From positions 12,980,519 to 13,044,518 of the forward strand of contig CM034604.1 of NCBI GenBank assembly GCA_020091685.1: a DNA stretch of 64,000 nucleotides, read 5' to 3'. The notes below the pieces were generated by a model, which ran no database searches, had not been told where the DNA came from, and saw nothing but the letters and a program-made list of their open reading frames with translations. Of this stretch, positions 1 through 64,000 are shown piece by piece. This DNA is from Lutjanus erythropterus. Lineage: Eukaryota > Chordata > Actinopteri > Lutjaniformes > Lutjanidae. Position 1 is the stretch's first letter, and every line of letters starts with the position of its first letter. Made by a program: the position numbers and the translations under genes.

Positions 1-2590
<2,590 letters not shown>

Positions 2591-5280
2591 ATGAAAACAC
2601 ATGCAAATGCAAAAACAGATAAAAGCTCACCTGGAAACCAATGCAGTAACTTATTTTATGACTAGTACACATCTAGCTAATGCATATTTAACACTGAATT
2701 ATTCTGAACATTTTGTGTTTTGAAATGTAGTGAAACAGACAGACATTTCAGGTAGAAAGACATCACAGATGACAGATAGATATCTCTGTTATTGTGTCTG
2801 TGTTGGATAAAACGTGAAAAGTTCTAAAAAAAAATGAATGGGAACTTATGAAACTTTATGGATCTGAGTTTCACAATTGTTTGAAACTAAGTACTGCCAC
2901 AAACCCTTATCATGTGTAGCAGCATAAATCAGAACTAAATCTAGTATGTCTTCTGAATGCTTACGTGACGCTTGACTCCATTTAGAAAGAATACGTAAAA
3001 TGTCTGCATATGTTATATTTTACATGAATAAGTCACTGTACTTACATCAAATGCAAGATTGTCGATTCACTGCTTTCCCTGAAGCCATTGCAAGTGTAGT
3101 ATAAATAAAAACTTCCTTCTGGTTCCTTGAGGCAGAGTTCTTCTACTGAGAGGTGAATAGCAAAATAAATGAGAACCACAGAGTAACAGAGAGACCAAAT
3201 ACTGAGGAGTCAAAGGAGGAGCCAGGAGTCATCTTCAGAGCAGTCAGAAATTACTCACTTATTAAAATGTGAATTGTGGAAGGTAATGAGCACACCGAGC
3301 TTTAGCTCTGTTATCACATTTATAACCGTAATGTGCATTCATTTCAGGACAAAGTTAAGTTTACTAGTCACTTAATTAGGTATGTTGGTTAATTATTACC
3401 GACAACTTTCAAGAATGTGGAATTATCATTTGGGAAGGACTCAGAAGACATCTAAGCAATGTCACTCATAAGTTCTCATAGAAGAAAGGAGGGAGACTTT
3501 AGAAACACTTTGAAGTCAATGACATATTTATATGAAAGACACGGTAAACTTTATCTGAGGGTCGCGTATAAGACTGTCATGACAACCTGCTCTTGTGTCA
3601 TCAACATCGGTCCATACTCATATCAGTCAGTATCATTTAAGATGACTATGTGTGTCTTGTAAGACTGTCATGACACTGTCATAACTATGTCCCAACAACC
3701 ACATGAACATAAAGGAGTCATTGTCATTATGTCAACAGAAAGTTGACATTGTTTCAGATGTCTTTGTTATGGCAACCTGACATTAACCACGACAGCATAA
3801 CCTGTCAGTGTCAGCGTTCAAGTTGTAATATCTAAAACAATGTCAACTTGCATTATAAAAACATATCTGACTGATTGGCATTTAATGACAACAGTCATAA
3901 ACATCAGGACTTCTCCTATAGACTGACTTCATCATCTAAAGTGTCACTGACTGATGTGAGGATGGATGAATGGATTGATAGATAAAATAGGACAGATGAA
4001 AAGTTTTTGTTAATGGCACAGAGCAGGGTGCTTACTTTTTTAATTTGCTCAACTCCATTCTGAGAAAATAAAACAGAAGAAAACTCTTGTCCAAGAGCCC
4101 AGAGAGAACGCTGACAGTCTGAGCTTGATGCTTTGTTTGATCGTGGTTTGCATTTAGTGCTCATCAAACTGTCCCAATCAGTTGACAGCACAAAATTGGG
4201 AAGGTGGTTAGATAAAGAGATTTAGCGCCTTCAAAGAGGGAACGCTCCCTCAATCAAGTGAGAGAATGTGGAGAATTGATATGATCTCTTGATGCTGATA
4301 AATGCCATGGCAGAGCAGCAATGCATCTTGGGAAATTACCAAGTGAACACACCCAGTCTCCAGTTTTATAACAGAAAGGATCCTAAGAATTATAAGGCAG
4401 CAAGAGCTTCAATTGTAGAGTTGCCCTTTCACATGGAGGTACCAGAGTAGAGTTTAATGTCAGGTCGTAGTAACCCAGGCTCACTGGGTCACCCAAGACT
4501 CATACCAGTAAATTCCATCAAGAGGATGTTATGTCTCTCTGACTGGCACTGAGCTGAGTTAATGAAACTTGTAGAAACAGGATGACACCAGGTCAAACTG
4601 ACACACCACTCATATGCCATAAAATACTTAAATCATGGCATGGAGGGACAATCAACTACAGCTTTTATAATAATGCTAATATCTGCTGCTTTGTACTGGT
4701 TTATTAGTGCAGTTGGGCTCTGCACTTAGGAGTAATTTATATTCTAAAGGATGCTCTTGCAAAACAGCAAACTTTAATGTTATTGACCGTGATGTAGCAC
4801 ATCAGGAACCAACTCAGCCAATTTGTGGGGATATGTGGTATTCTGCACTTAGTTCTTCAGCTCTCTGTTCATTTAAAACACAAGTGTAAACCTTAAATAG
4901 AGTACTGTGTAGAAAGCTAAGCAATGTACTGTTGTAGACAGGATCAACAGCACAACATATTTTAGCCACCAAAAAATCATTATCAGTTTAAGTGTAGGCT
5001 ATTTAGAATAGTTTTACAGCTTTACCTTGTTGTTAGACAGCCAGATGGGGAACAGCATGTTTTTTTTTGAAAGTTCATACAACCTGTAGTTTTTAATTTA
5101 ATTTAAAACCTGAAATTTAATACTGCACAGCTCTGATCAAACCAAATATGAGGGACATCACTATTACAACAAAAAAAACAACAACTCTTCTGACTCTTCA
5201 AATGTTCGATATTTTTCACCAAAAATTAATAAACATACTTTTACTGTTATAGAACTTTTTGCTGAAGAATTCAAATGAAA
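2591..5280. other. Spacer with unclassified repeats, no gene seen
   Basis: AT-rich non-coding sequence. The part at 3540-3900 is rich in recurring 'actgtcatgaca'-type words and looks like a degraded MITE. A TATAAATA word at 3101-3108 is not linked to any gene. Short open frames here (for example the minus frame at 3916-4191) have no recognisable domain. Confidence 0.5.
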
Positions 5281-5289
5281 TGCTCTGAC

Positions 5290-6300
5290 ATCGTCTGTCA
5301 AATCAGATATTATTAGAGCCAATATTTATCAGCTAATATTTGCCAATACTGATATAGACTGATATACTGTGTATATAGTATCAGTCAATAATTTATCAGT
5401 ACAGATATTTATTGTGTGTCCCTAGTTATATGAACTTATTTTGAAAATACAAAATGTGAAATTATTGGTTATCTTATCAATACCAGTCATGAGAAGCAGG
5501 TAATTATCAGTTATCTGTATTGGCTGGAAAAAACAGCATTCATCAGTGTCCTAGACTGAGCTGCCTGTCACAAGTGTCTCATGGTTCATACAGGATGTTT
5601 ACAGCCGCTGTCAAATTCCTTCAATGTGGCTGTAAAGTAGCCTCACATTAACATTTTTACTTTGAATTAATTAACTTATTGACACTAATGTTACAACAAT
5701 GCTCCTGATATGATCAAATAAGGAAAATAAACAGGATCAATAACCAGCAAACCCAGGTGAGTTGAGCAAAATTAACAGAACATGTCAGCAACACAAAGTT
5801 TTTGTGATTCGCTCCTTTTAGCAAAACATTAATTTGAATAACAAACTTAGTGGGATGATTTCATTCAGAGACCCGTGACTATACTGACAGTCAACTATTG
5901 TTAGCTAACATTTTATATAATATATGATTCATTCATTCATTCAGTCCAAATAGTCTGTTGCCAACATAGATAGTCTATTAAATAGGTTGAAATCCTGTTT
6001 AATATACGACCTATGGTTGAAGCGAAGTTGTTCTCCGCTGCCTCGTCCCCAGACTCAGGAGCAAAGTGAAACACTGCAGGAGGACGAGCAACATGGTCAA
6101 CTGATAACAACAAGTGAGGACGAGTCTCCACTGTCAGTTGATCAGCTGTTTATAATTCTGTCAGCTGATGAAAGTTCAGTCTGTTATCCTAAAAATAAAC
6201 CCCACTGCTGTGAAAATACACAGCTCATAAAGTATCGTTCATCCAGAAACCGCTCTCTCAGTCGAGTCTGAGGGAACTAGTACTGAAAAGCTTTGCAGCA
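5290..6300. repeat. Dispersed repeats of fish type
   Basis: 5290-5540 is full of alternating 'gatat' and 'atcagtc' words typical of a common fish dispersed element; a related piece is at 19,755-20,030. The segment 5990-6180 is a diverged copy of the sequence at 63,480-63,680 and shares its last part with 55,185-55,240 (common word gttgatcagctgtttataa in the first two). The open frame across 5987-6271 is therefore repeat sequence, not a gene. Confidence 0.55.
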
Positions 6301-8460
6301 ACAGATGACACAGTCAGTGGTGTGGTAGTTATAATGGGCCCCAGTGCGTGCAAGTTAGCAGCAAAGATTTTACAGTTGTATGAGTTATTGAGGCCATGGA
6401 TGGAGCTCTGACAGTCAGTCACCCCGTGATTAAATGAATGATAACATGATAAAAACACACTGTAAAACTTCTTCAAACATTTTTGAAACTACAGAAGATT
6501 TTTGAGTTTTGAACCCAACGCGGATGAGTAAGTTCTCCTTAGTGCATATGTTCTTTCTTTTAGACGCAAAAAAATTGAGAATGATTGATTTGATCATTTA
6601 TCATCTTCACTGAAATCATCTTAAGCTAATTCAACTTTTGTTCCTTGCTGCCTTAAAAGTATCATTTAAGTAGGTCGCTCAGATTTTGAAAAAGTTTTAC
6701 AAACTATTAATGTTTTGTTGTACTTTTTTTTCCTGAGGGTTGGCTCGGGATGAATTCAATTTTATCTAAAGAAGAAAAGTACATTATCACAACAAAACAT
6801 TGTAGATTAGCAAAATTTGAAATGATGAGTTTTTTTTTACACAGTACAGAAATCAATAATTGCATATGTGAATATGCCAAAAAAGAAAGAAAGAAGGAAA
6901 ATAGAAAATGGTTTTACACTTTATGTAGATCAAGCATATAAGCATGCAGAGATGGGGTTGCAGATAGGAGGAGTGAGTTTTTATTTGAATATGCCTGTGT
7001 TCAAATGAGGAGGCAACCTGAATGACTCTCTGTGGGCCCCCACCCTGCAGACCCAAGTGCAACTGCACTGCTGGCCCCTGTTTACACCCCTGCACAAAAT
7101 GCCTGCACCATACTGTAGTCTATATCTTTTTATTCTTGAGTCAAATACATAGTGTAATATATAGTTTAACTATTTCCACAACACATTAACTACGTTCAGT
7201 ACAGAGTTAGCTCAAACATTAACATGATTTTAAATGCCGGTCTTCCACAGGTCAAATAGCTCTCAAAACCAAAGAGGGGTATCCTTCTTTATGTTTGTTG
7301 TACAGCAGGAGGTTACCATGTTGTTATCTCACCATAGACTTTGTGGTGTTTAAATGCCATGCTATCACTTCTCTTGTATTTCTGTAGATTTGACATTGAG
7401 CAGTGAGATTTTCATGTGTTCAAGTAAACCAGCAGAGACTGACTCCACCTGAGGATGCTCTGCAGGCTTTACAACAAACATGTTTCTTGCCCAGAACTCC
7501 TCCAGCTGAGTAAAATCAGATTAATGTCTTGAATGGCTAATGCTTGTCTCCAGCAGAGCCCAGACCTTTTCAAAGCAAACAAGTGCCAGCACCAATCCAT
7601 TCAAATGTGAGGTCAGGCAGTTCCCAAACTGCCATTGATCTTGACACCAGTGTGAGTGTCCTCACAGAGAGGCAGGCTCAGGATTATTGATTTAAACTAA
7701 AACTACCTCCTTGGATTTTCATTATGAAGAGCAACACACTTTCTGTAATACAAATTAGAATTTAAACCAAATGTTACAGCCTATTTTTATGCTATACTGT
7801 GCCTTAGTTATGTACATCCTGCAGGTTTCAACAAATTAAATTTAAGACTTTAATTCTAAGAACTATTTAAGACTATTATGAATGTAATTAAGACCTATGT
7901 TATGTGCATACTGGCAAAAAGTGCATGCCCAGTTTGCATTAGTGTTTATTGGTTCAGTGTTGGTTTCATGCATGATCAATACCAAACCACATTTAAAACT
8001 AAGACAGAAGTTAATGAAACTTAATGTTAAGGTGTAAAATTCTTATTACTTGATTCTTTAATGACCTGCAGAAACTGTAATTTAAATGTATGTTTTTATA
8101 TCTTCCTCTATGTATCCAATTGAGAAGCACTTTGTGTGAAAAACCACACCTGAGAAAAACACGCTTGGTTGTTTTGCACACAACTGGAAATTCAGCAGCA
8201 GGACAGGATCATAAATTGAGCAGCATCACTCCTGTGCCCAGAATATTTAGCAATCAATTTGCACAACAAACGCAGCAGCATGTTAGCTGCCCTGTTAAAT
8301 AAGCAGGACAAGGGGACAGATGTCCACTGGACTTGATCCAGTTTATGTGGTTAGACTCGCAAATAAGGTCCTCAGAAAGTTATATAGGTGATTTTCTGGA
8401 ACATTTGGATAGAGATGGTGGTAGAGATGCACCCAAATACTAATATATAACACATACATA
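6300..8460. other. Spacer, nothing recognised
   Basis: AT-rich, stop-rich in all frames, with no convincing exon, RNA gene or clean terminal repeats. Confidence 0.5.
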
Positions 8461-8467
8461 TACATAT

Positions 8468-8547
8468 ATATTATATTATATTATATTATATTATATTATA
8501 TTATATTATATTATATTATATTATATTATATTATATTATATTATATT
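8468..8547. repeat. (TTATA)n pentanucleotide microsatellite
   Basis: About sixteen near-perfect copies of the 5-bp unit ttata in direct tandem, without interruption. Confidence 0.95.
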
Positions 8548-8549
8548 TA

Positions 8550-11430
8550 TCTGAAGGATATTTTTATGTACTTGTATATGTTCAATGGAAAATATTTTGA
8601 TTTATAAAACTTTTCTTTTAGTTTCTGATATTTCAATATCCCCCAGTTACAGGGGTGGTGGGCTTCAGACAATTCAAAAAACTTTAACTAAAAATACAGA
8701 CATAGGGAGAGGTGAGGATGTGAAGATATATTTTATAATTAATTATATGCCAATATTAAAGTATTTTTGTGTTTTGTAGACACAATTGTATTGCTAATTA
8801 ATGTTAGGTTAGACAAGAAAACATTTAACGTGGCTTCCAGTATAAACCACATTTTATTACTGGTCAAAGACATAATTTTGTTGGTTGAACACATTCAGAT
8901 ACAAATAACACCTCAAATGTGCATATGTGGATGTGTCACAAATATTTTCAAGAGATCTGAAAAGCACATTCACTTAAACAACGCAGATGTGTTTAAATGT
9001 GACCTACTGTTGCCATAATAAGATTAACTATTTAAATTGTTGACAAAGGTTACCTTTTAAACCAGCCAACTCATTAAATGTCACTGGGAAGTTGCCCTGG
9101 AGGCAGTGACAAACCTTAAACTTTTGAACCTGAGGAAGAATTGAAACAAAATAATCCAGTTTCTGTCTGTGTGCCGTCTCAATCCTGAATGATGCTATCA
9201 CCCGTGTGAACAATGTTTAACATCAGTGTCAATTTAACCAACGAGCTGAAGGTCACAGCAGGGCAGATGCTTCAGGGCAGATCAATTACCCTCAATATCA
9301 TGGCAATATGAGAGACTATTAAGATTTTATATTACAGTCTGTTGTATCCCAGAGAGCATGATAAATCACCTTTTCAACCAATGCATGTACATTTTTTGCA
9401 TGTTTTATTCAAAAACACTTTCTTGCATAGAAAAAAAAATCATCTATAGCACTGTGATTTTTTTTACAGCCTCACTATCAGCCTAAGGAGATAAATGATG
9501 TTCCAGCAGGTATTTTGTAAGTGGGTTTGAAGTACTTAATCCATAATTGCAATTCTAATTATGCAACATAAGATATACCTCAGTGTGGAAACAGGGGAGG
9601 CAAACAACCAAGGCCTCTGAAATGATTACCACTAAATTGCGGCTCTGCAGCGCTCCGTGTCTGGGGTGCCTTCCTGAGTGGCAATTAGCTGGGGAAAAAT
9701 CAATGACATGAAAAGCCTTCGCTAATTTGAGATTTAAGGAAACTCTTTTGAAACGGTGTCTCAGGCCCAAATAGACGCAGGCCTGTCTTAAAAATGTGCA
9801 GTTTGATGTATCGGAAAGTTAACCAGGCTTCCAATACAGTTTGACTTCTTTAAATGTACTTTTTGCCATTGTTTATTGTGCCTCTGAGGAACAAACAGAC
9901 TCATAAACTGAACAAGTCTTATCTCTAGTGAGCTTTTTCATGTGACATGTTGGAGTCACATTGCTACCAGGACAAATGCAGTAGCTCAGTCACAAAAGGC
10001 TTACTGACATACAGTGAAGGGAAGATGGAATGAAAGGCTTTAAAGCTCTGCACCCTTTGAAATTGCCTCTTATATCAAAAAAAATGTTACATCCTTGGCT
10101 TTCTGGTTTGTTAAGATTCATCTGGGTTCAAATACACCTGCGTGCAATCTGCCATTTTAAACAAAATCACACATATCATACAATACAGTTCAATAGAAAA
10201 TAGACTTCAATTGTCAGAGACTGTCTGATGGCCCCTGTGAAAAATCTGCAGGTGACAGAGTTGTGTAATAGGGCTAGTTTGCATTTACACATCAAAATCA
10301 ATAGTCATGATGAAAACCCAGGAGAGGAAAGCACAGGCAGCACTACTGCCCCATTAAATTTTCATTCACTGCAGAGGTTCAGCACAAAAGGTTTGTTAAC
10401 ACCCTCAGTTGTGTGGCAGCCAATCTTTTGTTATGTTTAGGCTCATGAAATATGAATGAATGAACAGCAATAAAAGAGCAGCTTTATGTCTGAAAATCAT
10501 TCATGTGAAAATGAGATTAATGTTATAATATTACTCTAGATCACTAACTACTTTATCAATAATTAAAACTATACTTCTTCCCGATTAAGTCCAAGAACAT
10601 GGTTACCACTGATGCACTGAAGCACTTAAACACTTCAACTGACCTATGATGCAGTTATGTCTTACTGTAACTGTACACATGTACTCTTGTCAAACAGTTC
10701 ACATCAGACATTTCTGAATTTTTGTTTTTGTCCATATTTCTTTCAAAGTGGGCACTGAATTTAGGAACTGTGATGTCATGACTCCTATGCACCAATCAGG
10801 AGTTGCGCAACATTTGAATCAAAATCTGACTGTTGTTAGGTTCTTGGCTCCATGTCTAAAAAACGCTGTGCATGGATTTGACATTATGATGGACATTAGC
10901 TAGGTAGCTAAATTAATGCTATGTTAACGGAAGGGTTTACTGCACAGCTAATAATGAGTTTGCAACATGTAGGGTGATAAAAGTACAACACTCACCTGCT
11001 ACACTCAGTATCCGACCGATCTGCTGCCACTAACAGGTTTTTCTGTCTGTTGTATGATAGTTGCTGTCTGACAACTGGAACAAAACAAACAAGGTTGCTT
11101 AAAAGAACCTGTCCTCTCATCATTTAAACGGCCAGTACTAAATGCTAATGCAAACTGGTTTTAGAGAATCCTGAACACAAAACAGTCTCCACAGTTCAGT
11201 ACAACATAGTTCATAATTTCATTTTCAGTTATTATTTTTTAAAAGGAACTCTACAAATTTCTTTTACACAGACTTTAACGTTGATCACTATTTAGTCATG
11301 AATATATAAAAATAGGCTAATTAAAATTTAAAAACCATTTGTCTGGGGCTTTTACAGAGCAGCATATCAAAAGACAGAAAAGGCAGAGATTCATACTGAC
11401 TCACTGAGAAGTTAACAAGCCTTTATAGAG
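8550..11430. other. Spacer; possible conserved non-coding block near 9590-9780
   Basis: No gene recognised. The stretch about 9590-9780 is more balanced in base composition than its surroundings, has no repeat character and contains several TAATT and AATTAG homeodomain-type words. It could be a regulatory element; this is inference only. Confidence 0.35.
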
Positions 11431-11435
11431 TAAGT

Positions 11436-12350
11436 GTCATGGTGTTGGATTTTGTTGGTTATTTCCTGTTTTATTTTGGTAGTTTCTGTTCCTCCCTCAT
11501 GTGTTTTGGTTTTACTTGGTTTTCCCGCCCTTTGTGATCAGTAATTATTTTCACCTGTCTTTGACTGCCCTCACCTGTGTCTTGTTTTCCTCCCCCTCCC
11601 TATTTAATCCTGTGTCTTGTCCTCCTTAGTTTGTTGGTTCATACTCGTCTTGTCTTGTGTCAGTATTTCTTGTTGTTCTGGTTGCCTGTTGAATTAAGAT
11701 CAGCCTGCAAGTCTATCTTTAGGTTAGCAAACACTGCCAGATTCTGAGTAACCAGGGTAAACATCAAAAGTTTGGGCCTTGACAAGAGAGTCTTTTCCAT
11801 TAAGGAATACACAAAAATCCTGCGTCTTAGGTCCGTGCAACCTCGAATGGCTGAGTGCAGCTGATCCAGTTCCTTGCGTGCCATTCTCAGCTCCTCTGCC
11901 ACAGAAAAGTCTGCTGGGTCCATTTTTGGTTGGTTCATTCTGTTACAATGGGCTCAGGAATAGTCAGGGTTGGACCCAAATGCAGACCACGCAGAGGAGA
12001 ACAGTTCGAAAGGATATTTAATAAACCCAAGACCAACAAAAAGGCTTACGTGAATAATGCAGGTGAGAATCCAAGATCCAGGCAGGGGAGGAAGAAAACC
12101 AAAAAATCCATACAGAGGGGGAATCAAAAGTACAAGCAACCAGAACGACAGGAAACACTGACACAAGACAAGACGAGTATGAACCAACAAACTAAGGAGG
12201 ACAAGACACAGGATTAAATACACTAGGGATACACTAGGGAGGGGGGGGGGGGACAAGACACAAGTGAGGGCGGTCAAAGACAGGTGAAAATAATTACTGA
12301 TCACAAAGGGCGGGAAAACAGACAAAGATAGGAAGTAAAACCAAAACACA
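11436..12350 (-). mobile_element. LTR retrotransposon fragment (Ty3/gypsy-like), two facing LTR pieces with a gag start between them
   Basis: On the minus strand, 12,349 down to about 11,942 is an LTR lacking its first ~60 bp. It has a TTATTAAATA polyadenylation-type word and ends in TGTAACA. It is followed by an open stretch whose start resembles gag of fish gypsy elements (MDPADFSVAEELRMARKELD, on minus from about 11,923). The gag relic is soon interrupted. On the plus strand, 11,436-11,690 is the 5' part of the same LTR, beginning TGTCATGG and sharing with the minus copy the segments around 'tgatcagtaattatttt' and 'ttggttcatactcgtctt'. The two LTR pieces therefore point toward each other, which a simple insertion does not give. 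Pol is absent, so the element is dead. Assignment to gypsy rests on the short gag start. Confidence 0.6.
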
Positions 12351-14260
12351 TGAGTAATGTAAATTTTTTTCAGAAAAAAATGATAAAAAATAAGTTCAAG
12401 TGAAAAGTAGTTTCACCTCTGAGTTAGAATTTTGACCATTAGCATGAAATTCCCAGTAGCCAAAGTGCCCTCAGCAAAATTTGACATTAATACTGGGGAG
12501 ACAGAGATAACTGTGAGTACACAAAACACTAAATTACAGATAACTTTGACTGATACAAAAACAGACTAAAATGAAGATAGCATGAACAACTGAATAAAGC
12601 AAAAATTAATAGAAATAGAAACATGTATTTTACACATGGCTATAAGGCGACACAAACTAATCCACACTGTGTGTTAAACTGCAGATATTCTCTAGGCTGT
12701 TTGAGATGTTTTCCAGCTGTGCTCACTGTGCTGAGCTGTGTTGACATTGCATCACTCGTCCATAACCCTGTGACTTTCATTAGCACATTTCAGTAAACAG
12801 CTAACCACATTAAAAATGAGCTGGTCCTGCAGAACTCTTAAGTGCTGCTGGTGTTACATCCCTCAGCAGACAAGCCCCAGGCGAGTTGGCCCGTCTATGA
12901 CTCAGGCCTGGGCTGTCAAAATGTCAGCCAGTGTGATGATCAAATTGTCTAGAATTGATTTTATGTTGGATATGGAGCCGTCACAGTCGTGGGGGAAATG
13001 GGCACGTAGCCAAAGATGATCATGTAATTATAGAACGACTGACCATTGACTGTTTAAACACATTCATTTGCTCAAGTTGTACACTAAAACATTTAATTCA
13101 CCCTCCATATCTGCATTTACAGATAACGCTGTGTGTGTTTTCATTGCACTGTGGTCGCCTTCTAAGAGCAGCAGTTTTGAAGCATCGAACAGTGCAACAA
13201 CGAAACGCAAGCCATTATTCTTCTGAGAACAATATACTTTTAGAGTCGTCACAACATTCACAAAACCCAGCCTGCTCCTCCCCATTCATAATTTATTCAC
13301 ATTCATCCTTCCTCAGTCGTACTCTTCATCCTTTTCCCCCAAAGACCTCATTAGGATCTTTACCTTTACTTATATTACTGAAATGTAAAATCCATATGTT
13401 ATCTTTAACCACTTATCCTTTGGAGGATTGCAGGGGCTCTTGGAGCCGATCCCAGCTTCCATTGCGTGAAAGAGGTCACCATTTCATAACAGGGCTGACA
13501 GATAGAGACAAGCAACCAAACAATTTTACTAAAGCACAGTCTGCTGTAATAAAAAACAATTACTCGTACTTATGTGTGAGTAGGCAGTTTACACACACAC
13601 ACACACACGTACACATGACAAGCTCTCACTTTTCAACACTGAACGAGTGTCTCTCACCTTTGTTTTCCATGGTTCCATGGAGTTCAACCCTGTTCTAATT
13701 TACAACAGAATGAGTGATAGGAGCCAAAGGGTTTGAGAAGAAAATCTGGTAATTAATTATTACACATTATAATAAGCACTCACCCACTTGTCTGGTAATG
13801 GGGATGATTCAAATCTTGTATTGCACAATAAATCAGAGCTGAATCCTTTTCATGGGCCATTTCAGTCTTGCATAGGCCTTTTGGGTCCCATTGAATGTTG
13901 TATTGAGAAAGCACCCTGCTGCTACAATAGTGATGCTAATAGCATTACAGTTCAGCATATAGAGTACAGGCCTACTATCACCGTGTTTGATGAATGCATA
14001 AACAATGAGGTATCTTTTAACAACACCTGCGTGGATCATTTGGACCCACACAGTCCATTCTTTGCTGCCTATTGTCCTCTCTCGTCCAACCCTACTTCAC
14101 TTACAGTAATATCCTGGTGGGGTACTTATTCTGCAGTGTTCATCAAGTATCCAGCAACTAATGGATGGGCAGAGTTGAATTACCATCTGCGCAAATGCCA
14201 CAGTGCCTCAAAATCTCTGGGCTTATATATTTTTTAATTTAATTGAAAACTTGGGAATAT
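12351..14260. other. Spacer with a dispersed repeat piece at about 13,405-13,530
   Basis: 13,405-13,530 resembles a fish-wide dispersed sequence ('ttatcctttggaggattg', later 'cagggctgacagatagaga'). A (CA)n run lies at 13,591-13,608. The two long open frames here (12,955-13,698 and 13,788-14,237) show no domain, codon bias or splice context and are not called as genes. Confidence 0.45.
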
Positions 14261-14274
14261 GCTGCACAGAAGCC

Positions 14275-14598
14275 TTAACTTAAAGTTATGTAATGGGTTG
14301 TACACCTCAGGTTGGAAGAATTCCAGCTCTCCTGTTGCACATCAGCGCATACATACAATTGCTCTATAATCACTATATTACACAATAATAAAGGTGGGTC
14401 CTGATTTATAACTTGACAAAGCAGATCACTGTGTCAACAGGACTAAGACTGTAAGTCTATACATGCAACTATGAGGCTGTGTGTAAATACAGCAGTGCTT
14501 TGTGAGCCAAATGCTAATGTCAGTATTATAACATGCAAACAGTGATAATGCTACCATGCAAGTGATATTTACATGTTCACTGCCTTCGTTAGTCAGTC

Positions 14599-14635
<37 letters not shown>

Positions 14636-15310
14636 GCGTGCTAATGTTTGCTAATTAGCATAAAGTATAACTCGCACTAACATGTCGTTAGTTTTGCAGG
14701 TATTATAAACCAACGGACAAGTAAAAATTTTGACCTGATGATGGCACTACATGAGTCAACAGGATTACGCCTCAGGGGATCATGAATGTCTGTACTGTAT
14801 GTTTCATGGCAATCAATCCATATTTGATGAGATATTTCACCCATTACATTAAAAAACATAACTCAATAACAAATACAACACAAGTTATTTAATGGGCTGT
14901 TGGGTTGGGAGGACTCCAGCTCTCCTGTTGCACTGTGCCACATCAGCGCATATACAATTGCTCTGTAATTACTATATTGCACAATAAAAAAAGTTGAGTC
15001 CTGCTTTATAACTTAATCCTGACCAAGAGGATCACTGTATCAACAGGACTAGGAGTCTACAGCCACACTAGCTTCTGTATGAGGCTGTGCTAAAATACAG
15101 CATTGTTTTGTTATGTTTTGTTTTAGCTAAATGCTAATGTCAGTACTGCAACAATGCTCACAGTGACAATGCCAACATGCTGATGTTTTGCAAATGATAT
15201 TTACCATGTTCACATACATACAAAAGATTCATGGAAGTCCATGACATAATTGTTTCCCTTTGGACTAAAGTGGTAAACAGACTGACAGCACTGTCTCTAA
15301 AGCTAGGCTG
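14275..15310. repeat. Two direct copies of a dispersed fish repeat with a (TTAG)n tract between them
   Basis: About 14,280-14,590 and 14,880-15,215 align along their length: shared words include 'ccagctctcctgttgcac', 'acaattgctct' and 'aatgctaatgtcagta'. Between them are (TTAG)n at 14,589-14,632 and a piece with the words 'catgaatgtctgtac' and 'catggcaatc' that are common in a widespread fish repeat; its usual tail ('actaaagtggtaaacagac') follows copy two at 15,262-15,281. Superfamily not determined. Confidence 0.7.
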
Positions 15311-17820
15311 CTGGTCAATTCAAATTAATTTATTTATATAGGGCTCTAAGGACAGAGGGTGTCATATTCTGCACAGACTGTAAAGCCACTAGTGTGGCAA
15401 AAAAGTCTGGTTTCAAGACCTTCATCCTGGAGATCTCTAGCAGGTTAATGGCACCATGAGAAATAATTTAATCTTAATCTTATTTGAGAATATATCTTAG
15501 TATAAAATTTCAAATTTTATCTTAGTTTTTTTGTTGCCATTGCTATTATTATTAGTATCACAAAAAGAACAGCAAACACAAGGGTCCCCAGATGTGGTAC
15601 TTGTTGGCAGGGCACAGCAGCATAATTCACTTTTGGTGGAAAAAGCAGGTGGAAGAAGCTGTCTGGAAGTTCATGTTCCTTTGAAAGTTTATTTTATTGT
15701 GAAAATATGGTTTAAAGTACAAGTTTGTTAAGCCATTAGAGCCTGTGTTATTACTTTTTGATAAGGGTGCTGTCAAGCTGTTATATTGGATAACTATTTC
15801 AGCCATTATCAGGATGATATCACATTTCAAGTTAGGGATGGATGTTTGCTAATTAGTAAGGTCTTTTGCTTTAGATCTTATATCAGATTGAACTGAAAGA
15901 TTAAAAATAAGTAGCTCCTCAAAAGGAAAATAAAACTGCCTCCTTCTCAGACAATAATATATCCAGATAACAGATTCAAAGGTAAGTCCGTTTGACCACA
16001 GATGACCGTACACAGACTCCCCTATTGTTCTTGGACCATCATCAAAGTCCCTCAGTAGTTTGGAGCCAAACATAAAGCTTGTCCCCACCAAAGATCAAAG
16101 CCCAGCCGAGGCTTTCATGCGGCGTGTTGTATTGTGCTGATGGTGAGCCACTCGCCTTTTGTTCATACATGTTAGCGGTCGTGATGAAAGGGCTGGTTTG
16201 GTTGCAGACTGGGACTGATCTGAGTCATGCTCACAGAGCCTGTCTGAACACATCGAGCTGTCCCTCTCAGATCCCCCCACCACCACCACCACTCCTCGTT
16301 TGCTGCCTGTAAGCTCCTATATCTTTATGCCTCGCTAAAATATTAATCATTTCTGGAGCAATGGCAGTGAGGCCACAAAAACACATACACACAGCGTCAC
16401 ATATGAGTGCACACACACACACACACACACACACGCACGCACATTGTTCAGAGCATGGGACTTGTATAATTTATTGCTTCAGTGCGTTTGATATCTAGTG
16501 GCTGCATGGCTCACAGTGGAGCGCTGAGCCTCAGTCACAGACATGACTTCCTCCCCGGAGACCGCAGAGGAAACTGCAGAGCGCTGTGACCCTGCTGCTG
16601 CTGCTGCCGCTGCTCGCTGTACACAAAACATGGTGAAACTGAAAATCTATGAAAAGGCCAGGGTCACCGGCCGCTTTGGATTTGCGTGTGTTGCTTGGGC
16701 GTACAATACAATGTCTGATGCTCTAGACGGGTAATTATTTCAGTTACCATGATGGAGCCTGTCTGCAGTAACAAAGATGGATGTCAGTAAACAGTCATGT
16801 AGGCACAAGAAGCGCAGACAAGAGAGGAGATTTATGGAGCGCGATATTCTCATTTTGCTCGCAGCTGTTACACTTTCTGGGCTCATGGTTTTCAAGACAT
16901 GATTGAATTTGAATGTACTTGCCATACATAAAGGTCAGTGCTTGTTGTGTAAACATCCCGTATAAATATTTATATAAGACCATTATTTTACTGTAAAGCA
17001 TCATAGAGGAGTTTTGTGGAAATTAATTAATTTTTCTCATTAATCTAGCATAAACATAAGTCTTTTGTCTCAAGTTAAAATGAATATTTCTAGGTTTTCT
17101 CTTTAGACCACTTAAAAAACATGAGTCGTTCTGACTTGAAGTATTGAGTCAGATGAATGCTCTGACTTCTGAGTTCACTCAGCTCATTAAAGTCTTCTAA
17201 TCAAATTCTACACGTTAGAAAAGAGCTGCTGAAAACGTGAAAACACTGAGAGCACTGAACTGTAGACTTAGATGTGTGAACTGTGACATACCAGAGCCAC
17301 GGCCCCCATAAGACTATATAAGTCCCACAAACCGACACACAAACAACACCACCTTCCCTCCCCTCATCCTCCCTAACGGTCAGTTCCAAATGTATTTTTA
17401 GCCCAGTAGTTCACTTCAGCTCACTTCAGTTCCAAAAACAGAACACAAAAGAAAAAAAAAATACCATCCTCCCACTGTCCTCGGGTTCTGGTGGCTCAGA
17501 AAAGTCTGAGCAAGTCCAATAAAGCTGCTAGATGGATCATCTTTTGTTTTCGTTCTCAGGTTGTGGTGGTGTTTGACACTGAATCAGCAGAGCGGACATG
17601 TCCCCTGAGTTTTCAGAGCAGAAAAAACTTAATTTTTTCACAATTTTGACACCTAATCTAAAATACTTGGCCTTTTTTTTTAATTATTCAAATTTGGCTG
17701 TGTGGTTAATACAACATGTTTCTCTGGTTGGACAAACTGAGAACACATATTTATTGTTGCTTTACACAATCTTTAAATCATGGTAAGTTTCTAAAGAATC
17801 ATGATCAGCATTTTAGCAGA
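15311..17820. other. Spacer; (CA)n at 16,411-16,434, no gene recognised
   Basis: A GC-richer patch at 16,500-16,740 holds a 63-codon open frame with an alanine run encoded by a (GCT)n-like tract. No partner exon or known domain is visible, so it is not called. The rest is AT-rich. Confidence 0.4.
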
Positions 17821-17874
17821 CCTCCCAGCATGCATTGTTTGAGTTAAGATAAATGATGGTTGTTTCTTTTCATA

Positions 17875-18260
17875 CACTGCAAAAAATTTGTTTTGACTTA
17901 AAAAAGTTATTGTCTGCACTGCCTTAAAGTTGACCAAATTTGAAAAGACAAGTTGACATAATTTTGTAATGATTCAAAACAAATAAGCTTTTCGAGTCAA
18001 ATAAACTTGATATTAAAAAAAATCCAACTCAAACAATGCATGCTGGGAACTCTGCTAATATGAACTCTGTGCAGGGATCAACACTCACCAAACTGAATTG
18101 GTTAAATATTTTGAAAACCTATAAGATGACTTTGAACCGATTACTTAACCCATTTTCAATTAACTTAGTTTTTTAAGGCAGAACGATCTGTTTAATTCTT
18201 TGTTACCACCTGACCCAGCTTTGATTTTTAAGTTGAACCATCTTATAATGACTTACAGTG
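17875..18260. mobile_element. MITE-like element with CACTG...CAGTG ends
   Basis: The segment begins cactgcaaaaaa and ends acttacagtg, imperfect terminal inverted repeats of a type common in fish genomes. It also has internal inverted words such as 'actgccttaaag' near 17,918 and 'tttttaaggcag' near 18,171. A related fragment starts at about 20,068 (cactgtaaaaa). A target-site duplication is not clear. Confidence 0.5.
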
Positions 18261-18654
18261 TCGATGAGACTGTGAGTCAATTTAAATTTGTATTTTCAAA
18301 GGTCTCACAGATCACTTCATGACTTGTGCCTCTGCTGCGTCTGAAAGGAAGGATATATGCACTGAGGAAGAACAAATTGCTGGACAATGAAGTAAGAAAC
18401 ATATTCATGCAAAGTGCCAAAAAAGAAGATGCCAGCAGTTGTCAGTTTGAATGTTCTGAGCCGTGCTGAGCTGAGCCCACTGACTTTGAGCTGTGTTGCT
18501 GCACATGTCAGCTCATCCCAGATCGCAGAGACACTGTTCATGACTGACTGTACAGTACAGTAACTTTGTGCAACAATTCAACTGTGCAATTCAACTAATT
18601 TAATCCATTAATTAATTGAGCAATTCTCTGGTTAATGCATAAATACTGCATTTA

Positions 18655-19130
18655 TGTATTTATACTGTACATTTCAACCAACCAATCCTAATAATATTAA
18701 TATTTTGTATCTTACCTGGTGGAATATAACTTTTTATTATCACTGCCAATTTTACTTTCATCATCTATTAGGCACCTCTTTTGCATTTACTCTTTATACA
18801 CTTTAATTCTACATTTCACTTTATGTTTATCTTATCTTACCTTAACACAACTATTTACAGACCCCATTTTTTAAGCATTATTGTTTGTCTTTTCTATTTA
18901 TGTACACTTTTGTAGGTATTTTAATATACACATTTTTACACATTTCTTATTTTCTTGTTTTTCTGTATATTGTTATACACTGTAGTGTAATTCACATATT
19001 TTTTTTCTGGTTTCTATGTTCTTATAATCTCTCTATGCTTATATATATTTCAATTCTTGAGTGGGAGCAACTGTAATGTGACCCAATTTCCCTCTGGGCT
19101 CAGTAAAGCATTTCTGATTCTGATGCGTTG
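18655..19130 (+). mobile_element. 3' end of a LINE-like retrotransposon
   Basis: T-rich 3'-UTR-like sequence ending in 'atttccctctgggctcagt' then 'aaagcatttctgattctgat'. This is the characteristic tail of fish non-LTR elements with a short TGATTC-type terminal repeat. No reverse transcriptase is present, so it is a 5'-truncated copy. Confidence 0.55.
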
Positions 19131-19197
19131 GCTGGTTTCATTTAGAGTTGGAAAATAAGACCAGAAATCTGAAATTAAGATCTGTCCTTACACACAA

Positions 19198-19234
<37 letters not shown>

Positions 19235-20690
19235 AATCCTTGCATTTGTCAATACAGCAATAATCTTATGCACTTATTGCTTAGTGCAGCTTATATCTGT
19301 AACTGGTATCATTGGAAAAATGAATAATGTTGAGTGTTAACCACAACAACTATTGATCCAGGTCTCCATTAACTAGTTTTTCTCTGCTGGTGCTGAAAGA
19401 TTCTGTGGGAGACTGGGTGGAATAAAGGCTAAAGGCTGAATGAATTATTAAAATTCTGACTCAGGATCAGTCAGACCCCATGGCTGTACATGTCTAACCC
19501 CCTTTAAGTTTGTTGGCCTACATTACAATAAATCATTCAATAGACTGTAGGGCAACATTGCAGTTGAGAATAAGCAGGTATTACATAATTTCAGCTGGAG
19601 ACTGTCTGGGGTAAGCCTCCTCTGGAACACGAAGAACAAAAGACACAGGGTGTAGCAGCACCAACATGTCTGCAATCTAATGCAATCCAATACAGTAGAC
19701 CTGCAATAAACAAAACCACTCAGAAATAAGTTGATTTAATTCAAATCTATAATATTAGTGATGTACTGATATCATCAGCTGAACATCAGTATCGGCCAAT
19801 ATTCATCCTATTGTCTACTATCAGCATTTATTTGGCAAATAAGATGTTATTCACCAATCGGAGTGGCAGATATTTGTCTGTTTTGCTGAATCAATTCTCT
19901 GCTGGTTTAATGCTGTGTTGGCTGCAATTGGACTCGTAGTTGCCAGCAGACCCAGCTGCTGATTCAGAGAAGAAGCCACGGGCTGAACACGACTCTGTCG
20001 TGATGTATAACGTGCTCATTCTCAGATAGTAGAGTTATTCCTTTATGATAAACAAATTAGTGTCGGCACACTGTAAAAATAGACTATTTGATTTAACTTT
20101 GTTTTTTAAGTTGACTGAATCCAAAAAGGCTATTGAGGCAAAACAAATATTTTTTTCTGGTCCAACAGAATTTATACTATTTAATTTGTACCTAAGAAAA
20201 CATGTCCAATAAACTAAATTAAAATATAATGTTACGTTAAATATCAATTTATGTTTTCTCAGTTTGAAGCCTTTAATAAGAGTTAGTTAATAGATAACAA
20301 GGCCCTCATAAGATGTTTATTAACATTAATATTTATTAATATGACTATATGAGTTTACATAATAAACATGCTTATTGTTAGATTATAAGACATGTCTGCA
20401 CAAACACAGGCTGAGCTAAATCAGCTTCTCTCTAACATAAAAAAAAATCACATTATAATTCTTCACACAGTAGTGTTGAAAAGTATTGCACGAATCTTCG
20501 TGATGTCGTGTCCACCCTCTATGTACGTGTCTGTCCTCAGGCGTCTCCTGGCAGTAAACACAATCATGCTGCCTGGTGTCTTGTAAATCTGTTGAAATGC
20601 TCACCTGAATGACCTGTGACACTAACTACATTACTAATGAACTTTTCCAGAAAATGTCGACATTGTGATGCATCAGATTTCACTCACATC
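19131..20690. other. Spacer with (CA)n at 19,205-19,231 and repeat pieces
   Basis: Contains a 'cagtatcggccaatatt' dispersed repeat (about 19,755-20,030) and the fragment of the CACTG element at about 20,068. No exon recognised. Confidence 0.45.
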
Positions 20691-20710
20691 ACTCTCCTTT
20701 GCAGGTCTAA

Positions 20711-20782
20711 TGAGTCATGACATTAGCAGAGCCTAGAGCCCTCCTCCTCCCACGCTCCTCCAGCCCACTCCTCTCTTTATTT
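20711..20782 (+). promoter_or_regulatory. Putative chgb core promoter (AP-1/CRE-like site and TATA-like box)
   Basis: TGAGTCA at 20,711-20,717 matches an AP-1/CRE-related site, and TTTATTT at 20,776-20,782 is TATA-like. The start codon is about 150 bp downstream of the latter. Granin genes in mammals are controlled by a proximal CRE and TATA box, so the arrangement fits, but the transcription start is inferred. Confidence 0.4.
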
Positions 20783-20935
20783 GAGGCGCTCCTCTGCTCC
20801 ATCGTTCAGAGCAGCAGGCACCCAGTCAGCTGAGCGCAGCTCTCTCCTACCGCTGCTGCGGAGAGAGAAGAGCACGGGAACTGGGAGCTTTTCTCCCTCA
20901 CATTCTCTTGGATATACCCTCACTGCCTCGCCAAG

Positions 20936-23900
20936 ATGAGACTTATTTTTGTTGTTGTTGCAGCTTTGCTGACAGGTAGGTGAAGAGAACAGAGTGGTGG
21001 TGGGGTTTCTTCTTACAGAGTGCTGCAACTTAGAGATCAGCAGTTCAGGACCATGGACAGAGGCACTTTAATACACGCAGTCCTCCTGCAATGCCACATT
21101 TGACTCGTTTTAACATAAATCCTTTTTTTCTTATGCAGAAAATCTGGCACTTCCAGTGGTAAAAGAAGGACAGAGAGAGGATGTGGTATGAGTTTATTGC
21201 GCACTCTAATTTCTAAGTTTAAAACAGCAGCTGTGCAGAAATTCAAGCCAGAAAAGAAGCAGAGGGCAGCATATTCAGGTTATTTGTTTATTGCAGGTAA
21301 AACGATGCTTGGTTGAAGTTCTGTCCAAAGCTCTCTCCAAACCGGACTCCCAACTGGATCAAGAATGCAAAGACATCCTCCAAGCAGGTTTGTAGCAGAA
21401 GCAGATTTTTCAGTGTGCATGGACATAGTAAGTATGAGGGCATTGTTGATGCAGTAATCCTTCAGTGTCAGGCCAGGTTTAATCAAGAATATCTTGGCAA
21501 CCAGTTGATGACAAAAATAGAACTACTAAGATCATTTACAGTTTCATGCCACTTCTTCAGAGACACAAGAGGCTGAGAGATATTCCCATCAATACTGTAC
21601 AGTACAGTAGCTTTTATAGGGCTGAGCTGTAAGAATTGCCACTTGCCCAGGGCAAGTAAAATGCCATGCCCGACTTGTAAATCTAGCAACTTACTTGCAT
21701 GATGGGACAGGTGGTAAAAAAGAAAAAAAAAGGTTAAAAGCATTGTTTCACAGTTAACAAATCCATTACTGAGCAGAAGGAGGAGGAACTGTCATACCAT
21801 TTTCGTTGTGCATGAATGTTTCTTGCTTTGCATCTGTGACACACTGTGTCCTTGTTCTGATTAATTTACTTAAATGGATTAAACAGAACAATTATTGAAT
21901 AGGAGCTAGAAAAAACTGACTTTGTGCAAGTAGATTTCTGATACACTGCCCAAATGAGCAAGTGGGAAAAAATCCAAGTGGAAAAAAAAATCCATTTAAT
22001 TAAACCTAAATATCAGAAAGCAGATGGCCAAATCATCAAATACAAGATAGGATTAGACCTAAAGCTTGAATGAAACCAAACTAACCAAATAAGAAGTCTA
22101 CCATGACCTATCCCTACGAGCTAAATATCAAACAAATGATTGAACAAATCATTAAATACAAGATTGGATTTGACTTATAGGCTGAAATCCAATAAGAAAG
22201 CCATCGTAACCTGTACCTAAGAGCTAAATATCAAACAACTGCTTGACCAAATCATCAAATACAAGATGGGATTAGACACAAAGCCTAAACTCCAATAAGA
22301 AATCCATCATAACCAGTCCCTAAGAGCTAAATATCAGACAAATGATTGACCAACTCATTATATACAAGATTGGATTTGACTTAAAGGCTGAAGTCCAATA
22401 AGAAATTCATCATAACCCATTCCTAAGAGCTATATTAAATGGATCTTAACACCTCTTTTGATCTTTCTTGTGTTGTGTCATAGGGGTTAAACATGCCCCA
22501 CTGGACAAGAAGACTGCGGAGGGGATAGCAGCTCATGGAGAGGTGGTCAAAGGTCATCCTGAGGAGCCTGAGGCGAAGGGAGCAGATGTCAAAGACATCG
22601 AGGCTCTTCTGAAATCCGTGGAAGCAAAAAGAGAAACCCTAGAAGACGAGCGCAGCCAAGAATCCTGGAGTCTGGGTGATGATAAGGAGAAGAGACACGA
22701 GAACGAAGTGGAAGAAGAGCGGGAGAAGAGGAGCGGCTGGAGGCCTGGAAGATACCACCAACACAAAAGCAAACGAGGAGAGGAGGAAGACGAAGACAAC
22801 GAGCGCAGTCAGGAGAGTTGGGGGTTAGAGAAGAGATCAGGAGATGAAGGAGAAGGTGAAGACAAAGAGAAAAGGAACTGGAGGCCTGGAAGATACCACC
22901 AGAAAAAACACAAACGAGATGAGGAACCTCTGGGAGAGGAGGGGGACGAGCCAGAGGAAGAACGTAGTCAAGAGTACTGGGATATAGACAAAAGGCATTG
23001 GGATGCTGATGATGAGAGAGACAAAAGGGAATGGAGGGCTGGAAGGTACCATCAGAGGAGACACAAGCGCGATGAAGAGCTCACAGAAGAAGCCAGAGAC
23101 GAGCCCAATGAGGAACGCAGCCAGGAATCATGGGGTCTTGACGACGAGAGAAACAAGAGAGACTGGAAGCCCGGCAGGTACCACCAAAGGAGACACAAAC
23201 GTGGTGATGAGGACGAAGACAGCGATCGCAGCCAGGAGTATTGGGGTCTTGACGACGAAAGAGACAAGAGGGACTGGAGGGCTGGAAGATACCACCAGAG
23301 GAGACACAAGCGTGATGAGGAGCTCTCAGAGGATGGCAGGGAAGAGCCCGATGAAGAACGCAGCCAGGAATCATGGGACATTGGTACTGGACCAGATAAG
23401 AGAGACTGGAAGCCCGGCAGATACCACCAGAGGAGACACAAACGTGGTGATGAGGACGAAGATGGGGATCGCAGCCAGGAGTACTGGGGTCTTGATGATG
23501 AAAGAGAAAAGAGGGACTGGAGGGCTGGAAGATACCACCAGAGGAGACACAAGCGTGATGAGGAGCTCTCAGAGGATGGCAGGGAAGAGCCCGATGAAGA
23601 ACGCAGCCAGGAATCATGGGACATTGGTACTGGACGAGATAAGAGAGACTGGAAGCCCGGCAGGTACCACCAGAGGAGACACAAACGTGGTGATGAGGAT
23701 GAAGATGGGGATCGCAGCCAGGAGTATTGGGGTCTTGACGACGAAAGAGACAAGAGGGACTGGAGGGCTGGAAGATACCACCAGAGGAGACACAAGCGTG
23801 ATGAGGAGCTCTCAGAGGATGGCAGGGAAGAGCCCGATGAAGAACGCAGCCAGGAATCATGGGACATTGGTACTGGACGAGATAAGAGAGACTGGAAGCC

Positions 23901-26900
23901 CGGCAGGTACCACCAGAGGAGACACAAACGTGGTGATGAGGATGAAGATGGGGATCGCAGCCAGGAGTATTGGGGTCTTGACGACGAAAGAGACAAGAGG
24001 GACTGGAGGGCTGGAAGATACCACCAGAGGAGACACAAGCGTGATGAGGAGCTCTCAGAGGATGGCAGGGAAGAGCCCGATGAAGAACGCAGCCAGGAAT
24101 CATGGGACATTGGTACTGGACGAGACAAGAGAGATTGGAGGGCCGGCAGGTACCACCAGAGGAGACACAAACGTGGTGAGGAGGATGAAGATGGCGATCG
24201 CAGCCAGGAATACTGGGGTCTTGACAATGAGAAAGACAAAAGGGACTGGAGGGCCGGCAGATACCATCAGAGGAGACACAAGCGTGATGAGGAGCTCTCA
24301 GAGGAAGCCAGGGAAGAACCAGAGGAAGAACGCAGCCAGGAATATTGGGATTTTGATACTGGACGCGACAAGAGAGAGTGGAGGGCCGGCAGGTACCACC
24401 AGAGGAGACACAAGCGTGATGAGGAGCTTTCGGAGGAAGCCAGGGAAGAACCAGAGGAAGAACGCAGCCAGGAATATTGGGATTTTGATACTGGACGAGA
24501 CAAGAGAGAGTGGAGGGCCGGCAGGTACCACCAGAGGAGACACAAACGTGGTGAGGAGCTCTCAGAGGAGGCGGACGGGGAGCGCAGCCAGGAGTCCTGG
24601 GGCTTGGACAAAAGAAGTGGAAAAGAAGAGGAAGAAATAGAAAAGCACAAATCTAGGTACTTCTATTTTTCATCATATCAAACAACTTCCACTCTTTAAT
24701 TGTTTGTTTGTACTCTGCACCCTGGAGCACAAAACACAGCTCAGCTCAATATTTCACGTCTCCAGTCAACAGGGATCAAAACAAATTTGTGCATAAGAAA
24801 TGAACAAATCCCTTAATCAGTGTACATGTGCTGGCATAAAAAATAATACTAAAACACCATCTATTTGGGGCTCTTTTTCAGGTACCTGGCAGAGAAACGC
24901 AATCCCTGGATTTTCAGAGGCTACTATCATCCTGCATGGTATAAAAGGGATTCAGATGAGCACACTGCAACCTCAAACAAGGTAGGCATTATCCTATGTC
25001 TAATAATATAGTTGCAAATTGTTTGTGGCTTTAGTTTCGACACTTTGACTATATTTAACCAAAAAGATTAATTTAGATTAATCTAGAGTTTGGCAAAACT
25101 AGGTTTACAATGAATAAATCCAGATTTTAAATTAAGAAGAACTCTGTTGTACACTTAAAACAAATCTCAAATGAGTTAATCCAGGTTTAGTGATGTATAC
25201 CAAAATTTAATAGTTTAAGCAATATGAAGATGCTTGCTTACCCAAATTAAAATAAATAATAAATCTGAGTGCTGTCGGTACCCAGTAAATATAAAAGAGG
25301 GTAGAAGTCTGTTAACTTTTGGCTGCTCTGTGTTTAAGTTGACAAAACGCTACATTATTTGCTAGCTAGCAACATGTTTTTTAAAAGGTTATATTGTTTG
25401 CTGGCTAGCTAAAAAATTAACAAAACATTACAGTTTGCTAGTTAGCTAAAACATTTCAAAAAAAGTGATACATTATTTGCTTGCCAAATAAGAAAGTTAG
25501 GTAGTCTAATTCAATTCATGAATTAATGCATGATGCATCATGAATTCCTGTTGCTCACTATTAACAAATGATGAAATCACTATGACTTTATGTGATAAAC
25601 TCACACTTAGATCATCAGTTAAGGAATGTTACTTCAGTTACTTCATACATTAATTGATATACATCAAGTTAACTGTATTTCAGTTACATGAAAGTTTATT
25701 TATGTAATTGTATTTATATCTAGTTTGATTAAAATCAGAGCTCTGTATTTTTAGGAGAACAGGAACTGTTCGGCTTTCAGAGAGACTAAGTAAATACATG
25801 GGTCTGAAATAAACCTTTATGCCACTGCAATGCAGCTAATTTGATCACGGATCAGTTAATTATTTGTTAGTGGCGAGCAGAAGGAATTCATGACATATCC
25901 TGCATTAATTCATGGATTAAATAAGTCATGCATCAGTTCCGTATTTGATTTGTAGCCTTATTGTAGTGTTATCAAGTTTGAATTATTTTGATCTTCAGTT
26001 TAGACATAATGTGATTCTGTCTTTAATGTGTCCAGATGGATGAACTGGCCAAGTTGCTGAGCTATAAGATAAACCAGCTAGCTAACCACTCTAATCAAGA
26101 GGAGGCAAAGAGGAGCACACACCAGAAAGCACTTACAGCACAGGAGGTAAAGACAAAAAAAAAAAAAAACTTTTATGGCAGATGTGAGAATGTATTTGCT
26201 GTCATTCACTTTGTTGAACCTGTAACTATACAGCTGAACTGGAAAATACAGCTTGTTATCTACAGTATAGACTTTTATTTACTGTGCAACACAAATCTCA
26301 TAGATCTTCACTGTGTGGCAGCCAGGATTCAGGCTGAAAAAAAGAAGCAATTAAAAAAAAACATGTAGATCTTAAAAACTACAGTCCAAGAATCTACCAT
26401 GAAACACACTAGATATATTTGTAATTTTCATGCTTCTGCTGGTGTTTCTATAAAAAAAAAAATCTTTCCACTTATATTCAGCTGACCCAGTAAAGCCATG
26501 AGGCACAACAAGTACCTCCACCACACTGTTTCACTGGGGGAAAAGGCTGCCATGCTCATTATGGAAATCTCTACTCTACATGGAGATGTCAGGATTTAGC
26601 CTTCAGAAGCACAGAGGATCAGTGAATATGCATCTGTGCAACTGCACATCAAGAGCTGTCCCTCATAAGCATGTCCCAAGTACATGGAGACAAAATGGAG
26701 CGAGCATATTCATGAGCAGTGACTCGTTCCTCAACTCTGGCACACGTCAAATGAGTTTTTATTGCCCTTTCAGCACTTGTTCTCTCTGCTTGTTTGTCCC
26801 CTTTCTTCTGTTTGCACTTTCCATACCAGCTTTTTATGACTGCTACAGTAATCACACCAAGAAGCTCATGATTACAGCCTCCCAGAGCAATCAGTCATAA

Positions 26901-27338
26901 TATACTCATTGAAAAGAGAGCAACGGCCTGCAGAGACATACTTTGAAGTAGAAAAACAAATCAGGGGAGAGGAGGTGTAGTGATTTCTCAGTCCTAACAC
27001 ACCACGACTCAAGGCATAATAAGAGAATGTTTAACCTAAATTACCAATTCAGCATATTTACGCACATTTTGGAGCCGGCATGGGAAAATAAGAGTAATTT
27101 ATGGCAGTGTAATCCTGCTTTCTATCTCATAAGAGAAAAAACTGTTCAGACATCATGAAAGACAGTTCAGATGTTGTGATGTCAAAAAGCAGACTGTAAA
27201 TGTATTTATCTCTAAATGTATTCAGGTGCTGACATGTAAATGTTCCATGTTTTTCAGGAGAAAGAGCTGGAGAACCTAGCAGCGATGGACCTGGAGCTGC
27301 AGAAAATCGCTGCCAAGCTGCATGACAACAGTGCATAA
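20936..27338 (+). CDS. chgb: Chromogranin B (secretogranin-1), 7 coding exons, 880 aa
   Basis: Exons: 20936-20975, 21139-21185, 21297-21387, 22484-24656, 24882-24981, 26036-26146, 27258-27338. All junctions are GT-AG, phases match, and the sum is 2643 bp. The product is an acidic granin of dense-core secretory granules. Residues 1-17 are a signal peptide. Cys33 and Cys53 form the N-terminal disulfide loop (RCLVEVLSKALSKP between them). Residues 61-783 (exon 4) are a giant acidic region with about 15 tandem GRYHQ boxes and many KR/RR/KK convertase sites. Exon 5 encodes EKRNPWIFRGYYHPAWYKR. The C-terminus (ELENLAAMDLELQKIA) is the CHGB hallmark that corresponds to the secretolytin/CCB region and separates it from chromogranin A. 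Human CHGB is 677 aa, so this protein is about 200 residues longer because of the array. Convergent neighbour trmt6 gives the same synteny as in human. The start is the first ATG before a hydrophobic leader. Confidence 0.95.
22004..22436. repeat. 103-bp minisatellite, about four copies, chgb intron 3
   Basis: The word gagctaaatatca recurs at 22,118, 22,221 and 22,324, and gagcta again at 22,427, giving an exact 103-bp period. A more diverged first copy starts at about 22,004. Each unit holds 'tacaagat', a 'ccaataagaa' word and a 'cataac' word. The array ends about 50 bp before the exon 4 acceptor at 22,483/22,484. Confidence 0.92.
22645..24610 (+). repeat. Coding tandem array in chgb exon 4 with 111- and 132-bp units and a 243-bp higher-order period
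   Basis: Two unit types alternate. The short one (37 aa, 111 bp) runs from GDEDEDGDRSQEYWGLDDE to GRYHQRRHKR. The long one (44 aa, 132 bp) runs from DEELSEDGREEP through RSQESWDIGTG to DWKPGRYHQRRHKR. The long+short pair forms an 81-aa, 243-bp period starting at 23,071, 23,314, 23,557, 23,800 and 24,043, five exact steps without an indel. Before it are diverged single units. After 24,286 only long units follow, the next at 24,418 (132-bp step). In total 15 GRYHQ boxes and 16 RSQE(S/Y)W boxes are visible. The middle copies are almost identical at the DNA level, indicating recent duplication or gene conversion. Confidence 0.95.
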
Positions 27339-27653
27339 ACCAAGATGGACAGCATTTCATTTGACTCAGTGGATAAAAAAAACCTGCTGTCTTACTGTCT
27401 GTCTGCCAATTATTGTGCTTACAGTGTTGAAAAAGACAAAAAATAAGATGTGAAAAAAACTCTGGAGCCTTGCCAAAAACATTTTATCAACTTGTTTATT
27501 ATGGTATTTGTGATATTTTGATGTTATCAAATTAATCCGCATGGGAATGGTTTTGATGTTTATATATATTGTAAGAGAAACTATGAAAATGATATATATC
27601 TGAGACAAATTATTCAGTAATTGTGTTCTGAGGAGTTTATTCAGTCTGCACTC

Positions 27654-27659
27654 AATAAA
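27654..27659 (+). terminator. chgb polyadenylation signal AATAAA
   Basis: AATAAA lies 316 bp after the chgb stop codon, with no earlier canonical hexamer seen on this strand in the 3' UTR. Confidence 0.65.
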
Positions 27660-27762
27660 AGAAATTATTTCTGGGACCAAACAAATATTTCTCAAATTAT
27701 TTCTTGATGAAAAAACAAAACAAAAAAAGGGCTCACACATCAATGTTTTTTTAGTACAGCCT

Positions 27763-27768
27763 TTTAAT
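27763..27768 (-). terminator. Possible trmt6 polyadenylation signal ATTAAA
   Basis: ATTAAA on the minus strand, about 460 bp beyond the trmt6 stop. It is the nearest usable variant before the chgb 3' end, so the two convergent 3' ends would lie about 100 bp apart. Confidence 0.35.
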
Positions 27769-28230
27769 TCTGTGCAGATACAGACGTAATCCACAGTGAA
27801 GCTGCATCAGCAACTGGATCACAAATGGCACTTCCTGCAGGGATAACAAAATAAAAAAAAGTTATACAATAGAGAGCATTAACTGGGGAAAAAAAGTTTC
27901 TACACCTGGTCTCGAGGCATAAGACACAAAACTGTCTCTTATTTTCAACACAGAAAACATTATTTCAGCAGTTCCTTACATAACACACAAACTGAGCTCA
28001 AACAGCCTAAACTGGCTTACAGTTCACTCTGCATCACTACGCCTTCATCTGCACTGATCTGAATGCACAAGACGGGAGAAAGTGTTCTGATGAATGCAAA
28101 CCAGACACTCCATCTCCCTTATTCCAGATGTGTCAAATCAGTTCAGCAGAAAGAGAAGTCGATGCTGGAGGAAAACCCCTGTAAGCCACTGGTATTGTGC
28201 CCTTAGAAGACTGGATGCGCGTGTGTTTGT

Positions 28231-31200
28231 TTATCCTTCAGTCTCTGTCAGTTTCAGTCTCTTTGGTGTTGGTTCCTCAGCTCGCTGGGAGCCTGCAGCA
28301 GGTTTGGAGCTGTCCATGGCAACCGTCGTTCCTGAGAGGAGGTAGCCCCCGCCCCCGCTCATAAGTAGGATAGGATGTGTCCTGTTAGGCAACACCTAGA
28401 GACAAGATGCAGAAATACAGTCAGGAAACATTAATTCTAAAGGAAGGACTGGGGGAAATAACACTTTGGTCCTCAGGTGAAGATGTCTTAGGGTATGCAA
28501 ACACTCGGTTTGCAGCCAGCTGGTGCACTGTACACATGAAAAATGATCATGAAAAAAGCAGAAAAAAGAGCAGTGAGATTAAATGGTGGGAGTCTCTATA
28601 ATAATGGATCAGCGTAGTGACAATTTATCACAAATAATTAATCCAGTAAAATGTGGAATATCTGCAACACAGTTCAACCAATACACAGTGGATAGATATG
28701 ACTTAGTTAGAGCTGTAACAATTAGTGGATTGATTAATTGCAACAATTCTAATAATTAATTTAATATTTTTGCTTTTATATTCTTACAAATTGTAAATAC
28801 TTATGGTTTGTATGACAAAGCAACCAATTCAATAATGTCACCTTGATATGGGGGAAATTGTCATGACATTTATATTTTAAAGAATTGTCTGACATTTTAT
28901 AGACCAAAAGATATATTTTGAAAAAGTTTATCATGGGTGTCAAATTCATTTCAGTTCATGGGCCACATACACCCCCATCTGATCTCAAGTGGTCCAGACC
29001 AGGAAAACTATTACATAATAAATTTTAAATAACGTTTTTCCCCTTTATTTTAGTGTAAAGAACTACAGGTACATTTTGAAAATGTGAATGAACCACCAGT
29101 TTACAGAACAGACAATCAGCCAGAGAAAATTAAGTGCAACTTCAACAATAAATCTCAGTTTTTCCACATTCCGTCACAAAGAAATAATAACCGATTAATT
29201 TTTATTGGAAACCTTGACATTCTGTGTCCACTTTTCTCTTTTTTGACAAAGACATTTTCCACCGGCAGCTCCTGCATGAACAGTAGTCTATGATTTACAT
29301 CGTCGTATCTTGTAGGTTGTGTGTACAACAGCATATCAGTGTTTTGTTGAAATGAAGTGGGCTGGATTAGACCCTTTGGTCAGCATGTTCTGACCTGTTT
29401 GCTGTATGTTTGACACCCCTGAATTAAATACTTATAAAAATCTTTCAGAGCAATTTCAGTAATTTGAAAATGACTCAAATTAAGTATGTGATTAATTCAA
29501 TTCCTTACTGACCAATATTGGTTGATCTTTTTGGCCAGTGTTTGCGTTCACATGACAAATGTATTCACTCTCTTTTTGAGCTCCGTTTTGCTCTGCAGCT
29601 CCTCAGAAAAATATGTGCCTCTTCAGCTGCTGAATGCTCAACTACATTCACCAGCTGGTTGTTAACTCTGTCTGCCAATGGTGCTGAGCTGGTAGTGTGA
29701 AGTGCGTTTTTGGAGATTTTTTTTTTTTGCTGAAAACAGCAGAAACAACACTGGTGAGAATGGTGAGAGCGTGTCAAGGCTGTAAAACCAAAACACTGAG
29801 CTGAAAGACACTAAAACAGTGAGCTGACCGCAGAGTCAGGTGATAATTCTCTGTGGGTTCATCACTACCACCAACCCCCTTTCACATTACACAGTCAGTT
29901 GTTCCATTGTTAATTTAAAATATTGACCAGAGCAGCTTAAAAAAAAAACATAATTGAGTACTGATTTAAATCTTACCTGGTAATGTCTAAGCCAGGTGTC
30001 TGTGAGTCTGAGGTTGACCGTACCGCCTTGTTCCTTGAGTTTTGTGTAGCACTCGATGAGAGGCTGCAGAGATCGAGGGGTAAGAGATGAAAAGGGAGCA
30101 TTAACAGGAGGAGGACTGCAGAATGCACACACACACACACAGTGATCTTTTTTTTGCAACATAAGCACAACAGCAGTAGTAAGTGCTGGGACGTGATAAG
30201 CATTGTAACTCCTCGGCAGTGACAGGGACGTCCGCTGCAGTAATGTAATAAGGACGTTTCCCCTCTGGAACTCCGAGCAATAAAAACCTGTGTGCACTGG
30301 CAGCTAATGAGAGATGTTTTCGAGATAACTAATAATCCTCATTCAGTGGGGACATCAATAGTGTTGTGGTTCTCGTAAATATCACCGGTCATGATGATCT
30401 TACCTCTTTGTACTGGGAGTAGACTACAAAAGGCCTGGAGGGGGAGAGGAATTTGAGCAGGCTCATTAGGACTGGACACGGGTGAAAGCGGCTGGCTATA
30501 ACCAACCTGCATGGGGGAAACAAACAGATGATCAAGCAAACCTGTCCAACATGAAATACACTTAAATGCGCACTTTGTTATTGGAAATGTGTAGGTTGTC
30601 TGTACTGTAATTTATGTTATTAGTGCTGTATGTGAGTTAGGATTTAGTACCTATTGTAGACATTCATTTTATAGAGCTGGATGAGAGTCAGTAAAAGAGG
30701 CTGATTTAGGACAGTCTGAAAAATTGGTACTGTTTATGATATAGCTGCTGGGGTCTAGAGAAAGTCAATAAGCTAACCAGATCAATACTTGTACTTCTGG
30801 CTCGGACGTCACCCCCACAACACTCCATCCATCAATCATAAAAAAGCATGTTCTTCATTTTATATGACAGGAAACTGCAGAGCAATCACTTTGTTCCCCT
30901 TGACGAGGCACCGTGTGTTAATCATTAAGGTCAGAGGGAGGAAACAGGATTTATCACAACTTTTATGGAGTGGCTTAATAATACCTTAATCACTCATTGG
31001 GTTTTCATCCCTGTAGATCTATTTTACTTACTGTTCTTTACTACGTGGCGCAATCCAGAACCGATAAAGTATAGGTGGAAGAGAGAGAGAGATGCAGGCT
31101 GATGCTGAAAAGAGCAGAGCGCTGCAGAGAAACACAAATGTGAAAGCAGAGGCTAAATCTGACACCAACCCGTCGGCATTCCTGCCTTCCAGCAGTGCAG

Positions 31201-34200
31201 CTGCGGCTGCCAGCTTCTTCCGCTTCTCCTCCAGCTTCACCTTTCTTTCCTGAGCCTAAAAAAAACAAAACAAAAAATAACGTCAGGATGTTCACGACAT
31301 CTTTCAGATACTTGAAACATTTTAAACGGTACACATTTGCAGTGAAAATTTAAATCTTGGTGTCAAAATTTAGAATAACACAAACATACACAATCACTAA
31401 ATTTCATCGGACTGTCTATAAGTACGTTTAATTAAAATAGAACTTAACACTAGCTAACAATGCTTAAATAAACTCTATAACCTCATAGTTACCTGTATAG
31501 GTTAACATTATAACTGTAACAAGGTACATTATTTAGGCATTTTCAGTGGTGAAACTGGGAAAGTTTGCACAAAGTACACAAAGTAGCGCATTTTTAAATT
31601 AATTTAACTTTTTGACGATCTGATGGGGAAAAAAATAAACATGTTGAATATTGGATCCAATAATAGGCCAGGCCTGATAATCGATCCACCCCTAATAAAA
31701 AGTAATGACAGAAAAACAAAAATCAGGCATGTTCTTTGTTGGGTTAGTAAGTAGTCAACACACTTTGGCTTCTTTGCGTCTTTCTTTCTCTTCTTTCTCC
31801 TGGTCATGGCCACCATCAGCGCCACTGCTCGTCTCCATGCTCTCTTCCTCTGGACTGCCCTGCTGTTCTGCCTCAGGCTGCTTCTCCTCCGCAGCCACGT
31901 TGGACTGCTTTGAATCTGTAATGTTGAAGGAGATAATCTATATCAGAGGCAGGTTGTGATAAATTATTCATTTTTTATACTGCTGAATATAAATTGTTTT
32001 ATTTTCTAAATGTATGGATTAATCTTATTCTATGTGTAATTTATAAAGGTAAAAAGAATAATGTTTATGACTACAGAGGAATACATTTCATTTGATATCA
32101 TTTGTGAAGTTGTAACTTGGGATTTCAGCACAAGCTTGTAGCTATTCTGTTTCATCTAAAAACAACAAGGCTATAAACATCTTGGAGTGATTTATTTTAA
32201 AAAGAAAAGGCGAGCTCTACCAGCGCTGGGATCTTTGGCAGTGGTGTCCAGAGTGCCTGCCAGCAGAGCATTGACATGGCAGATGGGAAACCCATGCAGC
32301 ATATCGTGAAAATGTGCAGGAAATCCAAAGCTCTCCACACCCGCCCGTACAGGCTCACCTCCTGGGTACATTTGGATCACTGAGCCGTAGCCTGGATGAG
32401 GAGGAAACAGAGGGTAATTATAACAAAGGGCTGAGAAAAGGAAAGTGCAGAAAGAAAATACATCTTTTAGATAGAAAAGAAACAAGTGTACAGGACTGAC
32501 ATACCGCCCATTCTTTCCATGACGGCTCCGAGCACGAGGCCAGCACACGTCTCAAACACCAAAACTTTACTGCCGGCGTGGATGTTTCCCAGAGTCAGCA
32601 TCTGGGCGAGTGTGTCATACCGCAGGTGGCTGCATCACACAAAAACACACGCATCATACACTCATCTTTTTCTGCTCCACAAACTTTCACACTTTCTGTT
32701 AATCCATGTGCTGACTCACCAGATCTTCCCTGGTTCCCGGCCATGGTACATCATCGCCAAGATGCGGCAAGACGGTTTTAGAATGGTCACAGTGTTTTCG
32801 TACCTGGAAAAGCAGAAAATGGGAACCAACTGATAACACTAATTACAGTGCAACACATTATTTTAAGTCTGAAAGAGACCGTGGGTGTATTATAAGAAGG
32901 GACTCACTTCTTCTTTTTCTTCTTGATGTACTTATCCTGGGCATACTCAGTCTTATCTTTGAATGTTGAGCTGTTATCTATAAGCTGCCGGATGATTTCC
33001 TGTGGAAAACATATTGTCACTACAATTTATCTGAAAATTTAAAAGATAAGGTTCCCATGACATGACAAAAACCAACAAATGCAGAGGCCCGTTTCTCAAT
33101 ACTCATCCCCAAGCTCACTGTTTCCTGAGTGTTAATGGCACCAGGACTGTTTTATGGCGCTCACGTTCATTGTATTAAAAGAGAATTTCAACAGTGCAGC
33201 TCTTTTTTTGTTAACAGCTGTTTTTTTTGACAAGAATGGATGTCTACAGTGCAGACGAACAAGCTAAACTATGTCACAGTTTGACTACACAAATAATATT
33301 CATTAGTGGAATCTTTTCATTGTTGGTTTTTCATGGAATTTGATGACAATAAAAAAAAAAAACATTTATATATTGCCAGCATTACTCTACAATAAAAAGA
33401 CCCAACAACTGGAGGTACTGTGATACTTTCCCATTTATGTATGTAATGGCAAGATGACTGATGTACCTGACCCTTCAGACCTTGCTCTTTGAGCGCCTCA
33501 ATGTCATCCCTAGTCAGTTTCTGGGATTTCCCATCGTCCACAATATTTCTGTTGTCTGTGCCAACTTCCTTTGTATCTGGGAAAACACATAAAGAGGATT
33601 ACTCAAGGTGAAAATGAAAGCATAACAGGCTCTCAGCAGTCTTTTACATGTCCATGAACAGCAAAAAAATTGTCTACCATTCCTGAGCAAAAGGCAGAAA
33701 TTTGTCTTCGCTTGCATGTGCAAATACAACATTAAAAAACATACATAAAGACATAATAAAAGTTACATTAAAAGGTGCACAAGGTACTCGATGGTCAGGA
33801 CTGAAACATGCTTAGCAGGGAGTAGCAGGCTGGCTTCAAAAAGTGGCTGTCCTGATTCTCTGGGTCTCAAGACAGCCCTGTACTATGCTGACATTATGCT
33901 GCTCCGTGTTTGTTTGTTTTTAACATCAGTGATTGTCTGGACAATCCCTCTCACCCAGCGAACAACTTTTTAAATGTCCTTCCTTCTCAAAAGACTAAGA
34001 AGTATTTAAAACCAGAACAAGATTCAAGAAGTGCTCCATCCTGGAGCTGCCCACCTCCTTAACATTTCAAACTAGAGCTGAAGCTAACGATTATAAAGAA
34101 AAAAGGAAAAAAGAAAAAAGTCTTTTGTGTAATGATTACTTTCATTATCAATTTGTCTTTTGATCTTTTTTTTTTCATTAATCGATTAGATGTTTGGCTC

Positions 34201-37200
34201 TTAATATGTCAGAAAATAGTGAAAAATGTCGACTGGTGTTTCCCAAAGCCCTAACTAGATAACAACCAAAAAATATTCACATTTAAGAAGTTAGAATCAG
34301 AGAATTCTAAGTTCTTCTTCTTAAAAATTACTCAGACCGACTAATCAATTATCAAAAAAGCATAGTTATAATTGCTTATTCTAATAATTGGTGCAGCTCT
34401 ATTTCAAACATAGGCAGGCAGCTCAGCAGGTGAAATAATTCACACAATAGGGAAGATGTTTTTAAGGCACTTAAAGCACTTTATGTAGGGGGCTGATTTT
34501 ATGTTATCCCTACAGGGAATTTTCCCTACTACTACTAGTGTTGGCATCATTAGTGTTATGGCATTCCTACGTGTTGGATTTTATTTTACTTATTGTTCTA
34601 TGTCTTAATGATTATTGGCTTTACTACTTCGGTCTTTTTCTGTCCAAAACTGAGCTCACCAAGGCAAATTCTGATCAAATTAATACTTTATTGATATGAT
34701 GATCAAGTATCAAATCTTGAATCTTCATACATCTTAATGCAACAGGGATGAACAATTTTTTGTAGATGTTTTTCTTAGCACTGTTGACACAGTATCTTTT
34801 TACCTTAGGGCAGTAGTTGAAGCTATGATTTATGGGATGGCTGTGGATATCTAAGATTTTGTCACTTAGGAGTTGGACTGTTTCGGGGCAGCCCTGTGGC
34901 TCAGTTGGCTGAGCATTTGCCCATTGTATGGAGACTGTTAGCCCTCTGCAGCGGCCGCTGGTTCGATTCCCACCTGTGGCCCTTTGCTGCGTATCATCCC
35001 CCCTCTCCTCACCCTGTTGCCTGTCTGCTCTTCAGCGGTCCTATATAATAAAGGCAAAAAAATCCCAAAAGACATAACTTCTTCTGTTTGGCCATGGTAA
35101 TAGGGCAGTTGGACTTGTTTGCAGTCTGTGATTTTGGAAAGGTTGATCTTGCTTTTGACACTCAAGGCTCGAGCCGAGACACAATGTTAATAATTAATAT
35201 TCAATCAGATATACATCACAAATTAAAATGCCACAGCAGGCATAAGAATTGTCAGTTGTATGCAGTCATGCGATTTAAGCCAATGGAGTTGTATGACTCA
35301 AACATTTAAGCGATAGTTCACCCAAACATGAAATTTCATGCCATTTACACCACATTTCTAGCCTAAATGTCAACTGTAGCCTCTCAGACTTGATCCGCGT
35401 GCACACGCCTGAAGCAGGTATTCAGGCTCTCGCCCAAGCGGCGAGGCTGCAGCAAAGAAATTATGTTCCTCTTCTATGTCGTAGTCCTCTGACATTTTCT
35501 TCTTTGCTGAAAGTTTGCGAAGTCAACTGTGCGTGTAACAAGTCTCTCTTTCTGAGCAGATCTCTCTCCATTGTCTGAGTCGCTTCCAGGTAGCATGTAT
35601 ACACAGATGTGAAGGTATCGCGAGATGTCATATATCTCGTGTCGCGTTGCTTGGGCGAGAGCCTGTGAACATGTGTTGTGCCAAGGTACTTATCCCCGAT
35701 ATATCCCCTTCTGTGGGAGCGCGCCTGCACTCGGTAAAGGTGGACGTTACTATGCTGAATGAAATAATACAATATTGTAATATGTGGACTGTATAATTTA
35801 CCGTGTGAGTACTGTTGTTTTGTCAAGGAGGATTTAAAAAGTTTTACGTGTCTCATGCATCAAAAATAAATGTTTTTATTCTTCTGTGATTGTTGTCGAA
35901 GTTTATTGCACGAATGCAGCCGTATGTTTTCCTGTCTTCTTGAAGGACACGTTTTCATCATTATTTGACAATGTTATTAAGCACTATGCAGGCTAGTTCA
36001 TTACTTACTTTTCCAGTGTTTGGAGACTATATCCAAACACAGTGTAATTCAAAAGTCTGTAAGGAACTTGTTCATTCTGTAGATAGAGTAAAATCAAGGT
36101 TGCTGATTTAATTTTAACATATTTTTCACTTCATCTAGGCTGCGTCTACGGGACTCGAAATGTATATTAGACACTTACACTGCAAATAATGACTTTCCTT
36201 TAAATGTGCTTGAATTCACCCGCCTAAAAGGCTAAATAATAATCACAATAATAACCATGGCAATAATATAGGTCCTCTTGTATTTGTATGGCACTGTTCA
36301 TGGCACAAAGCGGTATGCTACTTATACCAGGCTGGACATGCAGTCTGTCAAAATATGTATCCCCTGTCCATAAAGCCCAATCTTTACCGTACCATCAAGT
36401 GTTTTATTTTACAGATACTTTGGATCATGTCTAATAACACTGGAGAATATTTAAAGGCTCCTTGACAAAACAACAGTACTCAATCGATAACTTATATATT
36501 GCTATATTTCATTATTTCATTCAACGTGGTAACGTCCACCATTACTGAGTGAAGGCGCGCTCCCGCGGAAGGGGATACGCTTCCAATAAATACCTTGGCA
36601 CAACACCTGCTTCAGGTGTGTGCACGCGGATCAGGTCTGAAAGGCTACAGTTGACATTTAGGCTAAAAAATATGGTGTAAATGGCGTCTTTTTGGGTCAC
36701 ATTTCAATTTCGCGGCTTACGGACACTTGGATTACATCACACGAGCAGTATGGAGACATTTAGCGTTTGGGTTTTTTTTGTTTGTTTGTTCTTTTTTTAC
36801 ATTTTAAAACTGGTCACCGTTCACTTCAATTGTACTGGATTTGGCTGCAACGCTGTTTTCCGCTGAAACTCCGTGTTTTGTGAACTGAAGATCTTCACCC
36901 ATCCCCACATCAGCACAGGGGTGAGCAGATATTGAGTGAAATTTCATTTTTTGGTGAATTATCGCTTTAATGTCACAGGTGTGTGGTGTTGAATAGCAGG
37001 TTACAGACCGGTGGAGCTCTCTGCGTCCTTGGGCTTCCGTATTTGCAGGACCCCAGATACAATTTCAAATGTGGTGCTGTACAAGTGTCCCACGGCATTA
37101 TCCAGGAAAAACCACTGCTTCTCAAAAATCACCTTCCTGTAAGAACACAAGACAGTGAAATAATAAATAGACTGGACATCTTTACATCCCTCAGAGATGT

Positions 37201-37423
37201 CAGTTATGGTGTAGCTAGCCCCAGTTTGTGCCTGATGTTATCATAAATGAGACACAAAGTGGGGCTAAAGTTTAGCTTGTTAAAAGACGTATATTTTATA
37301 ACAATTTTTGACTTACTTCTTCGGTTGAATTTGCACAGCTTTGAAGATATCTCCTCGTTTCAACACAACGTAGTCGCCGTCTTTAATTCGGTACTGTGAA
37401 TCATCGTCTCCGTTGTCCGCCAT
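28231..37423 (-). CDS. trmt6: tRNA (adenine-N1)-methyltransferase non-catalytic subunit TRM6, 12 exons, 469 aa
   Basis: Exons in transcript order: 37317-37423, 37009-37136, 33467-33576, 32908-32999, 32720-32803, 32505-32629, 32221-32391, 31764-31915, 31170-31255, 30404-30506, 29977-30063, 28231-28395. All splice sites are GT-AG, phases match, and the sum is 1410 bp. TRM6 pairs with catalytic TRMT61A in the nucleus to make m1A58 in tRNAs and helps bind the tRNA. Matches to the human protein (497 aa) include RIKDGDYVVLKRGDIFKAVQ near the N-terminus, FEKQWFFLDN, DDGKSQKLTRDDIEALKE, the lysine run YIKKKKKK, YDTLAQMLTLGNI, FETCAGLVLGAVMERMGG, the variable acidic linker in exon 8, RNADGLVIASRFHP, RPFVVYSQYKE and the C-terminal LLMSGGGGYLLSG. 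No frameshift or stop is seen. The start is the only in-frame ATG before the conserved block. Confidence 0.95.
28932..29421. mobile_element. Non-autonomous hAT-like element in trmt6 intron 11
   Basis: The left end catgggtgtcaaattc and right end gtttgacacccctg are inverted matches of the terminal repeat CAGGGGTGTCAAAC, known from a widespread fish element. The interior also has family words such as 'gggccacatac' and 'tgatctcaagtggtcc'. A possible 8-bp duplication (28,924-28,931 against 29,422-29,429) matches at only about 5 of 8 positions. A piece of the AGAGCTG hAT-like family lies just beside it at about 28,708-28,760. Confidence 0.6.
34073..34401. mobile_element. hAT-like MITE with perfect 8-bp target duplication, trmt6 intron 2
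   Basis: The element runs from tagagctgaagc to ggtgcagctcta, with imperfect terminal inverted repeats. It is flanked by the identical octamer TTTCAAAC at 34,065-34,072 and 34,402-34,409, the 8-bp duplication of hAT transposition. The interior includes 'gtcagaaaatagtgaaaaat' and 'tttcccaaagccc', words of a common fish MITE; a reversed remnant is at about 52,405-52,630. It has no coding capacity. Confidence 0.85.
34885..35082 (+). mobile_element. tRNA-derived SINE, trmt6 intron 2
   Basis: A pol III A box (TGGCTCAGTTGGC, 34,897-34,909) and B box (GGTTCGATTCC, 34,960-34,970), about 50 bp apart in a tRNA-like head, are followed by a tRNA-unrelated body. The tail is 'taataaaggcaaaaaa'. It lies antisense to trmt6. 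It is not a functional tRNA because the acceptor stem and anticodon arm do not close. Confidence 0.8.
35306..36970. mobile_element. 1.66-kb foldback DNA transposon with TTAA ends, trmt6 intron 2
   Basis: The left end TTAAGCGATAGTTCACCC and right end GGTGAATTATCGCTTTAA are inverted and bounded by TTAA at 35,306-35,309 and 36,967-36,970. The arms continue inward as long imperfect inverted repeats. Examples are 'cctaaatgtcaactgtagcc' (about 35,362) against 'ggctacagttgacatttagg' (about 36,642), and 'ccttttg/gagcgcgcc' and 'ttgacaaaacaacagtactc' counterparts further in. Roughly 550-bp arms enclose a roughly 550-bp centre. No transposase is seen. TTAA target use suggests piggyBac-type mobilisation. 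The right end is 38 bp from trmt6 exon 2. Confidence 0.8.
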
Positions 37424-37660
37424 GATAAGGCAGCTAAATGAGCTAACCAGTCAGCTGAGAGCTAACGGTTACCTTCAGAGAAATATACGGAGTCACCGGT
37501 GACAAGGCACGGTTAAATAAAGGCACTTAACCACTCTGTAGTAAAAGCAAAACAGAGCAAAATGCTATTCCCACGTGTTAGCTGTCGTTTCCCTAGCGTC
37601 TCAGGACGACTAGAAGATTGCAGATTGTAGGTAGAGCCCTGCTTCAGCGTAGTCGACTGT

Positions 37661-37700
37661 GATTGGCTGGATGTGGTTCGCTGAGTTTGACAGCCAATAG
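37661..37700 (-). promoter_or_regulatory. trmt6 promoter with two CCAAT boxes
   Basis: ATTGG at 37,662-37,666 (CCAAT on the minus strand) and CCAAT at 37,694-37,698 lie about 240-275 bp upstream of the trmt6 start codon, with no TATA box. This fits a housekeeping promoter. The human gene shares a head-to-head promoter with MCM8, but no such partner gene is visible here to the right. Confidence 0.45.
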
Positions 37701-37709
37701 GAACAAGTG

Positions 37710-40120
37710 CGATGACCAAGGTACAAAAGTAGATTTCAGAATCATCGATAAATGCTAAATTATCATAAACTACCTACAGTAGGAAGGGGGTGCTAAAACC
37801 GGGGATTTGAACGCTCCCTAATGGGGAAAAGCCATGGATGTACTTATTTAATAATTAATTATAAGTGGGTGATTGGTGACTACAGATGTTTGTTATAGCA
37901 TAGGGGTTTATGAAGGGAATCAGCTGGTGTTTACCATGTCATGACTGCATCATGGTGAAAGTGTCCTTTTATCCTGTATATAAATTGAACGAGGCTGAAG
38001 CTTTATCGTTAAATTTGTCTGAGTTAATAAAGTTGACAGAACCACACACCACCCTTCAAGGTCCAGCCCCAGTGAGGAAATGTATTATTACTATTCTAGG
38101 TTTTTCATTATTTGTATCAATAAAACTCAACATGTCAGCAAGTTTTCATATAAAACAGTCTGGAGTCACACTTCAAAGTGACTGATGTATTACTGTATAT
38201 TTAAGGATAGGAATACATCAAATAGTTGCAATATATTACAAAATATACCAATAACTGTATACCTTTACAAATGCCACTTTTTTTATTTTCAAAATTGTCA
38301 GAGATCCATTTTGGCTTTCTTCCAGCAGTTAATCCAGTTCAATACTTTATTAAGTTGTCGTTATTATGTTATTTGTTACACCTGTGTTTGACCTGTTGTT
38401 ATCAGCTAAAAGCAGTGGTGAAACCTAAGTACATTTACTCAAGTACTATACTTAAGCTAAAATCTGAGCTACCTGTACTATACTTGAGTGTTTTATTTTT
38501 ATGCAACTTTACACTTCTACTTCACTGCTTCAGATCTATTTTTCACAGACTACATTTGTCTGACAGCTTTATTTCTCAGATTACAATTTTTCATTCCCTC
38601 CTGTCCAGGGAAAACCTTTTATCACCAAATGTGATGATTTTGAATGTTTGTGATAAACTAAAGGATTAATTGTTCCTTTATGGGTTGAGAAAATTCTCAT
38701 CCTTCTTAAGATAAGTAAAGTGTATTAGACCCCTTTCATATTAGCTGGAAAATGCATTGCCACAAAGCTGAAAACAGGACATCAACATCAACATGGAAGC
38801 TGATACTGTTGCATTGTATTTCAACAGTTAACACTAACATTTTATAGGGTGCAAACATGGCAGTCGTGTGAGTACATCAGCTCCCAGCCTGGGTGGGTGT
38901 GTCTCAATTCCCACCATGGGGCCACAGTCTGGTGTTTTATAACTGCTTTTAAATGGTGTGCCAACTCCACCTGCCCACCACTAGTGTACAGCAGTGTAGC
39001 AGTGAGGCGGCTGAAGAACAAAAGAGAGCATCCTACACTGCACAACAAATAACAGCATCTGATCAAACTGAAATAAATGATGCAACCTGGAAGAAATCTT
39101 AAAGGGACAGTTCACCCCAGACTCAGTTTCCCCCCCTGGCCTGTAATGCTATTTATCCATCTAGATTTTTTGGGTATGTGTTGCAGAGTTTTTGACATAT
39201 CAGCTGTAGAGATGTTGTGAGGCAGTTGGATTTGCAAGATATCTGTTTGCACCCCCACCAAAACTGTGATAGCAACACTTATACCAGAACTGGAGAGTAT
39301 TTCTTCATTGAAAAAAGAGCAAAGAACGGCACTGAAGGTTTTCTTCAACGGAAATGATGTTTTCGTTCTTCTCTTGTCCGGCGTCAGCAAGTGCTTGATG
39401 TGATTGATTGAAGTTAGCCATTGTCAGACGTGATAGACAGGTGATTCATCCAATCACCTGCCAAGTCTTTGTTTTGTACATAGCTGCCCTTTTCTGACAG
39501 CTTCTGAGGACGACTTTCCAAATGGCGTGTCAGGTTACCAAAAATATACATTTGAAAAACCAGTCTCTCTTTCCAAAAATCATGATCTGGTTACTCAAGA
39601 TAATCCACAGACCTTATTGTGAGCAGTAGGAACTACTTTCTGTCTATTAGACAGAAAGTAGTCCTGGTGGATTCTAAAGTGGTTCTGGTAGATTCTACTG
39701 CAGAAAGAATGTAGATGAATAAATAGCACTACAGACCAAAGTAAAAATATGTATTTTAGTTTTTGGGGTGAACAGTCCCTTTCAAGTCTCAAGTAATTTT
39801 CTAATAATGCATCCAAGTACAATCAGAAAGCAGGTCAAAGTGACTTCAGTCCAAACCTATAAGTTCTATTAATGCATCCCACACAGTATCTTTTACAAAA
39901 TGAAGTATGACATTTCTTTGTCACCTTAATGGCAACAGAAAAAATACATTTTTTATTAATTCTGTTTTCTTCAAGCACAGAATATATTTGTGAAATTACA
40001 TTTCACCACTGTTGGAATAAAAGTCCTTACAGTCTATGAATTAAGATGAATTCAACCATGAATGTAACAATGGAGCAAATGAAAACTGTGAAACAAATTG
40101 TAAAATATAGAACAAAAACC
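37710..40120. other. trmt6-fermt1 intergenic, made largely of dispersed repeats
   Basis: 38,408-38,590 is a copy of a fish repeat with the words 'agtacatttactcaagtact' and 'ctacttcactgcttcag'; a fragment of the same family is at about 53,995-54,115. 39,098-39,782 is a separate element with inverted ends. No exon of any of the genes expected here from mammalian synteny was found. Confidence 0.6.
39098..39782. mobile_element. Non-autonomous element with inverted ends AAAGGGAC(A/T)GTTCACCCC
   Basis: aaagggacagttcacccc at 39,101-39,118 is the inverted counterpart of ggggtgaacagtcccttt at 39,765-39,782, with one mismatch in 18. Interior words such as 'tgctatttatccatctagat' and 'ggttactcaagataatccac' belong to a frequent fish repeat. 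The left end follows TTAA; a matching right duplication is not evident. No transposase. Confidence 0.65.
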
Positions 40121-40126
40121 TTTAAT
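40121..40126 (-). terminator. Possible fermt1 polyadenylation signal ATTAAA
   Basis: ATTAAA on the minus strand about 380 bp past the fermt1 stop. A canonical AATAAA also exists further on at 39,952-39,957. Confidence 0.35.
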
Positions 40127-40504
40127 GATTCCTTACATACATTTTCTCTGTTGGACACAATGGCGTCTCCACCTAAAAAAAGCTTAATTCATACAGATAT
40201 CTGTTCATCCAAGTTTTGAGAGAAAGACAAATCATGACTACATATTTACATCAACAACATTTTTCTAGTGCAGAGTTCAACACTGTAACTGTTTACAGCA
40301 GGATATATGATGACAAAAATGTTTTTTTCAGTGAGTGAAAATGTGGAAATTTCTGTGATACAGGATGATATTTTCTTTGGCAGTGATTTGCTCAGTGTTC
40401 AGGGTTACCACAGCTAGAGTATATTGATTCTGTACTTTCACATTGTAACACGTATGTAAATAAACAACAGATGTACTACAAGAATCGCGGGCTTATGCCT
40501 TTGT

Positions 40505-43500
40505 TCATTCTTGGCCTCCAGTAAGTTTATGGAACAGGTCTTCGTCTAGCGTCTCGTTCTGGTCTTTAGATCTTGTGGAGAGGAAGATGTAGCCGCCTAT
40601 GAACTCGTGGACCACCTTGCAGTCACAGCTCAAACAGCAGAAGGCTATTGACACGTTCTGATCGAACTCTATGGTCACCTGGAATTAAACACAAGGCATT
40701 CATGTCTCTGTGGGCAATACCCCAAATAAATGCTTCCTTCACTGAAGAGACAAAGTTATAATATGCGGTACAACTACCCCTCACCTGTCTGATCTCCCAG
40801 TTAACGTTCCACTGCTTCATGTTGGCGAACCTCCATGTGGTGACAGGCAGACCCGTGGACATGTCGATACGAATCAGACGGTTGTACGAGATCCCCAGAA
40901 TCTCATCCTTCTTACTGCCTTTGAATCTGAAACAAAAGGATAAAGGGATTACCTCTTTAATTATCACTAAAAATGATACTGTCATGTTCAAATTTGAGGT
41001 TTTTCTGGTATTCAAATGCATCTTGGATGAGCTGATCACAAGTAAACAGCTTTAAGTACATGAGCAGGGAAGTGACAATGCATCTCAAGTGACCACGGGT
41101 GATCTGATTTCACTTCCCTGCTCTTTTGCAACTAAACACTTGGGCTATTTTGTCAGCTGAATGTCCATTACTGTCCATTTGGCCATTCAATATAAAGATT
41201 TAACTATTCATTCCTTTTTTTTTTTCAGTTCAGCATCACACTAAACCCATCTAACAGCCTTCATGATCCTCATGTTCTACCTGTGCTGTCATCAGCGCAA
41301 CAAGATAGATGCTTCGTGTTGCATTAAGATTTTATAACTCAACTATGAGCAGGACACACTATTTTCTCTGACTGCATGTAAATGATGAAGATGATAAAGA
41401 AAGGCATTACTCAGAGCAAGAAAAAGTGTGCAGTCCAATCAGCTCTCTCCGGGCCTCTTCCCAGCAACAAAATGTTTTTTACAAGGAAAGAAACAACTTA
41501 ATGTTTTGAATTTAATGCCAAGTTTACAAGAAGGGATGAGTAATTAAGAATTTTCAGAAGACGTTTCACTTCCCAGCTCTATATGCAAATCAACACGTTC
41601 GCAAAATGTGTTGCTGTTTTTCACCAGTGGCCCAGTAGTAGCCAACACACTGAGACTAACGGACACAATAATTTTTCCACAAAAATGAGAACAAATTTAC
41701 AAGAAGGCACATACTATTAAGAATTAGTCAGGTAATGTTTCGCAAAGTTTATAAAGCATCTTCTCACTCAACGGTTTTCAAAATTGCATGATTTTCTAAG
41801 GGAGTGCGTTGACAAACATCTGCTGCTTATCTTGGCCGTTACAAAAGTCCACGCAATTTGCATCACACTGAACCAAGGCAGTCCTTAAATGTGGCAGAGG
41901 ACACATTCATGTACACACTGCTAAAAGAATGTGGTCCTAGATCACCTCTGAATATGGACTGAGCAATCAGATCTCAATGCATCTTGGGTGCTTGCACATC
42001 TCTACTTCTTAATTGTGATTGAATCACCCAAGACACATGTTAATACCAGGTGTAAACGGGCTCAGTGTCACCAGTTGTACATGTATTACACCTAAATGTG
42101 TTCACTGTACCTGACAATGTAGTAGTTTATACCAAACTCTGGAAGCGACTGCCAGGCCTGGATGAAGCGCATCTTTGCCTCCATTAGGGACAGCCGTGCT
42201 ATGTTCTGATGAGCCTCCAGGATACGTGCTGTAAGCTTTCAACAATCACCAGAGGCAGATTCAATAAATACGTTTAGTGATGATAGCAGTGATGTAATTC
42301 TGATCGCTGTTGGCAAAGTCAATTATATTGCACGTAGCCCTTAAACAGACCTGTTTGGTCTTGTGCTTTTTGGCATAGCGTGGAGAAACAAAACATTCAG
42401 CATTCATCTCCATAGCATCGAGGTCAGGAGCTGACTGGCCAGGAGGGGGCGCCAGGCTCTTCATTTGCAGGAAGGACTGGATGTTCTTCACTTCTGACTT
42501 ATAGGAGCTGTAGGCCATTGTCTTGCCCTTGGAGGCCAGGATACATGCAGCTTTCCACTTGGCATACTGTGTTTCCTGCAGCAGAGGACAAGTACAGGAC
42601 GCTGAGACTTACAATATCAACCCTAAATTTATATACTGTGCAATTGTGGAAAAACGGTCATAAGCATGGGGACGAAGACGTGGACCTTACATTGTCACAT
42701 CGGATGTACACCTCATTCATTCCATCTGCAACTGGGAGCAGGAGCTTGATGCCAAACTTCTTGTCTGTCACATTGACATCAGGGACCACCTCACAACCTG
42801 AAGAGGAAAAAATAGTAGTGAATTTAACAACAGAAGGAGAGCAGCAAGATACAAAAAATCTGCTAACATTACCAATGAATAAAACTGTTACATTTGTTAT
42901 TTACTCATTTTCCCTTGACCAAAAGTAATAGAGTTTATTTTAGACTAGATTATAGATTATATATTGCATGCATAACATATTTTTTCATATTTTTTTCTCT
43001 GTTTTGTAGCCTTTGTAGAGAATAGCTCATGCTCTTAGGTAATAAAGACATAATCACACACCATGGGAATGCTTTAATTGGGAGTTATTAATCCTCAGCA
43101 ACACAGAACACATTAAGAAGTGTTTCATTTTTCACTGACCTCGTAGGTGAAACTGCTCTATGGGTTCTCCAAAGGAGGCCTCCTTGTTCTTGTAGTAGGA
43201 GATGGTGGTGTCCTTGAACACAAACCAGTACTCTTTGTACGGCCGCAATGTTAGTCTTTTGGGCCTGATTCAAGACAGCAAAAAAGAAAGACAAATCGTT
43301 GTTTTTGCAATGTAGTTTATGACCTTATCTAAGTAAAGGTCTGAAGAATAAGACATTTTTTTCAAAATAGCACAGGTCACTTATTCAGAGGAGTGAGGAG
43401 CTCATCAGAAGGTTTTTCCCCTTTAATCCATTATCTGATCATCTGGAGGCCATTGTTAAGGGAGATGAGTGTGTATAATAAATTTGTATGAAGAACATTT

Positions 43501-46500
43501 CACTGTTCCATAAATCACTTTGAGGCCATTCCAAAAATATCTTGCAAGCCACTAAATTTAGTTGATTTAAGGGCACTGGACAGGTGAAGGTTTAAAGGTT
43601 TAAAGATCAATTTCACAGTCAAGTATTCAAGATTTTACTTCAGTTATTGATGATCTTCATGTGTTAGGAATACAGGTTGAAGAAAGGTTGATTTACCTAA
43701 AGAGTCGGAGGGAATCTGCCAGCTCTGGAATGTCTGTAATGTCTTCCTGGGGGTGGGACAAACAACTGTCAATTATCCTGCGTCTTCTCCTGACATCACC
43801 ATGTTAAGACATGCAATCATCGGAGGCCTACCTATCACTCCTGCTTAAAAGACAGCTGTTTCTACTGTTACAGACCCGAAAACCTTGAAATTACACTTAA
43901 CATCCACTTTAGAGTCTAAAAAATATGTTTACCAGAATTCTGTCTGTGTGACCGCCTTCAAGTGTCACCTCCAGGTTGGACAGGGCAGCCTCTACTTCAT
44001 CTATTTCTGGTTCGTTAGAGTGGTCCAGTTGTTCAGTTGACATGGTCAGTTTGCAAATGTGATACTGTGGGAAAAAACAAGAACATTTTTACTCCATGAG
44101 TAGAAAACCCTAATTTCATTATAGCAATAATCAAATATTTTGTTTTGAAGCAACAAGAACGAGTCATTATGAAGTTCTCCGACATGACTTAAGAGGTTAT
44201 GCAAGGCAGGCGTGAGTCAGAGGGTGGTTTGAGCATGGCCATGTGTGCCAGCCATTGCACCAATGTGTAGGTGAGTGCAACACTGATCTGAATCACTGTC
44301 CCAACAGTTGCAAAACAAGAGCTGAACAGATCAGAGATCTGCTGAAATTTAGACACAGATAATGTCACAGCTAAAACTTTGCTACGGATAATCATTAGTT
44401 CTTTAGAGCTAATTGGTCTTATGGGACTTATACTTCTTACCATACTACTTAAACTCTCTTCCTGTACCTCTCTTTCCCTCCTGTCTCTCCCATCCTCCCT
44501 CTTCTGTGGGATTTTCCTCATGTCCTGACATGTCCTCACATTGGATTAAGACACCAAACCCCCTCTCCCGGATGGATAATATTCTCAGCTCCAAAACACA
44601 TATAAACTGTACTTAAAACTAATTTAGGCCACATTACTCTGCCCCTCAGAGAACTGTTCATGATTGCAAGCCAATTTATTAAGCCTGGATGTTTATAATT
44701 CACTGTGAGTGCCACAAACTACTCTAGTTGTCATTCAGATGCAATGTTTAATAACTTTGAAAGTATGATTTATTGATGAGCTTTGTTATGCTGAAGATCC
44801 AGGTTTTAGCACTTCTCCAGTGATAGCCAGTTACATTTATGAATAACTTGTGTTGAGCTTCGATTAGGTGATTAGGCGTATTTTTTAGCAGGAAAATCTT
44901 ACTGGCCTTTGAAATAACCTGCCTTCTGGAATGAGCCGTACTCTTGGTTATATTAAATAAATATTAAATAAAAGTTAGCAGGTACATAAACAAGTTATTT
45001 CATATTACTAGCATATTATTAGCTAATTCATATTACATGTTCTGTAATCTAACAATGGTGATGCCCTCCTTATTATTGTCCAAACAGAACTTTAAATTAC
45101 TTCAATTATGAAAAATCATATAGATACAATAAAGCCAGTTCGTTATTCCAGATCTAGAACAGGTGTTACCAAACTTTTTAGGCCATGAGCCCCTTCTACA
45201 TGCTGACCAGGTTGATGCACACCCAATCCTCCACATCTTTAAAAAAAAGCAACATAGTCCATTTGTTGTCATTGCCATGGTGATGGCGGCACATTCATGC
45301 GCTATGAGACAAATTGCAACAATCTGAATTAAACTGCAATGAAGTTACACACAATCTGCAGAGTAAAGAACAAAGAGAATGACACGTGCATAGGATCAGA
45401 AACCGATACAGTCAGCTCTCCCACTGTCTGAAAACAGGGAGATGTGCGTGTGGGTTGAGTAACCTTGAAGTAGGAGTGGGTAAAAATTTGATTCTTAAAT
45501 ACATCAAAATTCTTTCTCGAAAGATTAAGAATCAATGCAGAAAAGCCTATAATCAAAAACTTAAAACTCAGTTCTTTTGTTGAGGATGTAGATGGATACC
45601 ACCTGAACAGCACTCGCTGGCTTAAAAGCTAAGGTAAGGAAGCATTTTGGCTTCTATGAAGTTGAAGGCAAGAGCTATGTGTAGTTGTATCTAAAGTAAT
45701 TACAGATCATTAAAAATACACTGTGTTTTAAAAGCAGTAAGTAGTCACACAGTGAGAAAAATAAATCATGTGTAGAAATAAAAAAATGATGTATCAATAA
45801 TTATTTTATAATGACATTGTAGAAGAGATCAGAATCAAATCCAATCTTGAGGCTCCCAAGAGATTCCCACCACTACCATATAGTAATAATAAGAATACAA
45901 AAATTACAACCTCTTGCACACCCCTTAGGGGCAGCTGGCATACCCCAACTCCAGAGTAATGTGTCTCTATTGACTCTGCATTTTGTTACACATACAGAAC
46001 CTTATATCAGTTTCATGAATGTGATTGCATATCGTTCACCTGTAATGAAGCAAACATCAGCATCTCCTCCTCAGTGCAGTCTATCTCCTCCAGCAGGATG
46101 GACCAGCGAGCTTGTTCATACAGCTGAGTTATTCTGACGGCATCATACTAAAACACAAGAACATGGGCCACACTAACTCAAATTTCATTCAAACAAAGTC
46201 CACCCTCATTTTATTTCAGGGAGTTTAAAGAAAATTAAATATGACTTTTTGGGTCTCTTACTTTAGGATTGAGGTCAAAGAAGACGTTGTACTTGAAGCG
46301 CAGCAAAAGCTTTTCTTCATCTTGGATGTCTTGCTCCATAAGAGAACGAGACGAGTCCAACCACCTGTAAAACATAGCAACAACCAGCAGATGAGCCATG
46401 GAAACCATTCAAATTATGCAACTCTGATGGTTAAATTGATGATAATTCCAGTGGAATTATATGTTTCTGTATTGTTGTCTACCCTGCATTGTTGACTGCT

Positions 46501-49500
46501 TTGTCCACAAGTGAGAGTGGCTGGAACATCTTGGCCAGCTCAGCAGGCGGCAAGTTTGGCTGGCATTCAGCTAGAGGGTTTTCTCCAAACCAAAGACTTG
46601 TGGCAGACACCGGCATCCCATTCTCTGGGTCGTAGGTGGCTGTCATGGTCTTACTGTACATTGGGCCTTTTGTAAGGAGAAGAGAAGTTAAATGATTAAA
46701 ATCCAACTTGTAAAAAAGTGCTAGGATCCAGTATATGTTCATAGCAATAGGGTACTGAAAGGAATTGTGAGGAGAAATGCCCTTGAAGTTGAGATCTGTC
46801 AGATAGTATAGGAGGTGTGAAAGTGGAAAAAAAATGTTTAAAACAAAAAGAACATTTTAAAAGAAGAATCAACAGTTAGAATAAAAGTTTGACAGGAAGG
46901 TTGAGACTCATAAAAACCAAATAACGCATAATGAAACTCGAAAGGTAATGACTAGGACAACATTAAAGGCTGCAGAGATCAAAGGTCTTAATTAGAGTGA
47001 TTTTTAGGTTGTGTGGGATCCCAACCGGATACTCGGCTTACTGTAAGAGCGAGAGTGCGTGTTACGGGAAACCTTGAAGAACATGGCAGCACACTGAACA
47101 ATTCTTTCAGATCTCGCTGATGAAAACTGTGGCCTGTCAGATCTCAGCAGCACTATATTTAGATATTTCTCATTTCTTCTCCTACTCCAGCAGTAGTTCA
47201 CTCATAGAAATAGAAATGCTATCCTTTCTAGGGCTGGACACTAATCTGAATGTATTGAATTAAAAGACATAATGAATTTTATTCTGGCATAAATGTAGGG
47301 AGAGCTGATTTTTCATCCAAAAGTTGCCAGAATCCCATACTATTAAAATGAGAACAAGTACAACAACCAATGATGTTTAGCTCGAAGTTCAACCATCCAG
47401 TCAGCCCATAACCCAGTCCAGAAGACAGAAATCTTCAACTGGTTGTAGTGTAATTAATTAGGATAAACAATGAGTCAACATGAAGAGGAAAATGCAGTGT
47501 TGTTATCTATCCTCAATGTTCTGACTGCATAAAAAGTAAACTTTTCTAACTCTGATTTAACTCCAATACATTATGACAATCTTCCTAAAATTAGAATTGT
47601 AGCTCCCGTATTGTGAGACACCGCCAAATTCTCGCCAATACACACCTTTAGTTGTAACAAGATATGTTGACTTTATGAAACTTAGCATGTTATAACAAGA
47701 ATGTGATAAGTTTGTATGTCATAATAACATGAATATATCTTGTTATAACATGAAAAAACATTTTGTTATTACAATAACAACCAGTATCAGTGACGATGAT
47801 CCATTTTTCTTTTTGTGGTGAGGCAACAAGCTGCTGCAATTTGTCTGCAGTGAAAAAGATGTATTCAAGTTTAAATCCAAATTTTTCCACTGGTTATTTG
47901 CAATCCCTTCCTTCACTAGTGGCCCTCGCAACCACTACCCTACTACCACTAACTAGAAATATAAAACAAATAAATGTATTGTATGGAATCCGTCCAATTA
48001 AATCAATTAATCCTTAATCTGCTTTGAGCTAAATAGAAAAAAAGCTGGACTTGTAATAAGCAAAGTGATATACCTTAGCAGGTACTCCAAATGCAAAACA
48101 TCCATAATGCAAGCAACAAATTTAAATGATTGTGGAGGCCACAATTACAGTACAACCTTTCTCTATGAGAAAATAGTCATCTTAATAAGATTTCTTTTCA
48201 TTATGTGAGTATTAGCCCGAATCCTTTCAAAGATGTTGCAGCAGAAATAAGATAAGGTGTTTCTGTGCTGTGAAACTTTTGATTTTTAGTCTTGTTATGA
48301 AACAGCTCTGCGTTTCTTAGTACCTGTGCCTCCTGGCCCCCCGCTAAGTAAATCGATGTCCCAGAGGTCTTCCTGTGCTGAGTTCTTGTCTCTCTTCTTT
48401 TTCTTCTTGGAGGGATCATCTGGAGGCTTCAGCAGGGACAGTTCCTCGGATCTTCTGATGTCTGAGATGAGGCGAACAGGAGACGGCGTGAGGGATCAGG
48501 AGGAATATGTAAGGAAGGTGAGTTTTAACTTTAGATCAATAGAGGATGATAAATTCCATCTAAGACACACTAAAGCATAACATAAGCAGCAAGGACAAAG
48601 GGACACTGCAATCAGAAAGGACAAGAGAAACTCACTGAGTACTCGACAGATCTCCGTCACTGTCTTGAAGACCACACTGGAGAAGCTGACGGTCATTTTG
48701 ATGGTTTTCATATTGGGGAGCTGCAGCAACAGGGGTTTGTGCTGGGGTGTATAGCGCAGGTCAGCATCAGCCTGTGTGACAAATGAATACTTTTTAAACG
48801 CACAGTATGTAATTTCTGACGCTCTGGGGCTCTCTTACATCAGAACAAAGAAGTGTGCGATCATAGCAGGTGTTGTCTTCATTATTAAACAATCAGATGA
48901 AAATTCATCTGACATAACCCAGGCAGAAATTGTTCACAGGCGACGTAATGAAATAAAATTTTATTTACATTACATTGAGTCACATTCACTGACTTACTTG
49001 CTCACTCTCTGATGTATTGAATCCTGTTTCTCTGGAAGTTATAGTAACAGACGAAAACACACCATTACCTTTAATAAAAGTTTGACTATATCTGGAACAT
49101 TTGGGATATTTTTTTTTTATATAAAATAGATCTTTTTTGCCATTTCAATGGGTAAATGTTACATATTTTACATTTAAATCATATGAACCACACATGTATG
49201 TACACAAAGAGTTTATTTACTATAAAGTGATGTACACACCTTCAGTGTAGGTAATAAACACGAAAAATAGATAGTCCGCCTATTTTTGCGGGGGACCTCT
49301 GACACATGCATGTGCACTGCAATCATTTTGTATACATTTTGATATTTTTCAGCATAAATATGGCCATTGTTGCTTTGTTGACAGTAGAATCCCGATGGAA
49401 CTTTTGAACGTTCTCTGAATGATGCTTGGCTGTACAACATGTACACTAAACCACGACCTTGACCTGCTGCCTCATTGACAGCTTACATCACTACATCATA

Positions 49501-51029
49501 CATCAATGTCGCAGCCATATTGCTTTTCAAGGGAAACTTTGAATTGCTTTTGGAATAAAAATTGTTAAATTAGAGCCAGCACAATTATTAAAATAGATTA
49601 AACCCCTTTGGTTACTTTGCATTACCTGAATTCCATACTTGTCCAGGGTCCAGTGGGTCTTTAGCAGCCAGCATTTCCTCTGTTCCCACCACAGGGCATG
49701 GTCTGACCAGTCCTGAGGAGCCTCTGCAGACAGACAGATTAAGTAAAACACATTACTACTATTATTAATACCATTTTACAATCATATCTCAAGTTTAAAG
49801 GGCAGCTCACACCCAAAGTTACTGCACACATTTACATGTCAAGTTTAAATGGTCTTGAGGTGGAGCTCTGGCTTTGTAGCCAAAATATTTAAAAAACCAC
49901 GACATCTGCTATGAACACAAACACATTCTGAGCCCACTGTTGTGTAGGTGGCTGGACATGATTTAAGTGTGGTTTTATTAGTCTACCTGACATCATGTTT
50001 TGGTGCTGGCTGAAATCTGTCTGTTGATGACAAGCTACTTAGTCATCTATTATGTCTCATGCTCTTTAAACAACCTTATTAAAGTCACCTTCATATTATA
50101 TTAGCTCCTTGGTGTTTATAGGTAACTGTAAAGATATATCAGATCACATCCTGGCTGAACTTTGGCCCCTAGGGCCACACATGCCAATGCATTGTGACTG
50201 AACAATGGCACTGCAGTGTAGAAAAATGCAGTACAAACAAGGGTGTGGCTTGACTAACAGACCTGTAGCGGCAGCAGGGGGAGGTTGAGGCACTGTATGT
50301 AAAACAACATTGAATGGATGTGCTTTTATCGGGTAAACAAACCAAAAGTTTTATAAATGCAAGTAAGTAGAAGAGGAAGAGAAATATAGTTCCAGTGTGG
50401 AAAGGCAATTGAAATTTCTATTTTCTTCAAACCAAGAGCAGAACGACTTCTTAGATACATCTGACTACATTATTTCAGTCTGAAGTGCAGACTTACAGAT
50501 TTATCAATAGCAGAATCCAAGTTCTATAAAATCCTGGAATCAGCCTTCAGTTTAATACCAAACATGTCGACCTCTCAATTATATAATGCTTTCTTTCATG
50601 ACAGAAATGAAAACACCCTGTACATTAAAGACAAGTAGGGGAAAAAAACAGGAATACAATCTCTTTCTGTACATGTGCATTTCTCATGTTTCTCTCTAGT
50701 TACACGTAAAAATTTTCAATGAGGTCACTGCACAATGTCAGCCACCATGCAGCACCCCTGGAGAAGTTTTAGTGCCTTGCTCATGGGTACCAAAAATAAA
50801 ATGCAACACACACGGTAAGCAAAATATCACCCTGACAGATTACTGTGCAACAGTTTTCAGCCTGTCCAAGACACTTACTGATCTTCTCCACCAGCTTGAG
50901 CATGAGACCTCCAATGTGCAAGTCACCCTTCACCCTCAGCTTAAACTTCATGGACTCATCTCCCACTTTTTGATCCACCTGCACGGATAGCTCCCATGAT
51001 GTCTCTCCATACTCTGCGGCTGTGATCAT
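40505..51029 (-). CDS. fermt1: Fermitin family homolog 1 (kindlin-1), 15 coding exons, 665 aa
   Basis: Exons in transcript order: 50879-51029, 49626-49723, 48636-48771, 48324-48461, 46483-46666, 46262-46364, 46040-46147, 43933-44064, 43697-43746, 43140-43264, 42691-42797, 42351-42575, 42111-42235, 40785-40926, 40505-40678. Phases are continuous and the sum is 1998 bp (human protein 677 aa). Kindlins bind integrin beta tails beside talin at focal adhesions and raise integrin affinity; kindlin-1 is the epithelial form. The F0 lobe is at about 1-95 ([16 protein letters not shown]). F1 carries a lipid-binding lysine run KKKKKRDK near 146-152. F2 is split by a PH domain at about 368-465 ([38 protein letters not shown]). 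F3 is C-terminal, with the integrin-contact Gln599-Trp600 in [12 protein letters not shown]. The C-terminus ([19 protein letters not shown]) matches the family. Intact. Confidence 0.96.
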
Positions 51030-52404
51030 GGCCCTGTTAGAAAGAGACAGATGTGAGACAGTGCAGAGATTAAAGACAGGATGCTCCCAGCTTTAGATAT
51101 TGCCATCACAGGAGTAAAAAAACTACCACTATCCCTAATTAATGACACGATGGGGGAATTCCACTCAAATATGTTGATTCTTCTGTTGCTTTCTTTTGTT
51201 TGGAAGATTAGGAAACATCTGGAATGGCAACATGAGTCAGCGGATTAAGTGTGTCTCAACATCCTGTGGGAACGTCCAAATTAACTTGGCCAGCAGTTAA
51301 CAAACAGGGATCTCTCAGTGTTTCTGTTGTAAGTGGCCACCAGTAGAGCAGATTTTTCACCCCACGTCTTCTGCAGTATCTCTGCAATGATACTGCAGCC
51401 CCTGAAGTACTCCTCTCAGCTGATACATTTATAAATAAGATATCAGCGAGCATACAGACTGGCAGATGTACTGGCTGGTGCCAGCAGGAAAAGAGATGAG
51501 ACTGCAGTCATATCACACAGCTCTGCAAAGAAAGGCACAGATATGGTGGAGGGCTTTTGGATTTTAATTATGAAAAAGGTTGAGTGGATGAAAGACATCA
51601 GACAGGTAAGAAAGGGGAGAAGAAGAGCGGAGGAGGAGCAGGGAGGGTATAGCTGTGGAATGCGTGACGAGCAGGGACACGAATCTGCTGCAGGAGAGAC
51701 CATGCAAAACAACAATCTCCACACACTGCATCAGATTCCCTTTGTTTCACATCCAAACTCTGAAAATGTGTGAACAAAGACACACAATCACACACACACT
51801 TGTCTAGACCGGGGGTACCTATAGAGATACCTGTTTCATTTGTCCTGGGTAGCCCAAGTGGAAGAGCACTGTGCGTGAAACTGTGTTGCCGCGAGGCTAG
51901 GTTTAATGAACACACTCTGCTTTCTTTGTGCTGCTCCCTCCCTAGTATGCAGCTTTAGGGTACAGTTAAAAGTTTGAGCTTGCATGTCTGCTGAGGGGAA
52001 GGCTTGTTGAGATGTGTTGGAGAGAGCGATGAATTGACTCCCACAATATTACACTAGCTGCAAAAGAGACCAAAAAGTGATGGAAGGAGCGATGATGTCA
52101 TTTGGGGCTTGTCAAAATACAATCAACAGAAAATAAAGTGTATTTTTCATACAAAATACGACATGTTTGAAAGAGCTGTCATACTCACACTCCTGAAAAG
52201 ATAGCCAATGTGAAATGTGTCTCAGAGATTTTATTCTAAACTTTAATTACTGTTTCTAATTTACAAGTAATAATATTAATATTTAATTTCCAACCTAAAC
52301 CTCCTTGAATGAGTGGACTTGTATATTGGCACAAGTAGACAAATATAGCACTGGAAAAAGACATCCACACTCCATTAAAGATAGAATATACCCTTCTTTC
52401 CAGT

Positions 52405-52972
52405 ACGACAACTACAAGATTAGTCAATTTATCGATTAGTTCCTTTTACTCTTCTATGACAGTAAACTGAATATCTGTGGGTCGTGGACAAAACAACATT
52501 TGATGTCACCTTGGGCTTTTGGGAAACAGTAATTAACAGTTTTCACCATTTCCTGGCATTTTAAGGCCTAAGCCACTGACTGAATAAAAATGATCAACAG
52601 ATTAACCAAAAATTAAAATAATTTTTATACTATAAGACGAGGGCTCCCAAGAGTTAATGTCAAGGAGCCCCATAATAGATGCACATCAGACCCCCAATTT
52701 GAGACAATTTTATCTTCTCATCCTCTGAGTATTAAAAAAATTGGTTTGAAGATAATAAAGTCCTCAAAGTCAATCAATGATCAAACTACGATCACTATAA
52801 TTAATGAAAACTGCCATCCCTATTTCCTCCTTTGTTGTTCCAACTCCCAAAACATGTGATAAAATTTAAAATTCCTCCAAAATCCCACTATTCCCCCTTC
52901 TGTTGGGGACCCCCTACAACCCACTCCACCACTCCTGTTGGTCCCAGGACCCCAGTTTGAAAACCACTGTAA
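52405..52972. repeat. Two adjoining decayed repeats in fermt1 intron 1
   Basis: 52,405-52,630 is a reversed, decayed copy of the hAT-like MITE at 34,073 (words 'tttatcgattagttcc', 'gacaaaacaacattt', 'gcttttgggaaacagt'). 52,640-52,972 is another fish dispersed element ending 'ccccagtttgaaaaccactg'. Confidence 0.6.
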
Positions 52973-53438
52973 TAAGAGGCAATATTCAGACGTATCTCTT
53001 CTTATTGTTAGAATAATTCATACCATGGCAAATGTTTGAAATAAAAAACACAAATGATGGCAGTGAACCCTGTGGCAGCTATCAAATATCAGTTCTTTTT
53101 TTCTTTATAGCCACCAACATTTCTGTTAAAATTTTAGTATTCACAGGTCAGTCGGCCCAGGCTTAGTATGGTAATAATATTACAATAAAGTTGTACAAAT
53201 GAACTTTCTGAGTAGGCCTACCACAGACACACAAACAAGTCCCAACTGGACCGTTCCCCCTCATATGATGTGATTTTTCTCGTCAGGGCCATGAGACCTC
53301 TGCTTTATTCAACCCCAGGTGGCTAATGACCTATAAAACTAACAGCAACTAACGGCTGTGTTTAAGTAAAGTATCTGAAACCACCCTTACCTCGGTTCAA
53401 AGTTTTCTGTCGGTGAGTTATTCCTAGAAATATCTTAC

Positions 53439-53520
53439 GAAGCGGAGCGACGGAGGACTGAGGATCCTTGGGAAGTAAAACACGCCCAGTTCAGACAGGT
53501 AGAGGCAGACGCAGGAGGTG
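53439..53520 (-). promoter_or_regulatory. Probable non-coding first exon and promoter region of fermt1
   Basis: On the minus strand a GC-richer, CpG-containing stretch ends in CCGCTTC followed by a strong donor GTAAGATATT (intron from 53,438). The coding exon has a good acceptor (tttctaacag) just before its ATG at 51,029. A 5'-UTR exon here with a 2.4-kb intron would fit. The transcription start is not determined. Confidence 0.45.
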
Positions 53521-53529
53521 GAACCGTTA

Positions 53530-56500
53530 GACAAGGAAGTGGGTTAACTACAGGGTAGCAGTGGTTAAGTTAACAGAACTTAAGCTATTTAACGTTACAG
53601 AATAAAAGGTGGCAAAGTAGGTGTTCAGAACCTACTGCTGTTTTATGTTTGTTAGCTAATTAATTTTAGTAAAATTTGAAGGGATAACAGTGGTAACTCG
53701 TTAAATGTATAGTAATTCAAATGGTGATATGATATGAGCTAGCTAAGCTAAATAGTGTTATGCTGAAACGTTAGCTTCCCGAGAATTCAAAATTTAGCTA
53801 ACATACCATGCAGGTAAGCTAGCTCTACCCTACGAAGCATATGCTAACACCCCTCCGTTACAATGTAGTAACATCAAACATTATGCTAACTTAATTAAAG
53901 CATGGCAGTAAACAACTGTATAAACAATTAGTATTTAGCGTTTCAGAGACAAAATAATCTTAATGTAATCTATTGAGGTAATGAGGACTTATGTTGCTTT
54001 ACACAGTACTTCTACACTACATTTCAGATGCAAACATTGTACCTTTTACTCCACTGTTAGAGTTGCTTGTAACAGAGTATTTCTACATTGTGTATTGCTA
54101 CTTTTTCTTAAGTAAATGATGATGAGTTTTTTTAACACCTCTGCTGCTCAGTGTACAGGATTAAAACTGTTAGGTAAATTAAAGTTAGACTTAAAGGGGC
54201 ATTCCACCGGCTTAACACTTAAAGGTTGAGCTAGTCAGTCTGTGGAAAGGGCACTGGTTGCTGTGGTATTGGATGACTCCTCATGATGCTATCATCAAAG
54301 TCTCTCATGACTCATACTGGGAATAGAGTTCAATACTAAATTGCTGAAATACTCATTTAAGAAAGTAGCAAACAATATCCACAATATTCACGTGGCAAAT
54401 AACTACCCTACATTAACACAAGGCTGCTCTGTGTATCAGAATAGTAAGTTACAAAATGATTTAGTTAAGATGGTTTTCGAGGATTTGAGTATGCATACTG
54501 TCAAATAAAGCATAGTTACTATGAAAATATCGTATTCACATAGAGCTCTTTCAGTGGATTTAAAGAGACAGGCCCACAACACGATGAATAATGCTTTACC
54601 TCGGATGAATCAACCCACCTTCCCTAATGCCCACATCCTGCCCAATGAGTATATCAAGATGAATCACTTGAGTTAGACTTTTTCACAAAATGATATTGCC
54701 AGCTCATGAAACTACAATAACACATCAGTAAAACTGATGGATAGCCTTTTTATCATTTGTGCAGATGGTGTTCTACTGATAACCAGCCAGGCACACTGAA
54801 ATATAGCCAATTTTGTAGCTTTTAATATGTAGGTGTGTTTCTTCAGCAGTTTGTGCATGACGTGGATTCTCTTCTGTCACCGCCACTTGGTCATGAGGTG
54901 AGCCCGTGTGTGAAGTCTGCCACCCTCTGGTTTCTATTGGTAAGATCATATTTTATCTTTTTGCCTTGAATGGTAGTTCAACAAAATGCATACGACTTAA
55001 TAGGGACTTCTGCCTCATGCATTCAACTGGAAAGCATGAATAAAATTACAGACAGTTTGAGCACAGACTGAAGTTAGAAGTTACATTTTAAAGGACCGAT
55101 ATGTAAGAACCTACTGTTCAAAAACAAGTACTGTGGTCCAAATAGTGAGCAGGAGCGCCGGACTAGCGTACTTTACTATAATTTGACACTGACGAGCAAT
55201 GACGAGTCCTGCACTGTAAGTTTATCAGCTGTTTTTAACTGTTAGTGTCAAGCTAAGCTCATCAACAAAACCCCACAGCTCTGAATATACACAATTTGGA
55301 GTTGTAGTCCAGTGACTACCTGCCAGACTCCATTAACATATTTATCAATAATTAATAGCTTTAAAGCTCTACTCCTTCTAAAAGATTATGAATGATTTCT
55401 TACGTCTCAAACAGACGGTAAACTCATTTTGAGAACAATCTGTTGTAATTTTCATTCTTATTAACATGAAACGATCAAACAAAAGACAGGCCCTGTCCAC
55501 AATGGAAATTTCAAAGAAGAACATGCTGGCTGTAGTGTTGTTGTCGGAGAAGCCAATTTAGCATGTTTCTTTAATCTCTGATTACATATGGTCATTTTAG
55601 GATTTAGCACAGTATATATATTGCATTTTTCTACTTTAAGATAACTGTCTGTATTTTGAATAAATGGTAACCTCTAAACTGTGACAGTTATTAATCAGTT
55701 TCTGCACACTGTCACCACTAAGTTTCATTAAAATGCAATGACTAAATCATAGTTGTTGTCAGGTATCCAATGCTTAAATTGCTGTAATTCTTCATTTTTT
55801 TATGCACCTACCTACTAGGTGTGCATTAGATCAAACTCAATTTAACCTCAAAATAGTGGAAAGAGAAAAAAACATAAATAAGGCTGCAGAAAAGAAATTT
55901 GTACTTGTTTAAATGTCCATGATATTATGGCTGTCCCTTCTTAGTCACACAGTCGAAATGTCTGTTATTTTAATTCTTGGCAGATGAAGACATTTTTACT
56001 TGGTTAGTCATTTTTATGGTAATTTAATGGGCAATTAGCTGTTAGTTATTAGTCATACAGTAACTGGAAAATGATCGTCATATCTCTAGCATCACAGTAA
56101 TAGTAGTAGTATTCCCAAACACTGTATGCTTTGGTCTTTTTTTTAAGAGCTCCATCTACATGACTGCCTTCTTCTGCAGAGAGACATTGGTAAAATGTTT
56201 GAGATATTTTTCTGTTAAATCAACCGACTGATATGTATATTACTTTAAGAAAGTTCTGTTGCTGCCACACAGTGGCGCCAGTACGCCATAGGAGTTGTAG
56301 GATAGAATGATCCAAAGATAATGAACCAGTTCTGAGAGAAATGTGTTTCTTGTGTTTGGTGAAGAAACTCGCCACTGTTTGCTGTAATTCTGAAGTTCTT
56401 TGTTTTATGGCATGTACTGAACCATAAAGGTGCTATAATGCAACAAATTCAAAATATCTTCATAATCCCCCTTATCACATATTTTTTTCACTGGAAGAGA

Positions 56501-56700
56501 ACAGGATTTGAAAGTTGTCAGACAAGTTATCTCAGTATGAAAATGTCCTATAAAGGAACATAAAATACTAATAAAATACAATATTTTTCACTGTCACTGT
56601 CAGTTGGTGTCATATCTCTAGCTGCCCAGGTTGTGAAACTAGGCCAGAAAAACTACGCAAACCATCTCAGAGGATGTCTGGAGTGGTGTCTTTGGTTTTG
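53530..56700. other. Spacer upstream of fermt1 with dispersed repeats, no gene recognised
   Basis: Holds a fragment of the 'tactccact' family (about 53,995-54,115) and an element at about 55,085-55,320 (starts 'ttaaaggaccgatatgtaag') that shares its middle with 5990-6180 and 63,480-63,680. A short exon-like segment at 54,847-54,897 has an acceptor and a donor on the plus strand but no homology that I recognise. Confidence 0.45.
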
Positions 56701-59700
56701 ATAGGATGATGTCATATTTTATTGATTAAGAGGGGAATTCGTCTCTTTATTTGTCCCTCTCATAGAGGAAAGATGTCAGACTCAGCTGCGGAAGAATAGC
56801 CCTGGACTTGGTAAGGACACTTCAGCATGGTGGGTGCTTACCAACACAAGGGCATAAAACTGGGCGCTCCAGTTGAAGGACAGTTTCTTTGACCACTTGG
56901 TCATTTTGACCACACCCTGCAGATTAAGTGTAGCGAACATGCCTCAGTGTCTGTCTAAGCTCTCTGGTCCAGCTGAGTGTTTAGTGCTGGCGCATGAGGT
57001 CGTCTTGAGTCCTTGTGTAAGAGAGGAAATGTAAATTCCATGACAAAAACAAACAAATAAACCCTGGACCTCATAAACTGTGTCATTGGTAGACAGACAT
57101 GGAAAATAACATCATTTGGACCTGTCAGGCTTGGATGGAGTACAGACAAAAAGTAACACCATGTCCATGTCATCGTGACACCTGTGACTGTAATGGCAAC
57201 ATAGTGCACACAGTCCGAGCTAAAGGAAAAGGACAAAAATCAAGTAGCTTTACTACAGGCTCTGGGAGAATGATAAAATGTAGTCTTTGTGGAGTGATGA
57301 GGAGAGAGAGAGAAGGAAAAATTTTGGACTGTGGTTTTAGACACAATAAATTACATCTACTGCCTGAAGCGGGTCTGAACCTACTTGGAAGCGGGTGGGA
57401 AACAACATCTGTAGAAGCCTTCGCCGGCTTTCTGTATTTATGGAAAGAGAAACCTCCTGGTGACCTGGGAACACGCTTACCCAATTAGCAGCCTCGCCGA
57501 CGGATCAAATGGAAGTGAAAACATTCACTGCCGTGACGGAGACGCATCACAATGCCCCATTCATGCTGCCGAGCCCCATGCTTTTGGGATGAGGTGGGGT
57601 GGAGGGGGGGGGGTTGTTCTTCGAGGGATGTAGTTGGGAGGTTGGGATAGGCGAGAGGGAGTAATGAATGCAACAAGAAACTAACTTACCTCACCACCTT
57701 CTTTGACGGTGTTGATGGAGGCCTCATTCATGACTTAATATGGCTTTGGAGGTAAACACTGTTCAAAGGTGTTGTTTTCATAAGGTTACCGACCATTGCT
57801 CACCTTGGCGTTCCACATCCCCTTCACCTCAGCTCCTGCATCCCCCTGGACGCTCCCACCTCCACAACCCAAGAAAACCTCGGGTCTTATCCTGTGGGAC
57901 TTGGACTGAGGGGGTCAGGAGGCCTGAGAAACACCACTGGAAGAGAGGCTCTTGACAGCACAGGACTCTAGGGAACAAAGGCTACGCTGCCTTATGACCT
58001 GCAAAGTGTTGCAGCTCTGATTCATTTTCACTCTTCAAGGCTGTCTTGAAGAGAAATCATGTCTTTGTTCTCTTTCTTACTTTCTTTATTAATGGGAATT
58101 GATTTATTTTATGGCGGTGTGATTACAAGTCCTTAAAAAGTATTTGAATGTCTTAAATTCACATTTATTGACAAAAGCACAAAAACATATTAGAGGAGAA
58201 ATCTGTAAGAAATTTACTGTATTACATCATAAAATGATCATGATATGTCATCAGAAGTTAAAGAAACATGCTAAGTTCAACCACTTACTACTCTGATAAC
58301 AATGCTACAGCAGTGGTGTCTTTTGAAATTTCTATTCTGGGCCAGGATGACTGTTTTTGTTGGCAGTTTCTTGTTAATTTGTCCAAATTAATGCCAAATG
58401 TTCACCAAATGAGTTTGTTTATGAGTCCTAATAATTTTTAAGGAGGAATAGATGTTTATAGCAGTTAAATTCAGCAACGGGATAACAGGAATGGGACTTA
58501 GCTTCTCATTGACAGAAAACTGACAGTCATAAAACAGATGATCACCTTACAGTATAGACTTGTTGTTGCGTGTTAGTGTCAAATATAATATGCTCGTTTT
58601 GTGCTCCTGCAGCGTTCCTGTAGTCTGCCTGAGCTCCAAGTCTGGGGAGGAGGAGGTGGGGGAAAACAACTTATTTCAACCTTAGATATTAAATAGGTGC
58701 CAACTCACAGTTTGGACACAGACTGGACTGTTTTAAGAAGACCTTAAATATTTATTTACTGATCTAAAATTAATTTCAAGTGCAAAATGAACTGGTGAGT
58801 TGTATGGCATGATAGCTCGCACATTCCCCATTCAGAATATAATTGTGAGCAACAATGTTGTCTAAATAATGTGTGATTATGTAAATAATTCTCCAACTCC
58901 ACTCGTATTTGGACAAAAGACAAGCTGTAAAAAGTAGGTCCAGTCAATACCAGGAAGCTGACAAGATTCATTGTGGCAAGACACTGTCTGTTGGCTAAGT
59001 GAGACAGGACAGAATTTACCTATTTATTTAAAAGCTATGTATAGGCTATAAAACAGAATGACAATAATAATACAGGTGTCTAAATGACTTACAGGAATGA
59101 CTTAGGAATTCTACCTTGATATAACCTCATTTCAGACTCCAGCTGACAATCACAGTGTTTAACACTATTAAGGACAAATACATATGATATTACACTAATA
59201 ATGTCTTCAGACAAATATTCTTTAGCTCAATCAGTATTTGCCATTTTGTCTTATGTATATTTTTGACAATATTTGTATTTACTCAGAAGAATACACATGT
59301 ATTTTCACATTTGATATTTAGTTTTATTGCCAAATAGTCTTAAATGTAACTTTCTGATACATGTAGACTCCCTGTATCCTGTAATACCAACCTCCATAGA
59401 TACCATGAAATTCCATGTCAATTCCTGCTGAAATGTAAAAATAAAACCCAAGAAAGGGCAACCAGCACCTGGCAAAACTATTTGTTTTACAAATGCCTGT
59501 ATAATGTGAATTTTTGTGGTGATGATAGTCAAACAATGCAGGTGTTATGGTCAAGAGAGGATCTATGACTTAGTGGAGAGTGATTGACTACAGACTATAT
59601 TTGTTGATGAAAGTATCAGTATTTCCCTAAATATGACCAACATCTTCTCAGATAGACTATGTAATCCTTGCACTGCAGTGAAGGCTCAGTATAAAGGCTC

Positions 59701-62250
59701 TTTTATTTCTATAATTAATTGTTTGTTTATATTGGTGGAGCCATTGGTGCTTCAGTAAATGGCGTCTTATGGCCTGGCTTGTGGATGTTTCCATTGAAGC
59801 TTATAAAAATGTTACCATGTCAGGGCCAATGCTATAAAATTCTAAAATGCAAAAAAAAAGTTAATGAAAAAGAAGTTGAAACATGCAGAATGTTCATGCA
59901 TTTTCAATCACATTTGAACTTTCCACACAACACAGCCAAGATTGATATTCCTTTTTTTCTGCTCACCTCTCCTTGCAAGGAAACATCTGATAGAAATAAA
60001 ACTTTTCATGGTGTCAGGTCAGATAGCCATAAATACAGGTTGTCAGCGCAGTGTGACCCTCACATCTAGAGGAGAGGCTGTTCTGAACTGTGGTTTGGAA
60101 CAGGATATCACATGTTTAAATATTGCACTTCTTTCTGAAAAGTGGCTACTGTAAAACAACTTCCATTACAGAGTATCGCTTTACCTGTCACCGGCAGTAT
60201 TTCATTCCTTTGCTGCGCAGAAACATAAAAGATATAGATGAACACAGCCATATGGATAGGCAGACTCTCTGCTAGTGCAAAATTGAAAGGAAGAAAGACA
60301 GATAGATAGCCTGTTTCGGATATTAAGCCTGATGATGTTCAGTCTTTTATGTTGGCAGAAGTTATGATGAAATGCTGAACTGTCTCTATGCTTCTTTGTC
60401 ATTTTCAGCAGGTGTGTATGAAAGTTTGAAGCAGCTGTGTGAATGTCATATATCTTGAATAAATCCATATCCAATGCTTTGACGTTTATTAAGTTTGTCA
60501 GAGGTGCAGTGGGAACACTGCTCATATTCTGTTAAAGATACAACACCTTTTCTTGCAGGTTCTGTATGCAGAGGATGTTGGGTCTGGATCTGACCACATA
60601 TGCACAGAAGTGTTTCGACGCCATCCAGCCGCGTCCTGTGCGACAGAGCAACATGGAAGAAACAAGCCTTGACACTGGCCTTGAAGTTGCCGTGACTGAT
60701 CTCACAGGTACAGCGTAAGAGGAAGCGGGGCGTTGTGTTCCTTTCCTCCCCACATCAATTTGCCAACCAGTTGTGAATGGGTGCCATTTTGAAACATGCA
60801 AATGTGGGTAGCCTCTGCCTGTATCAGCTGATGCAGGTCAGTGTTGTTTTTGGCTGGGCCTTAAAGGCCTGAGGGGAGAAAGACGTACTGAGAGTTAGAA
60901 AAGGTCGCATAAACTCTAGCGGGATTACTTTACCAACACTTTCCATGGCTGAGATCCTGTGAATGGATCCATTGTGGGGTGGGTCTCTGCTCGCGGAAAG
61001 CAAACCCTGTCAGGATCCAGTTCATTAGCACCTAGTTTACTGTTTGAAGTTAGTTATTTATCCGGTGTCTAAAGGGGAACCCCGTTCAGACATATGCAAG
61101 TGTGTGTGTGTGTGTGTGTGCATGCGTGTATCCATGCGTAGGCATGTAATGTGTACTTGTACAAACGTACAGTATTCGTAGGATCTACAGGGGGTTTCCA
61201 GAGCAAATTGCTCCAGAGCAAATAAAACTTTCCATGGCGCAATAAAATGTATGGAGAACGAACAGGAGGGACATTGGTGCAGTTCTGAAGGTGGGAAACA
61301 ACCTTCAGAATTTGTTGAAAAAATATATACATAAGAGTTTGATATATATGCTCTGACAGCCACTGACCTTGACTCTGTAAATAAAAAATAGTATCACAAG
61401 TTTAGGAAGTAGATAGGGATTCTAGGGAATAGAAATGTTAAACAAAGTACATTTATATGGCATTGTTATATTTTTCAGGTGGCATAGTTGAAATGAAAAA
61501 TGAACAATGAGGTTTTATTACATCATTTTAACTACAGAATATGGGATGGAATAGTTGTTAGTAAAGAGAAACACTGAAACACTGTTTATTTGTGGAATAG
61601 CACCAAAGCAGCAGTAGTTCGTCCTCCTCTGAGTTATTCTACTGTATTTCAAGCTATCAAGTTTGCCTGTGTGTGTTTTCTTTTTTCTTTCGTGATCTGT
61701 TTGTTCTTTGGAAGGCGTCCCTGTGCCTCTGGTCAGACAAAAGTGCCGCGTTGAGCAAAACCTCCACTCCACTTTTATGGTCTGTGTGGGCCGTCCTATT
61801 TGTACATGCTTAGAGCAAATTAGACCAGCAGCTGCGCACGGCCGTCCCATTCCATGTTGGCTTTTCATGATAAAAATATGCTTCGGTAAACCTCGCAGCT
61901 TGGATCCAGAAATACGCGGGCCGTTTCTTCTGGCACTGACACCTCTCCCTATTTACAATCAGCACTTCCCTTTTCCGGCATAAAAAGAGAAAGACATAAG
62001 GACACAGAGAGACAGAATACAGGGGTGGGAGTAAATAAGAGGGGTGGAGAGAGGCAGAGAGAGAGGGAGGGGGGCAGAAAGAAAGAGAAGGACCACCTAT
62101 GCAGATGTTTTCCACATGTAGAAGGAAAACAAGCTGCAGCAAGATGAGTATGAGGAGAGGGAAGAGAGAAGGCTGCACCTGTTGTGGGGTGATGATCTGG
62201 CCACGGGTGACATCAGTCCTCGTAACGTGTCATGCTGCTTGAGTCATTAA
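56700..62250. other. Repeat-poor spacer with candidate regulatory blocks
   Basis: 57,480-57,600, 60,559-60,707 and 61,740-61,980 are more complex and GC-richer than their surroundings and carry no known repeat. (GT)n lies at 61,101-61,119, and a purine-rich tract at about 62,030-62,090. No recognisable protein was found; the 129-codon open frame at 57,099-57,488 has no domain. Confidence 0.4.
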
Positions 62251-62551
62251 CCAACTACAAGCCAGTGAAGGCTCTTTGTACTCATTGCAGAATAACATGT
62301 TCCAGTTCACTTTGATGTACTGTGGAAATTCAAAGGAAAAAACATTGTGTTGTATATTTTTAACATAGAGTGATTGAAGTGTTCACAGGGGACAGTCTGT
62401 AAAACAACATTGTAAACTACAGAATAAATAAATAAAAGCTGCAAAATTGATTAATTTAAATTGTATGATAAAGTTATATGATTGGACTGAAACATTTCAA
62501 ATTATTTAAATTTAAACAACCATTTGAATGAGCAATGACCATCATATCCTC

Positions 62552-62782
62552 TAGTCTTCCGACCATTCAAAGTGCTTTACAACACAGGTTGTCATGCAAG
62601 GTGCTTCTGCTCCTCAGAATCTAACCATTCACCCACAGAGGACTGTGCCTTTGGGGGCAATTTGGGGTTCAGTACCTTGCTCAAGGATACTTTGACATGT
62701 TGACTTGAGGGAGCTGGGGATTGAACTGCTGGCCTTCTGATTAGAAGATGAACCCATTCTACCACTGAGCCACAGCCACAGT
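62552..62782 (-). mobile_element. tRNA-derived SINE (minus strand)
   Basis: Read on the minus strand, the head has an A box (GGCTCAGTGGTAGA, near 62,770) and a B-box-like AGTTCAATCCCCA (near 62,726). Then comes a body with 'ccttgagcaaggtact' and a 3' part with 'aaagcactttgaatggtcgg' ending at 'aagactaga'. This matches the architecture of a common fish tRNA-SINE. Confidence 0.75.
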
Positions 62783-64000
62783 CCAAATAGCATACCGCAG
62801 TTGGAGCAGCGGACAGTTTATTAAATAGGGGTGGAGAATCTTTTGGTAGCACACAGTTTGATTCAGTTCCAATTCAGAAGGCTATGATGCAATGATAAAA
62901 TAATTAAAATTTTGAAGCATCAAGATCCATCAAGATTTTAAGCTACAGGGTGCTGTTAGGATTGTATCGGATTCCATCTGCAGTTACTCACGGTCAGCCA
63001 TCCTCACCAAAACTCAGGAAATAACCTAGATTAGAAGTAAACGTGGTGCACATGTTACATTTAGGAGTGGGAATGTTTTATCCAATTTTATTCTTGATTG
63101 AGTTAAAAAAGGGGGCACAATTTTTATTCTCCTGCATCAGTTCCACTGAAGTACAACATGAAACATAACTGGCAATTAAATAGTCCACAACTTTTTAATT
63201 TTAAAAAATGAAACTGTGTTAATAAGTTAATTCATCAATTTGAGAGCATCATACAGTCTCCTGCCTGCATGGGAAAATCACCATGAGGGGAAGGCAGACT
63301 GTTCTGCTATGTGTCCAGCAGTGGAGAGTAGCCTCTCTGCTGCACTGTTTGCTCTGACGAACACCATCAATGAAAATCAATTTTTGTCATTTGTAAAATG
63401 ATTCAGAATCTTCCACATCCACATCATGATTCATAAGTGATTCATAATCGTGTTTTTCCTACACTCCTGATATTATATTGATATCATATTTAATATATGA
63501 TCTATGTTTGAAGTGAGTTGTTTCCACCCCCCCCTCCTCAGGATTGCGGAAGCTCAAGCAGGCTGCAGGAATGCTGCAGGAGCACAACATGAGCACAACA
63601 TTGTAATCTGATAATAGCAAATGACCTCAAGTCCTGTACTGTAAGTTGATCAGCTGTTTATAACTGTCAATAGTCTGTAGTAGTAGTAGTAATAGTAGTA
63701 GTAGAAGTAGTAGTAAAAAAGCCTGTGTCAGAACTGTTTATGGACTCTGGGAGTTTGCACCATCTGGGAGGCTTGTTTAATGTTCATGGCTTCCCATTGT
63801 GGGGCATCATAAGATTCTGACTTCTGAGGTTCATATGTGCTGCAGATACAATGCTGTGACACAGCCCTCATTTGCATATGCCCATGATGCATTGCTGTGA
63901 GTTTAAGTTTACTATTTTATGTTACAAAATACACACATTTTGTTTGTGTTTTTAATGTTCAGTTGTTACTTTCTGTTTGTGTTTGTGACATGTTTGTTCA
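62783..64000. other. Right-edge spacer, no gene recognised
   Basis: Apart from the repeat copy and the (TAG)n run there is no exon or RNA gene that I can support up to the right edge. Confidence 0.4.
63480..63720. repeat. Dispersed repeat copy plus (TAG)n microsatellite
   Basis: 63,480-63,680 is a second copy of the sequence at 5990-6180 (shared 'gttgatcagctgtttataa'). It is followed by an interrupted (TAG)n run at about 63,678-63,714. Confidence 0.65.

Follow-up and report, generated by a model that had tools for sequence, protein, structure and literature searches.

A chgb-type granin gene of Lutjanus erythropterus with fifteen KR-bracketed copies of one peptide, a predicted multi-copy precursor

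The window, namely the whole stretch of 64,000 nucleotides of Lutjanus erythropterus DNA analyzed here, contains on its forward strand a gene that its predicted protein and its neighborhood identify as chgb, coding for chromogranin B. The model of this gene, without transcript support, joins seven coding exons by GT-AG splice sites with the reading frame closed across all of them. Exon 1 (20936..20975) encodes a putative signal peptide and is followed by exon 2 (21139..21185) and by exon 3 (21297..21387), with two cysteines predicted to form the granin-type disulfide loop; exon 4 (22484..24656, 2173 bp) holds all 15 GRYHQ boxes together with 16 RSQE[SY]W cores; exon 5 (24882..24981), exon 6 (26036..26146), which gave the sole match reported in a search of the same genome, and exon 7 (27258..27338), encoding the C-terminus, complete the gene. 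The predicted protein has the 880 residues and 15 GRYHQ boxes that a previous sequence-only reading of this DNA had counted. Exon 5 also encodes NPWIFRGYYHPAWY (24901-24942), which has KR on either side and is possibly a degenerate single box, its kinship with GRYHQ being judged by eye.

The assignment to chgb, also made in that reading, is upheld by the gene found downstream and by the C-terminus of the protein. A trmt6-type gene, predicted from three exon matches to Gcd10p (PF04189) on the minus strand of the window (32497-33568), with no others reported from the genome, lies downstream of chgb, possibly with other genes in between; TRMT6 is also a neighbor of human CHGB. The C-terminal 99 residues encoded by exons 5 to 7 match the Pfam Granin profile (PF01271; E 6.9e-8, 32.3 bits, cut-off 25), as do the joined N- and C-terminal pieces (31.2 bits); the Granin profile matched only pieces including the C-terminus, and neither the full-length protein of 880 residues nor the N-terminal 121 residues. 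The model translation shows by inspection a hydrophobic N-terminus and two cysteines 20 residues apart, a putative loop of the kind that is a granin feature and has been named as a sorting signal of CHGB (PMC6238609). Searches of the same genome with the repeat (nine matches), the C-terminal piece (two) and the N-terminal piece (three) returned this locus only, among the best candidates scored, and chgb is apparently single-copy, with no predicted paralogue carrying the array.

Period search and pairwise comparison show that the repeat array of exon 4 is real, chance being excluded by the tandem repeats finder (TRF), the spacing of the boxes and the identity of the periods. On the forward strand, 23071..24285 comprises five periods of 243 bp, which begin at 23071, 23314, 23557, 23800 and 24043 and keep the frame with no indels, and the spacing of the boxes bears out the alternation of 132 and 111 bp within each; TRF reports period 243 at 23017-24426, with 5.8 copies, 93% matches, 0% indels and a score of 2321. 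The repeat had been called exact, a term which holds for the length of the period but not for its sequence, since the identity of the ten pairs of periods ranges from 84.0% (periods 1 and 5) to 100% (periods 3 and 4, 243/243, part of an exact match of 374 bp at offset 243). Likewise, near-identity of the central copies at synonymous positions strictly applies to periods 3 and 4, whereas 5-16 synonymous codons differ in the other nine pairs. The boundaries given before enclose ten boxes, but the module runs on beyond them, with three older and diverged boxes upstream (22726..23070; box spacing 141, 153, then 132) and two downstream. Downstream of the five periods, a 132-bp unit has been duplicated separately (24286-24417 and 24418-24549, with four differences, 97.0% identity), and TRF also finds period 132 at 24199-24569. 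A better description of the recent amplification is a block of four copies of 243 bp in shifted phase, from DWKPGRYHQ to DKR (23161..24132, pairwise identity 95.9-99.6%), flanked by older units. Starts at 23155, 23158 and 23161 score equally for this block, with ends at 24126 and 24132 for the outer choices, and the block lies 84-90 bp off the phase of the five periods because the linker portion of period 1 is of older date, as is the later portion of period 5.

Several other readings of the region were set aside. The long ORFs at 22988-24640 (plus strand), 23052-24266 and 23081-24652 (both minus strand) are considered by-products of the repeat rather than overlapping genes, because its unit is stop-free and a multiple of three in length; in 500 random synonymous recodings of the unit these three frames stayed open in 47.8%, 63.8% and 13.4% of trials, the two minus frames not being paired with individual minus-strand ORFs. 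Retention of intron 4, comparable to a retained-intron isoform in cichlids, would add approximately 13 residues before a stop. A Pfam match to ZirS_C lay under its cut-off (18 vs 26 bits) in a compositionally biased stretch. Six neighboring ORFs had no match in Pfam, and that at 40623-41051 had sub-cut-off matches only. Rfam yielded no RNA genes at its gathering scores, and a search for tRNA genes on bacterial setting found none; a PDB sequence search with the C-terminal piece of chgb gave nothing meaningful; and none of 44 and 318 pattern matches in viral and prokaryote contigs, respectively, was confirmed as a relative.

The array is also layered in age. The recent expansion proposed earlier stands for part of it; the layers are an old GRYHQ module, the four-copy block of 243 bp and the separate 132-bp duplication. 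Values of dS between the four copies of the block range from 0.022 to 0.142; therefore, just one pair of copies is very young. The GRYHQ module is old, for its synonymous divergence is wide (pS 0.456 across the 15 copies) and the pentapeptide is unchanged (pN 0). On a parsimony tree built with 57-bp units, all eight changes in the pentapeptide are synonymous, with a chance of 1e-6 to 1.8e-5 under simple models, and the peptide is under purifying selection; its conservation among the copies goes beyond that of synonymous sites, as looked for in multi-copy precursors. The acidic linker has a dN/dS ratio (0.18, seven units) only slightly above that of the box (0.13), hence selection reaches beyond the box.

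All 15 boxes are KR-bracketed copies of one peptide, another mark of multi-copy precursors, with KR before and after each of them when one or two residues are permitted between KR and W. The pair immediately after the Q of GRYHQ is RR in 13 copies, HK in one and KK in one, so that variation beside the KR pair is based on two diverged units of the 15. Sites of the RX[KR]R form number 25 in the precursor and 18 in the 405 residues of the array, as against a mean of 3.8 and a maximum of 12 in 2000 shuffles, a control which takes as independent sites that were duplicated together. A granin-family frame of the same genome that we label SCG2-like has none in 420 residues, this comparison covering one frame and leaving out the other granin locus (L006). 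There is no amidation-type G[KR][KR] site in the whole precursor, unlike the situation in many receptor-acting peptides. The cassette nature of the KR-bracketed units is absent from the sequence-only reading.

With 15 peptide copies between likely cutting sites, and an array partly copied recently, the protein has the appearance of both a granule matrix protein and a precursor of multiple peptide copies. We consider it rather probable that chgb is a granin enlarged into a predicted multi-copy peptide precursor, the acidic and basic blocks of which would also suit condensation in granules. An old module has multiplied inside exon 4, with the basic peptide [DEN]W[RK][AP]GRYHQRRH alternating with an acidic peptide containing RSQE[SY]W. 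Furin and prohormone convertases may cut the RXKR and KR sites in the trans-Golgi network and granules, and carboxypeptidase E may then trim the ends of the peptides, in line with the specificities of these enzymes. One precursor could thereby yield up to 15 near-identical GRYHQ peptides together with acidic ones of the SQE[SY]W type. In the uncut protein, blocks of alternating negative and positive charge (about -8, +5, -7 and +5 in the array) would help chgb to condense as granule matrix, with a contribution from histidines titrating near pH 6; mammalian CGB condenses at pH 6.1 (PMC9526250). Nine CHGB peptides, known here by count and not by sequence, have been identified by mass spectrometry in cichlid pituitary (PMC4992253). 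Since the unit contains whole cassettes and has a length divisible by three, unequal crossing-over would shift peptide dose without breaking the frame, and precursors with many peptide copies have been said to stem probably from unequal recombination (PMC2575521).

The charge pattern can also be read differently, the array being chiefly a polymer of the granule matrix in which alternating blocks bring about condensation and retain cargo, and the cut peptides are by-products with no signaling role. This reading, to which we give a minor though appreciable chance, agrees with the charged-residue fraction of the array (0.58), its blocks of alternating sign, its 20 histidines in 405 residues, the shift of its net charge from -24.2 at pH 7.4 to -15.1 at pH 6.1 and the phase separation of CGB at the latter pH (PMC9526250). 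However, charge alone leaves unexplained the KR at 30 of 30 box edges and the invariance of GRYHQ in 15 of 15 copies, and mammalian CGB condenses via its disordered N-terminal domain, such repeats being unmentioned in that account (PMC9526250). We regard as improbable that the array is a selfish coding minisatellite, in which slippage or unequal crossing-over has expanded a tolerated disordered segment and copy number brings no benefit. A homogeneous center with diverged edges is typical of tandem arrays, two separate amplifications have occurred, and a non-coding 103-bp minisatellite lies nearby in intron 3, ending about 50 bp upstream (TRF); yet amino acids are strongly constrained across old copies while synonymous sites change freely, even if selection on the sequence of the array does not imply selection on its copy number. 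An assembly artefact, with near-identical periods wrongly duplicated or collapsed and a different true copy number, is very hard to credit: periods 3 and 4 are indeed identical over 243 bp inside the 374-bp exact run, but the remaining periods bear private differences, fully identical sequence underlies one period at most, and the array of 1.2 kb sits in a window without N, on a contig of 38.25 Mb from an assembly of 444 contigs.

A bolder extension of the multi-copy precursor reading, which we hold to be doubtful, is that in a fish lineage a matrix granin has become a hormone precursor with a high number of peptide copies, comparable in a vertebrate to the multi-copy neuropeptide genes of invertebrates; GRYHQ dose would be set by the number of 243-bp cassettes and might vary between individuals. 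The granin family has been reported as highly conserved across fish species (PMC7067429), in a statement where CHGB is unnamed and the handling of repeats unstated; as worded, such conservation does not suggest a family with a fast-changing repeat number, and where assemblies differ in how many times amino acids are repeated, the difference is treated there as a probable error. Among the open-access literature matches listed, there is no description of a repeated GRYHQ array in chgb, and the GRYHQ string appears in one unrelated paper.

Granins are usually regarded as proteins of the matrix from which peptides are also derived, and with 15 copies of one constrained peptide, each between KR pairs, selection for matrix vs peptide becomes directly testable; the array also lends itself to dating how peptide copies expanded within a vertebrate gene. 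The predicted gene resembles that of chromogranin B (secretogranin I) in a putative signal peptide, a putative loop between two N-terminal cysteines, a long and acidic exon 4, a Granin-matching C-terminus and a trmt6-type gene downstream. The model has seven coding exons vs five exons in the scheme of CGB (PMC9526250), and membrane-active helices with anion channel activity have been proposed for the CHGB subfamily in a study whose alignment includes zebrafish (PMC6238609). Unlike known chromogranin B, exon 4 is here dominated by the 15 KR-bracketed GRYHQ boxes. Multi-copy neuropeptide precursors are cut at dibasic sites between their copies. As in the precursors of FMRFamide-like peptides, allatostatin, enterin and metamorphosin, many related peptides are encoded by one gene, often in one exon, with 24 to 37 copies in invertebrate examples and up to nine in the flp genes of C. 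elegans, whereas vertebrate multi-copy precursors have two to a few (PMC2575521). The difference from the precursors considered in that survey is that we deal here with a vertebrate-type granin, with 15 copies and no amidation signal. Tandem units homogenized inside a coding region are also known in spider silk genes (PMC3933166), from which the chgb array differs in being short and in having peptide-cutting sites in every unit.

The gene containing the array of repeated GRYHQ boxes, which lies within G000:C14:12980519-13044518 (no N; contig of 38.25 Mb in a genome of 937.6 Mb and 444 contigs), is accepted as chgb on the basis of sequence matches, in agreement with the sequence-only reading. 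Its C-terminal 99 aa match Pfam Granin (E 6.9e-8; 32.3 bits, above the curated cut-off of 25). Downstream of it, three minus-strand exons (32497-33568) match Gcd10p (TRMT6 type), with no further matches to Gcd10p reported in the genome. Pfam Granin was not matched by the full 880-aa protein or by its N-terminal 121 aa. When the same genome was searched for the repeat, for the C-terminus and for the N-terminus, each search reported the chgb locus alone. The model predicted from splice sites has seven coding exons with GT-AG introns in a single closed frame, and returns the 880 aa and 15 GRYHQ boxes previously proposed. Retention of intron 4 (24657-24881) would append about 13 residues before a stop. 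The exons at 40623-42608 (minus) were judged by eye to be kindlin/fermt1-like; 40623-41051 has a weak PTB match in Pfam (14.4 bits, below the cut-off of 22) and 42261-42608 had no match in the Pfam search. A second granin exon (L006, G000:C14:15402688-15405792), which shares the contig with chgb at a distance of about 2.4 Mb and matches Pfam Granin positions 7-41 with 31 bits, is perhaps chga.

The boxes are spaced by 141 and 153 bp, then alternately by 132 and 111 bp, and finally by 132 and 132 bp; the five 243-bp periods of exon 4 (23071-24285, plus strand) are all in frame with zero indels, as had been claimed. The repeat had also been called exact, which is true of period length but not of sequence, pairwise identity being lowest between periods 1 and 5 (84.0%) and complete between periods 3 and 4 (100%), with a longest exact run of 374 bp at offset 243. 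Long open frames overlap the array at 22988-24640 (plus), 23052-24266 (minus) and 23081-24652 (minus), with 550, 404 and 523 aa, respectively; they were rejected as separate genes and explained as side effects of a repeat unit that has no stops and whose length is a multiple of three. Intron 3 contains a tandem array of 3.3 copies of a 103-bp unit (22088-22432), ending about 50 bp 5' of exon 4, for which a genome search that skips common words reported one further partial match, just upstream (22006-22070).

Codon-by-codon comparison reveals many differences between period 1 and the other four at codons 2-28, while period 5 diverges from about codon 28. Period 1 is 96.4% alike to periods 3 and 4 in the 111-bp unit but only 82.6% in the 132-bp unit. 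Scanning phases in three-base steps, the most uniform block has four copies (starts 23155, 23158 and 23161 score equally) with mean pairwise identity of 97.5% (range 95.9-99.6%). Synonymous divergence among these copies, each with just 46-47 synonymous sites, is 0.022-0.142, which makes copies 3 and 4 the only very young ones. A separate duplication accounts for the final pair of 132-bp units (4 differences, 97.0%). Across the 15 boxes pS is much higher, 0.444 for the 17-residue box and 0.456 for GRYHQ, so the GRYHQ module is old and its 243-bp order young. Overall, the original observation is right with corrections and its interpretation partly so. Conversion or unequal crossing-over may have been the homogenising route, since the sequence fits either.

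Homogenisation alone is insufficient to explain the invariance of GRYHQ (pN 0), because the boxes still differ among themselves at synonymous sites (pS 0.456). On a neighbour-joining tree of the 57-bp units, 8/8 pentapeptide changes are synonymous versus 18-26% expected, and dN/dS is 0.13 for the 17-residue box and 0.18 for the acidic linker (7 units). The earlier reading is extended here by recognising the repeat, from its sequence, as a peptide cassette that is under constraint and bracketed by KR. KR is found before the box and after it in 15/15 cases each, whereas the pair right after Q is RR in 13, HK in one and KK in one; this variation beside constant KR hints slightly that it is the cut pair that is kept, and not charge alone. 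The precursor has 25 RX[KR]R sites (13 RHKR, 9 RDKR, 2 REKR and 1 RNKR), 18 of them in the array versus a shuffle mean of 3.8 and maximum of 12 (2000 shuffles), a comparison that is descriptive rather than a clean test since repeat copies are not independent. The one granin-family frame compared from the same genome, which is 420 aa long, has a Pfam Granin match and is here labelled SCG2-like, has 11 dibasic pairs and 0 RX[KR]R. Predicted KR cutting would yield 15 box peptides (six DWRAGRYHQRRH, four DWKPGRYHQRRH, three EWRAGRYHQRRH and two that occur once each); the acidic peptides released from the array would have 21 and 28 residues. A sequence scan of the precursor found no amidation-type site. 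All 16 acidic cores are RSQE[SY]W, with Y in eight and S in eight. Their S-x-E and acidic-Tyr contexts point to possible secretory phosphorylation and sulfation. Exon 5 encodes, at 24901-24942, a KR-bracketed NPWIFRGYYHPAWY that may, judged by eye, be a degenerate, single-copy version of the box, whether its ancestor or a relative.

The array could also serve granule condensation as a matrix. Charged residues make up 58% of it, with the sign alternating from block to block (about -8, +5, -7 and +5). It contains 20 histidines, and its computed net charge shifts from -24.2 at pH 7.4 to -15.1 at pH 6.1. In PMC9526250, the disordered N-terminal domain of CGB drives its condensation at pH 6.1. Both readings can hold together, with the array serving as matrix until it is cut and as a source of peptides afterwards.

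Anion-channel activity of CHGB has been proposed (PMC6238609, with a zebrafish alignment; PMC10330821), and the accessible passages of both papers do not mention a teleost repeat. The portion of PMC7067429 at hand describes the granin family as highly conserved across fish species, leaving CHGB unnamed and repeat handling unstated, which is not easily reconciled with a fast-changing array. The matches listed from the open-access literature include no description of the array, and we do not claim its absence from print. The putative importance of the cassette hinges on its spread across teleosts and on peptide release. In cichlid pituitary, mass spectrometry identified nine CHGB peptides (which ones is not stated in the excerpt of PMC4992253), and a CHGB isoform is reported that retains an intron containing an identified peptide (PMC4992253). 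Unequal recombination is considered the most likely origin of peptide copies in multi-copy precursors, which in vertebrates have two to a few members per peptide family and in invertebrate examples 24 to 37, as far as the extract of PMC2575521 goes.
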